This document shows positions 1 to 64,000 of a stretch of 64,000 nt of DNA, in pieces. The notes beneath the pieces were generated by a model. It was not told the origin of the DNA and did no database searches. It worked only from the letters and a program-made list of their open reading frames with translations. The DNA is from Lentzea tibetensis (GTDB taxonomy: Bacteria > Actinomycetota > Actinomycetes > Mycobacteriales > Pseudonocardiaceae): assembly GCF_007845675.1 (NCBI RefSeq), contig NZ_VOBR01000019.1:1-64000 (forward strand), given 5' to 3'. The translations under genes were made by a program, and so were the position numbers. Each line of letters starts with the position of its first letter. Position 1 is the stretch's first letter.

Positions 1-255
1 ACTCTCCCGGCCCACCAGCAGGGGCACGATCTTTCGTCAGGACTCAGACGTCCAGGAGGAACGAGTGCTCACCTGCCAGCGGCTACCAGACCCGAGTCTG
101 CCCGACGGGCGACTCACGACTCATTAGAAGGAGCGCCCGCCGCACTGGTGACCCCGCACTGCCCAACGGGCGCGGCCCTCGAGCACAACCGGCGGCCGAA
201 CGATCTCCCCGAACTTTCCCGAGGTGGGTGGGGCCTCGCGACAACCCGGAAAGCC
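1..255. other. Intergenic stretch at window edge, no supported gene
   Basis: No reading frame here looks like a real protein; the open frames on both strands have shadow composition (Arg/Pro/Ala/Ser-rich). It lies downstream of typA, whose stop codon is at 312-314 on the minus strand. The region between typA and whatever lies to the left of the window is partly taken up by the long palindrome at 256-302. A gene continuing from outside the window cannot be excluded for the first tens of bases. Confidence 0.5.
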
Positions 256-302
256 ATGAGGGGAGCTTTCCCAGCGGTCAACGCTGGGAAAGCTCCCCTC
301 AT
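256..302. terminator. Perfect 21-bp inverted repeat, terminator or dispersed palindrome
   Basis: Arms at 256-276 and 282-302 are perfect reverse complements of 21 bases with a 5-base loop (GTCAA). The hairpin begins 10 bp past the typA stop codon, so it probably ends typA transcription. There is no clear U-run, as is common in high-GC actinobacteria, and the symmetry would let it act from both sides. From memory, similar GGGGAGCTTTCCC palindromes recur between genes in Pseudonocardiaceae genomes, so it may be one copy of a dispersed element. That last point is recollection, not something visible in this window. Confidence 0.7.
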
Positions 303-311
303 GGCGCACGA

Positions 312-2207
312 TCAGCCGCGCTGCTTCAACTTCGAGCGCTCACGCCCACGCAGGTTGGCGTCCAGCGTCACCTTGCGGACGCGGACGACCTCGGGCGCGA
401 CCTCGACGCACTCGTCGGACGCGCAGAACTCGAGCGCCTCCTCGAGCGACAGCTTCCGGGGCCGGGCCAGCGTCTCCATGACGTCCGCGGTGGACGTGCG
501 CATGTTGGTGAGCTTCTTCTCGCGGCACACGTTGACGTCGAGGTCCTCGGCGCGCGGGTTCTCGCCGACGACCATGCCCTCGTAGGCGTCCGCGCCGGGC
601 TCGACGAAGAAGGTGCCGCGGTCGGCCAGCTGGATCATCGCGTAGGCGGTGATGGAGCCGGTGCGGTCGGCGACCAGCGAGCCGTTGTGGCGGGTGCGGA
701 TCTCGCCCGCCCACGGGCCGTAGCCCTCGGCGACGGCGTTCGCGATGCCGGTGCCGCGGGTCTCGGTGAGGAACTCGGTGCGGAAGCCGATGAGGCCGCG
801 CGACGGCACGACGTACTCGAGCTTGATGCGGCCGGTGCCGTGGCCCGCCATGTTCTCCATGCGGCCCTTGCGGTTCGCGAGGAGCTGGGTGATCGCGCCG
901 AGGTGCTCCTCGGGGGCGTCGATGGTGAGGTGCTCGTACGGCTCGTGGATCTTGCCGTCGACCATCCTCGTGACGACCTGCGGCTTGCCGACGGTCAGCT
1001 CGAAGCCCTCGCGGCGCATCTGCTCGACCAGGATGGCCAGCGCCAGCTCACCGCGGCCCTGCACCTCCCAGGTGTCCGGACGCTCGGTGGGCAGCACGCG
1101 GACCGACACGTTGCCGACGAGCTCGGCGTCGAGACGGGCCTTGAGCACGCGGGCGGTCAGCTTCGTGCCGCCGTTGCGGCCGGCGAGCGGCGAGGTGTTC
1201 ACACCGACGGTCATCGAGATCGCGGGCTCGTCGACCGTGATGCGGGTCAGCGGGCGCGGGTCGTCGACGTCGGCGAGGGTGTCGCCGATGGTGATCTCCG
1301 GGATGCCCGCGATGGCGCACAGGTCGCCTGCCTTGGCCGACTCGGCGGGGATGCGGTCGAGCGCCTCGGTGATCAGCAGCTCGGTGATCTTGACGCGCTG
1401 GGTCGTGCCGTCCTCGCGGCACCAGGCGACGATCTCGCCCTTGCGGATCGTGCCCGCGGCGATGCGGCACAGCGCGATGCGGCCGAGGAACGTGGAGGCG
1501 TCCAGGTTGGTGACGAGCGCGCGCAGCGGCGCGTCGATCTCGACCTTCGGGGCGGGGATGTAGTCGAGCAGCACCTGGAACAGCGTGTCCAGGTTCTCCT
1601 CGTCCGGCAGGCCGCCGTCCTCGGGCTGGTTGAGCGACGCGCGACCGGCGCGCGCGGACGCGAACACGACCGGCAGGTCCAGCACGGAGTCGTCCGCGCC
1701 GACCTCGGTCGCCAGGTCGAGCAGCAGGTCGTGCGCTTCCTCGACGACCTCGGAGATCCGAGCGTCGGGGCGGTCGACCTTGTTGACGAGCAGGATGACG
1801 GGCAGACCGGCGGCGAGCGTCTTGCGCAGCACGAACCGGGTCTGGGGCAGCGGGCCCTCGGAAGCGTCGACGAGGAGCACGACGCCGTCGACCATGGCGA
1901 GCGCACGCTCGACCTCACCGCCGAAGTCGGCGTGGCCGGGGGTGTCGACGACGTTGATGATCACATCGCCGTCAGGCGTGTGACGCCTCACAGCGGTGTT
2001 CTTCGCGAGGATGGTGATGCCTTTTTCGCGCTCGAGCTCGCCGGAGTCCATGACTCGGTCCACGAGCTCGGCACGCGCGGAGAAGGCACCGGACTGGCGC
2101 AACATGGCGTCGACCAGCGTGGTCTTGCCGTGGTCAACGTGGGCGACGATCGCGACGTTGCGCAGGTCAGTGCGCGTCTCGGTGATCGACGCGGTGGCCG
2201 TGGGCAC
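312..2207 (-). CDS. typA: Ribosome-associated translational GTPase TypA/BipA
   Basis: Protein of 631 residues, the usual TypA length. It is an EF-G-like GTPase that binds the 70S ribosome and helps ribosome assembly and stress adaptation. G1 motif AHVDHGKTT at about residues 22-30, G3 [12 protein letters not shown]4 NKVD; EF-G-type domains III and V and the TypA-specific C-terminal domain follow ([18 protein letters not shown] region near residue 410, then [13 protein letters not shown]). The ATG at 2207 puts the G1 motif at the expected distance from the N-terminus. It is transcribed alone, divergently from the small gene at 2370, and is followed by the hairpin at 256-302. Identification is firm. 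Confidence 0.97.
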
Positions 2208-2320
2208 GCGGAACTCCTAGAGCTTGAAGTCAAGGGAGGGGCATGCGCCGGACACAGTTATGCGCACCGCCGTACTCCAGGGTACCGGCCGCGTCGCGAA
2301 TACCACACAGTACTGCCCCG

Positions 2321-2339
2321 TGAGGTGAGCCTCACCTAG
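2321..2339. promoter_or_regulatory. Possible DtxR/IdeR-type iron box
   Basis: The 19-mer TGAGGTGAGCCTCACCTAG contains a perfect palindrome, AGGTGAG-C-CTCACCT, and matches the DtxR/IdeR consensus TWAGGTTAGSCTAACCTWA at 15 of 19 positions. It sits in the divergent typA / 2370 intergenic region, 31 bp before the GTG of the Cys-rich small gene, where a repressor would block that gene's promoter. The match is by eye; whether an IdeR protein binds it is an inference. Confidence 0.45.
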
Positions 2340-2369
2340 CCTAGCGACACCCGTCGGAGTGGAGAGCTA

Positions 2370-2492
2370 GTGGGTAAGAAACTCAAGAAGAAGTGCTGCC
2401 GGTCGAAGCCGCGGTGCAAGCGGTGCCCGGTGCTCGCACTGCTCAAGGCCAAGGAGAAGGAAAAGAAGAAGAAGGACAAAAAAGCTGCTTAG
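2370..2492 (+). CDS. Small Lys/Cys-rich protein, 40 residues, possible metal binder
   Basis: GTG start preceded by a GGAGAG ribosome-binding site. The product has 40 residues: a basic N-terminus (MGKKLKKK), then a CC-x5-C-x2-C cluster (CCRSKPRCKRCPV at residues 9-21), a short hydrophobic turn and a Lys/Glu tail (KEKEKKKKDKK) ending in AA. Four clustered Cys residues between Lys-rich ends suggest Zn or Fe binding and perhaps RNA binding. I recall similar small proteins near typA in other actinobacteria, but no function is known to me. The palindrome at 2321-2339 suggests metal-linked control. It is too short for most gene finders, but the shared motif and ribosome-binding site support a real gene. 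Confidence 0.7.
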   Translation: MGKKLKKKCCRSKPRCKRCPVLALLKAKEKEKKKKDKKAA

Positions 2493-2526
2493 AGTAGTTG
2501 CCTCAACACGGTCGGCTACCGTCCGC

Positions 2527-2886
2527 CGCGATTGCGTCGACGAGGCGGTGCTCGCCGAGGAGGCGGGCTTCGACCGGGTGTGGGCCGTCGAGCACCACGG
2601 GCTCCGGCACCACGCGCACATGAGCGCCCCCGAGATCTTCCTGACGATCGCGACGGCCGCGGCGTACGGCGTCGGCGCGCTGGTGCTGGGCTTCGGCGGG
2701 CCCGACCACATCAGGGAGCTGCGCGGGACCTACGACAAGGCCATCGGCGAGCACCTGGTCTCGACCGAGGTGAACGACCACTTCGCCGCGCTGTGCCCCA
2801 CGGTCGTCCTGCCGGACCGGGACCGGGCGCGCGAGGTGGGCCTGCGCGGCCAGCGGTTCTTCGTCATCCCGCGGTTCAGGTGGTGA
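2527..2886 (+). pseudogene. Remnant of an LLM-class flavin-dependent oxidoreductase
   Basis: The frame encodes two pieces of a luciferase-like monooxygenase joined directly. The N-terminal piece (DEAVLAEEAGFDRVWAVEHH, then SAPEIFLTIATA) corresponds to the first beta-alpha units. The second piece (GFGGPDHIRELRGTYDKAI, then NDHFAALCPTVVLPDRD, then GLRGQRFF) corresponds to the C-terminal third. The middle of the barrel, well over 100 residues, is missing, as are the start and the last helices. There is no good ribosome-binding site; an internal GTG at 2548 could only give a truncated 112-residue product. The last 11 bases overlap the YciI gene on the other strand. Confidence 0.8.
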
Positions 2887-3178
2887 GCACGGCCTCGTTC
2901 AGCATGACGACCTCGGCCGCGGTGCGGGTGGCCTCGAACTCGATCACCTCGCACTTCACGAGCTTCTGCACGACCCACGGGTCCGTCGCGAGCAGCGCGT
3001 CGAGCTTCCCGCGTGGCATGGGCCGGGTGAGGATCACGCCGCCGGTGCGCGGCCGCTGACGACCCGATGCGATGAAGAGACCCGCCTCGTACTGCTTCTC
3101 GACCCACGCGCGGTGGTCGGGCAGGGCGTAGTCGATTTGTTCCAACGGCGCGTCATATCGGAGCAGCACGATGAACAT
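2876..3178 (-). CDS. YciI family protein
   Basis: Protein of 100 residues with the ferredoxin-like YciI fold: N-terminal beta strand MFIVLLRYDA, the conserved His-Asp region (ALPDHRAWVEKQYEAG), the middle strand FIASGRQRPRTGGVIL and the C-terminal motif DPWVVQKLVKCEVIEFEAT. YciI proteins are small soluble proteins, some with hydrolase-like activity, usually of unknown substrate. The ATG lies 20 bp from the trp leader ORF that runs the other way. It stands alone; the gene on its left is a broken oxidoreductase. Confidence 0.9.
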   Translation of the reverse strand: MFIVLLRYDAPLEQIDYALPDHRAWVEKQYEAGLFIASGRQRPRTGGVILTRPMPRGKLDALLATDPWVVQKLVKCEVIEFEATRTAAEVVMLNEAVLTT

Positions 3179-3198
3179 GGACCAACGGTAGTCCTAGA

Positions 3199-3255
3199 AT
3201 GGTGAACGTGCGCACTCTGAACGTCTTCTGGTGGACCGTCTCCCGGCGGTCCTAG
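3199..3255 (+). CDS. trp leader peptide with tandem Trp codons
   Basis: Short ORF of 18 codons, MVNVRTLNVFWWTVSRRS, with two adjacent TGG codons at 3229-3234 and a TAG stop at 3253-3255. GTG codons at 3202 and 3208 are alternative starts. It lies just upstream of trpS and inside a set of mutually exclusive hairpins, so its role is to sense charged tRNA-Trp by ribosome stalling, not to make a functional protein. Ribosome-mediated attenuation of an auxiliary TrpRS gene is known in Streptomyces, which supports this reading. Confidence 0.85.
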   Translation: MVNVRTLNVFWWTVSRRS

Positions 3256-3302
3256 AGCTGTGCGCTCACCTCAACCAGGCCGCCCCATCGGGCGGCCTTT
3301 TT
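3229..3302 (+). promoter_or_regulatory. Ribosome-mediated Trp attenuator of trpS
   Basis: Three competing structures can be read. (1) Leader hairpin: GGACCG 3233-3238 with CGGTCC 3247-3252. (2) Antiterminator: GGCGGTCCT 3245-3253 with AGGCCGCC 3277-3284, one bulged base. (3) Terminator: AGGCCGCCC 3277-3285 with GGGCGGCCT 3290-3298, loop CATC, followed by TTTTT 3298-3302. A ribosome stalled at the Trp codons (3229-3234) covers the left arm of (1), frees 3245-3253 to form (2) and so prevents (3). With ample Trp-tRNA the terminator forms and trpS is silenced. Confidence 0.88.
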
Positions 3303-3344
3303 CGTGCGCTCGACGTGGCGGCCCTGCACCGAAAGGGCACGATC

Positions 3345-4283
3345 ATGATTCGACTCTCGGCCATCACCCCGTCCGGGCACGTCCAGCTGGGCAACTACCT
3401 CGGGGCGGTGCGGCGCTGGGCGCGCGAGGGCACGCCGGACGACGTGTACTTCATCAGCGACCTGCACGCGATGACGTCGTCGCACAACCCGGCGAAGCTC
3501 CGCACCCTGACGCGAGAACAGTTCGCGGTGCTCATCGCGACCGGGGTCGACCCGCACAGCGTGTGCGTGCAGTCGGACCTGGTGCGCGAGCTGGGCGCGC
3601 TGACGTGGGTGCTGGAGTGCACGTGCACCTACGGCGAGGCCGCGCGGATGACGCAGTTCAAGGAGAAGTCAGCCAAAACAAATTCGGCTAGCCGGTCGTC
3701 GGTGCGGCTGAGCCTGCTCACCTATCCGGTGCTGATGGCGGCGGACATCCTGCTGCAGGGCGCCGGTGAGGTGCCGGTCGGCGAGGACCAGCTCCAGCAC
3801 GTCGAGCTGGCGCGCGCGTTGGCGCGGCGGTTCAACGGCACGTACGGCGAGGTGTTCACGGTGCCGAAGGCCGTGGTGCCGAAGGCGGGCGCGCGCATCA
3901 AGGACCTCGCCGACCCGGCGCGGAAGATGGCGAAGTCCGCACGCGACTCGACGGGCACGGTGTTCGTGCTCGACCCGCCGGACCTGGTGCGCCGCAAGAT
4001 CCGCCGCGCGGTGTCCTCTCCGGAGGGCATCGCGAACCTGGCGGACGTCCTCACCGCGTGCACCGGCAAGGAGGCCGAGGACTTCACGGATCGCTACGCC
4101 GAGTTGAAGGACGTCGTCGCCGACGCCGTCATCGAGGAGCTGCGCCCGGTCCGCGAACGCACCGTCGAACTGCTGGAGGACCAACCGGAACTGGACCGCA
4201 TCCGCGCGTCGGGGGCGTCCCGCGCCCGCTCGCGCGCCCAGCACACCCTCGACGCGGCGCTGCGGCTCTCCGGCCTCACCTGA
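3345..4283 (+). CDS. trpS: Tryptophanyl-tRNA synthetase, attenuator-controlled
   Basis: Class I aminoacyl-tRNA synthetase of 312 residues that charges tRNA-Trp. The HIGH-type signature is TPSGHVQLGNYLGA (residues 8-21) and the KMSKS loop is KMAKS (194-198). Typical TrpRS segments include FISDLHAMT, the TYPVLMAADILL helix and the VPVGEDQLQHVELARALARRFN specificity region. The ATG at 3345 starts right at the catalytic domain (MIRLSAITPSG); an in-frame GTG at 3231 would lie inside the leader and is rejected. The attenuator at 3229-3302 makes expression rise when charged tRNA-Trp falls, as for the indolmycin-resistant auxiliary TrpRS1 of Streptomyces. Whether this is the main or an auxiliary TrpRS cannot be told here. 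Confidence 0.95.
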   Translation: MIRLSAITPSGHVQLGNYLGAVRRWAREGTPDDVYFISDLHAMTSSHNPAKLRTLTREQFAVLIATGVDPHSVCVQSDLVRELGALTWVLECTCTYGEAARMTQFKEKSAKTNSASRSSVRLSLLTYPVLMAADILLQGAGEVPVGEDQLQHVELARALARRFNGTYGEVFTVPKAVVPKAGARIKDLADPARKMAKSARDSTGTVFVLDPPDLVRRKIRRAVSSPEGIANLADVLTACTGKEAEDFTDRYAELKDVVADAVIEELRPVRERTVELLEDQPELDRIRASGASRARSRAQHTLDAALRLSGLT

Positions 4284-5049
4284 GGAGCGCCTCCAGCGCG
4301 GGGACGAGCACCCGGTCCGCCGGGAGCCAGTCCAGCGCGGGGATCTCGGCGGCGGTGAGCCACCGGATTGCCTTGTGCTCCAAGGCTTCCGGCTCACCGC
4401 CGTCGAGCTTCGCCGCGTAGACGCGGAGGAGCAGATCTTCCTTCAACGGGATGTCCGGCCCGACCTGGTCGCCCACGACGACCGGAACGCCCAGTTCCTC
4501 GTCGCACTCGCGCACCAGCGCGTCCACCGGCTCCTCGCCCGGTTCGACTCGACCGCCGGGCAGTTCCCATTGCCCCGCATGGGATTCCGGGTACGCGCGC
4601 TGCTGCGCCAGCAGCAGTCCGTCCCGCACGATCGCCGCGCCGACGACCACACAGGCCTGGTTCAACGCCTCGCAGCGCTTCGCCAGCGCGTCTCCCCGTT
4701 GTTCCAGCACGCGCAACGCCATGCCGCGCCCGACCGTGACGTCCACGAACCGGCCGAGCAGACCGCCCGGCGTCGTCCACGACACGAGGTCGACCACCAT
4801 CGTCCCGGCGGCCGTCGGCACCAGATCTGTTCTGAGGGAAAGGAAATCGCCTTCAGCGGACACACCGGACAGATCTGCTCGCGTCACCTTCAAGCGCACG
4901 CCGAGCGGTCCGCCGAGCTCGTCGCCCAGGCACAGCAGCGGGCCCGCCACCTTCACGCCGAACTTGGTGATCAGCGACGTGTCGAGCAGCGCGCCCGCAA
5001 CGGTCTGGACGGGCGCTTCGACCAGCGCGGAGGCTCGGAGTTCGGGCAC
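4276..5049 (-). CDS. Fusion of SRPBCC-like domain and Nudix hydrolase
   Basis: Protein of 257 residues. Residues 1-130 look like an SRPBCC/polyketide-cyclase-like ligand-binding domain (starts ELRASALVEAPVQTVAGALLD; has LVSWTTPGGLLGRFVDVTVGR). Residues 131-257 are a MutT/CTP-pyrophosphohydrolase-like Nudix domain: VVVGAAIVRDGLLLAQQR, WELPGGR, and a complete Nudix box G-x5-E-x7-RE-x-x-EE-x-G-V at 166-188. It follows the sensor kinase by 9 bp on the same strand, so it is probably the third gene of that operon. Its 3' end overlaps trpS by 8 bp. GTG start with AAGGA upstream. Substrate unknown; an oxidised or damaged nucleotide is a guess from the family. Confidence 0.88.
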   Translation of the reverse strand: MPELRASALVEAPVQTVAGALLDTSLITKFGVKVAGPLLCLGDELGGPLGVRLKVTRADLSGVSAEGDFLSLRTDLVPTAAGTMVVDLVSWTTPGGLLGRFVDVTVGRGMALRVLEQRGDALAKRCEALNQACVVVGAAIVRDGLLLAQQRAYPESHAGQWELPGGRVEPGEEPVDALVRECDEELGVPVVVGDQVGPDIPLKEDLLLRVYAAKLDGGEPEALEHKAIRWLTAAEIPALDWLPADRVLVPALEALLR

Positions 5050-5058
5050 CAGCGATCC

Positions 5059-6321
5059 TTACCAGGACGGCCAGCGGATCTCCAAACGCGCCCCGCCCGA
5101 CGGCGACTCCCCCGCGCGCACGGAGCCACGCCGCCGCCGCACCAGGTGCGCAACCAGCGCGAGCCCGAGCCCGAACCCGCCGGACGACCGCCCACGATGC
5201 TCCTCGACCCGGTAGAACCGGTCGAACACGCGGGTCCGGTGCTCGGGCGGGATGCCGTGCCCGTCGTCGTCCACCATCAGCCGCACCTCCCGCCCGGCGG
5301 GCAGCACCGACACCGTCACCAGCGTCTGCGCGTATCGCGCGGCGTTGCGCAGCAGGTTGTCGATCACGAGCTCGACCTCGGACCTGGTCGCGGACACGAG
5401 GCACGCCGACGGCGGCGCGGTCAGCCGCACCACCAGGTCGGAGTCGAGCCGCGCGATGGCCGCCTCGGCCTCCAGCACCAGGTCGACGCCCTCGGCGCGG
5501 GGCAGCTCACCGGTGTCCGCGCGCGCCAGGATCAGCAGCGCGTCGACCAGTGAGGACAGCCGCTGCGACTCCTCGACGACGGACTCCAGCACCTCGATTG
5601 AGAAGTCCGGGTCGGGGTGCGCGACCGCGACCTCGGCCTGCGCGCGCACGGACGTCACCGGCGAACGCAGCTCGTGCGCGGCGTCGCCGGTGAACCTGGT
5701 CAGCCGCTCGGTGGCTTCGTCGCGGCGAGCCAGAAGCGCGTTCAACGCCTCGGCCAGAGCCTGCAGCTCGTCCTTGGACGCCGGCACGGGCAGCCGTTCC
5801 CCGCGCGGCAGCGAGGCCGCGGCGATGCGCATCCGTTCCACCGGCACCAGCGACGACCGCACGGCCAGCCAGGTCGCGATGCCCACCAGGCCCGCGACCA
5901 GCACCGCGGCGACCGCCAGCCAGCGCGTGCCGAGCGAGTTGGCGTTGCGGTAGCCGAGCAGCACGTCACCGGCGACCCGCAGCTGCGGTGTGCCGTCCGG
6001 GCTGAACACGACCTCGCCCTTCCACCGGTGCGCGGACGTCTCGTCGAGCCGCAGCACCGGCTCACCGGACTTGAGCTGCCGGATCTCCGACGTCGTCAGG
6101 TCGATCGACGGGCCGCCGTCGACCGGCGCGCCGGAGATGTCGAGCACCCGGACCATCCCGCCGCGGTCGAGCTCCTGGTCGACCGCGCTGATCTGCACCA
6201 GGCCGATCAGGCCGGGCGCGAGCAGGGTGAATGCGAGCAGGCACAGCAGCGCGACGCCGGTGGCGACGACGGTGATCCGGAACCGCAGCGAGCGCCGCAA
6301 CCACCAGCGGCGAGGGTTCAC
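5059..6321 (-). CDS. Two-component sensor histidine kinase
   Basis: Membrane sensor kinase of 420 residues. TM1 about residues 16-40, extracytoplasmic loop about 41-133, TM2 about 134-154 (WLAVAAVLVAGLVGIATWLAV), HAMP linker to about 205, HisKA with phospho-accepting His at 216 (GDAAHELRSPVTSVRAQAE), then HATPase_c with N-box NLLRNAARYA, G1 DDDGHGIPPEH and G2 GFGLGLALV. The GTG start at 6321 overlaps the stop of the response regulator (GTGA), showing translational coupling. A longer upstream extension in the same frame would run into the regulator gene and is rejected. Signal unknown. Confidence 0.94.
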   Translation of the reverse strand: MNPRRWWLRRSLRFRITVVATGVALLCLLAFTLLAPGLIGLVQISAVDQELDRGGMVRVLDISGAPVDGGPSIDLTTSEIRQLKSGEPVLRLDETSAHRWKGEVVFSPDGTPQLRVAGDVLLGYRNANSLGTRWLAVAAVLVAGLVGIATWLAVRSSLVPVERMRIAAASLPRGERLPVPASKDELQALAEALNALLARRDEATERLTRFTGDAAHELRSPVTSVRAQAEVAVAHPDPDFSIEVLESVVEESQRLSSLVDALLILARADTGELPRAEGVDLVLEAEAAIARLDSDLVVRLTAPPSACLVSATRSEVELVIDNLLRNAARYAQTLVTVSVLPAGREVRLMVDDDGHGIPPEHRTRVFDRFYRVEEHRGRSSGGFGLGLALVAHLVRRRRGSVRAGESPSGGARLEIRWPSW

Positions 6322-7049
6322 CGGCGAACCCGGCTGGTGGACTGGCTGAGCGCGGAGTCCAGATCGGGGGTCGACGCGATGTAGCCGTGGCCGCGCACGG
6401 TCCGCACGACCTCGCCCGCGCCCATCGCGTCGAGCTTGCGCCGCAGGTAGCCGACGTACACCTCGACCGCGTTGCGGGTGGCGGCCTGCTCGTCGCCCCA
6501 CACCGCGCGCAGCAGCTCGTCCTTCGTCACCACGGAACCCGCGCGCGAGGCGAGCACGTCCAGCACCGCGTACTCGCGCGGCGACAGCGCCACACCTTCA
6601 CCGCCCCAGGTGACCTCGCGCAGCGCGCGGTCGATCACCAGCTCCCCCAGCGTCAGCTTGCGCCGCGCTCCGCCGCCGCGCCGCAGCAACGCGCGCACCT
6701 GCGCGACGAGCACGACGAACGAGAAGGGCTTCACCAGGTAGCCGTCGGCGCCGAGGTCGAGGCCGTCGGCCTGGTCGACCTCGCCGTCCTTCGCGGACAC
6801 CATCAGCACCGGCGTCCGCACGCCTTCCGCGCGCATCCGCTGCAGCACCCGGTACCCCGACAGTCCCGGCAGCATGATGTCCAGCAGCACCACGTCGAAC
6901 GCGCCGGTCAGCGCGACCCGCAACGCGGTCGGCCCGTCGGCGGCGGTGACGACCTCCATGCCCTCCGCCGACAGGCCGCGTTCCAGTGCGCGGCGCACGC
7001 CGATCTCGTCGTCCACGACCAGCACCCGAGGCTTCACACGGCACAGCAT
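6318..7049 (-). CDS. OmpR/PhoB family response regulator
   Basis: Regulator of about 243 residues. The receiver domain has the acidic pair in VVDDE, phosphorylation site Asp in LLDIMLPGLSG, Ser in VSAKDG and Lys in VKPFSF. The C-terminal winged-helix DNA-binding domain shows LSPREYAVLDVLASRAG, a WGDEQAATRNAVEVYVGYLRRKLD stretch read here only by its key residues, and VRTVRGHGY. ATG at 7049; a GTG at 7037, directly before KPRVLVVDDE, is an equally good start. It is cotranscribed with the kinase and the SRPBCC-Nudix gene and faces the LolA-ABC operon across TCTCAGC repeats, its likely targets. Confidence 0.95.
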   Translation of the reverse strand: MLCRVKPRVLVVDDEIGVRRALERGLSAEGMEVVTAADGPTALRVALTGAFDVVLLDIMLPGLSGYRVLQRMRAEGVRTPVLMVSAKDGEVDQADGLDLGADGYLVKPFSFVVLVAQVRALLRRGGGARRKLTLGELVIDRALREVTWGGEGVALSPREYAVLDVLASRAGSVVTKDELLRAVWGDEQAATRNAVEVYVGYLRRKLDAMGAGEVVRTVRGHGYIASTPDLDSALSQSTSRVRR

Positions 7050-7078
7050 GCCGCCTACGAGGGAGAATCGCCTCGGGT

Positions 7079-7137
7079 TCCTCAGTCGACTCTCAGCATC
7101 CCGAGGCAGGCCGGAGCCGTCTCAGCGCGATCTCAGC
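7079..7137. promoter_or_regulatory. Direct-repeat operator for the adjacent response regulator
   Basis: Four related heptamers lie in the divergent promoter region: CCTCAGT (7080-7086), TCTCAGC (7091-7097), TCTCAGC (7120-7126) and TCTCAGC (7131-7137). They form two tandem pairs with 11-bp repeat spacing, about one helical turn, as is typical for OmpR-family dimers. The region separates the regulator gene (start 7049) from the LolA-like gene (start 7184), so the regulator probably controls itself and that operon. The pattern is visible; binding is an inference. Confidence 0.6.
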
Positions 7138-7183
7138 AACGACCGCGCAGTGTTGGGGATGTCAGAGACCCACAGGAGGGGAC

Positions 7184-8239
7184 ATGAACAAGCGAAGGGT
7201 GACCCTGGCCGCTGCGGCGGCCGGCGTGGTCGCCGGTGTCGTCGGGCTGGGGGTGTCCGCGATGCCAGCGGGTGCGGGCCCGTCGCCCGACCTGCCGGAC
7301 GTCACCGCACAGTCACTGGTCGAGTCGGTGCTCACCGCGAAGCCGGGCGCGTTCGGCGGCACGGTGGAGGCGACGAACAACCTGGGCCTGCCCGCGATTT
7401 CGGGTGTCCCGCAGCTCGCCGACGGCGCGCACAACGCCCGGATGTGGACCGACGGCGACGGCAGGCTCCGCCTGGCGCTGCCGGACGGCCAGTCCGAGCA
7501 GACGATCGTCGACGACGGCACCACCACGTGGACGTGGAACTCGTCGAAGTCCGAGGTCACGAAGGTCGTGCACGGTGCGGAAGCACCGGACGCGAAGGAG
7601 CAGTCACCGGGCGACCCGGTGTCGACCGCGCGTGAGCTCGTCGCCGAGATCGAGAAGTTCAGCGACGTGAAGGTGGACGGGACGGCACGCGTGGCCAACC
7701 GCGCCGCCTACGAGCTGGTGCTGGAGCCGAAGCCGACGGAGAAGACGCTGCTGCGCGAGGTCCGCGTGGCGGTCGACTCCGAGATGCGCATCCCGCTGCG
7801 GGTCGCCGTCTACACCAACGGCACCAACGCGCCCGCCGCTCAGGTCGGCTTCTCCGACATGAACGTCGGACCGCAGGACCCGGCTCTCTTCAAGTTCACC
7901 CCCGGTGCCGGCGTGAAGGTCACCGAGGGCAAGAAGGAAGAGGCCCGGCACGAGGTCGAGTCGGCTGAGGAGGCGATCGCGTCGGCGACGCCGCAGATCT
8001 TCGGTGACGGCTGGGACACGGTGGTCGGGGTCAGGGTCCCGGCCGACCAACTCCAGCAGATCACGGCTGAGGGCCGCGGCCTGGTCGACAAGATCATGAA
8101 GCCGGTCAGCGGCGCGTGGGGCAGCGGCAAGCTGTTCACCGCCAAGGTCGGCAACATCCTGCTCGCGGACGACGGCCGCGTGGTCGCGGGTGCCGTGCCC
8201 GAGCAGGTGCTCTTCGACACGATCGGACAGGTGAAGTGA
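7184..8239 (+). CDS. Secreted LolA-like / DUF2092-type protein
   Basis: Protein of 351 residues with a signal peptide (MNKRRVTLAAAAAGVVAGVV, likely cleavage after about residue 31). The rest resembles LolA/LppX/outer-membrane-lipoprotein-sorting folds: SLVESVLTAKPGAFGGTVEA, a dense beta-strand series (RMWTDGDGRLRLALPDG, TTTWTWNS), and RAAYELVLEPKP. Such proteins carry or sense hydrophobic ligands outside the membrane. AGGAGGGG precedes the ATG. It is the first gene of an operon with an ABC-2 exporter (GTGA overlap with the ATPase gene), so it may work with that exporter or report its substrate. The exact role is unknown. Confidence 0.8.
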   Translation: MNKRRVTLAAAAAGVVAGVVGLGVSAMPAGAGPSPDLPDVTAQSLVESVLTAKPGAFGGTVEATNNLGLPAISGVPQLADGAHNARMWTDGDGRLRLALPDGQSEQTIVDDGTTTWTWNSSKSEVTKVVHGAEAPDAKEQSPGDPVSTARELVAEIEKFSDVKVDGTARVANRAAYELVLEPKPTEKTLLREVRVAVDSEMRIPLRVAVYTNGTNAPAAQVGFSDMNVGPQDPALFKFTPGAGVKVTEGKKEEARHEVESAEEAIASATPQIFGDGWDTVVGVRVPADQLQQITAEGRGLVDKIMKPVSGAWGSGKLFTAKVGNILLADDGRVVAGAVPEQVLFDTIGQVK

Positions 8240-9258
8240 CCACCTCGACCAGCGCGCCGGCGACGGCGGCGCCCCAGAACGACGGGGCGAAGAAAGCCGC
8301 CGTCGCCGCTCGGACCCGCGGTCTGCGCAAGGTGTACGGGAGCACGGTCGCCGTCGACCGCGTCGACCTCGAGCTGCCTGAAGGCGCGGTGCTGGGCATG
8401 CTCGGCCCCAACGGGTCGGGCAAGACCACCACCATCCGGATGCTGCTCGGGCTCGTGCGGCCGACGCAGGGGGAGATCGAGCTGCTCGGCAAGCCCTTGC
8501 CGGAAGGGGCCGAACACGTGCTGCCGCACGTGGGCGCGCTGGTCGAGGGACCGGGGTTCCACCCGTTCCTGTCGGGGCGGGAGAACCTGCTCCGGTGCGC
8601 CGCTTTCGAGCCGCTGCTTCCCAGCGGTTCGGTCAGGCAGGCGGTGGAGGACGCGCTGGAGCGCGTCGGCCTCGCCGCGGCGGCGCACCGGCGCTACCGG
8701 GGCTACTCGCTCGGCATGAAGCAGCGCCTCGGCCTGGCCGCGGCGTTGCTGGTGCACCGCAAGCTGATCGTGCTGGACGAGCCGACGAACGGGCTCGACC
8801 CGGCGGGCACGCGGGAGATCCGCCGGATCATCGCGGACCTGCACGCGGCGGGCACCACCGTCCTGGTGTCGTCGCACCTGCTCAGCGAGGTCGAGGCGAC
8901 GTGCACGCACGTGTGCGTGCTGCACCGCGGAACCGTGGTGGCGCAGGGGGAACTGGCGGACCTGTTGCAGGCGGGCGGTTCCGCGCTGCAGGTCATCACA
9001 CCGGACGTGGAGGCCGCGCTGACCGCGTTGCGCCACGCGAAGATCTCGGCGCGGCCGCTGGAGGAGGGCCTGCGCGTCGAGCTGACCGGGACGTCGGCTC
9101 CGGCCGTCGTCGAGACGCTCGTGCACGCGGGGGTCGCGGTGCACGAGGCGACGAAGTGGAAGACGGGGCTGGAGGAGCTGTTCGCACGGCTCACCGAGGC
9201 CGAGGAGTCAGAGCACAGTCTGTCCGCTGTGGACACGCTGGACGGGGGGAACCGATGA
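8236..9258 (+). CDS. ABC-2 type exporter, ATP-binding subunit
   Basis: Protein of 340 residues: an Ala/Thr-rich N-terminal tail of about 25 residues, then an ABC ATPase with Walker A GPNGSGKTTT, Q-loop region HVGALVEGPGFHPFLSGREN, signature YSLGMKQRLGLAAAL, Walker B LIVLDEPTNGLDP and switch His in SSHLLSE. The C-terminal part matches bacitracin/CcmA-type exporter ATPases. GTG start overlaps the upstream stop; the ATGA overlap with the permease shows an operon. The substrate is unknown; a cell-envelope or peptide stress role fits the neighbouring two-component system but is only inferred. Confidence 0.93.
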   Translation: MTTSTSAPATAAPQNDGAKKAAVAARTRGLRKVYGSTVAVDRVDLELPEGAVLGMLGPNGSGKTTTIRMLLGLVRPTQGEIELLGKPLPEGAEHVLPHVGALVEGPGFHPFLSGRENLLRCAAFEPLLPSGSVRQAVEDALERVGLAAAAHRRYRGYSLGMKQRLGLAAALLVHRKLIVLDEPTNGLDPAGTREIRRIIADLHAAGTTVLVSSHLLSEVEATCTHVCVLHRGTVVAQGELADLLQAGGSALQVITPDVEAALTALRHAKISARPLEEGLRVELTGTSAPAVVETLVHAGVAVHEATKWKTGLEELFARLTEAEESEHSLSAVDTLDGGNR

Positions 9259-10103
9259 TCGTCGACCAGGGTGTGCTTCCCACCCGCGGCGGCATGCTGG
9301 TCCGGCAGCTGCGCTCGGAGCTGCGCTGGATGCTGCGCAGGCCGCGGACGCTGATCGGGCTCGGCGGCCTGTGCCTGGTGCCGATCGTCGTCGGTTTCGG
9401 CGTGTGGCTCGCGACCAGGGACGAGGGCGGCGGCGGTGGGGCCGGCCTCGAGGGGATCCTCAGGGGCAACGGCCTGGTGCTGCCGATCTTCGCGCTGTTC
9501 CTGTCGGCCGGGTTGCTGCTGCCGATGGTGGCGTCGATCTGGTCGGCGGACGGGCTGGCCGGTGAGTCGCAGCACGGCACGCTGCGCGGGCTGCTGATCG
9601 CGCCGGTGTCGCGGGTGCGGCTGCTCGTGATCAAGTTCTTCGGCCTGGCCGCGATGTCGCTGTTCGCGGTGACGATGATGGCGGTCGTCGGGGTCGTCTC
9701 CGGCATCGCGTTCCTCGGCAACGACGGGATGCTCACGTTGTCCGGCAACGTGTTGACCACCGGCCAGGCGGTCGGGCGCATCGCGTTGTTCGTGCTGCTG
9801 ATCACGTTCCAGATGATCTCGATCGGCGCGGTCGGGCTGGCGATCTCGGCGTGCACCGAGCACCCGCTCGTGGTGCAGGCGTCGGTCATGGCCGGGTTCA
9901 TCGTGTTCGCCGTGCTGGGCAACCTGCCCTCGCTGGACTGGCTGGACCCGTTCCTGATCACCACCGCGCTGCCGGGGCTGCTCGACGTGATGCGCGACCC
10001 GATGCCGACCGAGCAGCTGTGGGACAGCACGTTCCTCGCGGCCTGCTACCTGGTCATCGGGCTGTCACTGGCCACCATGCGGCTCGTCACGAAGGACAGC
10101 TAG
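9255..10103 (+). CDS. ABC-2 type exporter, permease subunit
   Basis: Integral membrane protein of 282 residues with about six membrane segments (IGLGGLCLVPIVVGFGVWL; GLVLPIFALFLSAGLLLPMV; FGLAAMSLFAVTMMAVVGVV; IALFVLLITFQMISIGAV; a segment around VVQASVMAGFIVFAVLG; FLAACYLVIGLSLATM). The DGLAGESQHGTLRGLLIAPV loop between TM2 and TM3 is typical of ABC-2 permeases. Start ATG overlaps the ATPase stop. Its last 39 bases overlap the 3' end of thiQ, which runs the opposite way. Confidence 0.9.
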   Translation: MIVDQGVLPTRGGMLVRQLRSELRWMLRRPRTLIGLGGLCLVPIVVGFGVWLATRDEGGGGGAGLEGILRGNGLVLPIFALFLSAGLLLPMVASIWSADGLAGESQHGTLRGLLIAPVSRVRLLVIKFFGLAAMSLFAVTMMAVVGVVSGIAFLGNDGMLTLSGNVLTTGQAVGRIALFVLLITFQMISIGAVGLAISACTEHPLVVQASVMAGFIVFAVLGNLPSLDWLDPFLITTALPGLLDVMRDPMPTEQLWDSTFLAACYLVIGLSLATMRLVTKDS

Positions 10104-11039
10104 GCCGTCCTGCTCGACGACGAGGCGGACCCGGTCACCGATCTCGGTGACCGGGCCGACCGCTTCGTACTCGTCGCCGTCGATCTCGACCAGCAGGCGC
10201 ACGTGGTCGCGGCGGTGCACCCGTTCCAGCACCACGCCTTCGAGCGTGCCCGCCGGGTCGACTCGCAGCGCGGACGCCCGCAGACCGACCCGGTCGTTCG
10301 CGAGCCCGACGAAGCTGCCCGGCACGAACTTGTTGCAGCCCAGGAACTTCGCGGTCTCCACGTCGGCGGGCTCGCGCCACACCTCGGCCGGCGGGCCGAC
10401 CTGGCGGATCTTCCCCTTGCGCATGATGGCGACCCGGTCGGCGAGCGTGAACGCCTCGTCGTGGTCGTGCGTGACGACGAGCGCGGTCGCACCGGCCTCC
10501 CTGAGCAGCCGCGCCAGGTCGACGGCGAGCTGTTCGCGCAGCGCGCGGTCGAGCGCGGAGAGCGGTTCGTCCAGCAGCAGCAGACGGGGTTGCGGGGCGA
10601 GGGCTCTGGCGAGCGCGACGCGTTGCTGCTCGCCGCCGGACAGCTGGGTGACCTTGCGGTGCTGGTAGCCGTCGAGACCGACGAGCTCGAGCAGCTCGTC
10701 GATGCGCTTGAGCCGCACTTCCTTGTCCACCTTGGCCATGCGCAACCCGAACGCCACGTTGCCCGCGACGTCGCGGTGCGGGAACAGCTGGCCGTCCTGG
10801 AAGACGAGGCCGAAGCCGCGCTCGTGCACCGGGGTGCCGGTGAGGTCGTCGCCGTCCCAGCGCACCTCGCCGTCGTCGGCCTTCTCCAGTCCGGCGACCG
10901 TGCGCAGCAGCGTGGACTTGCCGCAGCCGGACGGCCCGAGCAGCGCGACGACCTCACCGTCCGCGATGTCGAGGCTGACGTCGTCCACGGCCGTCGTCTG
11001 TCCATAGCGGACGGTGATGTGCTCGATCCGCAGTGACAT
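10065..11039 (-). CDS. thiQ: Thiamine ABC importer ATP-binding protein
   Basis: ATPase of 324 residues: Walker A GPSGCGKST, Q-loop FQDGQLFPHRDVAGNVAFGL, signature LSGGEQQRVALARAL, Walker B LLLLDEPLSALD, switch VVTHDHDEAF, then a TOBE-like C-terminal domain. This is the Pot/sulfate/thiamine importer class. The ATG at 11039 shares one base with the permease stop, so the two are translationally coupled. The thiamine assignment rests on the operon: a fused two-domain permease, a ThiB-like binding protein and an upstream TPP riboswitch. Confidence 0.9.
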   Translation of the reverse strand: MSLRIEHITVRYGQTTAVDDVSLDIADGEVVALLGPSGCGKSTLLRTVAGLEKADDGEVRWDGDDLTGTPVHERGFGLVFQDGQLFPHRDVAGNVAFGLRMAKVDKEVRLKRIDELLELVGLDGYQHRKVTQLSGGEQQRVALARALAPQPRLLLLDEPLSALDRALREQLAVDLARLLREAGATALVVTHDHDEAFTLADRVAIMRKGKIRQVGPPAEVWREPADVETAKFLGCNKFVPGSFVGLANDRVGLRASALRVDPAGTLEGVVLERVHRRDHVRLLVEIDGDEYEAVGPVTEIGDRVRLVVEQDGLAVLRDEPHGGQ

Positions 11040-12652
11040 CAGAACTCCCCGCTGCTCGGCACGCGCAACCGCTCGATCAGCAGCACGCAGGCGATCGTCA
11101 CGACCATCAGCAGCGCGCACGCCGCGTAGGCCATCTGGCTGTTCAGCGCGCCCGGCCGCGACATGAGCCGCGCGATCACCACCGGCAGCGTCGGCGCGTC
11201 CGGCCTGGCGAGGAAACTCGTCGCGCCGAACTCCCCCAGCGCCACCACGAAACCGAAGCCCGCGGCGGCGACGAGGCTGCGTCCGACGAGCGGCAGGTCG
11301 ACCTCCAGCCACACCCGCGCCGGGCCGGCGCCGAGCGTCGCGGCGGCCTGGCGCAGTCGTTCGTCGACCGCTCTGAGCACGGGCAGCACCATGCGCACGA
11401 CCAGCGGCGTGACGACCAGTGCCTGCGCCAGCGGCACCAGCAGCGGGCTGGTGCGGAAGTCACCGGGCAGCGCGTCCATCGTGACGAGGTAGCCGAAGCC
11501 CACCGTCACCGCGGAGACGCCCAGCGGCAGCATCAGCGCGGTGTCCAGCGCCTCGGAGACGCGGCTGCCCGAGCGCTTCAACCCGATCAGCACGAACGCC
11601 GAGAACACGCCGACGACCAGCGCGATCGCGGTCGCGTCCGTGGCCGTGCGCAGCGAGTTCAGCGCCGCTTCGACCCCTGAGACGGACAACGTGCCGCGCT
11701 CGCCCGTGGTCGCGAGCGCCCGGTAGCCCGCTAGGCTCCAGCCATCCCTTGTGGACAGTGAACGAATGATGAGCCCGACAACGGGTGTGAGCAGGGCGAG
11801 CACCACAGCGCCCGCCGCGGCGACGACCGCCCACTCGCCGCCGGTGGGCCTGCGGGCCAGCTCTTCGCGGCCCTTCAACGCCAGCGCGGTCTCGCGGCGG
11901 CGCCGGGCCAGTGCGCCGAGCAGCAGCACCGCGATCACGGCCGCGAACTGGATCAGCGACAGCGCCGCCGCGCCGGACAGGTCGAACAGCTCGACCGTGC
12001 GCAGGTAGATCTCGGTCTCCAGCGTCCGGTACCGCGCGCCGCCGAGGATGAGCACGACGCCGAAGCTGGTGGCGCAGAACAGGAACACGACCGCGGCGGC
12101 CGAGCCGATCGCGGGCGCCAGCGCGGGCAGGACGACGCTCAGGAACGCGCGCGGCCTGGACGCGCCGAGCGCGCGGGCGGCGTCCTCGGCGCGACGGTCG
12201 GTGTGCGCCCAGAGCCCGCCGACCGTGCGCGCGACGACGGCGACGTTGAAGAACGCGTTGGCCAGCACGATCGGCAGCACGCCGCCGTCCGGCCAGAACG
12301 CGCGGAACGCCAGTCCGACGACCACGGTCGGCAGCACGAACGGCACCATCACGGCCGCGCGCAGGACGCCGAGCCCGCGGATCTTGCACCGGGCCAGCAC
12401 GAACGCGACCGGGAGCCCGGTGATCACCGCGACGACCGTGGCCGCGGCGGCCTGGCCCAGCGTGAACGCGACCAGCTCCCAGGTGTCCGCGCTGGTCAGC
12501 GCCTCGGAGATGCCGCCTTCACGGAGCCCGAGCGTGATGATCGCCAGCACGGGCCACGCGAAGAAGACGGCCAGGAACCCCAGCGGCAGCAACGCCGCCA
12601 GGGTCCAGTTCAGCCTGGAACGCCGGTTCAGCCTTGAACGAGGGTGCGCCAC
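11039..12652 (-). CDS. thiP: Thiamine ABC importer permease, fused two-domain
   Basis: Membrane protein of 537 residues made of two tandem binding-protein-dependent transport domains, about 12 membrane segments in all. Each half ends with the EAA-type loop (EDAARALGASRPRAFLSVVLP in the first half is shown only by its EDAARALGAS core; RQAAATLGAGPARVWLEV in the second). This fused layout is typical of ThiP. The GTG at 12652 is chosen because it gives a short basic N-terminus before TM1 (LAALLPLGFLAVFFAWPVLA). It overlaps the end of thiB by 25 bp. Confidence 0.88.
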   Translation of the reverse strand: MAHPRSRLNRRSRLNWTLAALLPLGFLAVFFAWPVLAIITLGLREGGISEALTSADTWELVAFTLGQAAAATVVAVITGLPVAFVLARCKIRGLGVLRAAVMVPFVLPTVVVGLAFRAFWPDGGVLPIVLANAFFNVAVVARTVGGLWAHTDRRAEDAARALGASRPRAFLSVVLPALAPAIGSAAAVVFLFCATSFGVVLILGGARYRTLETEIYLRTVELFDLSGAAALSLIQFAAVIAVLLLGALARRRRETALALKGREELARRPTGGEWAVVAAAGAVVLALLTPVVGLIIRSLSTRDGWSLAGYRALATTGERGTLSVSGVEAALNSLRTATDATAIALVVGVFSAFVLIGLKRSGSRVSEALDTALMLPLGVSAVTVGFGYLVTMDALPGDFRTSPLLVPLAQALVVTPLVVRMVLPVLRAVDERLRQAAATLGAGPARVWLEVDLPLVGRSLVAAAGFGFVVALGEFGATSFLARPDAPTLPVVIARLMSRPGALNSQMAYAACALLMVVTIACVLLIERLRVPSSGEF

Positions 12653-13626
12653 TGTTCGACCCAGCGTTCCCTGCCGTCGCGCACCTTGTCCGGTGCCAGC
12701 TGCTGCGGCTTCTCGGGCAGCGGCGCGGCCTTCGCCCATGACTCCGGCAGCGCGACACCCTCGCGTGACGGGTAGACGTACATCTGCTCGGCGACCTGGG
12801 CCTGGAACTTCTCGCCCAGCAGGAAGTCCAGCACCTTGCGCGCGTCCTCGGCGTTCTTCGCGCCCTGCAGCACGCCCGCGTACTCGACCTGTCGGTAGCA
12901 GGTGTCGAGCAGCGCCTTGGTGCGGCCTTCCTCGGCGCTCGGTGAGGAGGCGTAGGAGACGACGACCGGGCGCGGGCCCTTGCCGCTGGAGCCGGAGAAC
13001 TCCTGCGTGTAGGCCTCTTCCCAGCCGCTGACGACCTTGACACCGTTGGCCTTCAGCTTGGTCCAGTACTCCTGCCAGCCGTTCTCGCCGAACTTCGCGA
13101 TGGTGCCGAGCAGGAACGCGAGGCCCGGTGAGGACGTGGCCGGGTTCTCGACGACCAGCTTGTCCTTGTACTTCGGGTCGAGCAGGTCCTCGTACGACTT
13201 GGGCTCGTTGCCCGCGAGCGCGCCGGTGTCGATGTTGACGCACACGTCGCCGACGTCGACGGCGTGCAGCTTGCCGGTGTCGTCCGCCTTGTACCGCTGC
13301 GCGCCCTTGTCCGCCTCGGGCGAGGCGTATTCCGCGAACACGCCCTCCTGGAGCGCGCGGCTGGCGAACGTCGAGTCGACGCCGAACGCGAGGTCGCCGA
13401 TCGGGTTGCCCTTGGTGAGCACGAGCTTGTTCGTGAGCTCACCGGCGTCACCGCTCGCGAGCTGTTTCACGGTGATGCCCGAGGTGCGCTGGAACTCGTC
13501 CAGCACCTCCTGCTTGACCGCGAACGAGTCGTGCGTCACGAGCGTGACCTCGTGGCTCTTGGGCGCGGTCTGCGTCGAGCAACCCGCCGCGAGCAGCGCG
13601 GCGACGAGCACAATCCTTCTCATCAT
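12628..13626 (-). CDS. thiB: Thiamine ABC importer substrate-binding lipoprotein
   Basis: Protein of 332 residues with a lipoprotein signal (LLAAGCS lipobox, Cys at 16). The mature part is a class-II periplasmic-binding fold like ThiB: TLVTHDSFAVKQEVLDEFQR, the LVVENPATSSPGLAFLLGTI motif, and the aromatic-rich WQEYWTKLKANGVKVVSGW region. It binds thiamine or its phosphates outside the membrane and delivers them to ThiPQ. Two adjacent ATG codons (13626 and 13623) lie just after the riboswitch. Regulation by TPP is evident from the upstream element. Confidence 0.92.
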   Translation of the reverse strand: MMRRIVLVAALLAAGCSTQTAPKSHEVTLVTHDSFAVKQEVLDEFQRTSGITVKQLASGDAGELTNKLVLTKGNPIGDLAFGVDSTFASRALQEGVFAEYASPEADKGAQRYKADDTGKLHAVDVGDVCVNIDTGALAGNEPKSYEDLLDPKYKDKLVVENPATSSPGLAFLLGTIAKFGENGWQEYWTKLKANGVKVVSGWEEAYTQEFSGSSGKGPRPVVVSYASSPSAEEGRTKALLDTCYRQVEYAGVLQGAKNAEDARKVLDFLLGEKFQAQVAEQMYVYPSREGVALPESWAKAAPLPEKPQQLAPDKVRDGRERWVEQWRTLVQG

Positions 13627-13629
13627 CTC

Positions 13630-13719
13630 TCCCTACGCCGGCATGAACCGGATCAGGTGGGGACGGTCGAGGGCTGGCGCGCCCTCCTCTCAGCCCGGCG
13701 CAGCACCGGACTCCCGTGG
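13630..13719 (-). promoter_or_regulatory. TPP riboswitch (THI element)
   Basis: On the minus strand the classic THI elements appear in order: an ACGGGAG P1 arm, then GCTGAGAGGAGGG, then CCCTCGACC, then CCTGATCCGGTTCATGCC and GGCGTAGGGAG closing P1. These include the pyrimidine-binding CTGAGA and the pyrophosphate-binding helix region. It ends a few bases before the thiB start codon, so TPP binding probably hides the ribosome-binding site (translational control). Confidence 0.95.
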
Positions 13720-13774
13720 CAAACGCGCAGCTTACGCCCATGCATCAGATCGATTTGGGTGGGACGATCTGGAC

Positions 13775-14068
13775 ATGGCCGAACTGCTGACGGACGACCA
13801 GCTGACCGAGATCCTCACGAAGCTCCCCGACTGGACCGCGCAGGACGCCGCGCTGGTGCGCACGGCGGAGCTGGGCAGCTTCCCGATGGCGATCATGGTG
13901 GTGAACCGGGTCGCCGAGATCGCGGAGAACGACAACCACCACCCGGACATCGACATCCGGTGGCGCACGCTGACGTTCCGGGTGAGCACGCACTCCAAAG
14001 GCGGGATCACGGCGCTGGACGTGTCGCTGGCCGAGGAAATCGACGGCGTCCTGGACGCGCTCGCCTGA
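13775..14068 (+). CDS. 4a-hydroxytetrahydrobiopterin dehydratase (PCD/DCoH)
   Basis: Protein of 97 residues, full length for pterin-4a-carbinolamine dehydratase. The signature NHHPDIDIRWRTLTFRVSTHSKGGIT holds the catalytic His residues (ENDNHHPD; STHSKGG). The enzyme dehydrates 4a-hydroxytetrahydropterin; in many bacteria it also accompanies molybdopterin or folate metabolism without phenylalanine hydroxylase. ATG at 13775 gives MAELLTDDQLTEIL, a typical N-terminus. Divergent from the thiamine operon; no phenylalanine hydroxylase gene is seen in this window. Confidence 0.92.
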   Translation: MAELLTDDQLTEILTKLPDWTAQDAALVRTAELGSFPMAIMVVNRVAEIAENDNHHPDIDIRWRTLTFRVSTHSKGGITALDVSLAEEIDGVLDALA

Positions 14069-14116
14069 CGTCCGCCAGGATGGGCGACACCGCCGCCTCG
14101 AGTGAGAGGCACCTTG

Positions 14117-15118
14117 ATGCGGTTTCGCACATCTCTGGTTGTCGCATTTGTGGCGGTTGGGCTGGTTTCCACACCGGTCACCGCGCAGGCCGTGCCCTGT
14201 GCCGTCACGGACGCGATGACGAAGGCGAGCCAGCACTGGCTCACCAACGGCCCCGACCTCGCGGCGAACAACTGGTCCAACGCGAACTACCACGTCGGCA
14301 ACCTGGCGCTGGTGCGCACGACGGGCATCAGCAACCACAAGACGTGGCCGTGGGTGAAGGCGAACAAGTTCCTGCTGCCGCTCGACACGGCTCACCCCTA
14401 CGCGGCCGACCCGCAGTCATCGGGTGAGCCGTACCTGGACGTGGCGTTCTTCCACCCGGAGCCCGAGGTGCTGCAGCCGCTGCGGGACAACCTGCGCGCG
14501 CAGGTCCGCGACGGGAAGACCTACTGGACGACGCCGGACGCGCTGAACATGTCGCTGCCATCGTTCACCCGGATCGCCGTCGCCGACCGCGACCAGGCGA
14601 TGCTCGACTACGCGCAGAAGTCGTTCCGCGCGTTGCAGCGCCGCACGTACAACGAGTTCACCGGCCTGTGGAGCTTCCACACGCAGACCAACGGGTGGGC
14701 CGTGCAGGGTCTCGCGAAGGCCGTGCTGAACCTGCCCGCCGACAGCCCGGCCCGCGCCGACTTCGCTCGCACGCTGCGCAAGTCCGCTGCCGCACTGGCG
14801 CGTCAGCAGCGTTCCGACGGGTTCTGGGCGTCGTCCGTGCACGGCCGCGACATCGAGGCCGCGTCCACCGCGATGATCACCTACGCGATCGCCGCGGGCA
14901 TCAACGCGAACGTGCTGGACCGGCCGACCTACCTGCCGATCGTGCAGCGCGGCTGGGCGGCGCTGACGTCGAAGGCGCTGGCCGCGGACGGCAAGTTCGG
15001 CTACGTGCAGGCCCGCGGCTCGTCGACGCCCGCGTCAGCCGGTGACACCGCTGGTTTCGCGGTCGGCAGCTTCCTGATCGCCGGTCAGCAGGTCGTCCCG
15101 CTGACGCCGGGTTGCTAG
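14117..15118 (+). CDS. Secreted glycoside hydrolase, GH88/GH105-like
   Basis: Protein of 333 residues with a signal peptide (FRTSLVVAFVAVGLVSTPVTAQA, cleavage about residue 26). The alpha/alpha-barrel signatures of unsaturated glucuronyl/rhamnogalacturonyl hydrolases are present: NYHVGNLAL, FHTQTNGWAVQGLAKAVLNL, ALARQQRSDGFWASSV and the E-A-A-STAMITYAIAAGIN segment. It would act outside the cell on unsaturated uronic-acid oligosaccharides or related glycans. ATG at 14117 preferred over GTG 14102 because a GAGAGG site precedes it. The 3' end overlaps the GT87 gene by 84 bp on the other strand. The substrate is uncertain. Confidence 0.82.
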   Translation: MRFRTSLVVAFVAVGLVSTPVTAQAVPCAVTDAMTKASQHWLTNGPDLAANNWSNANYHVGNLALVRTTGISNHKTWPWVKANKFLLPLDTAHPYAADPQSSGEPYLDVAFFHPEPEVLQPLRDNLRAQVRDGKTYWTTPDALNMSLPSFTRIAVADRDQAMLDYAQKSFRALQRRTYNEFTGLWSFHTQTNGWAVQGLAKAVLNLPADSPARADFARTLRKSAAALARQQRSDGFWASSVHGRDIEAASTAMITYAIAAGINANVLDRPTYLPIVQRGWAALTSKALAADGKFGYVQARGSSTPASAGDTAGFAVGSFLIAGQQVVPLTPGC

Positions 15119-16258
15119 CCCGATCGCGGCCAGCGTGAGCAGGCCCGCGGCCGGATAGCCCCAGCCGAGCAGCGAGAAGTACCAGGGCCGCGGGAAGTCC
15201 CAGATGTTCGGCTGGGCCATGAGCAGGAACGAGATGAGGTAGCCGCCGGTCGCGAGGACCCAGGCGACCGCGGCGACCGTGCAGAGGCGGTGTCCGCCCT
15301 GGTAGATGAGCCACACCAGGGCGGGCACCATCCACACCCAGTGGTGGCTCCACGAGATCGGCGACACCAGCAGCCCGAGGAACTGGACGCTGATGATCAG
15401 GGCGAGGGTGTCCTTGGTCTTGCTGACGGCGTACCAGGTGAGCGCGGCGGCCACGAGCACGCACAGCAGGTACGGGATCCCGGTCTTGACGTCGTAGCCG
15501 AGCGTGCGGGAGATCGCACCGCGCATCGACTGGTTGATCGCACTGCCGACGGGGCCGACGCGGCTGGCGTCACCGAGCAGCTCGAACCAGAACTTGTTCG
15601 ACTGGCCGGGCGAGATCAGGTGCCCGATGCCGAACGTGGCCACGAACGCCGCGAACGACCACGCGGCGGCGGCCCATTTGCGCGTGATGAGGAAGTACAG
15701 CCCGGAGATCGCCGGCGTGAGCTTGATCCCCGCGGTAACACCGACGCCCGCACCGGCGACGTAGGAGCGGGCGCTGGCCAGCGTTCCGATGAGGACAGCC
15801 GCGAGCACGAGGTTGACTTGCCCGTAGTTCAGAGTTGTGCGCACCGGCTCGATCCACAGCGTGAGCCCGGTCCACAGCATCACTCGCCTGGGGTCGTACC
15901 TGCCGATCAGCTTGAAGCTGGTGCGGACGATGAACCACAGGCACGCCAGGCAGAGCAGCTGCCACACCCAGCGCGAGGCCTCCCACGGGATCCAGCTCAT
16001 GGGCGTGAAGATCGCGGCCGCGAACGGCGGGTACGTGAAGGGCAACGGGAACACGTCGGCGTACTGGTCGAGCCGCCACTCGTAGAGGTCGCCGGCGAAC
16101 AGATGCGGTGATCCGTTCCGGTAGACCAGGAGATCGATCATGGTCATCTTGGCCTGGAACTGGACCATCAGCAGGTGCCCGGCGACCGACAGGGCGAGCA
16201 GCCACGGTGCTACGGAGAGCACACGCGCTTCCACAGCACGCAGTTTCACCGAAATCAC
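15035..16258 (-). CDS. GT87 family mannosyltransferase-like membrane protein
   Basis: Polytopic protein of 407 residues of the GT87/DUF2029 type (PimE-like, polyprenol-phosphate-mannose-dependent alpha-mannosyltransferases). Early loop residues DLLVYRNG give the acidic D/E motif at the first external loop; FTYPPFAAAIFTPMSWIPWE, LNYGQVNLVLAAVLI, GVGVTAGIKLTPAI and SWSHHWVWMVPA are family hallmarks. About 10-11 membrane helices. GTG 16258 or GTG 16249 are both possible starts. Likely role: adding mannose to a lipoglycan or glycolipid on the outer face of the membrane. Its tail overlaps the GH88/105 gene. Confidence 0.85.
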   Translation of the reverse strand: MISVKLRAVEARVLSVAPWLLALSVAGHLLMVQFQAKMTMIDLLVYRNGSPHLFAGDLYEWRLDQYADVFPLPFTYPPFAAAIFTPMSWIPWEASRWVWQLLCLACLWFIVRTSFKLIGRYDPRRVMLWTGLTLWIEPVRTTLNYGQVNLVLAAVLIGTLASARSYVAGAGVGVTAGIKLTPAISGLYFLITRKWAAAAWSFAAFVATFGIGHLISPGQSNKFWFELLGDASRVGPVGSAINQSMRGAISRTLGYDVKTGIPYLLCVLVAAALTWYAVSKTKDTLALIISVQFLGLLVSPISWSHHWVWMVPALVWLIYQGGHRLCTVAAVAWVLATGGYLISFLLMAQPNIWDFPRPWYFSLLGWGYPAAGLLTLAAIGLATRRQRDDLLTGDQEAADRETSGVTG

Positions 16259-16334
16259 GTTACCGGAGGCAACATTTCGGGGTACTCCGGCGTCAGATGA
16301 GTTGGAGAGAACAACTGAGGGAGTATTGCTGATC

Positions 16335-16433
16335 ATGTCTGTTGATCTTGTAGTCGCCGGGTTGGCCGCACTGGGGATGCTGGTTACCGCGTTCGGCGTC
16401 TTCGCGGTTGCCGCGCGCACCAAGGGACTCTGA
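16335..16433 (+). CDS. Single-span small membrane protein, 32 residues
   Basis: ATG at 16335, 33 codons including the stop. The product starts MSVDLVVAGLAALGMLVTAF and ends FAVAARTKGL: one hydrophobic helix from about residue 4 to 26, then a basic tail. A strong terminator follows 12 bp after the stop, as expected of a discrete transcription unit, and codon third positions are GC-rich. No known family is recognised; it might be a small regulatory membrane peptide. Confidence 0.6.
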   Translation: MSVDLVVAGLAALGMLVTAFGVFAVAARTKGL

Positions 16434-16445
16434 GTTGCGCGCCTA

Positions 16446-16478
16446 GGGGCCTCGACCGAATTGGTCGAGGCCCCTTTT
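16446..16478 (+). terminator. Intrinsic terminator after the small membrane protein gene
   Basis: GGGGCCTCGACC (16446-16457) pairs perfectly with GGTCGAGGCCCC (16463-16474), loop GAATT, followed by TTTT (16475-16478). It lies 12 bp after the stop at 16433, and could also serve the DUF6131 gene that ends at 16508 on the other strand. Confidence 0.9.
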
Positions 16479-16507
16479 GCGTTACCTGCGTTATCGCGGC
16501 TCACGGT

Positions 16508-16663
16508 TTAGAAGTAGTGAGCACGCCCACCGATCGGACGGCCGACTGCACCGAGGACGGCCAGGATGGCGCCGATCACGAGCAACACGACGCCGATGGT
16601 AGTCAGGATGGAAATCCCGGCCAACCAGCCGACGACGAGCAGGATCAGTCCGAGGACGATCAT
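16508..16663 (-). CDS. DUF6131 family small membrane protein
   Basis: Protein of 51 residues: two hydrophobic helices (MIVLGLILLVVGWLAGISIL and TTIGVVLLVIGAILAVLGAV) joined tightly, ending in a glycine-basic tail GRPIGGRAHYF. The length and the GR-x-x-GG-R-x-HYF ending match the actinobacterial DUF6131 family. Function unknown. ATG at 16663 is preceded by GGAGG on the minus strand. It converges with the 32-residue membrane protein gene across the terminator at 16446-16478. Confidence 0.85.
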   Translation of the reverse strand: MIVLGLILLVVGWLAGISILTTIGVVLLVIGAILAVLGAVGRPIGGRAHYF

Positions 16664-17040
16664 GACACCTCCAAGTGGGGAATGCATTCCAGAGGTACCC
16701 CACGCGGACGGCATCAAACGTCGAGCAGAACGCAGATCGCATATTTCCAGGCGCGGTGTTCACCGCGCCGGGCAACACTCACCGCTTGGTCACCGACTAT
16801 CAGCGCGCAGTCACAACCCTCGACGACCTGCTTCGGCTCGGGGACGTAGCTCCGTCCGGCCGCGCACAGCTCGGCCGTCAGCATCAAGGTCTCGGCCCGA
16901 TGGCGTCACCGCGTTCGGGTTCGGTCGGAATCCGGTCACGTGACCTGGCAGCACCGGACAGTCGTCGGCAGAACGACGCAGCACCAGTGCGGACGGCGGC
17001 CGTTGCCGGTTCGGCGCCCGAGCCTACGAGAGGGATCCAG
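16664..17040. other. Divergent promoter region with a 20-bp palindrome
   Basis: No convincing gene. It separates the divergent DUF6131 and ricin-lectin genes and should hold both promoters. The sharpest structure is the perfect palindrome GGCGCGGTG-TT-CACCGCGCC at 16750-16769 (9-bp arms, 2-bp spacer), next to AT-rich CATATTT at 16740-16746, which could be a -10 region. A long plus-strand frame covers it but has atypical composition and was rejected. Confidence 0.4.
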
Positions 17041-17559
17041 ATGAGAAAACGGATCGTCGCAGCAACGCTCGCCCTGATGGCGGCCATGATCGGTTCGCTC
17101 GGCACCGCCACGCCGGCGTCCGCCGACGACCACTTCGACGTGACCGTCCGGAGCACGGCCACCGGGATGTGCCTGGCGCCGCAGGGCGAGTCGTTGGCCA
17201 CCGGCGTGCCCATCGTCCAGGTCACGTGCAACGGCAGCCCGTTCCAGCGATGGGACTTCGTCGACCACGACGACAGCATCTTCCAGATCCGCAACGCGGT
17301 CTCGCGGAAGTGCATGGACGTGGCGGGTCGCAACAACAACGGGACGCCGGTCCTCCAATGGGACTGCGGCGCCGCCAGCAATCAGCGGTTCCAGGCGGGC
17401 ACGAACCTGCCGAACTTCGTGACGCTCAGGTCGCGCGTCGCGCGCACGAGCTCCCACTGCCTCGACGTGCCGGGCGGTGTGGCCACCGAGGGCGCCGCGA
17501 TCCAGATCTGGGTCTGCAACCGCACCCCCGCGCAGATCTACGGCGTTTTCCCCGTCTGA
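17041..17559 (+). CDS. Secreted ricin-type beta-trefoil lectin
   Basis: Protein of 172 residues: signal peptide of about 28 residues (RKRIVAATLALMAAMIGSLG, then ATPASA cleavage site) and one ricin-B-like beta-trefoil. The three subdomains show CLAPQGESLATGVPIVQVTC with QRWDF, then CMDVAGRNNNGTPVLQWDC with NQRF, then CLDVPGGVATEGAAIQIWVC; the last QxW is changed to PAQIYG. Six Cys can form one disulfide per subdomain. It probably binds sugars outside the cell. ATG preceded by AGAGGGA. Standalone gene; no catalytic domain. Confidence 0.9.
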   Translation: MRKRIVAATLALMAAMIGSLGTATPASADDHFDVTVRSTATGMCLAPQGESLATGVPIVQVTCNGSPFQRWDFVDHDDSIFQIRNAVSRKCMDVAGRNNNGTPVLQWDCGAASNQRFQAGTNLPNFVTLRSRVARTSSHCLDVPGGVATEGAAIQIWVCNRTPAQIYGVFPV

Positions 17560-17660
17560 CAGCAGGCCGGCCCGGCTGCGGCGACCCGTGCGGTTGCCGC
17601 GGCCGGTGTCGTCTCACCGCTCGGGGTCGGTCCACAGGATGTGTGGACCGACCCGAGCGC

Positions 17661-18740
<1,080 letters not shown>

Positions 18741-18820
18741 GAGCGACGAGTCTACGGCAGCGGAACGTCGTGTCTGATTTCCGCGAGCCATGTCGGGTTT
18801 CCGCTGGCAGGATCGTTGTC

Positions 18821-20149
18821 ATGTTGGTTGACGAGGAACGCGCCTACCGAGCGGTCGCCGCACGCGACGCCCGCTTCGACGGCTGCTTCATCCTCGCGGT
18901 GCGCACGACCGGCATCTACTGCCGCCCGTCGTGCCCCGCCATAACCCCGAAGCGCCGCAACTCCCAGTTCTTCACCACCGCCGCCGCGGCCCAGACCGCG
19001 GGCTTCCGCGCGTGCCGCCGCTGCCTGCCGGACGCCGTTCCGGGCTCACCCGAGTGGAACCTCCGCGCCGACCTCGCGGCCCGCGCCATGCGCCTGATCT
19101 CGGACGGCACCGTCGAACGCGACGGCGTCCCCGGTCTGGCCGCACGTCTCGGTTACTCGGAACGCCACCTCACCCGCGTGCTGAACGCCGAACTGGGCGC
19201 CGGCCCTCTCGCTCTGGCCCGAGCCCACCGCGCCCACGCCGCACGCCTGCTGATCGAGACGACCGAGATGTCGTTCGCCGACATCACCTTCGCCTCGGGC
19301 TTCGCGTCCGTGCGCCAGTTCAACGACACGATCCGCACCGTGTTCGCCGCGACCCCCTCCGAGATGCGCGGCCGCAGCCGCTCCCCGCTCGGCACCTCGG
19401 GCCGCATCGTCCTGCGCCTGCCGTACCGCCCGCCGTTCGACGCGGCCGGCCTGCTGGCCCACTTCGCTGCCTCGGCTCTGCCCGGTGTGGAGGAGGTGAC
19501 CGCCTCGTCGTACGCGCGGGCGTTGCGTCTGCCGCACGGCTCCGCCACCGTCCGCCTGGTCCCTCGTGACGGCCACGTCGAGTGCTCGCTGCGCCTGTCC
19601 GACGTCCGCGACCTGGGCAGCGCCGTCGCCCGCGTACGCCGCCTCCTCGACCTCGACGCCGACCCGCACGCCGTCGACGAGTTCCTCGGCCGCGACCCGG
19701 CTCTGGGCGGGTTGGTCGCGGCGACACCGGGCATCCGCGTCCCCGGCAGCGTCGACGGCGCCGAGACCCTCCTGCGCCTGGTGCACCCGTCACCGCCCCT
19801 GGGTGAGCCGCTCGACCAGCCGGACGGTTCACTGACCCACCTGTTCCCCGCGGTCGTCGACGACTGCGCGGTGTGTTCGGCCCTCGCGTCCGGACGCCTC
19901 GTCGTCGACGTCGGCCGCGACCCGGAGGACCTTCGCGCGGAACTGACCGACCTGGTCGGCCCGGCCGTCGCGGACACCGTCGTCATGCGGGTGCTCGGCG
20001 CACCGGACGTGCTGCCGCTCACCCCCGACGTGCGCGCCGCGGCGCGGTCGCTGGGCCTCCCGTCCGACCTGGCCGCACACGGCCGCACGTGGCGCCCGTG
20101 GCGTTCCTACGCGGCGGCACACCTGACCAGAAAGGCACCGACGTCATGA
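18821..20149 (+). CDS. Ada-like regulator with degenerate AlkA domain
   Basis: Protein of 442 residues. Residues 1-75 are an Ada zinc domain with C34, C38, C65, C68 at exact Ada spacing, C34 or C38 being the methyl acceptor. Residues about 80-190 are an AraC-type helix-turn-helix (LAARLGYSERHLTRVLNAE, SFADITFASGFASVRQFNDTI). The rest follows AlkA (AALPGVEEV-like start, LTHLFPAV, WRPWRSYAAAHL end) but is shorter than in relatives: the VLGQQVS helix is replaced by LVHPSPPL, and the helix-hairpin-helix GIGPWTA by VGPAVADT. The methyl-sensing and DNA-binding parts look intact, but glycosylase activity is doubtful. ATGA overlap with ogt indicates an adaptive-response operon. Confidence 0.9.
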   Translation: MLVDEERAYRAVAARDARFDGCFILAVRTTGIYCRPSCPAITPKRRNSQFFTTAAAAQTAGFRACRRCLPDAVPGSPEWNLRADLAARAMRLISDGTVERDGVPGLAARLGYSERHLTRVLNAELGAGPLALARAHRAHAARLLIETTEMSFADITFASGFASVRQFNDTIRTVFAATPSEMRGRSRSPLGTSGRIVLRLPYRPPFDAAGLLAHFAASALPGVEEVTASSYARALRLPHGSATVRLVPRDGHVECSLRLSDVRDLGSAVARVRRLLDLDADPHAVDEFLGRDPALGGLVAATPGIRVPGSVDGAETLLRLVHPSPPLGEPLDQPDGSLTHLFPAVVDDCAVCSALASGRLVVDVGRDPEDLRAELTDLVGPAVADTVVMRVLGAPDVLPLTPDVRAAARSLGLPSDLAAHGRTWRPWRSYAAAHLTRKAPTS

Positions 20150-20652
20150 GCACGGCACACACGTCCACTGTGGACACTCCGGCGGGCCCGTTCACCGCGA
20201 TCGTCGCGCCGGACGGCGCGGTGCTCGCGAGCGGCTGGACCCCCGGCCCCGACGCACTCGTGCCACTGATCAACGCCTCGCTGCGCCCCGCGTCGTTGCG
20301 GACGATGCGCGACCTCGGCCCGGTGACCGCCGCCGTCGTGGCCTATCACCGCGGCGACTTCGCCGCCGTCGAGGACGTCGAGGTGCGGCAGCGGTCCAGC
20401 GAGTTCATGGAGTGGTCGTGGTCCGTGCTGCGCGGGGTGTCCGCCGGCAAGCCCATCTCCTACGCCGACTACGCGGCGCTGGCCGGGCGTCCGGCCGCTG
20501 TGCGGGCCGCCGCTTCCGCTTGTGCGCGCAACGGCGCCGCGCTGTTCGTGCCGTGTCACCGGGTGGTGCGGACCGGCGGGGCGCTCGGCGGGTTCCGGTG
20601 GGGTGTCGACGTGAAGCGGTGGCTGCTCGGCCACGAGTCGTCAGAGGCCTGA
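20146..20652 (+). CDS. ogt: Methylated-DNA--protein-cysteine methyltransferase
   Basis: Protein of 168 residues. The active-site motif PCHRV has the acceptor Cys at 137, and the downstream G-x-x-GGFRWG segment and KRWLLGHE end are typical. It directly reverses O6-alkylguanine in DNA by a suicidal transfer of the alkyl group. The ATG overlaps the stop of the Ada-AlkA gene, so both are made together when alkylation is sensed. N-terminal half is weakly conserved as usual for Ogt. Confidence 0.95.
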   Translation: MSTAHTSTVDTPAGPFTAIVAPDGAVLASGWTPGPDALVPLINASLRPASLRTMRDLGPVTAAVVAYHRGDFAAVEDVEVRQRSSEFMEWSWSVLRGVSAGKPISYADYAALAGRPAAVRAAASACARNGAALFVPCHRVVRTGGALGGFRWGVDVKRWLLGHESSEA

Positions 20653-20814
20653 GCCCACGCCGCCCCCGCGTTCCTCTTCCTTGCGGGAACGAATGGGACC
20701 ACCCCTTGCGTTCCTCACTTTCGGGCGATGTGGATGGACACCGAGCGTGAGTTGACCACCGTGAGCCCTGTCGCATTCACCCTGTCGAGGGGCACGCACG
20801 CAGCGAGCGAGCTA

Positions 20815-23694
20815 CTAGCTGGCTACCACCTCCAGGGTTGAGCCGGTGCGCGCTTTGTGCACGCGCAGGCGGGTGGGGATGCGCTGGCGCAGTTCCTCGA
20901 CGTGCGAGACGAGGCCGACCACGCGGCCGCCTGCGCGGAGTTCGTCGAGGGTGTTCATGACGGTGTCCAAGGTGTCGGAGTCGAGCGTGCCGAAGCCCTC
21001 GTCGACGAACAGGGTGTCGAGCAGTGCGCCGCCGGTTTCGTTGGCGACCACGTCGGCCAGGCCCAGTGCGAGTGAGAGCGAGGCCAGGAAGGACTCGCCG
21101 CCGGACAGGGTTTTCGCCGGGCGTTCGCGGCCCGAGTAGTCGTCGAGCACGTCGAGGCTCAGGCCGCCGCGGGTGCCGCGGGCGCCTGCCTCGTCGGAGT
21201 GCACGAAGCTGTAGCGGCCCTGGCTCATCCGCTGCAGGCGGGCGCTTGCGGCTACCGCCACCTCCTCGAGGCGGGCCGCCAGCACGTACGAACGCAGGGT
21301 CATCTTCTTCGAGTTCTGGCCTCGGCCGTTGATCACGTCGGTCAGCGCGTCCAGTTCCGCGTACTCGGTTTCCAGCGGCTCCAGGGACGTCCACTCCGCG
21401 CGCAGGCGCGCTGCCAGTTCACTGACGCGTTCGTGCGCCTTCGTGAACCTGCTCAGATCCGCGGACGCCTGCGCCGCCGAAGCGCGGGCTTCGGCTGCAC
21501 GCGCCTCCACCCCGGCGAGGTCGAGCTCTTCGGCGGGGTCGACGCCGGGCAGTTCGGCGAGTGTCGCCTCGGCTGCCGCGCGGGTGCGTTCCCACGCGGC
21601 GATGCGCTCGTCGAGCTGAGCCAGCTGCGCCTCGGTGCGCGCTGCGGCCAAAGCAGAAGCGACGTCGGGGAACCCCGCCTCGGTGGCCAGGGACGACGCC
21701 AGCGACCGCTGTTCCTCGACACGGTCGCGTGCTGTCGCTGAGGTGGCTCGCCGGTCGGCGAACGCCGTGAGTGCGGACGCCAGCTCCAGCAGGTGTGCGC
21801 GCCTGGTCAGGACGTCGGCGTGCTCGCCGCGGGCCTCGTCGAGGCGGATCGCTCGTGCCGCAACGGTTTCGCGCAGCTTCGCGTCCTCGACGCGCAGGCC
21901 GGCCAGCTCCTGCTCGACGCGGCCCTTCTCGGCGCCGAGGTCGCGCGTACGGGCCTCCAGGCCGACGAACTCGTTCTGCCGCTGCGACCTCGTGCGCGCC
22001 AGCTCGGCCGCCGCGCGGAACTCTGCGATCACCGACGCCGGGTCGGCCGAGCCGAGCACATCGCGGTAGCCGTCCAGCCGCAGCGAGGCCGCCTGGCGCG
22101 CCTGCTCGGCGAGTGCGCGCTGGTCGAGCGCGCCCTGCTCCTCGGCGTGCGCCGCCTCCTCATCCGCCGCGTCCACGGTGCCGAGCATCGGCTGCGCGGG
22201 CGACGGGTGCCTCGGCGAGCCGCACACCGCGCACGGGCGGCCGCGCTTCAACGCGGCGGCGAGCTCGATCGCCATGCCCTCCAGGCGCTGCTGACGCACC
22301 TGCAGCAGCACGTCCTTCGCCTTCTGGTGCACGTCGATCGCGAGCCGCAGCGAGTCCTCGGACCGCGCCAGCGCCGACACCGCCTCCGGCAGCTGGGTGG
22401 CCGCGTCGAAGCGCACCTTCAGCCCGTCCAGCCGGGCCGCAGCTTCCTGAGCGGCGTCCAGCTGCGTGCGGCACTGCGCCAGCTTCTCGGGCAGCACCTC
22501 CAGGTCGTTGCTCAGCAGTTCGAGCCGGTGCCGCACGTTGTGCTCGACCACCTCGATCTCGTCAAGCCTGCGCAGGTCGCGGCGGTGCTGTTCGGCCTCG
22601 GCGGCGAGTTGGTTGAGCCCGCCCGCCTCCTCGCGGAACCGCGACGCGTCGTCCCGCAGCTCCTCCCCGGTGTAGCCGAGCCGCGCCACCGCAGCCGCGG
22701 CCTTCGCCTCGTCGGACAGCGCGAAGTCGAGCGTCGTGCCCAATCGGGTGATGGCCTGGTGAGCCGGCACGACCGTCACCGCCCGCCGCGCGGCGTCCCG
22801 TTCGGCGATCCACGCACCGGGATCGACCTGCGCGTCCAGCGCCTGCCGGGCCTCCCGCACGCGTTGCACCCGTTCGGCCTGCAGTCGCGTCTCCGCGAGC
22901 ACCGCGTCGAACACCTGCCGCAGATCGGACGCGTCCGACGAGCGCTGCGCGGCCTCCTGCAGAGCCTCGCTGATGCGCTTCTCCACGCCGCTCAGCCACT
23001 CGCCGTCGTCGCGCTCGTCCGGCGGCTCCTCGCCCGCCGCCTCCGCGACCCGGCCGAGCACGTCGCGCGCGACCTGCCTGCGCTGGTCGAGCACCCGCCC
23101 GGCGACCACGCGCCGTTCGCGGAACCAGTTCTCCACGTCGAGGAACCGCTGCGTGCCGAACAGCTTCTCCAGCAGCTTCTCCCGCTCGGCCGTGTCCGCG
23201 CGGAGGAACCTCGCGAACTCGCCCTGCGGCAGCAACACGACCTGGAAGAACTGCTCGTGCGTCATGCCGAGCAGGTCCTCCACGACCATCGCGACCTCGT
23301 CGATCCGCGTGACACCGTCGCCGTGCCAGCCCTCGAGCCACGTCAGCGACGCCTTCGCGGGCTGCGTGGTGAACCCGCCGCCGCGCTTCTTCGGCCGGTC
23401 GAACTCCGGGCTGCGGACGATCCGGAACCGCCGGTTCTGCACCGTCAGCTCCAGCGACACCGACGTCGGCGTCTCCGGGTCCGCGTACTCGCAGCGCAGC
23501 TTCTTCACCTCGCCGCGCGCGCCCGGCACCCGGCCGAACAGCGCGAACGCCACCGCGTCCAGCAGCGTCGTCTTGCCGGCGCCCGTGTCGCCGTGCAGCA
23601 GGAACAGGCCGTCGGCACCGAGCACGTCGAAGTCGACGACCTCGGGTCTCGGGTAGGGCCCGAACGCGGTGAGCTCCAGCCGGTGCAACCTCAT
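20815..23694 (-). CDS. sbcC: Nuclease SbcCD subunit C (Rad50-like ATPase)
   Basis: SMC-like ATPase of 959 residues: N-terminal Walker A HGDTGAGKTTLLDAVAFALF (about residues 34-54), long coiled coils, a zinc-hook CAVCGSPRHPSPA near residue 485, and the C-terminal signature LSGGESFLASLSLALGLAD with Walker B LDTLFVDEGFGTLD. It opens DNA ends and hairpins for SbcD. Its start overlaps the sbcD stop (ATGA), so the pair is one operon, sbcD first. Converges with ogt across about 160 bp without an obvious strong terminator. Confidence 0.97.
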   Translation of the reverse strand: MRLHRLELTAFGPYPRPEVVDFDVLGADGLFLLHGDTGAGKTTLLDAVAFALFGRVPGARGEVKKLRCEYADPETPTSVSLELTVQNRRFRIVRSPEFDRPKKRGGGFTTQPAKASLTWLEGWHGDGVTRIDEVAMVVEDLLGMTHEQFFQVVLLPQGEFARFLRADTAEREKLLEKLFGTQRFLDVENWFRERRVVAGRVLDQRRQVARDVLGRVAEAAGEEPPDERDDGEWLSGVEKRISEALQEAAQRSSDASDLRQVFDAVLAETRLQAERVQRVREARQALDAQVDPGAWIAERDAARRAVTVVPAHQAITRLGTTLDFALSDEAKAAAAVARLGYTGEELRDDASRFREEAGGLNQLAAEAEQHRRDLRRLDEIEVVEHNVRHRLELLSNDLEVLPEKLAQCRTQLDAAQEAAARLDGLKVRFDAATQLPEAVSALARSEDSLRLAIDVHQKAKDVLLQVRQQRLEGMAIELAAALKRGRPCAVCGSPRHPSPAQPMLGTVDAADEEAAHAEEQGALDQRALAEQARQAASLRLDGYRDVLGSADPASVIAEFRAAAELARTRSQRQNEFVGLEARTRDLGAEKGRVEQELAGLRVEDAKLRETVAARAIRLDEARGEHADVLTRRAHLLELASALTAFADRRATSATARDRVEEQRSLASSLATEAGFPDVASALAAARTEAQLAQLDERIAAWERTRAAAEATLAELPGVDPAEELDLAGVEARAAEARASAAQASADLSRFTKAHERVSELAARLRAEWTSLEPLETEYAELDALTDVINGRGQNSKKMTLRSYVLAARLEEVAVAASARLQRMSQGRYSFVHSDEAGARGTRGGLSLDVLDDYSGRERPAKTLSGGESFLASLSLALGLADVVANETGGALLDTLFVDEGFGTLDSDTLDTVMNTLDELRAGGRVVGLVSHVEELRQRIPTRLRVHKARTGSTLEVVAS

Positions 23695-24830
23695 GTCAGC
23701 TTCTCCCGCGCGACCTCGGCGAACGCCTCGCGCAGCAGCTTGCGCTCACGATCGTTCGGCTCGGCGCCGCGGCTGTCGCTGACGAAACAGCACGCCACCT
23801 CCTCGTCCGTCCGCCCGCGCACCCGCTCCGCGTACGTCATCGCGTGCGACCGGCCCTGTTCGGGGCGCCACTCCACGTGCACGGCGTGCGGGAACCGCTT
23901 CTGCAGCTGCCGCAACGAGTCCATCGGCCGCACCGCGTCGGTCAGCACGACCGAAAGGTAGTGGCCTTCGAGGTCCGCGTGCTCCGGTGCGGTCAGCAGT
24001 TCGCCCAGCGTCCCCGTCAGCGCGGCGAGCGGCCGCGGCACCGGCAGCTCGCGGCGTTCGACACCGGCGAGGCCGCCCGCGTCGAGGTCGACCAGCCACA
24101 CCGATTTCCGTTGCCGCGCCTCGGAGAACGAGTACGCCAGCGGACTGCCCGAGTACCGCAGGTTGTCCGCGAGGCGCTGCGGGCCGTGCAGGTGCCCGAG
24201 CGCCACGTAGTCGATGCCGTCGAACACCGACGACGACACGTCCTGCACGCCGCCGACCGCGATCGTGCGCTCGGACTCCGACGGCGCACCACCGGTGACG
24301 AACGCGTGCGCGAGCACCACCGACCGCGTCCGCCGCGCGGACAAATCGGCCCGGACGCGGCGCATCGCCTCCGTGAGCACGCCCGCGTGACCACGCGTCT
24401 CGACCTGCAACGCGTGCCGCGCGGGCTCCGGTTCGAGAAACGGGATCCCGTACAGCGCAACGGGTCCGTGCTCGTCGTCGAGCAGCACGGGCTGGTCGAG
24501 CTCGGCGATGCGGGTGCGCAGGTGCAGGCCGCCGAACGCCGCGAACTCGCCGAACACGCCGATCCGCGCCGCCGAGTCGTGGTTGCCGGGCGTGATGACG
24601 ATCCGCGCGCCGGCCGCGCGCAGCCTCATCAGCACTCGGGCGCACAACCCGACCGCGTCGGCGGACGGCACCGCGCGGTCGTACAGATCGCCCGACACCA
24701 CCACGACGTCGACCTTCTCGTCGACGACCAGGTCAGCGAGGCCGCCCAGCACCGACTCCTGCTCCACGAGCAGGTCGCGGCCGTGGAACGTTCGCCCCAC
24801 GTGCCAGTCGGAGGTGTGCAGGATCCGCAT
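23691..24830 (-). CDS. sbcD: Nuclease SbcCD subunit D (Mre11-like)
   Basis: Metallophosphoesterase of 379 residues with the five phosphodiesterase motifs: LHTSDWHVGRTF, VVVSGDLYDRA, ITPGNHDS, VVLAHAF and YVALGHLHGPQ. It forms the Mn-dependent nuclease of SbcCD, cutting hairpins and processing double-strand ends. ATG at 24830 gives the standard MRILHTSDWH start; an upstream in-frame start at 24860 is unlikely. The overlap with sbcC supports equal expression. Confidence 0.97.
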   Translation of the reverse strand: MRILHTSDWHVGRTFHGRDLLVEQESVLGGLADLVVDEKVDVVVVSGDLYDRAVPSADAVGLCARVLMRLRAAGARIVITPGNHDSAARIGVFGEFAAFGGLHLRTRIAELDQPVLLDDEHGPVALYGIPFLEPEPARHALQVETRGHAGVLTEAMRRVRADLSARRTRSVVLAHAFVTGGAPSESERTIAVGGVQDVSSSVFDGIDYVALGHLHGPQRLADNLRYSGSPLAYSFSEARQRKSVWLVDLDAGGLAGVERRELPVPRPLAALTGTLGELLTAPEHADLEGHYLSVVLTDAVRPMDSLRQLQKRFPHAVHVEWRPEQGRSHAMTYAERVRGRTDEEVACCFVSDSRGAEPNDRERKLLREAFAEVAREKLT

Positions 24831-24905
24831 GCCGACCACGCTAGAGGCGGGCACTGACAAAACTCGCCGAGGGTCCCCGGCGTGTCACCCGATCGAGAAT
24901 TGTCG

Positions 24906-25841
24906 GTGTCGTGGAGCATCATCGGTGCCGTGACCGCAGTGATCAGCACAGCCGCGATCGTCCTGGCCCTTCTCCTGGCCGGGGCGCTGGTGGCCGTGTG
25001 GCGGCTCTACCAGGACAGCGTGCGCCGCACGGACGCCGCGCTGGCCGCGATCCAGTCGGAACGCCAGCGCTTCGACGCGCAGCAGGTCGCGTTGCAGCGC
25101 TACGAGGTGGCGTTCTCGTCGGTGTCCGGCCGCGGTGAGCTCGGCGAGCAGGTGCTGGTGGAAACCGCGCGCGCACTCGGTCTCAGAGAGGGTCTGCACT
25201 TCACGCTGCAGACCGACGTCGCGGGCGGCGGCTCCGTGCGACCGGACATGGTGCTGAACGTCGGCGGCAACAGGCTGGTGCCGGTCGACTCGAAGATGTC
25301 GATGGCCTGCTGGGCCGAGGCCGTGGAGACCGACGACCCGCAGGAGCGGGCGGACGCGTTGCGCGTGCACGTCCGCAACATCAGGTCCCGCGCGGCCGAG
25401 CTGGCGGGCAAGGGTTACCAGCGGTGGGCGGACGCGATCTACGGGACGATCATGTTCGTGCCCAACGACGGCGCCGTCGTGGCGGCGCTGGACACGGATC
25501 CGGAGCTGCTGCGCTGGCTGCTGGACCGCCGGGTGTTCCTGTGCGGCCCGACGGGCTTCGCGGTGATCGCGTCGTCGGCGATGTTCGCGGTGACCGAGCG
25601 GGCGCTGGCCGACGACGTGGAACAGGTGCGTGCGCAGGCCGGTCGCGCGCACCGGGCGGCGGACACGGCGATCGACGCCCTCAACCTGTCGAGCACGCAC
25701 CTGCAGCGGTTCCTGTCCGCCCGCAGGCGCGAGCTGGACGCGCTGGAGGGCTTCCGCGCGGCCGTGGAGCCGCTGACCGAGGCGTCGGGCACGCCGACGC
25801 CCATCCCGTTGGTGAGGAGGGCCGACGAGCAAACTGCCTGA
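24906..25841 (+). CDS. rmuC: DNA recombination protein RmuC homolog
   Basis: Protein of about 311 residues: N-terminal membrane helix (AVISTAAIVLALLLAGALVA), a short coiled coil (RTDAALAAIQSERQRFDAQQ) and the RmuC nuclease-like domain with VRPDMVLNVGGNRLVPVDSKM, then YQRWADAIYGTIMFVPND and RVFLCGPTGFAVIAS. RmuC limits inversions at short repeats and is related to restriction-type nucleases. Shorter than E. coli RmuC (475 residues), mainly in the coiled coil. GTG 24906 is preferred; GTG 24882 is an alternative. Divergent from sbcDC. Confidence 0.9.
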   Translation: MSWSIIGAVTAVISTAAIVLALLLAGALVAVWRLYQDSVRRTDAALAAIQSERQRFDAQQVALQRYEVAFSSVSGRGELGEQVLVETARALGLREGLHFTLQTDVAGGGSVRPDMVLNVGGNRLVPVDSKMSMACWAEAVETDDPQERADALRVHVRNIRSRAAELAGKGYQRWADAIYGTIMFVPNDGAVVAALDTDPELLRWLLDRRVFLCGPTGFAVIASSAMFAVTERALADDVEQVRAQAGRAHRAADTAIDALNLSSTHLQRFLSARRRELDALEGFRAAVEPLTEASGTPTPIPLVRRADEQTA

Positions 25842-25970
25842 CAATTGTTCCTCCGTGTCCCAGGACACGGCTGTGAAGAAACAACGCGATCGGGCGATGC
25901 GAGGTTGCTCGTGAGTGAGATAACGACGGACTCACGAACAGCTGAAGCCTGAGCGGCTACCGTGTGCCGC

Positions 25971-26744
25971 GTGAGTGAGCAGCGTGACCGCCGGGTGGCA
26001 CTCGACGATGACGACGACTTCGAGGTCCTCGACGCCCCAGCCTGGAACTACCGCGCCATCGCCGGGACCTTCAAGGGCATCCCGTGGTGGGCGTCGATCC
26101 TGTGCGCGCTGGTGCCCGCGATCATCGGGGCGTACATCGACATCAGCTCGGGCAAGACCGTCGGCTGGATCTTCAACATCCTGTTCTTCGTGGGCGCGAT
26201 CGCCGGTATCTGCCTGGTGCAGCGCCGCAGCCTGTTCGCGCCGATGGTGCAGCCGCCGCTGGTGCTGGCCGCGACGGTGCCGACACTCGTGCTGCTCACC
26301 GGTGGCGTCCCCAAGGCGGCGCTCACCGCGATGGCGCTCGGCCTCGGCAAGCCGCTCATCGACAGCTTCCCCGTGATGGCCGTGACGACGCTGTTCACCG
26401 TCGGCATCGGCATCGCGCGCATGTTCACGCAGAAGGACCCGAACCGGCCGACGAAGGCCGAGGTCAGGGAGGCGAAGGCCGACCTGAAGCGCAGGCCGAA
26501 GCCCGCGGCCGAGCCGCGCCGCCGTCCCGCCGCCGAGGAGCGCCCCGCGCGCGACCCGGAGCGCCGTCCGCGCCCCGACGCCGCGCGCCGCGAGCCGGGC
26601 CGTGAGTCAGGCCGTGAGTCGACGGGCAGGCGCCCGGCGCCGCAGTCCGAGGGTGAGCGGCCCCGCCGTCCCCGCCCGGACCAGGCCCGCGGGGAACGCC
26701 CGGCCGCACCCCGCCGCCCGCGCCCGCCGCGCGACGAACGCTGA
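25971..26744 (+). CDS. DUF6542 family membrane protein with basic tail
   Basis: Protein of about 257 residues. Acidic N-terminus (ALDDDDDFEVLDAPAW), then four membrane segments between about residues 35 and 145 (IPWWASILCALVPAIIGAYI; TVGWIFNILFFVGAIAGICL; VLAATVPTLVLLTGGV; FPVMAVTTLFTVGIGIA), then about 110 residues of Arg/Pro/Glu-rich low-complexity tail. I recall the same family between ychF and ispH in mycobacteria (Rv1111c-like), matching the context here. GTG 25971 chosen; ATG/GTG 25962 possible. Function unknown. Confidence 0.85.
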   Translation: MSEQRDRRVALDDDDDFEVLDAPAWNYRAIAGTFKGIPWWASILCALVPAIIGAYIDISSGKTVGWIFNILFFVGAIAGICLVQRRSLFAPMVQPPLVLAATVPTLVLLTGGVPKAALTAMALGLGKPLIDSFPVMAVTTLFTVGIGIARMFTQKDPNRPTKAEVREAKADLKRRPKPAAEPRRRPAAEERPARDPERRPRPDAARREPGRESGRESTGRRPAPQSEGERPRRPRPDQARGERPAAPRRPRPPRDER

Positions 26745-26763
26745 CCAAGACGAACGCTGACGA

Positions 26764-26806
26764 ACGCGAAAGGGGCCACCTCGATCCGAGGTGGCCCCTT
26801 TCGCGT
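26764..26806. terminator. Bidirectional terminator between DUF6542 gene and ispH
   Basis: A 20-bp perfect stem: arm 26764-26783 (ACGCGAAAGGGGCCACCTCG) pairs with 26787-26806, loop ATC. The genes on both sides end within 20 bp of it, so it ends transcription in both directions. The A/T-rich ends of the stem supply short A and T runs on each side. Confidence 0.9.
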
Positions 26807-26815
26807 GTCAGAACG

Positions 26816-27760
26816 TCAGCGCACGAGGTCCTTCCGGAGCTCGCGCGGCAACGCGAAGGCGATCTTCTCGTTGGCCGTGGTGATCTCCTCGACCTCTTCC
26901 CAGCCGCGTGCCTCGAGAAACTTCAGCAGCTCCATCACGAGGATGTCGGGCACGGAGGCGCCGGACGTGACGCCGATCGTCTCGACGCCCTCCAGCCAGG
27001 CCGGGTCGACCTCCTTGGCGTAGTCGATGAGGTACGAGGCACGGGCACCCGCCTGGAGCGCGACCTCGACGAGGCGCACCGAGTTCGACGAGTTCTTCGA
27101 GCCGACCACGAGCACCAGGTCGCACGAGGGCGCCATCGTCTTGACGGCGACCTGCCGGTTGGACGTGGCGTAGCAGATGTCGTCCGACGGCGGGTCCTGC
27201 AAGTCCGGGAAGCGCTCCTTGAGCTGCCGGACGCGCACCATCGTCTCGTCGACGGACAGCGTCGTCTGCGACAACCAGACCACCTTGGACGGATCGCGCA
27301 CCTCGACGGTGGCGGCGTCCTCGGCGGTGTCGACGAGCCGCACGTGCTGGGGTGCCTCACCGGCGGTGCCCTCGACCTCCTCGTGGCCCTCGTGGCCGAT
27401 CAGCAGGATGTCGTAGTCGTCGCGGGCGAAGCGCTTGGCTTCCATGTGCACCTTGGTCACCAGCGGGCAGGTCGCGTCGATGGTGCGCAGCGACCGCGCG
27501 GCCGCCTCCTCGTGCACCATCGGCGACACGCCGTGCGCCGAGAAGACCACGAGCGCGCCCTCGGGCACCTCGTCGGTCTCGTTGACGAAGATGGCGCCGC
27601 GGTCGCTGAGTGTCTCCACGACGTACTTGTTGTGGACGATCTCCTTGCGCACGTACACCGGTGCGCCGTACTGCTCGAGGGCGCGTTCGACCGTCTCGAC
27701 GGCACGATCCACGCCCGCGCAGTAGCCGCGTGGCTTCGCCAACAGCACTCGCTTGGACAT
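26816..27760 (-). CDS. ispH: 4-hydroxy-3-methylbut-2-enyl diphosphate reductase
   Basis: Protein of 314 residues. The three cluster-binding Cys are in [25 protein letters not shown] and [19 protein letters not shown]; other hallmarks are [20 protein letters not shown] and YATSNRQ. IspH makes IPP and DMAPP from HMBPP in the last step of the MEP pathway, using a [4Fe-4S] cluster. ATG at 27760. Divergent from the lipid-droplet protein and xseA genes, the order also seen in mycobacteria. The first residues [13 protein letters not shown] are typical. Confidence 0.98.
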
Positions 27761-27824
27761 GGCCCCCAGGGTACGCGGCGCTGTTTGTAGGCATTCGGGA
27801 CGGAACTACGGCAGGCTTAGGCGC

Positions 27825-28316
27825 ATGAAGCCACTGCCGTTGCCGGTCCGCGTCGCAGCCGGACTCGCGGCGTCCGCCCTGGAACAGGCCCGCAGGCTGC
27901 CGCAGCAGCTCGCCGGGCTGCCCGTCACGGTCGTCAGCGAAGCGCTGCAGTTGTCCATGCGCGTGCAGCAGCATGTGACCGAACTCGCCATCAAAGGTGA
28001 CGACGTGCTGTCCGGGTTGCGCCCGGTCGAGGAAGAGCCCGAGTGGGCGACGTTCGACGAGGATGAGCCGGAAGCCGCCGAAGAGGACTCGGACGAGGGC
28101 GACCCGTGGGCCGAGGAGGAGCGCGCGCTCGCCCAGGAGGTTCCAGGGGCGATTCCGACGTACGACGACCTCTCCATCGCGCAGCTGCGGGCGCGGCTGC
28201 GGAACCTGACCGTCGAGGACCTCGAGGAACTGCTCGCGTACGAGAAGGCCCACGCCGCACGGCCCGAGTTCGTCGGGATGCTGAACCGCCGCATCACCAC
28301 CGTGCGTTCCCAGTGA
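27825..28316 (+). CDS. Lipid droplet-associated-type protein
   Basis: Protein of 163 residues. Residues 1-60 are amphipathic ([40 protein letters not shown]), followed by an acidic middle ([21 protein letters not shown]) and a conserved C-terminal helix pair ([41 protein letters not shown]). The arrangement and position before xseA match the actinobacterial family annotated as lipid droplet-associated, Rv1109c-like. The C-terminal part resembles a short DNA/RNA-contact helix-loop-helix, so a role beyond lipids is possible. ATG at 27825; GTGA overlap with xseA. Confidence 0.75.
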
Positions 28317-29551
28317 CCGACGCACCATCCACCGCCGAACAGCCGTGGCCGGTGCGGACGGTCGCGCGCAAGGTACTCGAGTGGATCAACCGCCTCGGCC
28401 CCGTGTGGGTCGAGGGCCAGGTGACCCAGCTCAGCAACCGCAGCAGCACCGCGTTCCTCACGCTGCGCGACCCCAGCGTCGACATGTCGATGTCCCTCAC
28501 CGCCCCGTCGGGCCTGCTCAGGGACATGCAGCTCACCGAGGGCAGCCGTGTCGTCGTGCACGGCAGGATGAACTTCTACCCGGCCCGCGGCACGCTCAGC
28601 CTGCGCGTCGACGAGATCCGCGCGGTCGGCATCGGCGAGCTGCTGGCCCGCATCGAACGGCTCAGGAAGCTGCTGCACGCGGAGGGCCTGTTCGACCCGC
28701 GCCGCAAGCGCAGGCCGCCGTTCCTGCCCACCAAGATCGGCCTCATCACGGGACGGGCGAGCGCCGCCGAGCGCGACGTGCTCACCAATGCCCGCGGCCG
28801 CTGGCCCGGCGCGCACTTCCGGGTCATCAACGTTGCGGTACAAGGTGTTTCGGCTGTGCCGCAGATCGTGACGGCACTGTCCACGCTGGACCGCGACCCC
28901 GAGTGCGACGTGATCATCATCGCGAGGGGCGGGGGCAGCGTGGAGGACCTGCTGCCGTTCTCGGACGAGGCGCTGTGCCGGGCGGTCGCGGAGTGCCGCA
29001 CGCCGGTGCTGTCGGCGATCGGGCACGAGCCGGACACCCCGCTGGTGGACCACGTCGCGGATGTCAGGTGCTCGACGCCCACCGATGCGGGCAAACGGGT
29101 GGTTCCTGACGTCGCCGAGGAGACGGAGCGTGTTCGGCAGCTCCGTGACCGGGCACGACGCTCCCTGCACGGGTGGGTCGACCGGGAGCGCCGCCTGCTG
29201 GACCAACTCCGGTCCCGACCAGCACTTTCGGACCCGTACGGTCCGCTCGACCGACGTGCCGAAGAAGTGAAAAGGCTTCGTGAACAGGCACGACGCGCCG
29301 TCCAAACGCGTCTCGACAGGGAGCACGTCAACCTGGAAGGGACCAAAGCCCGCTTGACGACCCTCGGTCCGGCCGCCACGCTGGCCCGCGGATACGCCGT
29401 TGTGCAACTCGTCACACCGGACGGGGTGGACGGTGTGATCCGGTCCACCGCCGACGCACCGGCGGGAACGCAACTGCGGGTACGGGTCGTTGACGGGGCG
29501 GTGCACGCCGTCGTCACGGAGCTGGAGGAAGGGGGAGGTACCGGTGGTTGA
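28313..29551 (+). CDS. xseA: Exodeoxyribonuclease VII large subunit
   Basis: Protein of 412 residues: N-terminal OB fold ([20 protein letters not shown]), catalytic domain with [40 protein letters not shown] and [19 protein letters not shown], then coiled coil and the C-terminal TLARGYAVV segment. Exo VII degrades single-stranded DNA in both directions. GTG 28313 overlaps the previous stop. It starts an operon with a 113-residue unknown and xseB. Confidence 0.96.
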
Positions 29552-29885
29552 GCCCGTGTTCCTCCCGCTCACCATGGCCGCGGCCGGTGACTGCACGTCG
29601 GGTGTGCGCAGCGTCGCGGAAGCCGCGAACAAGGCCGCCGCGCACTGCTGGACGGCGCTCGTGGGCGGCTGCGACTCGACCAGCCGCAGCTCGCTGATCC
29701 TCACGCTGCACGACCTGTCGGCCGCCACGGCCGGATCGGCGCACTACCGGCGTGTCGCGGAGGCCGAGTGCCGCATCGACGAGGCCGTGCGAGAGGGTGA
29801 CGGCGCCGAGTTCGCGGAGGCGTTCGTCGGCTACGACCAGGCGGTTGCCACCGTACTGAGCCGACTGAGGAGCACACCCGCGTGA
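29544..29885 (+). CDS. Unknown 113-residue protein inside the xseA-xseB operon
   Basis: GTG start at 29544, 8 bp before the xseA stop, and a GTGA-type overlap with xseB at the end, so it is translated with both exonuclease VII subunits. The N-terminus is hydrophobic with Cys ([15 protein letters not shown]), the middle has [18 protein letters not shown] and the C-terminus is helical ([20 protein letters not shown]). No family is recognised. Four Cys and no clear signal peptide. GC3 is as high as in the flanking genes, supporting coding. Confidence 0.7.
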
Positions 29886-30091
29886 CTGAACTGGGCTATG
29901 AGGCCGCCAGGGACGAGCTCGTCGAGGTCGTCCGCAAGCTGGAGGCAGGTGGCCTGTCGCTGGAGGACTCGCTCGCGCTGTGGGAACGCGGCGAGGCACT
30001 CGCGAAGATCTGTGACCAGCGTCTCGCCGGCGCGCGTGAGCGAATCGATGCAGCTCTCGCCGTCGTGGAGGAGGACGTTTCCGAGGGGTGA
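29882..30091 (+). CDS. xseB: Exodeoxyribonuclease VII small subunit
   Basis: Protein of 69 residues with the XseB signature: [40 protein letters not shown], then a long helix ([18 protein letters not shown]). Six copies assemble on each XseA subunit in known exonuclease VII. GTG start overlaps the previous stop. It ends 68 bp before glpX. Confidence 0.95.
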
Positions 30092-30159
30092 CTCCGTGCA
30101 AGGATTCGGGCGAGCCGATCAGATCTTGGCCCGCTGAGCAATCCCCCTGGAGGCGCGCA

Positions 30160-31200
30160 ATGGTGAACACCCCCGCGGAACGACGTCGCGAAGCCCCCGA
30201 CCGCAACCTGGCGCTGGAGCTCGTGCGCGTCACCGAGGCGGCGGCCATGGCCGCTGGCCGCTGGGTGGGTCGCGGAGACAAGAACGGTGGTGACGGCGCG
30301 GCGGTCGACGCCATGCGCAAGCTCATCCACACGGTCTCGATGCGCGGCGTGGTGGTCATCGGCGAGGGCGAGAAGGACGAGGCGCCCATGCTGTTCAACG
30401 GCGAGGAAGTCGGCAACGGCGAGGGCCCGGACTGCGACGTCGCGGTCGACCCGATCGACGGCACCACGCTGATGGCGAAGGGCATGCCGAACGCGCTGGC
30501 CGTGCTCGCGGTCGCCGAGCGGGGCGCCATGTTCGACCCGTCCGCCGTGTTCTACATGGAGAAGCTGGCCGTCGGCCCGGACGCGGCCGACGTCATCGAC
30601 ATCACCGCCCCCATCGCGGAGAACATCCGCCGGGTCGCGAAGGCCAAGCACAGCGACGTGTCCGACGTGACGGTCTGCATCCTCGACCGGCCGCGGCACG
30701 AGCAGATCGTCAGCGAGGTGCGTTCCGCGGGCGCCCGGATCCACTTCATCTCCGACGGCGACGTCGCGGGCGCGATCTCCGCTGCCCGCCCGAACACCGG
30801 CGTGGACATGCTGATCGGCATCGGCGGCACGCCCGAGGGCATCATCGCGGCGGCGGCGCTCAAGTGCGTCGGTGGCGCCATCCAGGCCCGCCTGTGGCCC
30901 AAGGACGACGCCGAGCGCGAGCGGGCCATCGCGGCGGGCCACGACCTCGACCGCGTGCTCATGACGGACGACCTCGTGAGCGGCGACAACGTCTTCTTCT
31001 GCGCGACCGGCGTCACGGACGGTGACCTCGTCCGCGGTGTGCACTACCGCGCGGGCGGGTGCACGACGCAGTCGATCGTCATGCGGTCGAAGTCCGGAAC
31101 CGTGCGCATGATCGACGGTTTCCACCGGTTGACGAAGCTGCGCGAGTACGCCTCGGTCGACTTCGACCGTCCGGAGGACGCACTCCCTCCTCTGCCGTAG
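30160..31200 (+). CDS. glpX: Class II fructose-1,6-bisphosphatase
   Basis: Protein of 346 residues. Metal- and substrate-binding motifs: [38 protein letters not shown], the DPIDGTT signature in [16 protein letters not shown], and [16 protein letters not shown]. It makes fructose 6-phosphate in gluconeogenesis and is the main FBPase of many actinobacteria. ATG at 30160 is preceded by CTGGAGG. Followed further on by fumC, its neighbour in mycobacteria, but here separated by about 5 kb of secreted-protein genes. Confidence 0.97.
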
Positions 31201-31242
31201 TCCTGTGAACAGTTAACGCACCGTCACCGTCCGAGTGGGGCT

Positions 31243-31257
31243 GGTCACACTGTGACC
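31243..31257. promoter_or_regulatory. Palindrome upstream of the protease gene
   Basis: GGTCACA-C-TGTGACC is a perfect 7-bp inverted repeat with a 1-bp centre, 65 bp before the protease ATG. The half-sites point the opposite way from a CRP site (TGTGA-N6-TCACA), so it is not a standard CRP box. It could bind a dimeric repressor. Position fits a promoter operator. Confidence 0.35.
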
Positions 31258-31321
31258 TTTGTCCATAGTTTCCGAACCGACCCCGGCATCCCTGCGCCGG
31301 GGAAGGAAAGGAACGGAAACG

Positions 31322-32092
31322 ATGAGGGCACGTTCCCTGTTCACCGCATTCGTCGTGGCCGCGGGCGCCCTGCTCGCCTCGGCTGCCGCGGCTTCAGCGG
31401 CTCCTAGCGACCAGCCGGACGGCGACATCACGCCGTACATCGTCGGCGGGCGCAACGCCACGCAGGTCTACTCGTTCATGGTGTCCCTGCAGAGCACCGC
31501 GGGCAGCCACTTCTGCGGCGGCTCGCTGATCAAGGCCAACTGGGTCGTCACGGCCAAGCACTGCGTGCAAGGCCGTTCGCCGGCTTCGGTCCGGGCGCGG
31601 ATCGGCACGACCAACCGCACCACCGGCGGCACCGTCGCCACGGGCGCGCAGATCGTCGTCCACCCGTCGGCGGACCTGGCGCTGGTGCGTCTGTCCACTT
31701 CGGTCGCCAACGCGCCGATCAGGCTCGCGGCGGAATCGGGCCCGGTCAACACCGCGACCCGGATCATCGGCTGGGGCCAGACCTGCCCGTCGCCGGGTGG
31801 CTGTGGCGCTCCGACGATCCTGCAGGAGCTCGACACGTCGATCGTGGCCGACAGCCGTTGCGGCGGCATCCGCGCGGCCACTGAGATCTGCACCAACAAC
31901 ACCGGCGGCAACAAGGGCGCCTGCTACGGCGACTCCGGTGGCCCGCAGGTCAAGTCCGTTGGTGGCGCGTGGCAGCTGATCGGTGCCACCAGCCGCAGCG
32001 GCGGCGGCTCCGTCTGCGCGACCGCGCCGTCGATCTACGTCGACGTCCCCGCGTTCCGCTCGTGGATCGCCACGTACGCAGGCGCTGTGTAG
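31322..32092 (+). CDS. Secreted trypsin-like serine protease (S1)
   Basis: Protein of 256 residues: signal peptide about 1-27 (LFTAFVVAAGALLASAAAAS), short propeptide (APSDQPDGDITPY), mature start IVGGRNATQ. The catalytic triad is His in VVTAKHCV, Asp in DLALVRLS and Ser in GACYGDSGGPQ; the GACYGDSGGP context and Cys pairs match streptomycete trypsins. Substrate-pocket Asp of trypsin is expected six residues before the Ser; here the sequence NKGACYGDS places Lys-Gly there, so specificity may differ. AAGGAAAGGA precedes the ATG. Followed by a terminator. Confidence 0.94.
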   Translation: MRARSLFTAFVVAAGALLASAAAASAAPSDQPDGDITPYIVGGRNATQVYSFMVSLQSTAGSHFCGGSLIKANWVVTAKHCVQGRSPASVRARIGTTNRTTGGTVATGAQIVVHPSADLALVRLSTSVANAPIRLAAESGPVNTATRIIGWGQTCPSPGGCGAPTILQELDTSIVADSRCGGIRAATEICTNNTGGNKGACYGDSGGPQVKSVGGAWQLIGATSRSGGGSVCATAPSIYVDVPAFRSWIATYAGAV

Positions 32093-32107
32093 CTCCTCCG
32101 CACGTCT

Positions 32108-32142
32108 GGGCCCGTCTCCCGATCGTTATGGGAGGCGGGCCC
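32108..32142 (+). terminator. Terminator after the protease gene
   Basis: GGGCCCGTCTCCC (32108-32120) pairs with GGGAGGCGGGCCC (32130-32142) with one G-T wobble, loop GATCGTTAT, followed by TCTT. It lies 16 bp after the protease stop and separates it from the L,D-transpeptidase pair. Confidence 0.85.
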
Positions 32143-32208
32143 TCTTGCTGCAACCTGTCGATCTCCCCGGTCGTCTATGTCGGCAAGGGATGCAACAGGG
32201 GGTGCGCG

Positions 32209-32742
32209 ATGGGGAAACTGCTACTGGTGGTCGCGTTGTTGTCGGTGGCGGGGTGCACGCAGCAGGTGGTTCACGCGGACACGCAACCGCCGACTTCTTC
32301 AACTTCTTCAGCGGCGCCATCGTCTTCATCAGCGGCGCCGTCGGTCGAACCGTCGACCACCACGCCGCCGCCTCCTCCCCCGCCACCGCCGCCCACACCG
32401 TGCGACATCACCGACGGCGCGTGTGTGCAGCTCTCGACCAACCAGACGTGGCTCCTGCGCGGCAACAAGATCGCGCACGGCCCGTTCCCGATCACGTCGG
32501 GCATGCCGGGCTACAACACGCCGATCGGCAAGTTCCCGGTGCTGCGCAAGGTGAAGGACGAGTGGAGCAAGCCGTACAACGGCCCGATGCCCTACTCGAC
32601 GTACTTCACGCACAGCGGCATCGCGTTCCACGAGGGCAGCCTGACCCAGCCGTCGCACGGCTGCATCCACCTGGCGCGCGGCGCGGCAGCGACGTACTTC
32701 AGCGAACTCTCGATTGGCGAGACGGTTCAAGTTGTGGCGTAG
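32209..32742 (+). CDS. Lipoprotein L,D-transpeptidase (YkuD)
   Basis: Protein of 177 residues: lipoprotein signal with Cys at 16 (LLSVAGC), a Ser/Thr/Pro linker of about 45 residues ending in a run of prolines, then a compact YkuD domain. Catalytic motif SHGCIHL, preceded by the conserved His in FTHSGIAFHEG. It would form 3-3 peptidoglycan cross-links or attach proteins at the outer face of the membrane. The domain is short (about 110 residues) and lacks the large C-terminal region of Ldt(Mt) enzymes. It is followed 32 bp later by a secreted paralogue. Confidence 0.88.
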   Translation: MGKLLLVVALLSVAGCTQQVVHADTQPPTSSTSSAAPSSSSAAPSVEPSTTTPPPPPPPPPPTPCDITDGACVQLSTNQTWLLRGNKIAHGPFPITSGMPGYNTPIGKFPVLRKVKDEWSKPYNGPMPYSTYFTHSGIAFHEGSLTQPSHGCIHLARGAAATYFSELSIGETVQVVA

Positions 32743-32773
32743 TGGTTACCCCACGTGTTGAGGGGTGATTCGG

Positions 32774-33184
32774 ATGCGAATACTCGCAGTCGCGGTGCTC
32801 TTCCTCCTCGGCATGGCCGTACCGGCTCAGGCCGCGGCGGGATGCACCGTCTACAACGGAGCGTGTCTGCAGAAGTCCACCAACACAGCGTGGTTGGTGT
32901 TCAACGGCAAGACCAGCTACGGACCCGTTCCGATCAGTCACGGCAGGCCCGGCTACGAGACGCCCGTCGGGATGTTCTCGGTGCTGCGCAAGGTGAAGAA
33001 CGACTGGAGCATTCCGTACAACGCTCCGATGCCGAACTCCGTGTACTTCACGTCGTCCGGCATCGCGTTCCACATGGATGACGTCAACGTGCCCTCGCAC
33101 GGATGCATCCACCTGCAGCCCGAGCCGTCACTCGTGTTCTACGACAACCTGATGATCGGCGAGCAGGTCCAGGTGCTCCCGTAG
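32774..33184 (+). CDS. Secreted L,D-transpeptidase (YkuD), paralogue
   Basis: Protein of 136 residues: signal peptide of about 21 (RILAVAVLFLLGMAVPAQAA), then a YkuD domain closely related to the preceding one: PISHGRPGYETPVGMFSVLR versus PITSGMPGYNTPIGKFPVLR. Catalytic motif SHGCIHL is kept. No linker and no lipobox, so it is released or loosely bound rather than membrane anchored. The pair is a tandem duplication with different anchoring. The 3' end overlaps an 85-residue gene on the other strand by 57 bp. Confidence 0.88.
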   Translation: MRILAVAVLFLLGMAVPAQAAAGCTVYNGACLQKSTNTAWLVFNGKTSYGPVPISHGRPGYETPVGMFSVLRKVKNDWSIPYNAPMPNSVYFTSSGIAFHMDDVNVPSHGCIHLQPEPSLVFYDNLMIGEQVQVLP

Positions 33185-33385
33185 GTAGAGCCTTCCGAGG
33201 TCGATGAGGAACTGTCCCAGCTCCTGATAGCGCTCCGCGCGTTCGGGAGCTGGGACCAGTCCGCACGTGCCCAGCAAGTGCTTGGCCAGCAACGGTCCCA
33301 GCTCCGGGATGTCCTTGCGCACCTCCTGCGACAGCCGTTGCAGGCTCAGCCGCAGCAGGTCGTCGGTCAGCACGTCACCGGCCAC
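33128..33385 (-). CDS. Hypothetical helical protein, 85 residues
   Basis: GTG start at 33385 with a strong GGAGGGG site upstream on the minus strand. The product is Leu/Glu/Arg-rich and helical (VLTDDLLRLSLQRLSQEVRK, IPELGPLLAKHLLG, ERYQELGQFLIDLGRLYLRE), with no membrane segment. Its amino-acid mix is that of a real soluble protein, unlike the opposite strand, which is Ser/Arg/Pro-rich. No family recognised. It overlaps the second L,D-transpeptidase gene tail to tail by 57 bp. Confidence 0.6.
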   Translation of the reverse strand: MAGDVLTDDLLRLSLQRLSQEVRKDIPELGPLLAKHLLGTCGLVPAPERAERYQELGQFLIDLGRLYLREHLDLLADHQVVVEHE

Positions 33386-33588
33386 GGCCGCATCCCCTCC
33401 TTCTCACGCCCCACCAAGTTGTTGCCACGTCAAGGATGCCTCGGAGGCACCACACCGGCGCCACACAACGTCTCCTGGAAGCCGTCAAGTCCGGGTTTCT
33501 GTCAGACGATCGACAGCAAGTCCGGTCCCGGAAATTTCCGCCCGTCTCAACAGCGACGTCGAAACCGGCTTCGCCATACCTTCGGCAC

Positions 33589-35178
33589 GTGGTTTCACTG
33601 TCGCGCCCGGCCTCGGTGGCCGTGTCAATCGTCCTGCTCGTCAGCACAGCAACTCCCGCTACCGCGACACCGGATGGCCTCAAGGTCACCGCGGTGTCCC
33701 ACACGAGCGTGACGCTCGCGTGGAACGCGTGGGCGGGCGATGTCTTCTCCTACGAACTGGTCCTACCCGACCGCGTGTTCCGGATCGTGCCCGGCGACAG
33801 AACGTCCAAAACGGTGGACAACCTGGTGCCCGGCACCGAGTACCGGTGGCGGATCGCGGCGCGGGACCAGGACATGCGCCTGTCGGCGTTGAGCGACGAG
33901 GTGGTCGTCAAGACGCCGCAGTACCCGGCGGACTCCGAGAAGCCGGGGGCGCCGTCGAATCCGCGCGTTGCGAAGAGCAGTGCGAACAGCATCTCGTTGG
34001 TGTGGAACGCATCCACCGACAATGTCGGTGTCGCGTCGTACGATGTGTTCGACGGCGACAAGAAGGTCACCACCGTTCCCGGCACGGCGGCGGCCGTCAA
34101 CGGGCTGCGCGCGTACAGCCCGCACGAGTTCACAGTCGTGGCGAAGGACTTCGCTGGAAACCGTTCCGCCGCAAGCGATCCGGTGGCGGCACGGACGCGC
34201 GTCGGCGCGGATCCGGTCGGTGAGGCGCGCACGGTCGCCACGAGCGACGACATCCCGTGGGGGCTGACGTTCCTGCCGGACCGGTCGGCGCTGTTCTCCG
34301 AGCGGGACACGTTCCGGATCTACCACGTGTCCGGCGGCAGGAAGACGCTGGCCGCGACGGTGCCGGACACGCACAGCCTGCGCGGCGAGGACGGCGTGCT
34401 CGGGCTGGCCGTGTCACCGGACTTCGTGCGTGACCGGTGGGTGTACGTGTTCCACACCAGGGAGAACGACGGCCGGATCGTGCGGGTGAAGTTCGTCGAC
34501 GGCACGCTCGACTTCACGCGGGCGGAGACCGTGCTGGCCGGCATCCCGCGTGCGAAGAAGCACCTCGGCGGCCGGTTGCGGTTCGGGCCGGACGGCAAGC
34601 TGTACGTCAGCACCGGCGAGTTGCAGCGCGGCGAGCTGGCGCAGGACCTGTCGACGTTGGCGGGCAAGATTCTGCGGATCAACCCGGACGGCTCGGTGCC
34701 GTCGGACAACCCGTTCCCCGGCAGCGCGATCTACAGCTACGGGCACCGCAACCCGCAGGGGCTCGCGTTCGACTCGCGCGGGCGGCTGTGGGTGGCCGAG
34801 TTCGGGCACTTCGAGGTCGACGAGATCAACCTGGTGAAGCCCGGCGGCAACTACGGCTGGCCGTACTGCGAGGGGCCGTGCGGGCGGTTCGTCGACCCGG
34901 TGCGCACGTTCCGCACGTTCGACGCGTCACCGGCCGGGATCGCCATCGTCGACGACGTCATCTACCTGGCGGGTGCGCGCGGGAAGCGGTTGCACCGCAT
35001 GGTGATCCGCGGTGACGCGACGAGCGAGCCGGAGCCGTTCTTCCGCGACCACTACGGCAGGCTGCGCACGGTCGAGGCCACCCCCGCCGGCAACATCTGG
35101 TTGACCAGCACGGGTGGCGACGACCTGCACGAGCCCGGTGGCGACGCGAACGTGATCGTCGAGGTCCGGTTGCGCTAG
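33589..35178 (+). CDS. Secreted FN3-containing sugar dehydrogenase (PQQ-type propeller)
   Basis: Protein of 529 residues: signal peptide about 1-26 (ASVAVSIVLLVSTATPATA), two fibronectin type III domains (about 28-112 and 118-205; VSHTSVTLAWNAW and SSANSISLVWNASTDNVGVA), then a six-bladed soluble-glucose-dehydrogenase-like propeller (about 212-528). Propeller signatures are PWGLTFLPDRSALFSER, EDGVLGLAVSPDFVRDRWVY, LGGRLRFGPDGKLYVSTGE, YSYGHRNPQGLAFDSRG and PGGNYGWPYCEGPCG. It probably oxidises aldose sugars with PQQ outside the cell; no PQQ synthesis genes are visible. GTG at 33589 just before the signal peptide is the chosen start. Confidence 0.9.
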   Translation: MVSLSRPASVAVSIVLLVSTATPATATPDGLKVTAVSHTSVTLAWNAWAGDVFSYELVLPDRVFRIVPGDRTSKTVDNLVPGTEYRWRIAARDQDMRLSALSDEVVVKTPQYPADSEKPGAPSNPRVAKSSANSISLVWNASTDNVGVASYDVFDGDKKVTTVPGTAAAVNGLRAYSPHEFTVVAKDFAGNRSAASDPVAARTRVGADPVGEARTVATSDDIPWGLTFLPDRSALFSERDTFRIYHVSGGRKTLAATVPDTHSLRGEDGVLGLAVSPDFVRDRWVYVFHTRENDGRIVRVKFVDGTLDFTRAETVLAGIPRAKKHLGGRLRFGPDGKLYVSTGELQRGELAQDLSTLAGKILRINPDGSVPSDNPFPGSAIYSYGHRNPQGLAFDSRGRLWVAEFGHFEVDEINLVKPGGNYGWPYCEGPCGRFVDPVRTFRTFDASPAGIAIVDDVIYLAGARGKRLHRMVIRGDATSEPEPFFRDHYGRLRTVEATPAGNIWLTSTGGDDLHEPGGDANVIVEVRLR

Positions 35179-36146
35179 CCCGCGTTGCTCGAGTGCCCCG
35201 GGAACAGGTGCGCGTCGGGGTTGAGTGCGACGGCGATGTTGTTGACCGCCGTCGCCGCCTCGCCGAAACCGGTCGCGATGAGCTTCACCTTCCCGGGGTA
35301 CTGGGCGACGTCGCCGGCCGCGTACACGCGGTCCAGCTTGGTCCTCATCGTGGTGTCGACGACGACCGCGCGGTGGTCCAGCTCCAGGCCCCACGACTCG
35401 ATCGGCCCCAGGTCCGCGGTGAAACCCAATGCTGCCACCACGCTCTGCGCGGGCAGCACCTTCTGGTCACCGGACTTGAGCCGAAGCTCCACTTCGGACA
35501 GCGGCTCGCCACGCAGCTCCAGCACCTCGGCGTCGGTGATGATCTCGATGCCGAGCTCGCGCACCTTCGTGACCGTGCCCGCGTGCGCGCGGAAGGTCGC
35601 GCGGCGGTGCACGAGCGTGACGCTCGCCGCGATCGGGTGCAGCGCGAGGGCCCAGTCGAACGCCGAGTCGCCGCCGCCGACGATGACGACGTGCTGGTCG
35701 GTGTGTTCGGCGAGCACGGGCACGAAGTGCACCATGCCGCGGCCGAGCCAGCCGTCGCCCGCGGGGAGCGGCCTCGGGTTGAACTCGCCCATGCCTGCGG
35801 TGATCAGCACGGCGCCGGTGTTGACGACGCCGCCGTCCGCGAGACCGACGGCCAGACGTCCGTCCTCCAGTGTGGACAGCGTGCGCGCCTGCTGGCCGAG
35901 CAGGTACAGCGGTTTGTACTGCCCCGCCTGTTCGACGAGTCCGTTCACGAGGTCGCGGCCGCGCACGGCGGGGAAGCCGGCCACGTCGAAGATCATTTTT
36001 TCCGGGTACATCGCGGTCACCTGGCCGCCCGGTTCGGGCAAGGCGTCTACCAGTGCGACGGTCAGTTCCCGGAACCCCGCGTAGTAGGCGGCGAACAACC
36101 CCGTGGGTCCAGCGCCCACGATGAGGAGGTCGACGTCACGCTCCAT
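35175..36146 (-). CDS. Type 2 ferredoxin--NADP reductase
   Basis: Protein of 323 residues, thioredoxin-reductase-like but without the CxxC pair. FAD motif IVGAGPTGLFAAYYAG, NADPH motif VIVGGGDSAFDWALAL and the FAD-closing GDVAQYPGKVKLIATGFGEAA. The MYPEKMIFDVAGFP segment is diagnostic of the YumC/ferredoxin-NADP reductase 2 group. It passes electrons between NADPH and ferredoxin. Divergent from fumC. ATG at 36146; the 3' end meets the sugar dehydrogenase stop. Confidence 0.93.
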   Translation of the reverse strand: MERDVDLLIVGAGPTGLFAAYYAGFRELTVALVDALPEPGGQVTAMYPEKMIFDVAGFPAVRGRDLVNGLVEQAGQYKPLYLLGQQARTLSTLEDGRLAVGLADGGVVNTGAVLITAGMGEFNPRPLPAGDGWLGRGMVHFVPVLAEHTDQHVVIVGGGDSAFDWALALHPIAASVTLVHRRATFRAHAGTVTKVRELGIEIITDAEVLELRGEPLSEVELRLKSGDQKVLPAQSVVAALGFTADLGPIESWGLELDHRAVVVDTTMRTKLDRVYAAGDVAQYPGKVKLIATGFGEAATAVNNIAVALNPDAHLFPGHSSNAG

Positions 36147-36209
36147 GAGTTGAGCCCTTCTGCCAGTGGTGGGTGGCAGTGCTGAGATCGACCATAGAGA
36201 CTCGGGAGC

Positions 36210-37604
36210 ATGTCTGAACAGGAGTACCGCGTCGAGCACGACACCATGGGCGAGGTCAGGGTGCCGATCGACGCGTTGTGGCGGGCGCAGACGCAGCGCG
36301 CGGTGGAGAACTTCCCGATTTCCGGTCGTGGCCTCGAACGGTCCCAGATCCGCGCGCTCGGCCTGCTCAAAGCGGCTGCCGCGCGGGTGAACGCCCGGCT
36401 GGGCGTGCTGGACGAAGACGTGGCGCAAGCGATTGCGTCCGCAGCCGACGAGGTCGCCGACGGCAAGCACGACGCGCATTTCCCAGTTGACGTGTTCCAG
36501 ACGGGCTCGGGCACGTCGTCGAACATGAACGCCAACGAGGTCATCGCGACGCTCGCCACCCGGTCGCTCGGCCGTGACGTGCACCCGAACGACCACGTGA
36601 ACGCCTCGCAGTCGTCCAACGACACCTTCCCGACGACCCTGCGCGTCGCCGCGACCGAGGCCGTCGCGAAGGACGTGATCCCCGCGCTGGAGCACCTCGC
36701 GGGCGTGCTGGAGTCACGGGCGGCCTCGTGGTCGGCGCTGGTCAAGTCCGGTCGCACGCACCTGATGGACGCCGTGCCGATCACGCTGGGCCAGGAAGCG
36801 GGCGCGTGGGCCACGCAGGTCCGGTACGGCGTCGCGCGGCTCGAGTCGTCGCTCCCCCGGCTCGCCGAGCTGCCCATCGGCGGCACCGCGGTCGGCAGCG
36901 GCCTGAACGCGCCTGCCGAGTTCGGCGCGGCGGTGTCGGCCGAGCTGGCGTCGGTGACCGGGCTGCCGCTGACGGAGGCCGCGGACCACTTCGAGGCGCA
37001 GGCGACGCAGGACGGCGTCGTCGAGATCTCCGGCCAGCTGCGCGCGACCGCCGTGGGCCTGTTCAAGATCGCGAACGACCTGCGCTGGCTGGGGTCCGGC
37101 CCGCGCACGGGGCTCGGCGAGCTGTCACTGCCGGACCTCCAGCCGGGTTCGTCGATCATGCCGGGCAAGGTGAACCCGGTGATCTCCGAGGCGACGATGA
37201 TGGTCGTGGCCCAGGTGATCGGCAACGACGCGGCCGTCGCGTTCGCCGGTTCGCAGGGCAACTTCCAGCTCAACGTCATGCTGCCGGTGATCGCGCGCAA
37301 CGTCCTCGAGTCGTCGCGCCTGCTCTCCGCCGTGGCGCGGCTGCTGGCGGACAAGGTGCTCGTCGGCGCCGAGCCGCAGGTTGAGCAGATGCGCGAGTAC
37401 GCCGAGTCGTCGCCGTCGATCGTGACGCCGCTGAACCGCTACCTCGGCTACGAGGAGGCCGCGTCGATCGCCAAGCAGTCCCTGAAGGAGCGCAAGACGA
37501 TCCGCGCGGTCGTCCTCGAGCGCGGCCACGTTCCCGGCAAGCTCACCGAGGAGCAGCTCGACACCGCGCTCGACGTTCTGCGGATGGCGAACGGCGGCCG
37601 CTGA
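36210..37604 (+). CDS. fumC: Class II fumarate hydratase
   Basis: Protein of 464 residues. Fumarase/aspartase signature [12 protein letters not shown]; other motifs [35 protein letters not shown] and [17 protein letters not shown]. It interconverts fumarate and malate in the TCA cycle. The QxxxxxSxxPxKxNxxxxE catalytic loop is intact. ATG at 36210 gives [19 protein letters not shown], a standard start. Ends at a hairpin shared with the EamA transporter gene. Confidence 0.97.
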
Positions 37605-37614
37605 AATCTTTGGC

Positions 37615-37631
37615 GTGAACGGGCCGTTCAC
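37615..37631. terminator. Hairpin between fumC and the EamA transporter gene
   Basis: GTGAACG-GGC-CGTTCAC is a perfect 7-bp stem with a 3-base loop, 10 bp after the fumC stop and overlapping the last codons of the convergent transporter gene. A bidirectional terminator is the likely function; there is no U-run. Confidence 0.55.
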
Positions 37632-38548
37632 TGCACAGCACCGGCGGAGATGTCGGTGCTGTGTGGCAACGTTGTTTCTGGGGTGTCCCCCTCAAGGGGA
37701 CCCCTGCTCAAGTTTGCGCTGCGGCCTCTGCGCAGGCCGATGACGCAGCCGAGGCCGACCGTGAGCGCGCCGAGCACGGACACGAGTGTCAGCTGTTGCG
37801 CGCCGAGCGCCACCGAGGTGACCAGCCCGGACACCGGCATCATGCCGATCAGCACACCGGCCCGGTCCGGCCCGAGCGTGTTGACCGAGAAGTACCAGAG
37901 GCCGAACGCCACGGCCGTCAGCAACGTGCCCAGCAGGATCAGCGCCACGAGCTGACGGGTGTCCGGCATCCGCCAGCCGCCGACGAACGTGCCGGCCACC
38001 GCACCGATCACCGCCGCCAGCAGGCACGTCCACGTCGACACGGCCAGCACCCCGAGCCGCCGCACGACGCCCACCGCGAACACGGTGAACGACACCTCAC
38101 CGGCCATCGTCAGCAGGGCGAGCGCCAGCCCCGGCCCGTGCCACGCGCCACCACCGGACAGCACGACGACACCCGCGCCGACCACCACGGCCCCCACGAC
38201 CGCGGCCGCCGAACGCCGTGCCGCGAGCAGTGCCAGCGCGATCGGGCTCGCGCCGAGCACGGCCGCGACGAAGCCCGGCTCCGCGTAGCGCTGCGCGGCC
38301 AGGATCACCGCGTTGAACCCGAGCATGCCGGTCGCCACCAGCCCAAGCAGCGCGGGCATGTCCCGCAAGGCCGGCAGCGGCAGGCGCTTGCCGCTCACGA
38401 GCACGACCAGCAACAACACCGCAGCGCCGAGCGCGTACCGCATCGCCTGGCCGGTCAGCAGCGGGTAGCCCTCCAGCATCCCCGTGACCGGCACCGACGC
38501 CCCGACGATCGTCGCCGCCCCCGCTCCCGCAACCACCCCTAGTCTCAT
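37628..38548 (-). CDS. EamA (DMT) family transporter
   Basis: Protein of 306 residues with ten hydrophobic helices in two EamA repeats (first about 5-135, second about 145-285), for example VVGAVVVGAGVVVLSGGGAW and LVSVLGALTVGLGCVIGLRR. DMT carriers export amino acids, metabolites or drugs. It is divergent from a MocR regulator with an inverted repeat between, so the regulator probably controls it; substrate might be an amine or a vitamin-B6-related compound by analogy with other MocR-DMT pairs. ATG 38548. Confidence 0.9.
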   Translation of the reverse strand: MRLGVVAGAGAATIVGASVPVTGMLEGYPLLTGQAMRYALGAAVLLLVVLVSGKRLPLPALRDMPALLGLVATGMLGFNAVILAAQRYAEPGFVAAVLGASPIALALLAARRSAAAVVGAVVVGAGVVVLSGGGAWHGPGLALALLTMAGEVSFTVFAVGVVRRLGVLAVSTWTCLLAAVIGAVAGTFVGGWRMPDTRQLVALILLGTLLTAVAFGLWYFSVNTLGPDRAGVLIGMMPVSGLVTSVALGAQQLTLVSVLGALTVGLGCVIGLRRGRSANLSRGPLEGDTPETTLPHSTDISAGAVQ

Positions 38549-38568
38549 GCGAACAGCCTCAACTCAAT

Positions 38569-38614
38569 GTGGTCCAGGTTTAAGCTCCACTTCGATGGAG
38601 ACGAACTGGACCAC
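38569..38614. promoter_or_regulatory. Candidate MocR operator (inverted GTGGTCCAG)
   Basis: GTGGTCCAG (38569-38577) and its exact reverse complement CTGGACCAC (38606-38614) are separated by 28 bp. The left copy lies in the EamA/mocR intergenic space, the right copy in the first codons of mocR. MocR/GntR-type dimers often bind spaced 7-9-bp repeats, so autoregulation and control of the transporter are likely. Binding is inferred. Confidence 0.5.
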
Positions 38615-39959
38615 TTTCCGCGAGCTGCTGCTGCCTGAGCACGGCAGGCGGCGCGGTGTGGAGGCGGAGCTGCGGCGGGCCATCCGCGAGGGCAGGCTCA
38701 CGCCCGGCACCCGGCTGCCGTCCAGCCGCGACCTCGCGCAGCAGCTCGGCATCGCTCGCGGCACCGTGACGTCCGCCTACGCGCAGCTCGTCGGCGAGGG
38801 CTACCTGACCGCGCGCCGCGGTTCCGGCACGACCGTCGCACCGCTCGGCCCGGAAACGGCCGAGCGCACGCCGGAGCCGCCCGAGCGGTGGCGCTACAAC
38901 CTCCGCCCCGGCCTGCCCGCGCTCAGCGCGTTCCCGCGCGCCGAGTGGCTCGCCGCGCACCGCGCCGCGCTGACCGAGCTGCCGGACGACGACCTCGCCT
39001 ACCCCGACCCGGCCGGGTACGCGGGGCTGCGCGGCGAGCTCGCCGACTACCTCGCCCGCGTCCGCGCCGTCACCGCACGGGACATCGTGATCACCAACGG
39101 CTCGGCCGACGCGCTCTCGCTGCTCGCGCGCGTGCTGCGCGGCAGCATCGCGGTCGAGGAGCCGAGTCACTTCGGCGCGGTGGGCATGCTGGCGTCGCAC
39201 GGACTGCGCATCGTGCCGATCCCGGTCGACGACAACGGCATCCGCGTCGACCTGCTGTCCACAACGGACTGCTCGGCCGTGCTGGTGACGTCCGCGCACC
39301 AGTTCCCGCTCGGTGTGGTGCTGCACCCCGAACGCAGGCGCGCGCTCGTCAAATGGGCACAGGCGCGCGACGCGGTGATCATCGAGGACGACTACGACGC
39401 CGAGCACCGCTACGACCGGCCCGCGCTCGGCGCGCTGCAGTCACTCGCCCCCGAGCACGTCGTGTACCAGGGCAGCACCAGCAAGGTGCTGGCACCGGCG
39501 ATGCGGCTCGGCTGGCTCGTCGTACCGGAACGGCTGCGCGACGCGGTCGTGGACCGCAAGCGCCTCGACGACCTGGGCAGTGCCACCATTCCCCAGGCCG
39601 CGCTGGCGCATCTGCTGCGCACCGGCGGCTATGACCGGCACCTGCGGCGCACGCGCACGTTGTACCGCAAGCGTCGGGACGCTTTGTTGGACTCCTTCGC
39701 CGAACACCTCCCTTCGTGGCAACCGATCGGCGTCGCCGCCGGGCTGCACGTGGTGATGCGGCTGCCCGACGGTATCGACGACGTTGCCCTGCAACAAGAA
39801 TTGGCGGGCAAGGGCATCAACGTGATGGCCCTCACCAACTACTACCAGGGCACACCGACATTTCCGGGCCTCGTCCTCGGGTACGCGGCGCTGTCCCCGG
39901 ACCGCCTGCGCGAGGCGGTCCGGGAGATCGCTCAGTCGAGGTTCGTGCAGGTGGCCTGA
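38595..39959 (+). CDS. MocR/PdxR-type GntR regulator with aminotransferase domain
   Basis: Protein of 454 residues. Residues 10-80 are a GntR winged helix (ELRRAIREGRLTPGTRLPSS, LGIARGTVTSAYAQLVGEGY). Residues about 100-450 are a fold-type-I aminotransferase domain with AYPDPAGYAGLRGELADYL, ITNGSADALSLLARVL, IIEDDYDAEHRYD and the PLP-lysine region YQGSTSKVLAPAMRLGWLV (Lys in STSK). MocR proteins sense PLP or its aldimines. ATG at 38595; a longer upstream start would run into the EamA gene. Its tail overlaps a lectin-like gene by 28 bp. Confidence 0.95.
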   Translation: METNWTTFRELLLPEHGRRRGVEAELRRAIREGRLTPGTRLPSSRDLAQQLGIARGTVTSAYAQLVGEGYLTARRGSGTTVAPLGPETAERTPEPPERWRYNLRPGLPALSAFPRAEWLAAHRAALTELPDDDLAYPDPAGYAGLRGELADYLARVRAVTARDIVITNGSADALSLLARVLRGSIAVEEPSHFGAVGMLASHGLRIVPIPVDDNGIRVDLLSTTDCSAVLVTSAHQFPLGVVLHPERRRALVKWAQARDAVIIEDDYDAEHRYDRPALGALQSLAPEHVVYQGSTSKVLAPAMRLGWLVVPERLRDAVVDRKRLDDLGSATIPQAALAHLLRTGGYDRHLRRTRTLYRKRRDALLDSFAEHLPSWQPIGVAAGLHVVMRLPDGIDDVALQQELAGKGINVMALTNYYQGTPTFPGLVLGYAALSPDRLREAVREIAQSRFVQVA

Positions 39960-41767
39960 GCCGCGAGCGAGCAGTACCGCAGCGACTGGGTGCCGTGGCG
40001 GTACAGCAACGCCATCTCGCCGGTGCGGCGGAAGATCAGCGCCGGGTCCGACGTGGTCTCCGTGTCACCGGTCTCGATCTCGGTCCACGGGCCGAACTCG
40101 CCCGAGCCGGGAGCGGCCTGCGTGGTGCGTTCCCACTTGCCGTTGAACTTCCGCGCGACGATCGTGACCTTGCCGTCGGCATCGCGCGCGAGGGCCGGTG
40201 ACGACGTGTTGTAGTAGCCGAGCTGGTTCCACGACCGGCCGGCGCCCGCGACGATGACGTGGCCCTGCTGGGACTGACCCGCGACCCACACCTGACCGGC
40301 GCCATCGGCGACAGCCGTGACGCCGTCGCTGTACAACAGGATTCCGTTGCCGAACTGCTGGAACTCACCGAGCCCGGATGCCGTGTGCGTGACCTCGAAC
40401 AGCTCGCCGCGGGTGTTGCGCACGAACAGGTTCACCGAGCTGTCGGTCTGCTTGCCGATCGTCGCGTAGCCGCTCAGGTCGGTGCCGCCGAGTGCGCGCC
40501 ACGGCAACGTGCCCTCGCGCAGCCAGAGCTGGCCGTCGACAACTCCGTACAGCGCAACGGTTCCGTTCGCGCGGCGGTGCACCGCGGGCGCGTGCGACAG
40601 GTAGCCCGCGTGCTCCTGGCGCTGCTGCCACTGACCATCCGCGGACCACCGGTTGGCCGACGCGCCGAAGCGCTCGGTGCCGTACACCTCGGCGACGCCC
40701 GTGCTGGACACGTGCGGCCGCAACACGTTCCCGTACACCTGGCCCGGCGCGGTGGTGGAGCGGAAGCTCGCCGGATCGGTCATCGTCCCGTGCACCAGGG
40801 AGTCGTTCTTGACCTGGAACGTGTGCAGCACACCGAGATCGGAGTCGACGACCGCGGGCGGGTAGGTGGACCCGCTCAGCCCGTGCTCCTCGGGCGAGCG
40901 CATCGTCTTCGAGCGGCAGTTCCACGTGTTCGCGCCGATGTCGCGCAGACCTGCCCAGTCACGGCCGGCCAGCCGCCCGGTGTCCGCCACCCACCGGTTG
41001 CTCGCCTCGTCGTAGCCGTACCAGAGGAGATCACCGTTGTAGCGGTTCACGCCGTAGAGGACGTCGCCGCCCATGGAGAACATCTTCTCGAACATCTGCC
41101 AGCCCTGGCCTGAGCTCGTGTTCTCGCGGATCCAGCGCTGCGAACCCTGGTGGTACCGGAAGCGCGTCATGGCGCCGTCCGAGCGCCTCGCCTGCAGCAC
41201 ACCGGGACCGGCCGCGGTGATCATGTCGTACTGGCCCCAGCCGGTGGCCAGCACGCGGCCGCTCTCGGGGTGCCAGCCCTGGTGCGCCTCGTCGAAGTAC
41301 CACCAGCGCAGGTCGCCCTGCTGGTCGATCGTGAAGAGCGCGCCTTCGGAGTCGAACGTGATCCGGTTGCGGTAGGCCGCCGACGTGTAGAGCTGCCAGT
41401 CCGAGCCGATCACGTCGTACTGGCCGCCGTGCGGCAGCTGCCGGAACTCCCTGCCGTTGAAGGAGAACTTCCGCAGCTCGCCGGAGTCGGTGATGTTGTG
41501 GACGGATCCGCCGCGCCCGACCAGCGTGCGACCGGACCAGCCGGTGCCGATCCGGGTCGGTTGCGGGCCGTACCAGGCGAAGCCGCCGTTGGCCGGGTCG
41601 CCGTGGGCGAACACCCAGTACTCGCCGTTCTGCCGAACGGTGTGGATCCAGCCCTCCGACGCGCACGACACCGTCGGTGACTCCGACGTCGCCACCGCCG
41701 CCGGAGCGGTGATCGCAGTGGCCGCCGCCGCCACTGCGAGCACAACGGGAACATGTCTCAGTCTCAT
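39932..41767 (-). CDS. Secreted tachylectin-2/PLL-like propeller protein
   Basis: Protein of 611 residues with a signal peptide (VPVVLAVAAAATAITAPAAV). Residues about 30-295 form a propeller of tachylectin-2 type with repeated strands: GEYWVFAHGDPANGGFAWYG, GTGWSGRTLVGRGGSVHNIT, DQQGDLRWWYFDEAHQGW. Residues about 310-600 form a second propeller resembling the PLL/sialidase-like lectins (VTAVADGAGQVWVAG, SSPALARDADGKVTIVARK, SDPALIFRRTGEMALLYRH). It probably binds sugars outside the cell. No catalytic motif seen. Paralogue of the next gene; the two share layout and many motifs. Confidence 0.75.
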   Translation of the reverse strand: MRLRHVPVVLAVAAAATAITAPAAVATSESPTVSCASEGWIHTVRQNGEYWVFAHGDPANGGFAWYGPQPTRIGTGWSGRTLVGRGGSVHNITDSGELRKFSFNGREFRQLPHGGQYDVIGSDWQLYTSAAYRNRITFDSEGALFTIDQQGDLRWWYFDEAHQGWHPESGRVLATGWGQYDMITAAGPGVLQARRSDGAMTRFRYHQGSQRWIRENTSSGQGWQMFEKMFSMGGDVLYGVNRYNGDLLWYGYDEASNRWVADTGRLAGRDWAGLRDIGANTWNCRSKTMRSPEEHGLSGSTYPPAVVDSDLGVLHTFQVKNDSLVHGTMTDPASFRSTTAPGQVYGNVLRPHVSSTGVAEVYGTERFGASANRWSADGQWQQRQEHAGYLSHAPAVHRRANGTVALYGVVDGQLWLREGTLPWRALGGTDLSGYATIGKQTDSSVNLFVRNTRGELFEVTHTASGLGEFQQFGNGILLYSDGVTAVADGAGQVWVAGQSQQGHVIVAGAGRSWNQLGYYNTSSPALARDADGKVTIVARKFNGKWERTTQAAPGSGEFGPWTEIETGDTETTSDPALIFRRTGEMALLYRHGTQSLRYCSLAAQATCTNLD

Positions 41768-41840
41768 CGAACCCCCAGTTGGTCGTGGCGCAATTGTGCC
41801 GGGAGGGTCTGACAGTTCTACTGCCGTTCGGTCGAACGGC

Positions 41841-41866
41841 CCCCGGACCGCCGAAGCGGTCCGGGG
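41841..41866 (-). terminator. Terminator downstream of the second propeller protein
   Basis: CCCCGGACCGC (41841-41851) pairs perfectly with GCGGTCCGGGG (41856-41866), loop CGAA. It lies 6 bp past the stop of the minus-strand gene ending at 41873, and separates it from the downstream paralogue, which therefore likely has its own promoter. Confidence 0.85.
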
Positions 41867-41872
41867 AGTCGA

Positions 41873-43687
41873 TCAGCCGACCTTGCCGCCGACGTAGCCG
41901 GACGCGGTGCGCTTGTAGACGTGGCTGGCGTTCGCCGAGTCGCGGAACGTGATCACCAGCTGGCCGGTCGCCACCGAGCGCACGATGGCGGGCGCCGACG
42001 AGTAGCCGCCACCGACCGGGACCCACGGTCCGAACGCGGTGCCATTGGGCTCGAGCTGCGTGCTCACGACCACCTGGCCACCACTCGCGCGGCGCACGAT
42101 GTCGACCCGGCCGTCCGGGCCGGCCGCGGCCGCCGCGGCGTTGCCGTACGACGGGTCCGGGCCCGCCACGGTCGTCCACTCCTGCGAGCCGGAACCGCCG
42201 ATGCGCCGCGTGACCAGGGTCTTCTCCACGACGTCCGTGTAGGTCACCCGGACCGTGCCGTCGGCGTCGAGCGACAGCGCCGGGTCCAGCCCGGCCGGCC
42301 CGTTGAGGGGCTGCGCGTCGCTGAGCCGGCCGTGGTCGTCGGTGAACATGACCGGCTCGGTCGTGGTCCGGTCGTTGACGACGAGCACCACGACACCGTC
42401 GGCGCGCGTGATGGCGGTGAGGCCCCAGTTGCCGATGTTGGTGTCCTTGCGCCGCCACGGGCCCTCGCCGTAGCGGTACCAGAGATCGCCTTCGGCGGAG
42501 AAGTACGAGTAGCCGACCTGGGTGACCACCGGCAGTTCGTTGGCGCGGCCACCGAGCTCCGTCGCCGGGGAGACCACGCCGTTGTCGCCGACGGTGAACG
42601 CCCGCGCGCCGTCGAGGTGTTCCGCGGTGATCTGGACGCCACCGTTGACGGGCAGTGCCGAGATGTCCATGACGTACTGGCCCTCACCGACGGCGCGGGA
42701 GCTCCACGAGCCCTCGGCGTCCTCGGTCAGGAAGCGGATGGTGCCGTTGTCCTGGCGGTGCGCGATCCGGAGCTTGCCGCCCGACTCGACGATGGCGCTC
42801 GGCGCGTTGGACGTGATGCCGTTGCTCGGCGTGGACGGGCCGCGCTCGGGAACACGCGTGCACGTGTCAGGAGCGACGACCGTGTCGATGTCCTTGGCCC
42901 AGCCGGAACCGGCGACGTTGCCCGGCGGGTAGGTGTGGGTGTCGTCGTTCCCCGAGGTGTCCCGCTGCCAGTTCAGGTCGTCGTGGACCCAGTTCACGCC
43001 GAAGAAGATGCCGCCACCGGCACCGGCGAGCTTGCTGTAGGACGGCCACCCCGGCGTGTCGCTCTGCACCGCCTCGTAGAGCCGGTTGGAGTCCCGGTGG
43101 TAGCGGAAGCGGTCCAGGTAGCTGTTGGCACGCGCGTAGATCGTGCCCGGCCCGGACGCCGCGATCAGGTTGTACCCTCCCCAGCCCTGCGCGATCACCT
43201 CTGACCGCAGCTCGTTGCCGACCACGAAGGACCGGCTGAGCCTGCCCTGGTCGTCGATCGAGTAGAAGTCGCCGAGCGAGTCGACGGTGATCTTGTTGCG
43301 GTGCTCGGCGGTCGCGAACCGGCCCCAGCCGCGCCCGATCACGTCGTAGGCGCCACCGCGGTCCCAGCCGTCTCCGTTCCACCGGAAGCGGCGGACGTCA
43401 CCGCTCGCCGTGATGCTGTAGACGTAGCCGAACTGACCGGCCAGCGTGCGGCCGCCCGCCCAGTCGGTGCCGATGTGTCTCGCGCCCGCCCACGCGTACC
43501 CGCCCGCCGCGGGATTCGCGTGCTCGTAGAGCCACAGGTTGCCGTTCGGCTGCACCGTGAAGATGCGCGCCTTCGACTCGCAGCGCACCTCCTGGTCGGC
43601 GGCGGCGGGCGAGCTGGTGACCACGGCGAGTGATGCGGACAGGCTTATCACGGCCAGCGCGGAGCCGGCCGCCCCCAGTTTCCTCAT
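41873..43687 (-). CDS. Secreted tachylectin-2/PLL-like propeller protein, paralogue
   Basis: Protein of 604 residues with a signal peptide (AAGSALAVISLSASLAVVTS). Same two-propeller layout as the neighbour: GNLWLYEHANPAAGGYAWAG, GTDWAGGRTLAGQFGYVYSI, GWGGYNLIAASGPGTIYARA in the first half; DPALSLDADGTVRVTYTD, SSAPAIVRSVATGQLVITFR in the second. The two copies have diverged but keep matching Cys positions at the N-terminus (C..S) and around residue 290. ATG at 43687 preceded by GAGGGGA; a start at 43738 would put extra residues before the signal peptide. Confidence 0.75.
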   Translation of the reverse strand: MRKLGAAGSALAVISLSASLAVVTSSPAAADQEVRCESKARIFTVQPNGNLWLYEHANPAAGGYAWAGARHIGTDWAGGRTLAGQFGYVYSITASGDVRRFRWNGDGWDRGGAYDVIGRGWGRFATAEHRNKITVDSLGDFYSIDDQGRLSRSFVVGNELRSEVIAQGWGGYNLIAASGPGTIYARANSYLDRFRYHRDSNRLYEAVQSDTPGWPSYSKLAGAGGGIFFGVNWVHDDLNWQRDTSGNDDTHTYPPGNVAGSGWAKDIDTVVAPDTCTRVPERGPSTPSNGITSNAPSAIVESGGKLRIAHRQDNGTIRFLTEDAEGSWSSRAVGEGQYVMDISALPVNGGVQITAEHLDGARAFTVGDNGVVSPATELGGRANELPVVTQVGYSYFSAEGDLWYRYGEGPWRRKDTNIGNWGLTAITRADGVVVLVVNDRTTTEPVMFTDDHGRLSDAQPLNGPAGLDPALSLDADGTVRVTYTDVVEKTLVTRRIGGSGSQEWTTVAGPDPSYGNAAAAAAGPDGRVDIVRRASGGQVVVSTQLEPNGTAFGPWVPVGGGYSSAPAIVRSVATGQLVITFRDSANASHVYKRTASGYVGGKVG

Positions 43688-43871
43688 GGTTCCCCTCAGA
43701 ACTGTTCGGTAGGCGACATTCTGCCTGCTCATGTCCACAGTGGAACCGGGTTTGTCTGCTTCATCTCACGGCGTAACGCCCGAGGTCCGGCTCCGGTCGA
43801 GAGCATGGCAGATGGCACCGACAATCCCGCTCGGACCGAAAATTGTCAGGGGTCGGGTGCACCATGGATCC

Positions 43872-45395
43872 GTGCTCCTCTCCGAGGTCGTAGCCACATC
43901 TGTCGCGGTCGCCGCGACGCGGTCCCGCCTGGCCAAGGTCAAGGCGTTGTCCGCGTTGCTGCGCTCGGCAACCCCCGAGGTTGTCGAAGCCGTGGTGTCC
44001 TTTCTGATCGGCGTGCCGAAACAGGGCCGCATCGGCGCCGGCTGGCGCACGGTGTTCGAGCTGTCTGTCGGTCCCGTCGGCAGATCGGCGCTCACGGTCG
44101 CAGAGGTCGACGCCGCTCTGGCGGCGGTGGCAGCCACGAGCGGCAAGGGGTCGGCGCAGCGGAGGACCGATCTACTGGTCGACCTGTTCAGCCGGGCCAC
44201 CGAGGCCGAACAGGACTTCCTGCGCAGGCTCCTGACCGGCGAACTGCGACAGGGCGCGTTGGAGGGAGTCATGCTGGACGCCATCGCGGCGGCCACCGAG
44301 GTACCCGGTGAGACCGTGCGCAGGGCGTTCATGCTGTCCGGCCGTCTACCTCAGACGGCCGTGGCGGCGCTGGCCGGCGGCGCGTCGGCGTTGGAGGCGT
44401 TCCAGCTGGAGGTCGGGCGACCGGTCCGCCCGATGCTCGCCTCCCCCGCCGAATCGCTGCCGGACGCGCTCGCCGAGCTCGGCAGCTGCGTGGTCGAGCA
44501 CAAGCTCGACGGAGCCCGCATCCAGGTGCACAGATCGGGCGACGTCGTGCGCGTGTTCACCCGCACGCTGCGCGAGATCACGAAGACCGTGCCGGAGCTG
44601 GTCGACCTGGTCCGCGGACTGCCCTGCCAGTCCGTGGTCCTGGACGGCGAGACGCTGGCGCTCACCGACGAAGGGAGACCCCGTCCGTTCCAGGAGACGA
44701 TGAGCAGGTTCGGAGCGCAGGACGCCCGCGAACTGCTGCTGAAACCGTTCTTCTTCGACTGCCTGCACCTCGACGGCGTCGACCTGCTGGACGTGCCCCT
44801 GCGCGACCGGCTCGCGGCGCTGCGGCGGGTGGCCGGTGAGCACGTCATCCCAGGCGCGCTCGACCCGTCGCCCGCTGAGGCCGAGGCGGTCGTGGCCGCC
44901 GCGATGTCGTCGGGCCACGAGGGCGTCATGGTCAAGGCGCTCGACTCGCTCTACGCGGCCGGGCGACGCGGCAAGGCGTGGCAGAAGGTCAAACCGGTCC
45001 ACACGCTCGACCTGGTCGTCATCGGCGTCGAACGGGGCAGCGGCCGCCGCAGGGGCTGGCTCTCGAACCTGCACCTGGGGGCCCGCGACCCGGACGGCGG
45101 GCCGCCGGTCATGGTCGGCAAGACCTTCAAGGGCCTCACCGACGAGCTGCTGACCTGGCAGACCCGCGAACTGCAGGCCATCGCCACCTCGACTGACGAC
45201 TGGGTGGTGCACGTGCGCCCCGAGCTGGTCATCGAGATCGAGCTCGACGGCGTGCAGGTCAGCACGCGCTATCCGGGTGGCGTCGCGCTCCGGTTCGCGC
45301 GGGTGGTCCGGTACCGGCCGGACAAGGACGCCTCCGAGGCGACGACCATCGAGGAGGTGCGCGGGCTCCTACCCGGCCATACCATTCGTGAGTGA
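43872..45395 (+). CDS. ligB: ATP-dependent DNA ligase, LigB type
   Basis: Protein of 507 residues, the same length as mycobacterial LigB as I recall it. N-terminal DNA-binding domain (about 1-180), then the nucleotidyltransferase domain with motif I EHKLDGARIQVH (Lys at 211), motif III FFFDCLHLDG, motif IV GHEGVMVKAL, motif V KAWQKVKP, and a C-terminal OB fold. It seals nicks using ATP; a second ligase besides NAD-dependent LigA. GTG at 43872 gives MLLSEVVATS, matching the family start. Divergent from the propeller gene. Confidence 0.95.
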   Translation: MLLSEVVATSVAVAATRSRLAKVKALSALLRSATPEVVEAVVSFLIGVPKQGRIGAGWRTVFELSVGPVGRSALTVAEVDAALAAVAATSGKGSAQRRTDLLVDLFSRATEAEQDFLRRLLTGELRQGALEGVMLDAIAAATEVPGETVRRAFMLSGRLPQTAVAALAGGASALEAFQLEVGRPVRPMLASPAESLPDALAELGSCVVEHKLDGARIQVHRSGDVVRVFTRTLREITKTVPELVDLVRGLPCQSVVLDGETLALTDEGRPRPFQETMSRFGAQDARELLLKPFFFDCLHLDGVDLLDVPLRDRLAALRRVAGEHVIPGALDPSPAEAEAVVAAAMSSGHEGVMVKALDSLYAAGRRGKAWQKVKPVHTLDLVVIGVERGSGRRRGWLSNLHLGARDPDGGPPVMVGKTFKGLTDELLTWQTRELQAIATSTDDWVVHVRPELVIEIELDGVQVSTRYPGGVALRFARVVRYRPDKDASEATTIEEVRGLLPGHTIRE

Positions 45396-45492
45396 TCTGT
45401 ATCACACGCGGTGATGGCAACCTCTTCTACGACTACAGGACGACGACGTGCGCATGCGCCGTCCCCTGACGTCGAACCGGAAGTGGGAAGCC

Positions 45493-47124
45493 ATGTCACA
45501 ACCGAAAAGACCGCCGCAACCATTCGAGGACATCGTCAAGGTCGCGGAGACCAAGCTGGGTGAGGCGCCGGAGAGCTTCGAACTGGTGCAGGACTACCTG
45601 CGCCGCTTCGGGTACCTGACCGAGAACCCGCAGTCAGAGGAAGCAGCGGTCGCCGGAACGCTGGACCTCGACACCTCCAGCGCGCTCGCGAGCTACCAGG
45701 CCTTCCACGGGCTCCCGGCGACCGGAATCTTCGACGAGGCCACGCGGGAGATGATGACCCGCTCGCGATGTCTGCTGCCGGACCCGCAGCTCGTGGGGCC
45801 GACGTTCTCGACGACCTGCGCGTGGAACAGGACCGCGTTCACCTACGCGTTCGACGCGGGCACGAACGACATCGCCGGTGACGCCGAGCGGCAGGCGGTC
45901 CGCAACGCCTTCATCACGTGGTCGGCGGCGGCGCCGGTCGCGTTCCGGGAGGTGGCCACGAACCAGAGCCCGGACGTCCTGATCCGCTGGGGCAACGCGG
46001 CTTGCGGCGACGCCAACATGACCGGTGGCGTGCTGGCGCACGCCGACTACCCGCCGGGCTGCGGCTTCTTCGGCAACGCGTTGCCGCGGCCGCTGCACTT
46101 CGACGACCAGGAGCACGCCTGGGTCATCGGTGCGGTGGCCAGCTCCTACGACGTCGAAACGGTGGCGTTGCACGAGATCGGGCACATCCTCGGGCTGCAG
46201 CACTCGAGTGTCAGCGGCGCGGTGATGGCCTCGTCGGTCTCGGCCAACACGACGATCCGGGCGCTGACCAACGACGACATCGAAGGCATCCGGAAGCTGT
46301 ACCCGCCGACGGGGCCGATCTTCGTCAAGCACAGCGGGAAGTGCCTGGACGTCGAGGGCGTCTCGACGGCCAACGGCGCGGACCTGCACCAGTGGGACTA
46401 CTGGGGAGGCAACAACCAGATATTCAAGATCGAGTGGATGGAGACGGGTCACTACCGGCTCATCGCCCAGCACAGCAACAAGGTCGTGGACATCGAGGGG
46501 CAGTCCACGGCCAACGGCGCGCAAGTGCACCAGTGGGACTGGTGGGGCGGTAACAACCAGCGGTTCCGGCTCGATCCCGTCGGCCACGGCTACTACCGGA
46601 TCGTGGCGAAGCACAGCAACCGGGTGCTCGACGTCTCCGGCATCTCGCAGAACTCGGGCGCCAAGGTCGTGCAGTGGGACTGGTGGGGCGGCGACAACCA
46701 GCGCTGGCGCGTCGGCCCCGCACCGATCACGGCGCGGCACAGCGGCAAGGTCGTCGACGTCTCGGGGATCTCGCTGGCCGCGGGTGCGCCGGTGATCCAG
46801 TGGCAGTACTGGGGCGGCGGCAACCAGCGGCTGCGGCTCGACCCGGTCGGTGGCGGCTACTACCGGATCATGGTCGAGCACAGCGGGATGTGCCTGGACG
46901 TCGAGGGAATCTCGACCGCACAGGGCGCGCGCATCATCCAGTGGCCGTACTGGGGTGGCGACAACCAGAAGTGGAAGCCCGAAGGAGTCGGCGACGGCTA
47001 CGTGAAGTTCGTGGCGAAGCACAGCGGCATGTGCCTCGACGTGTTCGGCGCGTCCGCGGACAACGGTGCTCAGCTGATCCAGTGGCCCTACTGGGGCGGT
47101 AACAACCAGAAGTGGAGGCTGTGA
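45493..47124 (+). CDS. Matrixin metalloprotease with ricin-lectin repeats
   Basis: Protein of 543 residues. Residues about 15-90 are a peptidoglycan-binding-like prodomain (YLRRFGYLTE, SALASYQAFHGLPATGIFDE). At 92-97 is RCLLPD, like the cysteine switch PRCGxPD of matrix metalloproteases. Residues about 105-272 are a matrixin domain with HEIGHILGLQH (H227, E228, H231, H237) and Met-turn M245. Residues 275-543 hold six ricin-type QxW repeats, each with a [DQP]-[YW]-WGG-x-NQ core (DYWGGNNQ, DWWGGNNQ, QYWGGGNQ, PYWGGDNQ), enough for two trefoils. No signal peptide is seen at ATG 45493 nor in the 15-residue extension from GTG 45448. Confidence 0.93.
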   Translation: MSQPKRPPQPFEDIVKVAETKLGEAPESFELVQDYLRRFGYLTENPQSEEAAVAGTLDLDTSSALASYQAFHGLPATGIFDEATREMMTRSRCLLPDPQLVGPTFSTTCAWNRTAFTYAFDAGTNDIAGDAERQAVRNAFITWSAAAPVAFREVATNQSPDVLIRWGNAACGDANMTGGVLAHADYPPGCGFFGNALPRPLHFDDQEHAWVIGAVASSYDVETVALHEIGHILGLQHSSVSGAVMASSVSANTTIRALTNDDIEGIRKLYPPTGPIFVKHSGKCLDVEGVSTANGADLHQWDYWGGNNQIFKIEWMETGHYRLIAQHSNKVVDIEGQSTANGAQVHQWDWWGGNNQRFRLDPVGHGYYRIVAKHSNRVLDVSGISQNSGAKVVQWDWWGGDNQRWRVGPAPITARHSGKVVDVSGISLAAGAPVIQWQYWGGGNQRLRLDPVGGGYYRIMVEHSGMCLDVEGISTAQGARIIQWPYWGGDNQKWKPEGVGDGYVKFVAKHSGMCLDVFGASADNGAQLIQWPYWGGNNQKWRL

Positions 47125-47141
47125 CTGAACCTCACCAGCGG

Positions 47142-48179
47142 TCAGCGAACCCTTCTGCCGCGCAGGATCACGGCGACGGGGTGCGCGAGCTGGTCGAGGT
47201 CCAGGCGCGGATCTTCGCGGTACACCACGGCGTCCGCGGGAGCGCCGAGCTCGAGGCCGCCCAGGCCGAGGTAGGCGCGGGCCTCCCACGAGGCGGCACC
47301 GATGGCGTCGTGGGGACGCATACCCGCGCCGGCCAGCGCGCGCACCTCGTCGAGGACGCGGCCGTGCGGAACGGAGTCCGTCCCCGCGAGCACGCGGACG
47401 CCGGCCTCGGACGCGGCGGCCACCAGGTCGCCGTGCACCGAGGCACCGCCGAGGAGCCACTCCTTGACCGGGCTGTCGGGTCGCGAGTGGACGGTCGGCA
47501 GCATCGACTGGAACGCGGACAGGGTCGGCGTGAGCGCCGTGCCCTGCTCCGCCATGCGCGTCAGCAGGCCGGGGTCGAGGCACATGCCGTGCTCGACGGA
47601 GTCCACTCCGGCGGTCACGGCGGCGACGCCGCCCAGCGCGTGCTGGGTGTGGACGGCGACCCGGCCGCCAACGGCGTGCACGGCGTCGACCACGGCGGTG
47701 AGCACCTCGACGGGTACGGGATCGTCGCCGACGCTCCAGTCGGCGATGATCTTCGCCCACCCGGTGCGCGCGGCCTGCGCGGCAGCGATCGCCGGGAGTG
47801 CGGCGTGGTCGGCGCGACGGCCCCAGCCGTCGAAGAACTGGCCGTGCTGGGCCAGCCACGGGCCCGCGTGCCAGGCCCGAGGCAGGTCCGGATCGGTGCC
47901 GAACCAGTCGGGCGGCTCACCGGCGAGGCCGGGTGAGCGGACGGCGGTCACACCCGCGTCGACGTGCTGGTTCAGATGCGAGCGGAGGAGCTGCTCGTCG
48001 AGCGGGTCGCCGGGCTTCTCGGCACCGGGGTGCGTGTGCGCGTCGACCAGTCCCGGCAGCAGCCAACCCGAAGCGAGCTCGGCACCCCGCACGGGGTCGG
48101 TGGTCCACCGGTCGCCGTCGGCGTACAGGTCCACGTACTCGCCGTGCGGAAGGGCGTATCCGCGGACCCGGACGGTCAT
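47142..48179 (-). CDS. Amidohydrolase family protein
   Basis: Protein of 345 residues with the metal-dependent amidohydrolase fold: LLPGLVDAHTHPG (HxH), AVHTQHALGG, GVDSVEHGMC, and the catalytic Asp in VLAGTDSVPHG, then ASWEARAYLGLGGLELGAPA with DAVVY, as in imidazolonepropionase/prolidase-like members. Substrate unknown. ATGA overlap with the DUF3558 lipoprotein start region suggests one operon. Converges with the matrixin gene. Confidence 0.9.
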   Translation of the reverse strand: MTVRVRGYALPHGEYVDLYADGDRWTTDPVRGAELASGWLLPGLVDAHTHPGAEKPGDPLDEQLLRSHLNQHVDAGVTAVRSPGLAGEPPDWFGTDPDLPRAWHAGPWLAQHGQFFDGWGRRADHAALPAIAAAQAARTGWAKIIADWSVGDDPVPVEVLTAVVDAVHAVGGRVAVHTQHALGGVAAVTAGVDSVEHGMCLDPGLLTRMAEQGTALTPTLSAFQSMLPTVHSRPDSPVKEWLLGGASVHGDLVAAASEAGVRVLAGTDSVPHGRVLDEVRALAGAGMRPHDAIGAASWEARAYLGLGGLELGAPADAVVYREDPRLDLDQLAHPVAVILRGRRVR

Positions 48180-48772
48180 CGCGGCATCTTCAGGCGCTCG
48201 ATGACGGCCGCGGCGGCCTCGTTGGACGCCGTGCAGGGGTTGGAGTACTCGTCCGGTTTCGGGTCGAGCACGGTCGCGAACACGGTGACGCCCTCGAAGT
48301 CGGCGGTGGCGACGTGCGTCGCGCAGACGTTGTCGTCGTCGTTCTTCTCGGTGGCCTCGAGCGAGGGATAACCGGAGATCGTCCCCGGCCGGAAGTACTT
48401 GAAGCCGTCCGCGGGACGTTGGTAGTGCGGGTAGAGGCCACTGCGGTTGTGCAGGAGCATGACCTCGATGACGGTGCCGCGTTCCCGGTCCGTCGGCCCC
48501 CACCAGCACCGAACCACGCCGTTCTCGACCGTGGCGGTGCCGGTGATGGAGAGATCGTGGTCCTCCAGCCAGGGCTGCCTGATGATCTCGCAGGGGTTCT
48601 TCGCGTAGGCACTGACCTTGAGCGCGGGCTCGGTGACCGGCGGTGGCTCCTTGACGCTCGTGCCCTTCCACCGGGATGTCGAGGTCGGAGCCGAGGACGG
48701 CGCCGGGGCCGCGGCGGGCGTGCCGCAACCGACGAGCACTGCGACGAGCAGCGCGAGGAGAACAGGCCGCAC
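48176..48772 (-). CDS. DUF3558-like lipoprotein
   Basis: Protein of 198 residues with a lipobox (LLVAVLVGCG, Cys at 16), a Pro/Ser/Thr linker to about residue 50 and a globular part with paired Cys: NPCEIIRQPWLE, VVRCWWGPTD, NVCATHVATADFEG, NPCTASNEAAAAVIERL. The NPC...C...VC...C spacing is that of actinobacterial DUF3558. Surface lipoproteins of unknown role. Its stop overlaps the amidohydrolase start, so the two are expressed together. Confidence 0.8.
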   Translation of the reverse strand: MRPVLLALLVAVLVGCGTPAAAPAPSSAPTSTSRWKGTSVKEPPPVTEPALKVSAYAKNPCEIIRQPWLEDHDLSITGTATVENGVVRCWWGPTDRERGTVIEVMLLHNRSGLYPHYQRPADGFKYFRPGTISGYPSLEATEKNDDDNVCATHVATADFEGVTVFATVLDPKPDEYSNPCTASNEAAAAVIERLKMPR

Positions 48773-48802
48773 CGAAGAACCCCCATCGAACGGTCGGACG
48801 AG

Positions 48803-49267
48803 TCAGACCGTACCGAAGTTCTGCACCCACAGATGGCGATACCGCGCGGTCGACGAGGTCGCGTAGCCGACGCCGATCGACTTGAACCTGCAGTTCAGCA
48901 TGTTCTTCCGGTGCCCGGTCGAGCTCATCCACCCGCGCACGACGGTCGCCGGGTCGGCCTGTCCCGCGGCGATGTTCTCGCCCTGCCCCGACCGGGACGG
49001 GTAGCCGGCGCGCGCGGTGCGGTCCCACGGGCTGCTGCCGTCGCGACCGGTGTGGCTGAAGTAGTCGTGGACACCCATGTCGACGGCGTGGCCCTGCGCG
49101 GCGGAGTCCAAAGCGGAATGGCGCGTCAGCGGGCCGCAGCCGGCTTTGGCGCGCTCGGCGTTGGTGAGCGCGACGACCTCGGCGCGGAAGTCGGCTGCGG
49201 CGACCGTGGTAGCGGTGGACAGCATCAGCGTCGTGCACACCAACGCGGCCAAAGTGGATCGAGACAT
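48803..49267 (-). CDS. Secreted CAP-domain protein
   Basis: Protein of 154 residues: signal peptide about 1-24 (TLAALVCTTLMLSTATTVAA) and a CAP/SCP domain: VVALTNAERAKAGCGPLTRH, AAQGHAVDMGVHDYFSHTGR, GENIAAGQADPATVVRGWMS and GHRKNMLNCRFKSIGVGYAT. The CAP cavity His and Glu (GHAVDM, GENIA, GHRKNML) are kept. Function of bacterial CAP proteins is mostly unknown; lipid or cell-wall binding is possible. ATG at 49267 preceded by GGAGG. Divergent from guaB1. Confidence 0.93.
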   Translation of the reverse strand: MSRSTLAALVCTTLMLSTATTVAAADFRAEVVALTNAERAKAGCGPLTRHSALDSAAQGHAVDMGVHDYFSHTGRDGSSPWDRTARAGYPSRSGQGENIAAGQADPATVVRGWMSSTGHRKNMLNCRFKSIGVGYATSSTARYRHLWVQNFGTV

Positions 49268-49395
49268 GTGGTGCCTCCAGGGGTGACGGAGGCCCGCGGC
49301 GACGGTTGCCTGAAACCAGTTTGATTGACGTTCGGCAAAGGAATCCCTAGCCATCTGACGTGCCCGAACTGCGACAACGCTGTCAACAGGCGTAG

Positions 49396-51802
<2,407 letters not shown>

Positions 51803-51806
<4 letters not shown>

Positions 51807-52600
51807 CTCCCCAGATGACTCCCCAGACGAAGACCAACTCGTTCCGGACGTTCAACGCGATCCTGTGGCGCGACACGTTCGTCACCGGTCGCGAGCTGCC
51901 GAGCTTCCTCGCGCAGGTGATCATCCAGCCGTTCTTCATCCTGTTCATCTTCGCCAAGGTGCTGGGCGACATCGGTTACGTGCAGGGCGACTTCGCACAG
52001 GTGCTGCTGCCCGGCATCATCGCGATGAACGGGTTCCTCGGCGCACTGCAGAACACCACGCTGCCGCTCGTGCTCGACTTCTCGTGGACGCGGGAGATCG
52101 AGGACCGGCTGCTGGCGCCCATCCCGATCCCGGCCGTCGCGGTCGAGAAGATCGTGTTCGGCGCGATCCGCGGCCTGCTGTCGGCGTTGCTGATGGTGCC
52201 GGTCGGCTTCATCATGCTGGACGTCAGCTGGCCGCTGGCGGGCATCCCCGGCGCACTGCTGATCATCGTGCTGGGCACGCTGGCGGGTGCGTCGGTGGGC
52301 ATGGTGATCGGCACGGCCGTGTCGCCGCGCCGGATCAACGTGATGTTCGCGGTCATCCTGACCCCGTTGCTGTTCACGGGTTCCGCGCAGTTCCCGTGGA
52401 CGGAGCTGGACAACCTGCGCTGGTTCCAGATCATCTGCGCGCTCAACCCGCTGACCTACGTCAGCGAGGGCATGCGCGCCGAGCTGGCGCCGGGTGTGCC
52501 GCACATCCCGTTCGTCATCTGCCTGACCGTGCTGACCGTCGCGACGGTCGGCTTCGGACTGCTCGGCATGCGCGGGTTCATGAAACGCGCGCTCGACTAG
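51803..52600 (+). CDS. Daunorubicin-resistance-type ABC exporter, permease
   Basis: Protein of 265 residues of the ABC-2/DrrB type, six membrane helices: FLAQVIIQPFFILFIFAKVL, VLLPGIIAMNGFLGALQNT, AIRGLLSALLMVPVGFIML, GALLIIVLGTLAGASVGMVI, NVMFAVILTPLLFTGSAQFP and FVICLTVLTVATVGFGLLGM. The first residues repeat MTPQ-MTPQ. ATG overlaps the ATPase stop. A strong terminator follows, closing the guaB1 operon. Confidence 0.92.
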
Positions 52601-52607
52601 AACGGAG

Positions 52608-52639
52608 AACGGCCCCGCACCAACCGGTGCGGGGCCGTT
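52608..52639. terminator. Bidirectional terminator, permease / phoH
   Basis: AACGGCCCCGCACC (52608-52621) pairs perfectly with GGTGCGGGGCCGTT (52626-52639), loop AACC. Genes end 8 bp to the left and 14 bp to the right, on opposite strands, so it serves both. Confidence 0.9.
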
Positions 52640-52652
52640 CCCATCTATCCAC

Positions 52653-54029
52653 TCAGGACGCGTAGTCCTCCAGCATCTCGGTGACGAGCGCCGCGATCGG
52701 CGAACGCTCCGAACGCGAGAGCGTGACGTGCGCGAACAGCGGGTGACCCTTCAGCTTCTCGATCACCGCCGCCACGCCGTCGTGCCTGCCGACGCGCAGG
52801 TTGTCCCGCTGGGCGACGTCGTGCGTGAGCACGACGCGGGAGTTGCTGCCCAGCCTGGACAACACGGTCAGCAGCACGTTGCGCTCCAACGACTGCGCCT
52901 CGTCCACGATCACGAACGAGTCGTGCAGCGAACGGCCGCGGATGTGGGTGAGCGGCAGGACCTCGAGCATCCCGCGGTCCAGCACCTCCTCGACCACTTC
53001 CTGGCTGACGAGTGCGCCGAGGGTGTCGAACACCGCCTGCGCCCACGGGCCCATCTTCTCGCTCTCCGAGCCCGGCAGGTAGCCGAGCTCCTGTCCGCCG
53101 ACGGCGTACAGCGGGCGGAAGACGACGACCTTCCTGTGCTGCCTGCGTTCCATCACCGCTTCGAGACCGGCGCACAGCGCCAGTGCCGACTTTCCGGTGC
53201 CCGCACGTCCGCCCAGCGAGACGATGCCGACATCCGAGTCGAGCAGCAGATCCAACGCGATCCGCTGCTCAGCTGACCTTCCGTGCAGTCCGAACGCCTC
53301 CCGATCGCCGCGCACCAGCTTGATCTGCTTGTCCGCGGTGACCCTGCCCAGAGCACTGGAGGTGCCTGCCAGGAGCCGGAGCCCCGTGTGGCACGGCATT
53401 TCGGCGACGTGCGCCAGGTCGTACAGGGCAGGATCGATGACGCTGTCCTTGAACAGTGCGTCGACCAGTGTCTGGTCGACGTCCAGATCGGACATCCCCG
53501 TCCAGCCGGACAGGGTCACGTCGTGCGCCCGGTACTCGTCCGCTGCCAGGCCGACCGATCCGGCCTTGACCCGCAGCGGCATGTCCTTGGTCACCAGGGT
53601 GACCGAGCGGCCTTCACCAGCGAGGTTGAGGGCACACGCGAGGATTCGGGCGTCGTTGGAGTCCGTTCGGAAACCTGATGGCAACACCTCCTGATCGGAG
53701 TGGTTGAGCTCGACGTGCAAGGTGCCTCCCAGTTCCCCGATGGGGACCGGTGAATCGAGGCGACCATGCCGCAAGCGCAGGTCGTCGAGCAGGCGCAGAG
53801 CTTCCCTGGCGAACCAGCCGAGTTCCGGGTGGTGGCGTTTGCCTTCCAACTCGCTGATGACCACGAGCGGCAGCACGACTTCGTGCTCCGCGAACCGGGT
53901 GGGGGCGAGAGGATCGGACAGCAACACGGACGTGTCCAGCACGTATGTGGTGATGGCTGGCGTGTTGCGACGCCGGGAGGTACTGCGCGATGAGCCTGAG
54001 GAACGGCTCGCGGGACGTCGTGCGTTCAC
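52653..54029 (-). CDS. phoH2: PhoH2-type PIN-domain RNA helicase/nuclease
   Basis: Protein of 458 residues. Residues about 25-170 are a PIN nuclease domain ([54 protein letters not shown]). Residues about 230-455 are the PhoH P-loop ATPase: Walker [38 protein letters not shown], Walker [18 protein letters not shown] and [15 protein letters not shown]. In mycobacteria PhoH2 is an RNA helicase-ribonuclease toxin paired with a small upstream antitoxin PhoAT. GTG 54029 chosen because a GAGGGAG site lies 6 bp before it. Confidence 0.94.
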
Positions 54030-54334
54030 GGCAACTCCCTCACGAACGCGGCACCCGCGTCCGCTCCTCGCTGGGCCAGGCACCACCCTGATTGGTCGTA
54101 CGCCTTCAGCCGTCTGGCCTCAGGCGGACCGACCACGAGGGCCGGGTGCCGGCCCCCTCGCGACTTTGTCTGCCACGATCAGAGCCTCCCTGCGCGGTCC
54201 GCAGTGGTCGCGTCCCGCCGCTTTCGAAGTTACCTGCGCAAGTGGCCTGTTTGCAGGCAGCCACACAGGTGAATCCCGATTTGTCATCTGCACGAAAACA
54301 ACCCGAAACGTGACCGCACGCGTATATCCGCAGG
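54030..54334 (-). other. Structured leader region upstream of phoH2
   Basis: A 305-bp gap before phoH2, unusually long for this window. It holds a strong hairpin, CGAGGGCCGG-GTG-CCGGCCCCCTCG (54136-54160, two bulged C), a second stem-loop around 54242-54263, and a possible short ORF (54120-54287). The P-loop gene begins 91 bp after that ORF. It could be a promoter with a long 5' leader, or code for a PhoAT-like antitoxin. Confidence 0.4.
54120..54287 (-). CDS. Possible small ORF upstream of phoH2 (PhoAT-like position)
   Basis: A 55-codon frame runs from ATG 54287 to a TGA at 54120, starting MTNRDSPVWLPANRP and ending KVARGPAPGPRGRSA. A GTG at 54176 preceded by GGGAGG at good spacing could alone give an 18-residue peptide (MADKVARGPAPGPRGRSA). 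GC at third positions is lower than in neighbours, and the frame ends 91 bp before phoH2 rather than overlapping it as the mycobacterial antitoxin gene does. The position is suggestive, the coding evidence weak. Confidence 0.25.
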   Translation of the reverse strand: MTNRDSPVWLPANRPLAQVTSKAAGRDHCGPRREALIVADKVARGPAPGPRGRSA

Positions 54335-55585
54335 TCAGACCTCGTTTTCCGCGATGTTGCGGGCGAGCCACGAAACGCCTTCCGCCACCTCGTCCGCGAG
54401 CATCTTCGGCACCAGGGGCTCGTCGAGGAGGCGCAGGTACCTGTCGTCGAGCGACTCGCCGGGCGCGCGGACGTCCAACCAGGCCCTGACCAGGCGCACT
54501 CCCTCGACGTAGGTGGTGGTGTACGCCCGCCACAGCGGGTCGGCCAGGAAACGCACCATCTGGCGTGCTCGCGGCTCGGGGACTAGCAGCCATCTCCGCA
54601 GGTGGTCAACCACGTCATCCGGATCCGCACCCCGATCGTGTAGCAGCAGCGCGGCGTCCTGGCGGACCGTGAGCAGCCCGGACGCCGCCAGCTCGACCCG
54701 TTCGGCGAGCTCACCGTCCATTCGCAACCCGAGGTCGCCGTAGACCTCCTCCGCCCACGGGCCCCAGCCCGCTCCGACGACCGCGTGCAGCCCGAGGTCC
54801 GCCATGCCCTCGGCCATGAGGCATTGGGGCGTGTTGATCAGGAAGATCGACTGCTCGGCGAACCCGCGCTTGGCGACGAGGTCGGCGTCCTTGCGGCAGT
54901 GCTCGGTGTGGTGCCCCGGATAGGACTCGTGCGCCACGAGGTGCGGCAGGTTCGACATGCGGTGCCCGAGGTCCGCGTTGATCGCGACGCGGGAGCGGTA
55001 GCCGCCGAGGTAGTAGTTGAAACCGCTCCACGGCTTGTCCGTGACGATGCGGTACTCGACGATCTCCTCCTCCGGCAGGTGGTAGCGCTTTCGCACGCGG
55101 TCGCGCAGCGCGCTGGAGAGCGCGTGCACGCAGCCCTGGAGCCTGCGCGCCGGGATCTCGTCGGTGGTGCGGAAGCTCGCGAGCCGGTCCCGCAGCGGCT
55201 TGCGCCCCGGCAGGATCTCGGACAGCCGGTCGTGCGCCTGCGCGTAGGTGTCCTCGTCGCCGGGCCGCACGCGCACCTGGAAGTACGTCTCGACCTCCTC
55301 GACGAACCCGATGTGCTCGCCGGCGAGCTTGCGCGCACTGCACTCGAGCGCCTTCAGGTGCGCGTCGAGGAACCGCCTGCGCGGCTCGCTCAGCTCCACG
55401 CCGACGAGGTCGCGGCGCAGCTGCCGCGCGTCGGCGGCGAGCACGTCCGGGTCCGGGCGCGTCTCGTTGTCGACCTGCCTGCGCAGTGCGGGATCGCCGG
55501 TGTACGAATCGACGATTCCGGGCTCGAGACGGCCGAGCCGGAGCCCGAGCGTCAGGTACCCGCGCACCACCTGGTTGGCGTCCAT
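54335..55585 (-). CDS. DUF885-type putative metallopeptidase
   Basis: Protein of 416 residues. The zinc-binding motif HESYPGHH (H219, E220, H225-H226) matches HExxPGHH of DUF885; FNYYLGGYRSRVAINADLGH, AEGMADLGLHAVVG and the C-terminal LADPLWRAYTTTYVEGVRLV segment also fit. It is shorter than the usual 550-600-residue secreted DUF885 proteins, lacks a signal peptide and lacks most of the N-terminal region, so it is a cytoplasmic subgroup. Substrate unknown. Confidence 0.85.
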   Translation of the reverse strand: MDANQVVRGYLTLGLRLGRLEPGIVDSYTGDPALRRQVDNETRPDPDVLAADARQLRRDLVGVELSEPRRRFLDAHLKALECSARKLAGEHIGFVEEVETYFQVRVRPGDEDTYAQAHDRLSEILPGRKPLRDRLASFRTTDEIPARRLQGCVHALSSALRDRVRKRYHLPEEEIVEYRIVTDKPWSGFNYYLGGYRSRVAINADLGHRMSNLPHLVAHESYPGHHTEHCRKDADLVAKRGFAEQSIFLINTPQCLMAEGMADLGLHAVVGAGWGPWAEEVYGDLGLRMDGELAERVELAASGLLTVRQDAALLLHDRGADPDDVVDHLRRWLLVPEPRARQMVRFLADPLWRAYTTTYVEGVRLVRAWLDVRAPGESLDDRYLRLLDEPLVPKMLADEVAEGVSWLARNIAENEV

Positions 55586-55814
55586 GGACCGGAGAGCCTA
55601 CGGCTCCTACCACAGCCACCTTCAGGCGACCGAATCGTGAAAAGAAAGCCCACCTGACGGGTGATAGTTGACGATCTTGCCGTCACACAATGGTGTCAGC
55701 ACGCACGCGCGGGGAGTTTCGAGACGCTAGCTTTTGCGCCCGAGGACCCCACCGTCCGGAGATCCCCGAAGACTCCGGAAATGACGGGGAAAACCCGACA
55801 TGAAGGAGATTGAC

Positions 55815-56087
55815 GTGAAGAAGGTAGGCGCAGTCGCCGCTGCCGCGGCCGGCCTGATGATGATCGCTGCCCCGGCCGCGATGGCGGACGGCGGCCACGG
55901 TGGCCACCACTGGAAGAACGGCCCGCTGCTGGTCGCGCTGAACGGCAACAACCTCAACGGCACCATCGGTGCCTGCGGCAACAACGTCGGCGTCTTCGGC
56001 GGTGCGGTGCCGATCAACTCGCCGTCCATCACCGAGACCTGCGCCGCCGGCGGCATCTCGGACGGCGACGACCTCAGCCAGGGCTGA
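55815..56087 (+). CDS. Small secreted two-Cys protein, chaplin-like
   Basis: Protein of 90 residues: signal peptide about 1-26 (VGAVAAAAAGLMMIAAPAAM), then a Gly/His/Asn-rich mature part with LNGNNLNGTIGACGNNVGVF and exactly two Cys 23 residues apart (ACGNNVGVFGG...SITETC). The CGN-V-G...P...C pattern recalls chaplins, which have two Cys and assemble on aerial structures, but the spacing is longer. GTG 55815 is preceded by AAGGAG at ideal spacing; ATG 55800 would add five residues. A paralogue follows after a terminator. Confidence 0.75.
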   Translation: MKKVGAVAAAAAGLMMIAAPAAMADGGHGGHHWKNGPLLVALNGNNLNGTIGACGNNVGVFGGAVPINSPSITETCAAGGISDGDDLSQG

Positions 56088-56103
56088 GTTCCCAGTCTCG
56101 AAA

Positions 56104-56133
56104 TCCGGGGACGTCATTCGTGACGTCCCCGGA
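56104..56133 (+). terminator. Terminator between the tandem small secreted genes
   Basis: TCCGGGGACGTCA (56104-56116) pairs with TGACGTCCCCGGA (56121-56133), loop TTCG. It lies 16 bp after the stop of the first copy, so the two paralogues are separate transcription units. Confidence 0.85.
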
Positions 56134-56170
56134 CTCGTTTCAGCAGTGAACACTTATAGGGAGAATTAAA

Positions 56171-56440
56171 GTGCTGAAGAAGGCAGGCGCCGTCGCGGCC
56201 GCCGCAGCGAGCTTCTTGATGGTCGGCGCCCCCGCGGCGATGGCTGACGGTGGCCACGAGTGGGAGAACGCCCCGCTGCTGGTCGTCGGCAACGCCAACA
56301 ACCTGAACGGTGTCGCGGGCGTGTGCGGCAACAACGTCGGCGTGTTCGGCGGTGCGGTCCCGATCAACTCCCCGTCCATCACGGAGACCTGCGCGGCCGG
56401 CGGCATCGAGGACGGCGACGACCTCACGGTCGAGGGCTGA
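56171..56440 (+). CDS. Small secreted two-Cys protein, chaplin-like, paralogue
   Basis: Protein of 89 residues, clearly a duplicate of the preceding gene: signal peptide (AGAVAAAAASFLMVGAPAAM), mature start ADGGHEWENAPLLVVGNANN and the shared core CGNNVGVFGGAVPINSPSIT with ETCAAGGI. Differences cluster at the N-terminal mature part (HEWENA instead of HGGHHWKNG). GTG 56171 follows a GGGAGAATTAAA site. Ends with its own terminator. Confidence 0.75.
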   Translation: MLKKAGAVAAAAASFLMVGAPAAMADGGHEWENAPLLVVGNANNLNGVAGVCGNNVGVFGGAVPINSPSITETCAAGGIEDGDDLTVEG

Positions 56441-56453
56441 TCCCAGCTGTTGT

Positions 56454-56488
56454 GAAAGGGGCGCCCCTTGTTCGGGGGCGCCCCTTTC
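56454..56488. terminator. Bidirectional terminator after the second small secreted gene
   Basis: GAAAGGGGCGCCCC (56454-56467) pairs with GGGGCGCCCCTTTC (56475-56488), loop TTGTTCG. It is 13 bp after the secreted-protein stop and 16 bp from the end of the convergent uppS, with A and T runs at both stem ends. Confidence 0.9.
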
Positions 56489-56504
56489 GCGTGCCTGGGG
56501 TAGC

Positions 56505-57284
56505 TCAGTTGCCGTAGCGGCGGTGCCGGGCCGCGTACTCGCGCATCGCGCGCAGGAAGTCCGTGCGCCGGAAGCCGGGCCAGTACGCCTCGCAGAACCA
56601 GAACTCCGAGTGCGCCGACTGCCACAGCATGAACCCGGAGAGCCGCTGCTCACCGGACGTGCGGATGATCAGGTCCGGGTCGGGCTGGCCGGACGTGTAG
56701 AGGTGCTCGGCGATGTGCTCGACGTCCAGCACCTCGGCCAGTTCCTCGATGGTGCCGCCGCTCTCCGCGTGCGCCTGGAGCAGCTTGCGCACTGCGTCCG
56801 CGATCTCCTGCCGCCCGCCGTACGCGACCGCGACGTTGACCTCGATCCCGGTGCGGTCCTTGGTGCGCGCCGACGCCGCGGCCAGCCGCGCCGCGTGCTC
56901 GGCGGGCAGCATGTCGATCGCGCCGACGTGCCGGATGCGCCACGGCTTGTCGGGCTCGGCCAGCTCGTCGACGATGTCGGAGATGATGTCCAGCAACGGC
57001 TTGAGCTCGTCGTCGTCCCGGTTCAGGTTGTCCGTGGAGAGCATCCACAGCGTGACGACCTTGACATCGGCGTCACCGCACCACTCGAGCAGCTCGAGGA
57101 TCTTGCGCGCCCCGGCGCGATGCCCGTGCGCGACGTCGGTGTAGCCGGCCTCACGCGCCCACCGACGGTTGCCGTCGAGTACGACGCCCACGTGCCTCGG
57201 ACGCTGGGCCCCGCTGAGCTCACGCCGGAGGATCCACTCGTAGAAGCGGATGATGACGGTCTTGACGCGGGAACGAAGAGCCAC
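56505..57284 (-). CDS. uppS: Isoprenyl transferase (cis-prenyltransferase)
   Basis: Protein of 259 residues. Family motifs: HVGVVLDGNRRWAREAGYTD with the catalytic Asp, AHGHRAGARKILELLEWC, VTLWMLSTDNLNR, VAVAYGGRQEI, DLIIRTSGEQRLSGFMLWQS and FWFCEAYWPGF. It condenses IPP in cis onto an allylic diphosphate. Size and the neighbouring hlyIII gene match the short mycobacterial enzyme Rv1086 (Z-farnesyl diphosphate synthase) rather than the longer decaprenyl enzyme, but product length cannot be read directly. GTG at 57284. Confidence 0.94.
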   Translation of the reverse strand: MALRSRVKTVIIRFYEWILRRELSGAQRPRHVGVVLDGNRRWAREAGYTDVAHGHRAGARKILELLEWCGDADVKVVTLWMLSTDNLNRDDDELKPLLDIISDIVDELAEPDKPWRIRHVGAIDMLPAEHAARLAAASARTKDRTGIEVNVAVAYGGRQEIADAVRKLLQAHAESGGTIEELAEVLDVEHIAEHLYTSGQPDPDLIIRTSGEQRLSGFMLWQSAHSEFWFCEAYWPGFRRTDFLRAMREYAARHRRYGN

Positions 57285-57385
57285 GTCCGAACAGCGTACG
57301 CCCGTGCGACGGCGGTCACTGAAGCGCGTGCAACGTTGGTCACTGAAGGCCGGTCGCGAACCTACGGTGCCGTAACCTCGAAGCC

Positions 57386-58057
57386 GTGACCACTGAGACC
57401 CTTCCCCCACAGCCCGCGTCGCGGCCTCGTTTGCGTGGATGGCTCCACCTCTGGTCCTTCGCCGTCTCCATCGTCAGCGGCGCGACCCTCATCGCACTGG
57501 CGGCGTCCACAGTGTCCGCGCTCGCCGCACTGGCCACTTCGGTCTACGTCGCGACCGTCCTCGGCCTCTTCGGCGTCAGCGCGATCTACCACCGCGTCAC
57601 GTGGACCAACGAGCGCGTGCGCACGTGGATGAAGCGCCTCGACCACTCGATGATCTTCGTGTTCATCGCCGGGACGTACACGCCGTTCGCCCTGCTGGCC
57701 ATGCCGCAGGACACCGGCCGCGTCGTGCTCGCCGTCGTGTGGATCGGCGCGTTGTCCGGTGTGACTCTGAAGCTCGCGTGGCCGCACTCACCCCGGTGGC
57801 TCGGGGTGCCCATCTACATCGCTCTCGGCTGGGTCGCCGTCTTCGTGCTGCCCGACCTGATGCACCACGCCGGTGTCGCCGCGCTCGTGCTGCTGCTCGT
57901 CGGCGGTGCCTTGTACACGGCCGGCGCGATCTTCTACGCCACCCGGTGGCCGAACCCGTGGCCCCAGGTCTTCGGGTACCACGAGTTCTTCCACGCGGCG
58001 ACGGTCGTGGCGGCGATCTGCCATTACATCGCCATCTGGTTCGCCCTCTACCCCTGA
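57386..58057 (+). CDS. Hemolysin III family membrane protein (PAQR)
   Basis: Protein of 223 residues with seven membrane helices. PAQR/hemolysin III motifs: SAIYHRVTWTNERVRTWMKR, LDHSMIFVFIAGTYTPFALL, and the metal-binding His end FGYHEFFHAATVVAAICHY. Usually about 210-230 residues, so complete. Role uncertain: lipid- or metal-dependent hydrolase-like activity is suggested for the family. GTG 57386 divergent from uppS, same order as Rv1085c/Rv1086. Its last 270 bases overlap the long DUF1062 frame. Confidence 0.92.
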   Translation: MTTETLPPQPASRPRLRGWLHLWSFAVSIVSGATLIALAASTVSALAALATSVYVATVLGLFGVSAIYHRVTWTNERVRTWMKRLDHSMIFVFIAGTYTPFALLAMPQDTGRVVLAVVWIGALSGVTLKLAWPHSPRWLGVPIYIALGWVAVFVLPDLMHHAGVAALVLLLVGGALYTAGAIFYATRWPNPWPQVFGYHEFFHAATVVAAICHYIAIWFALYP

Positions 58058-58684
58058 CCTGGCGAAAACCTCCTCACCTCGGGCGACGAAGGTGAAGTCT
58101 TCGCGCGCCTTCGCGTCGATGGCCATGGGCAGGCGGATGCGGCCGGAATCGACCATGCCTCGCACCACGGACCGGCTGAGTCCGAACCCGGCCGTGAGCA
58201 GCTTCTCGACTCGAACAGGTACCGGGAGCTCGAACCTGGTGAACACCTGGAGCGGCACCGCGTCCTCGCCGTCGAGTTCGTAGAACGGCATGTCGGTTTC
58301 CAGCTTCCAGGTGCCGCGCCAGTCGAGCTGGTACGCGGCCTTGCGCGCCAGCGCCGCGTCCATGACCAGATGACGCGCCATGGCCGGGTCGTTGTTCTCG
58401 AACCTCAGCAGCCGCTCGTGCTCGAGTACCCGCACGTGGACGCGTTCGTGGACGGGGACTTTCGACGTGCGGTCGCACTGCTCGCAGCCGATCAGCATCC
58501 AGACGTCGAGGAGCTTGCCGTTCGCGTTCACCCGGAACTTGCCGGTGGGGTGGTGACGCGTGGACCTGCACGACACGCACGCTTTGACGATGGCGGGCAG
58601 ACCGAGCTCTTTCACCACCCACAACGCTTTCCGGTCGATGTCGGTGCCGTCCGCGGGCATGCGGGTACTGCGAAGGTCGTTCAT
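57788..58684 (-). CDS. DUF1062 family protein with read-through 3' extension
   Basis: Protein of 298 residues if the frame is used to its stop at 57788. Residues 1-209 look like DUF1062: ALWVVKELGLPAIVKACVSC, HHPTGKFRVNANGKLLDVWM, GCEQCDRTSKVPVHERV, and the S4-like end LLTAGFGLSRSVVRGMVDSG with RIRLPM. Cys pairs (CVSC, CEQC) suggest a zinc ribbon. From 58057 leftward it lies in the antisense frame of hlyIII, and residues 210-298 have shadow composition. A TAG in another frame at 58048-58050 would end the protein at about 211 residues. ATG 58684 has GGGGGA upstream. Confidence 0.75.
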   Translation of the reverse strand: MNDLRSTRMPADGTDIDRKALWVVKELGLPAIVKACVSCRSTRHHPTGKFRVNANGKLLDVWMLIGCEQCDRTSKVPVHERVHVRVLEHERLLRFENNDPAMARHLVMDAALARKAAYQLDWRGTWKLETDMPFYELDGEDAVPLQVFTRFELPVPVRVEKLLTAGFGLSRSVVRGMVDSGRIRLPMAIDAKAREDFTFVARGEEVFARSGVEGEPDGDVMADRRHDRRRVEELVVPEDLGPRVRPPGGVEDRAGRVQGTADEQQHERGDTGVVHQVGQHEDGDPAESDVDGHPEPPG

Positions 58685-58937
58685 GGATCCCCCGAATTCC
58701 ACTGTTCACAGGGCAGGTTTCAGGCAGCGCTTCGCCGCGCGACGACGTGACAGCGCACATCGCGTCGCGTGAAGGAATCCCCGCTAGGGGCGGGTTTCGG
58801 ATGGCACGCCGGAGAGAGACGGGGAGAGACTCGACCCGTCTTCAATCCGCATGTGCAGCACTGCTCACTGACCCATGTGGGCCATGGTGGTCAACTAGAG
58901 GTCACCCGAGCAACCTGTTTTCCGAGCCCCGTGAACC

Positions 58938-59927
58938 TCAGGAGTTGAGGAACCGGGCGACCGGCCACACGCCATCGGACGTGTTCCCGATGACCGTGCG
59001 GGTCGTCCCCGACTCGGGCTCGTGCACGCTCTTGAACGACACCCCCGCGTCGCCTCCGACCAGCAGTACCGCGCTGCTCGACGCGTGCAGCCAGAAGCCG
59101 AGCCCGTACCGCAGCGACCCCGGCCCCTCGGTCTCGTCGCTGTGCGGCCGCACCATCTCGGCCACCCACTCCGGCGACACGATCCGGCCGGCGAAGAACG
59201 CTCGCCACAAGGCGCTGACGTCGGCCACCGTGGTGTAGATCCCGCCGTCCCCGCTCCCGCGGATCGGCAGGTGGAACACGTTGGTGCGCCACTCGCCGTC
59301 GACCGGCAGGTAGCCGACCGCCATGCGTTCGCCGAGCGAGTCGGACCTCAGGAAGTCGGTGTCCGCCAGGCCCGCGGGCTCGCAGACCCGTTGCAGGACC
59401 AGGTCGTGGAACGGCACGCCGCTCACCCGTTCCGCGATCAGGGCGAGCACGACGAAACCGCCGTTGCAGTACTTGAAGCGGGTGCCGGGCTCGAACTGCT
59501 GCGGATACCCGTCGAGCACCGCCAGGTACTGCTCGGTGTCCCGCAGGTTCTGCACGGGCACGGGCAGCACGTACGCGGTGATGTCGGTGAGGACGTCCTC
59601 GTCGTAGAAGTCGCCGATGCCGGACCGGTGTGCAAGCAGGTGCTCGACGGTGACGGCGTCGTCGATCAGCGGGAGGTCGTCACCGAGCACCTCACGAGCC
59701 CTCGTCGACAGGCTCAGCAGGCCCTGCTCGATCAGGCTCACCACGGTCAGCGCGGTGAAACCCTTGACGCCGCTGGCGATCGCGAAGCGGGTGTCCACCG
59801 TGTTCGGGATGCCGTACCCGCGATGGGCGAGCCCGTACGCCTTGGCGAACACCTGCCCGTCGCGGTCGACCCGGACCACGCCCGAGAAGTCGGCGGCGCG
59901 GGCGACCTCGTCCAGCTCGTCTTCCAT
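58938..59927 (-). CDS. Serine hydrolase, beta-lactamase/D-Ala-D-Ala peptidase-like
   Basis: Protein of 329 residues of the class-C beta-lactamase superfamily (AmpC/esterase-like). Nucleophile motif S52-x-x-K55 in AIASGVKGFTAL, the Tyr motif YCNGGFV, and LLVGGDAGVSF in place of the KTG/HTG box. No signal peptide, so intracellular. ATG 59927. Family members include esterases, D-amino-acid peptidases and carboxylesterases; substrate cannot be told. Flanked by 250 bp without a gene on its right-hand (upstream of DUF1062) side. Confidence 0.9.
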   Translation of the reverse strand: MEDELDEVARAADFSGVVRVDRDGQVFAKAYGLAHRGYGIPNTVDTRFAIASGVKGFTALTVVSLIEQGLLSLSTRAREVLGDDLPLIDDAVTVEHLLAHRSGIGDFYDEDVLTDITAYVLPVPVQNLRDTEQYLAVLDGYPQQFEPGTRFKYCNGGFVVLALIAERVSGVPFHDLVLQRVCEPAGLADTDFLRSDSLGERMAVGYLPVDGEWRTNVFHLPIRGSGDGGIYTTVADVSALWRAFFAGRIVSPEWVAEMVRPHSDETEGPGSLRYGLGFWLHASSSAVLLVGGDAGVSFKSVHEPESGTTRTVIGNTSDGVWPVARFLNS

Positions 59928-60065
59928 TCGGCCACCGTGGCACGACCGGCGACGCGAAGGCTCGTCAATTTCCGATCCCAGGGCGCCAGTTGAAGCTGTC
60001 GAAGCCCTCTCGGTGAGGCGGAGTTCCTTCCCCGGCAACGTGGGAGCGCTCTACCGTTCGAGGCC

Positions 60066-60203
60066 ATGCGAACCATGGGAAAGTTTCTCGTCGCGGTGGC
60101 GATCGCCGTCTCCGCGGGCTCGGGCACCGCGCTGGCGGACGACCCGGTCGGATCCGTGCCCACGCCGGTGAAGTGCCTGCCGATCATCGGCTGCCCGAAG
60201 TAG
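60066..60203 (+). CDS. Small secreted peptide, 45 residues
   Basis: ATG 60066 (or 60075) to TAG 60201-60203. A signal peptide (KFLVAVAIAVSAGSGTALAD) leaves a mature peptide of about 20 residues, DDPVGSVPTPVKCLPIIGCPK, with two Cys five apart. Pattern and size are like small secreted peptides common in Pseudonocardiaceae. Followed at once by a terminator hairpin, which supports a real transcription unit. Function unknown. Confidence 0.6.
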   Translation: MRTMGKFLVAVAIAVSAGSGTALADDPVGSVPTPVKCLPIIGCPK

Positions 60204-60216
60204 CCGATGGCTGAGT

Positions 60217-60245
60217 GGGGGAGCTACCCGGCGGACAGCTCCCCC
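60217..60245 (+). terminator. Hairpin after the small secreted peptide gene
   Basis: GGGGGAGCT (60217-60225) pairs with AGCTCCCCC (60237-60245), 11-base loop. It lies 14 bp after the TAG, and 7 bp from the end of the convergent gene at 60252. Confidence 0.75.
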
Positions 60246-60251
60246 AGTCGC

Positions 60252-60806
60252 TCAGGCCAGGTCCGGGCCCTTGTCCCGCAGGTCGTCCACCTTGGACATC
60301 GCCTCGCGCAACGAGCCGAGCCAGGTGTCGGCGTGCTCGCCGACCAGGCGGACCGCCCACGCCAGTGCCTCAGAACGGGAACGGGCGACGCCCGCCGCCA
60401 CCAGGGTGTCGAGCACCTGGCGTTCCGGCTGGCGCAGCCGCGTCATCACCGGCACGGACAGGGTCGTGAACAGCTCCGTGGTCCCGCCCAGCGTGGCGCC
60501 CCAGGCGACCTTGCGGCCGTAGCGGTGCTCGGCCTGCCGGGCGATGTCGATGCGTTCGTCGCGGGTCTGCTCGCGCCACCTGCTGATGCGGCCGGACTCG
60601 GCTGACGCGCGCGCCGCGTCGTCGAACTCGCCCTCCAGTGCGGGCAGGGTGCCCACCACCAGGATCTCCTCGCGGTCGACGGTCACGGTCGGCGCGCCCG
60701 TGAACCAGCCGTCCGGCAGGCGGCCCGCGAACCAGGCCGCCGCGTCGTCCGCTGACGGCAGGTCCGCCTGCTGCCAGCCTCCTCTTCCTCGCCATCCACG
60801 ACCCAT
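60252..60806 (-). CDS. Conserved actinobacterial protein, possible RHH fold
   Basis: Protein of 184 residues. The N-terminus is Gly/Arg/Trp-rich (GRGWRGRGGWQQADLP), then a conserved block DDAAAWFAGRLPDGWFTGAP with VTVDREEILVVG, then SGRISRWREQTRDERIDIAR, and the C-terminal stretch LDTLVAAGVARSRSEALAWA with VRLVGEHADTWL. That last part looks like a ribbon-helix-helix or short coiled regulatory domain. I recall close relatives across actinobacteria but no function. The TGATTACA repeats directly upstream suggest autoregulation. ATG 60806 chosen over 60812. Confidence 0.7.
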   Translation of the reverse strand: MGRGWRGRGGWQQADLPSADDAAAWFAGRLPDGWFTGAPTVTVDREEILVVGTLPALEGEFDDAARASAESGRISRWREQTRDERIDIARQAEHRYGRKVAWGATLGGTTELFTTLSVPVMTRLRQPERQVLDTLVAAGVARSRSEALAWAVRLVGEHADTWLGSLREAMSKVDDLRDKGPDLA

Positions 60807-60817
60807 GACCACTCCCC

Positions 60818-60860
60818 TGATTACATGATTACGTTATTACCGACGTTACGCCTGTAATCA
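60818..60860. promoter_or_regulatory. Repeat operator cluster (TGATTACA)
   Basis: Three head-to-tail repeats, TGATTACA (60818-60825), TGATTACG (60826-60833) and TTATTACC (60834-60841), are followed by an inverted copy TGTAATCA (60853-60860). The outer copies also share CCCCT/AGGG flanks. The cluster lies 12 bp upstream of the possible RHH protein gene start, overlapping its expected promoter, and just past the end of the YyaL-like gene. A direct-repeat operator fits RHH repressors. Binding is an inference. Confidence 0.5.
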
Positions 60861-60878
60861 AGGGAGGGGTGTTCGCTC

Positions 60879-62834
60879 TCAGCGGAGCGACTCCAGGAGG
60901 GCAGAAGCGCTGGTCACGGGCCTGTCGCAGACGTAGCCGCGGCACACGTACGCAGCGGGTGCCTCATCGACCAGTGGACGTGACTCCAGCAGCGGCGCCG
61001 AGTCGGGCTCCCCTGCCACCAGAACCGCGCCGCCAGGCAGCGCACCGAGGGCCGCGGACCACAGGGCAGAACGCCGGGGATCGGACTCCGAGCCCACGAT
61101 CGCCACCTGCACGGGACCGGACTCCAGAGCCTCCGCGACGGTCAGCCAGTGGCCGGCGAACCGCGGCGCGCGGGCGGCCAGCAACCCGGCGCGGGTCACC
61201 GCTTGCTCGGCAGCGGTCCGATAGGAGGACGGGCCCGCCAGCAAGGAGGCGGTCAGCAACGCACCTGCCAGGGCGGAGGCACCCGAGGGCGACGCGTTGT
61301 CGGTCGAGTCGGCCGGGCGGCGGACCAGGGACTCCGCGTCGTCCGCGGTGTCGTAGAAGGCACCGGGGGCGTCCGGGACGGCGAAGTGGGCCAGTGCGGT
61401 GTCGAGCAGGCCGCACGCGGCGTCCAGCCAGCGGATCGAGCCGGTGACCTGGTGCAACGCGAGCAGGCCGTCGGCGAGGCAGCCGTAGTCCTCCAGCACG
61501 CCGGCAGCCGTGCCGGGCACGCCGTCGCGCGACGTCCGCAGCAGACGGCCCTCGACGAGGTGCACGTCGAGCAACAACTCGGCCGCGTCAGAAGCAGCCG
61601 CGATCCACGACGGCTCGGCGAAGAACGCTCCCGCCTCGGCCAGAGCGGCGATGGCCATGCCGTTCCACGCCGTCACGACCTTGTCGTCGCGACCCGGCTG
61701 CGGCCGCTTGTTGCGCTCGTCGAGCAACGCGGCGCGCACGGAAGCGTCCACGTCGTGCACGAACCCCAGGGTGGACGTGCCGTGCTCGAAGTTCGGCGTC
61801 GACGTGACGCCGAATGCCTCAGCAGAGGAACCCAGCTGCTCGAAAGTCCACACATAGGTCGAGCCCTCGACGCCATCGGTGTCGGCGTCCAGAGAAGAAG
61901 CGAAGCCGCCCGAAGAAGTGCGCAGATCACGCAGCAGGAACTCAGCCGTGTCCCGCGCCACCTGGCGGTATCGAGGACTGTCGGAAACACGGGCGAGGTG
62001 CGTGTAGAAGCGGAGCAGCAAACCGTTGTCGTACAACATCTTCTCGAAGTGCGGCACGGTCCACGACCCGTCGACGCTGTAGCGGGCGAAGCCGCCGCCC
62101 AGCTGGTCGTACAGGCCGCCGTTGGCCATCGCGTCCGCGGTCACGGTGGCCATCGACAACGCCTCGACCGAGCCGGTGCGCTCGTGGTGGCGCAGCAGGA
62201 ACTCCAGCGCCATCGACTGCGGGAACTTCGGTGCGCCGCCGAAACCGCCGTGCCTGCGGTCGAACTCGCCCAGCAGCGACACCACGGCGCCCGACAGGGC
62301 GTCAGCGTCCACAGCGGACGGAGGCAGCGGCAGTGCGCGTTTGGCGACCTCGGAGACCACGGCCGACGCCGACGTGAGGATCTCGTCGTGCTGGGTGGTC
62401 CACGCGGCGGTCACGGCCTCCAGCAGCTGCTGGAACGACGGCATGCCGCGCGAAGGCGCGGGCGGGTAGTAGGTGCCCGCGTGGAACGGCGAGGCGTCCG
62501 GCGTGAGGAACACGGTCATCGGCCAGCCGCCGTGACCGGTCATCGCCTGGGTGACCTCCATGTACACGGCGTCGATGTCCGGGCGTTCCTCGCGGTCGAC
62601 CTTGACCGACACGAAGTTCGAGTTCAGGTACGCGGCGACAGCTGGGTCCTCGAAGGACTCGTGCGCCATCACGTGACACCAGTGACACGCGGCGTACCCG
62701 ACGGACAGCAGCACCGGCACGTTCCGCGCGCGGGCCTCGTCGAACGCCTCCGGGCACCACTCCCACCAGTGCACCGGGTTGTCGGCGTGCTGCTGCAGGT
62801 ACGGGCTGGTCGCGGACGCGAGCCGGTTCGTCAT
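60879..62834 (-). CDS. Thioredoxin-domain protein, YyaL/DUF255 type
   Basis: Protein of 651 residues. Residues 1-160 are a thioredoxin-like domain with ACHWCHVMAHESFED (C50, C53) and VKVDREERPDIDAVYMEVTQ; residues about 175-640 are an alpha/alpha-toroid like GH-type or N-acylglucosamine epimerase folds (GGFGGAPKFPQSMALEFLLR, GGFARYSVDGSWTVPHFEKM, YDNGLLLRFY). Family known as spermatogenesis-associated 20 / Rv1084-like; function unknown. The neighbourhood (hlyIII, uppS) matches Rv1084-Rv1086. ATG 62834. Confidence 0.93.
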   Translation of the reverse strand: MTNRLASATSPYLQQHADNPVHWWEWCPEAFDEARARNVPVLLSVGYAACHWCHVMAHESFEDPAVAAYLNSNFVSVKVDREERPDIDAVYMEVTQAMTGHGGWPMTVFLTPDASPFHAGTYYPPAPSRGMPSFQQLLEAVTAAWTTQHDEILTSASAVVSEVAKRALPLPPSAVDADALSGAVVSLLGEFDRRHGGFGGAPKFPQSMALEFLLRHHERTGSVEALSMATVTADAMANGGLYDQLGGGFARYSVDGSWTVPHFEKMLYDNGLLLRFYTHLARVSDSPRYRQVARDTAEFLLRDLRTSSGGFASSLDADTDGVEGSTYVWTFEQLGSSAEAFGVTSTPNFEHGTSTLGFVHDVDASVRAALLDERNKRPQPGRDDKVVTAWNGMAIAALAEAGAFFAEPSWIAAASDAAELLLDVHLVEGRLLRTSRDGVPGTAAGVLEDYGCLADGLLALHQVTGSIRWLDAACGLLDTALAHFAVPDAPGAFYDTADDAESLVRRPADSTDNASPSGASALAGALLTASLLAGPSSYRTAAEQAVTRAGLLAARAPRFAGHWLTVAEALESGPVQVAIVGSESDPRRSALWSAALGALPGGAVLVAGEPDSAPLLESRPLVDEAPAAYVCRGYVCDRPVTSASALLESLR

Positions 62835-62888
62835 GCCATCCACCCTAATTCGACGGCGAAGAGCCAACAGGTCAGTCAAACTCGGCGG

Positions 62889-64000
62889 GTGCTGCTGACC
62901 TTGACCACCACCCACCAGCCGGCGACCGACCTCGGTCACCTGCTGCACAAACACCCCGACCGGGCTCAGTCCTTCTCGACGAGCTCGGGCACCGCGCACG
63001 TCTTCTACCCCAGGGCGGATCACGAGGAGTGCACGGTCGCGCTCCTGCTCGAGGTCGACCCCGTGGCGCTCGTGCGAGGTCCCGGCAGCACGCTCACCCA
63101 GTACGTCAACGACCGTCCGTACGCGGCCGGGTCGTTGCTCACGGTCGCGCTCGGCAGCGTGTTCCGCACCGCGATGAACGGCCGCAGCGAGAGCCGCGCC
63201 GAGCTGGCGGACACGCCGATCCCGCTGAAGATCAACCTGCCCGCGCTGCCGCACCGGCTGGTCGAGCGGCTGTTCACGCCGCTGGGCTGGGACGTCGAGA
63301 CCAGGCCGATCCCGCTCGACGAGCACGAGGAGTCGCGGTACGCCGACGTCACGCTCACCGGAACGGTGAAGCTGTCCGACGCGCTGAAGCACCTGTACGT
63401 CCTGCTGCCCGTGCTGGACGGCAGCAAGCACTACTGGGTCGCGGCGGACGAGGTCGACAAGCTGCTCAGGGCCGGTGAGGGCTGGCTCGCGCAGCACCCG
63501 GACCGCGAGCTGATCACCACGAGGTACCTGGCGCGCAAGCGTCCGCTCGTGGTGTCGGCGCTCGCGCGGCTGGCCGAGGTGGACGAGGTCGAGCCGGAGG
63601 AGCTGGACAACGCCCTCACCGAGCCGAAGATCTCGCTCGCCGTGCAGCGACGCGACGCGCTCGTGAAACAGCTCAAAGAAGCGCGGGCGAGCAAGGTGCT
63701 CGACCTCGGCTGCGGTGGCGGCGCGCTGCTCAAGGCACTCCTGGAGCAGCCGGAGTTCACCGAGATCCAGGGCGTCGACGTGTCCGCGCAGGCGCTGCAG
63801 GTCGCCGAGCGCAAGCTCCGGCTGGACCGGATGTCCGACCGGCAGCGCGAACGGCTCACGCTGCGCCAGTCGTCGCTCACCTACGCCGACCCCGCGCTGC
63901 AGGGCTACGACGCGGCCGTGCTGATGGAGGTCGTCGAGCACCTCGACCCGGACCGCCTGCCCGCGCTGGAGAACTGCGTGTTCGGCGTCGCCCGGCCGAG
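62889..64000 (+). CDS. hen1: Hen1-type 3'-terminal RNA ribose 2'-O-methyltransferase (cut by window)
   Basis: GTG at 62889; 370 residues are inside the window and the gene runs off the edge. The N-terminal half (LLTLTTTHQPATDLGHLLHK, HKHPDRAQSFSTSSGTAHVF) is the Hen1-N domain that binds the Pnkp ligase in the bacterial RNA-repair complex. From about residue 270 comes a methyltransferase with motif I VLDLGCGGGALL and the active-site EVVEHLDPDRLPALE, the Hen1 ExxEH type. Bacterial Hen1 methylates the 3' end of cleaved RNA before Pnkp seals it. A pnkp gene is expected next, outside the window. Confidence 0.9.
   Translation, partial: MLLTLTTTHQPATDLGHLLHKHPDRAQSFSTSSGTAHVFYPRADHEECTVALLLEVDPVALVRGPGSTLTQYVNDRPYAAGSLLTVALGSVFRTAMNGRSESRAELADTPIPLKINLPALPHRLVERLFTPLGWDVETRPIPLDEHEESRYADVTLTGTVKLSDALKHLYVLLPVLDGSKHYWVAADEVDKLLRAGEGWLAQHPDRELITTRYLARKRPLVVSALARLAEVDEVEPEELDNALTEPKISLAVQRRDALVKQLKEARASKVLDLGCGGGALLKALLEQPEFTEIQGVDVSAQALQVAERKLRLDRMSDRQRERLTLRQSSLTYADPALQGYDAAVLMEVVEHLDPDRLPALENCVFGVARP

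Follow-up and report, generated by a model that had tools for sequence, protein, structure and literature searches.

The trp attenuator of Escherichia coli relies on Trp codons in a leader and on four RNA strands with alternative pairings, and it governs biosynthetic genes. Attenuation in Streptomyces coelicolor was reportedly the subject of a study by Vecchione and Sello. Attenuators of Trp biosynthesis are described for Streptomyces and Corynebacterium, and a 2005 prediction added a candidate before Streptomyces avermitilis trpS2 (PMC1262725). In Streptomyces lividans, trpL2 lies before trpS and is reported to be leaderless on the basis of transcription-start data; the trpS leader is given as MMTRTCTQLWRAA and the trpE leader as MFAHSTRNWWWTAHPAAH (PMC8079986). 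A second tryptophanyl-tRNA synthetase (TrpRS) resistant to indolmycin is described for S. coelicolor (TrpRS1) and Streptomyces griseus (SGR_3809) (PMC9437257, PMC6804068). An attenuated second trpS is a kind of system already known from Streptomyces. Literature searches that lay mostly outside subscription journals returned no paper on trpS attenuators of Pseudonocardiaceae.

The DNA analyzed here, called the window, is a 64-kb stretch (64,000 nt) of a Lentzea genome (9.36-Mb assembly), and the nearest relatives of its trpS protein are found in Lentzea species. Ahead of trpS, the segment 3208-3302 has the appearance of a Trp attenuator of the classical, ribosome-mediated type (Table 1), and we consider it very probable that this trpS is a backup synthetase under ribosome-mediated Trp attenuation. 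The arrangement follows the four-strand logic with Trp codons of the Streptomyces and Corynebacterium trp attenuators, but those govern biosynthetic genes and the one in the window precedes a synthetase gene. With the second-trpS attenuators of Streptomyces, it shares a leader with Trp codons, a probably leaderless mRNA (as in S. lividans) and hairpins ahead of trpS; it differs from them in its leader peptide and in having a U-tract. Like the auxiliary indolmycin-resistant TrpRS enzymes, with which it was compared by their description, the window enzyme is a second copy beside a canonical one, whereas its conserved neighborhood of typA, Nudix and histidine kinase genes sets it apart.

Table 1. 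Features of the trpS leader region in the window.
Feature	Position	Strand	Basis or remark
YCII-domain gene	2876-3178	-	divergent from trpS, with the leader in between
Probable promoter: TGAACA (-35-like), 17-nt spacer, TAGAAT (-10)	3172-3200 (TGAACA 3172-3177, TAGAAT 3195-3200)	+	promoter scan
Leader ORF, GTG start, VRTLNVFWWTVSRRS, 15 codons	3208-3255	+	stop TAG 3253-3255; translation predicted
Stem P0	3208-3214/3259-3265	+	minimum-free-energy (MFE) fold; first leader codons with a site 3' of the stop
Tandem Trp codons TGG TGG, regulatory codons	3229-3234	+	read from sequence
Hairpin 1:2 (protector), 8 bp	3233-3240/3245-3252	+	fold, alignment
Antiterminator 2:3	3245-3253/3277-3284 (aligned core 3245-3251/3278-3284)	+	ribosome-constrained fold, alignment
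Terminator hairpin 3:4, 9 bp, GC-rich	3277-3285/3290-3298	+	followed by U-tract 3298-3302
Shine-Dalgarno-like GAAAGG of trpS	3331-3336	+	read from sequence
Auxiliary trpS, tryptophanyl-tRNA synthetase, 312 aa	3345-4283	+	TIGR00233, PF00579

A preliminary description of this DNA, made from its letters and open reading frames, had reported a leader ORF with two tandem Trp codons, a terminator followed by five T residues, and three mutually exclusive stems. The tandem codons are present, and the terminator is as described, though T3298 is both the last stem base of 3:4 and the first T of the tract. All three stems can be found and exclude one another (1:2, 2:3 and 3:4) as in a classical attenuator; hairpin 1:2 is longer than the 3233-3238/3247-3252 originally given. 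In the window, 2:3 can be drawn as 8 bp with a bulged U3250 or as 7 bp with a G-U pair. The RNA from 3208 to 3305 has a predicted folding energy of -48.8 kcal/mol (z = -4.87), a stability equaled by none of 200 shuffles. A search of the window with Rfam at the gathering score gave no match to a T-box or Trp leader, and no tRNA that might be dedicated to the attenuated trpS lies within the window. The sole Rfam match is a TPP riboswitch (RF00059, 56.9 bits; 13613-13727, minus strand) directly before minus-strand frames (13626 to 10065) that, judged from their translations, look like a thiamine ABC transporter.

The only promoter-like match between 2900 and 3700 has its -10 hexamer 7 nt upstream of GTG 3208 (shuffled sequences gave a mean of 0.0 matches, sd 0.2), and transcription would start at or next to 3208. 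We compared this arrangement with 80 leader loci, made up of 50 named loci (L033-L081 and L105) and 30 loci from genomes of the family, the window among the latter. The named loci come from Lentzea, Saccharothrix and related genera, one being titled Nocardia sp., and were drawn from 80 relatives of the trpS protein; the remaining 30 relatives were from distant bacteria and were left out. Each of the 80 loci inspected contains a leader ORF with Trp codons, and 68, including the window, are distinct after 12 duplicates are dropped. In Lentzea sp. NEAU-D7, two loci on different scaffolds (L045 and L047) have identical leader regions, which may reflect a recent duplication or an assembly artifact. 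Two adjacent Trp codons (WW) are found in 60 of the 68 leaders and a single one in the other eight, and the leader peptide common among Lentzea relatives is VRTLNAFWWAAFRRPE.

Upstream of the chosen start, all 68 distinct loci have TAnnnT at a distance of 6-8 nt, and 52 have it at exactly 7 nt, compared with 105 of 9140 (1.15%) background ATG or GTG codons; the start was picked among one to four candidates per locus with this motif in mind, and 31 of the 68 loci offered a single candidate (counted by hand). Motifs resembling a Shine-Dalgarno sequence precede trpS far more often than the leader, whether a wide set (67/68 and 9/68, respectively) or a strict set (44/68 and 8/68) is used. The spacing of the TAnnnT motif and the rarity of Shine-Dalgarno-like motifs ahead of leaders suggest that the leader mRNA is leaderless. 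From these sequence features, the leader is most likely translated from a leaderless mRNA beginning at GTG 3208. The preliminary description had placed the start at ATG 3199, which is probably wrong. This ATG is in frame and open, and translation from it, with a promoter further upstream, would yield an 18-codon leader; yet its first two nucleotides (3199-3200) belong to TAGAAT, the -10 hexamer of the sole promoter-like match in the vicinity. Conservation among the relatives' leaders sets in at codon 3208, and 31 of 68 loci offer a single candidate start. Shine-Dalgarno-like motifs are also seldom found ahead of leaders (9/68), and we regard initiation at 3199 as very unlikely.

To what extent the paired strands are maintained can be seen in an alignment of 67 leaders that includes the window and leaves out L105. 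Hairpins 1:2 and 3:4 have 91.8% of their cells paired (shuffled mean, 90.6) and five doubly changed pairs, compared to a shuffled mean of 1.9. The double changes in 1:2 are at 3235/3250, where the window itself has A-U for G-C, and at 3238/3247. Antiterminator 2:3, which reads GGCGGCC/GGCCGCC in most aligned loci, has 96.9% of its cells paired and no covariation across the 67 leaders, because the helix hardly varies, as is expected when one strand has two partners. Stem P0, which the preliminary description did not include, has 87.9% of its cells paired (shuffled mean, 85.5). Its doubly changed cells number 21, where shuffles give 11.0; its three doubly changed pairs were a number reached by 78 of 500 shuffles. 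P0 is expected to form only while the leader is untranslated, when it would favor 1:2 and hence termination.

The preliminary description had proposed that a ribosome stalled at 3229-3234 would free the antiterminator, and had suggested RNA folding with ribosome occupancy as a check. We computed equilibrium folds of nascent or full-length RNA with an assumed ribosome footprint that covers the RNA to A+11, and these folds agree with the proposal. In the window RNA ending at 3286 or 3289, the 1:2 hairpin has a probability of 1.00 and the antiterminator 0.00 when no ribosome is present; a ribosome on either Trp codon raises the antiterminator to 1.00, and one at the stop codon leaves neither structure (antiterminator 0.00). 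The same behavior is predicted across the 67 loci: the antiterminator forms in 67/67 with the first Trp codon in the A site and in 67/67 with the next codon there, compared to 0/67 with the ribosome on the stop codon and 18/67 without a ribosome. With the ribosome displaced by -2 to +1 from the first Trp codon, 64-67 of the 67 loci still form the antiterminator. In this model, the fold does not discriminate the Trp codons from positions 5' of them, where offsets of -2, -3, -4 and -6 give the antiterminator in 64/67, 37/67, 57/67 and 34/65 loci, respectively. The full-length window RNA adopts the terminator fold in every ribosome state, so antitermination must be kinetic.

Taken together with the anatomy of the locus, these folds lead us to propose the following mechanism. 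Transcripts from the promoter would begin directly with the start codon of the 15-codon, two-Trp leader. With ample charged tRNA-Trp, the ribosome would reach the stop codon at 3253 and either cover strand 2 or leave, in which case 1:2 (with P0) would form. Strand 3 would then pair with strand 4, and RNA polymerase would terminate near 3302. When tRNA-Trp is uncharged, either from Trp starvation or because the main synthetase is inhibited or overwhelmed, the ribosome would stall on the Trp codons and mask strand 1. Strand 2 would thereby pair with strand 3 ahead of the synthesis of strand 4, and RNA polymerase would continue into the second trpS. TrpRS capacity would increase when needed, with the second gene backing up the canonical one at its separate location in the genome.

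The last step of this scheme depends on how the hairpin before trpS acts. A GC-rich hairpin follows the leader in 67 of the 68 distinct loci (L105 was mis-detected), and the terminator core GGCCG..CGGC is present in 60/67. U-tracts are more variable: 35 of 68 loci have a strong one, with at least 5 T in 8, and the other 33 a weak one. After the hairpin, 17 of 67 loci (L105 left out) show no more than 3 T in 8, and three of these have 0-1. At L030, L075 and L076, two of which are named Saccharopolyspora, the hairpin is present and the U-tract is absent (0-1 T in 8). Retention of the GC-rich hairpin in relatives that lost the U-tract would fit a different function, in which the hairpin at 3277-3298 is mainly not a regulated intrinsic terminator and acts instead through Rho, RNA stability or trpS translation, the U-tract in Lentzea being incidental. 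For S. lividans, no uridine-enriched sequence is reported downstream of trpL2 (PMC8079986). As for translation, the Shine-Dalgarno sequence of trpS is slightly less open than in shuffled sequences (0.36 versus 0.44, compared with 0.50 for housekeeping trpS, n = 30), and in 16 of 63 loci it falls in the lowest tenth of its own shuffles; yet openness is below the shuffled mean in just 39 of the 63, and the window goes the opposite way (0.50 versus 0.46). The window itself, moreover, has both a U-tract and the consensus terminator, and we consider such a different function of the hairpin very unlikely. Hairpins close to the trpS start were seen in many folds. Sequestration of the Shine-Dalgarno sequence as a second layer of control was considered as well; the effect is small (0.36 versus 0.44) and nonexistent in the window, and we do not claim it, though it may operate in some genera.

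The preliminary description had suggested that this trpS may be an auxiliary one and that the genome be searched for a second trpS. The search returned two trpS matches above cut-off: the window gene, at 216.5 bits, and a canonical copy elsewhere in the genome (C41) with a higher score of 361 bits. In the analysis of the window, its trpS scored 221 bits against TIGR00233 (cut-off 176.75). Auxiliary status is also supported by phylogeny. In a maximum-likelihood tree of 95 TrpRS, in which 23 auxiliary loci were sampled, a clade of 45 rows (support 100/99) unites the group of the window, a smaller intermediate group, the attenuated enzymes of a genus that we label g71, and another four auxiliary enzymes; housekeeping TrpRS lie outside it. 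This clade indicates that the window trpS belongs with other attenuated trpS genes and not with housekeeping ones. Weakly supported are the joining of the 45-row clade with actinobacterial housekeeping enzymes (83/88) and that of the window's group with the intermediate group (95/57). All 50 named loci have Nudix and histidine kinase genes as neighbors, 47 have typA and 45 have the YCII gene. In the window, the interval between typA and the trpS leader also holds a plus-strand fragment (2548-2886) resembling a luciferase-like monooxygenase (PF00296, E 7.2e-5, residues 2-39, below the gathering score; TIGR03558 likewise under its cut-off), perhaps a decayed gene. Three indolmycin contact residues have been named, H43, D132 and Q147 (PMC4899734). 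The window enzyme keeps all of them, but so do the attenuated g71 enzymes that were compared, and the residues are therefore uninformative on resistance.

The distribution of the leader was followed with a covariance model, R1. In the 9.4-Mb Lentzea genome, R1 has one significant match (E 1.4e-14; the next best has E 0.66), and the window was among the sequences from which the model was built. The auxiliary group comprises 81 trpS genes in 150 genomes of the family, 76 at 59% identity or above and five at 52-54%. An R1 match lies within 150 nt upstream of 80 of these 81 genes, the exception being in genome G049; the model was built partly from family loci, which match by construction. These 80 are among 112 R1 matches listed in the family genomes, and of the 32 elsewhere nine were opened: six precede genes resembling TrpRS II and three precede a frame resembling anthranilate synthase. 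In a further genus, labeled g19, where three loci were opened (L211-L213), R1 matches precede a frame of this kind as judged by eye from its translation. GGCGG-like motifs are common in DNA of 70% GC, and the leader might be taken for a non-functional remnant or a chance arrangement of GC-rich repeats. Against this stand a pattern scan for an in-frame TGGTGG mini-ORF with a U-tailed hairpin, which found one site in the 64-kb window, that of the leader, and zero in 15 dinucleotide shuffles of it; the single significant R1 match in the genome; and, decisively, conservation, with TAnnnT in 68/68 distinct loci and R1 upstream of 80/81 auxiliary genes. The probability of such an origin is negligible, in our view, and we retain the reading as a Trp attenuator.

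Outside the auxiliary group, housekeeping-type genes provide a comparison. We examined 31 housekeeping-type trpS genes, which are best-scoring copies and include one tree outlier (L175). Three are preceded by a WW mini-ORF that lacks the motif, and a WW leader combined with TAnnnT at 6-8 nt was found before none of the 31. Class-wide, R1 has matches at E of 0.01 or less in 123 of 394 genomes. Among 29 of these match loci that were opened, the window excluded, a TrpRS lies downstream in 16 and a Trp leader could be read in 28. Many of the opened loci are in g71, with leaders MTTRTCTQLWWAA and MFAHSTQNWWWTAHPAAH, which nearly match the S. lividans trpS and trpE leaders, respectively; we therefore take g71 to be Streptomyces. 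R1 thus recovers leaders such as MTTRTCTQLWWAA, whose enzymes are in the clade of the window, and also the MFAHSTQNWWWTAHPAAH type, close to that of trpE. The leader in the window differs from the MTTRTCTQLWWAA type in having its stop codon after 1:2, where theirs lies inside the 1:2 loop, and the enzymes of g71, a genus assigned from its leaders, are 44-50% identical to the window enzyme.

WW leaders are likewise found before a far-off TrpRS group with a TGDRPTG motif, which we take to resemble TrpRS II of Deinococcus. A set of 13 genes of this type (L178-L190) was chosen because they are second trpS copies, irrespective of their leaders. Up to 500 nt upstream, a WW mini-ORF is present at 11 of the 13 and its combination with TAnnnT at 10 (7 within 260 nt); four of the 13 are near-copies (L179, L180, L181 and L184). 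No WW leader was found in the upstream DNA searched at L186 and L190. Six more genes of this type were found through R1 matches of up to 77.5 bits, and their leaders are thus present by selection. Differing Trp leader peptides, among them VKSLVLVWWLPS, MIRTLCQGWWRST and MTSVPCRNWWRSS, precede TrpRS-II-like genes in other actinomycete families (L178, L179, L184, L187, L188, L189 and others). One scenario considered was that a TrpRS II replaced the auxiliary enzyme in place under the same attenuator. Neither typA nor the YCII, Nudix and histidine kinase genes were found in the ten regions inspected (L227-L236), of which five surround TrpRS-II genes from R1 matches and two surround TrpRS-II second copies; with none of these neighbors found around the seven TrpRS-II genes, the scenario lacks support. 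The leader is present before 80 of 81 auxiliary genes and before 10 of 13 plus six TrpRS-II-like genes at other chromosomal places, and before none of 31 housekeeping-type genes. On these grounds we tentatively suggest, at slightly less than even odds, that the leaderless Trp attenuator is a standing module of backup TrpRS in Actinomycetes, whatever their ancestry. In that case the physiological role, rescue upon failure of tRNA-Trp charging, would be set by the switch, and one enzyme could be exchanged for another downstream of it.

To the attenuated second trpS genes of Streptomyces, our analysis adds nearly all auxiliary-group genes in the family genomes searched, along with an alignment of 67 leaders. 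In the accessible portions of the literature searched, we found no account of this near-universality in the auxiliary group of the family or of leaders before TrpRS-II-like genes. The coupling of a leaderless leader to transcription can now be tested, as can the function of the switch in lineages that kept the hairpin and lost the U-tract. An inducible reserve that protects against inhibitors of the main TrpRS may exist in many actinomycetes.
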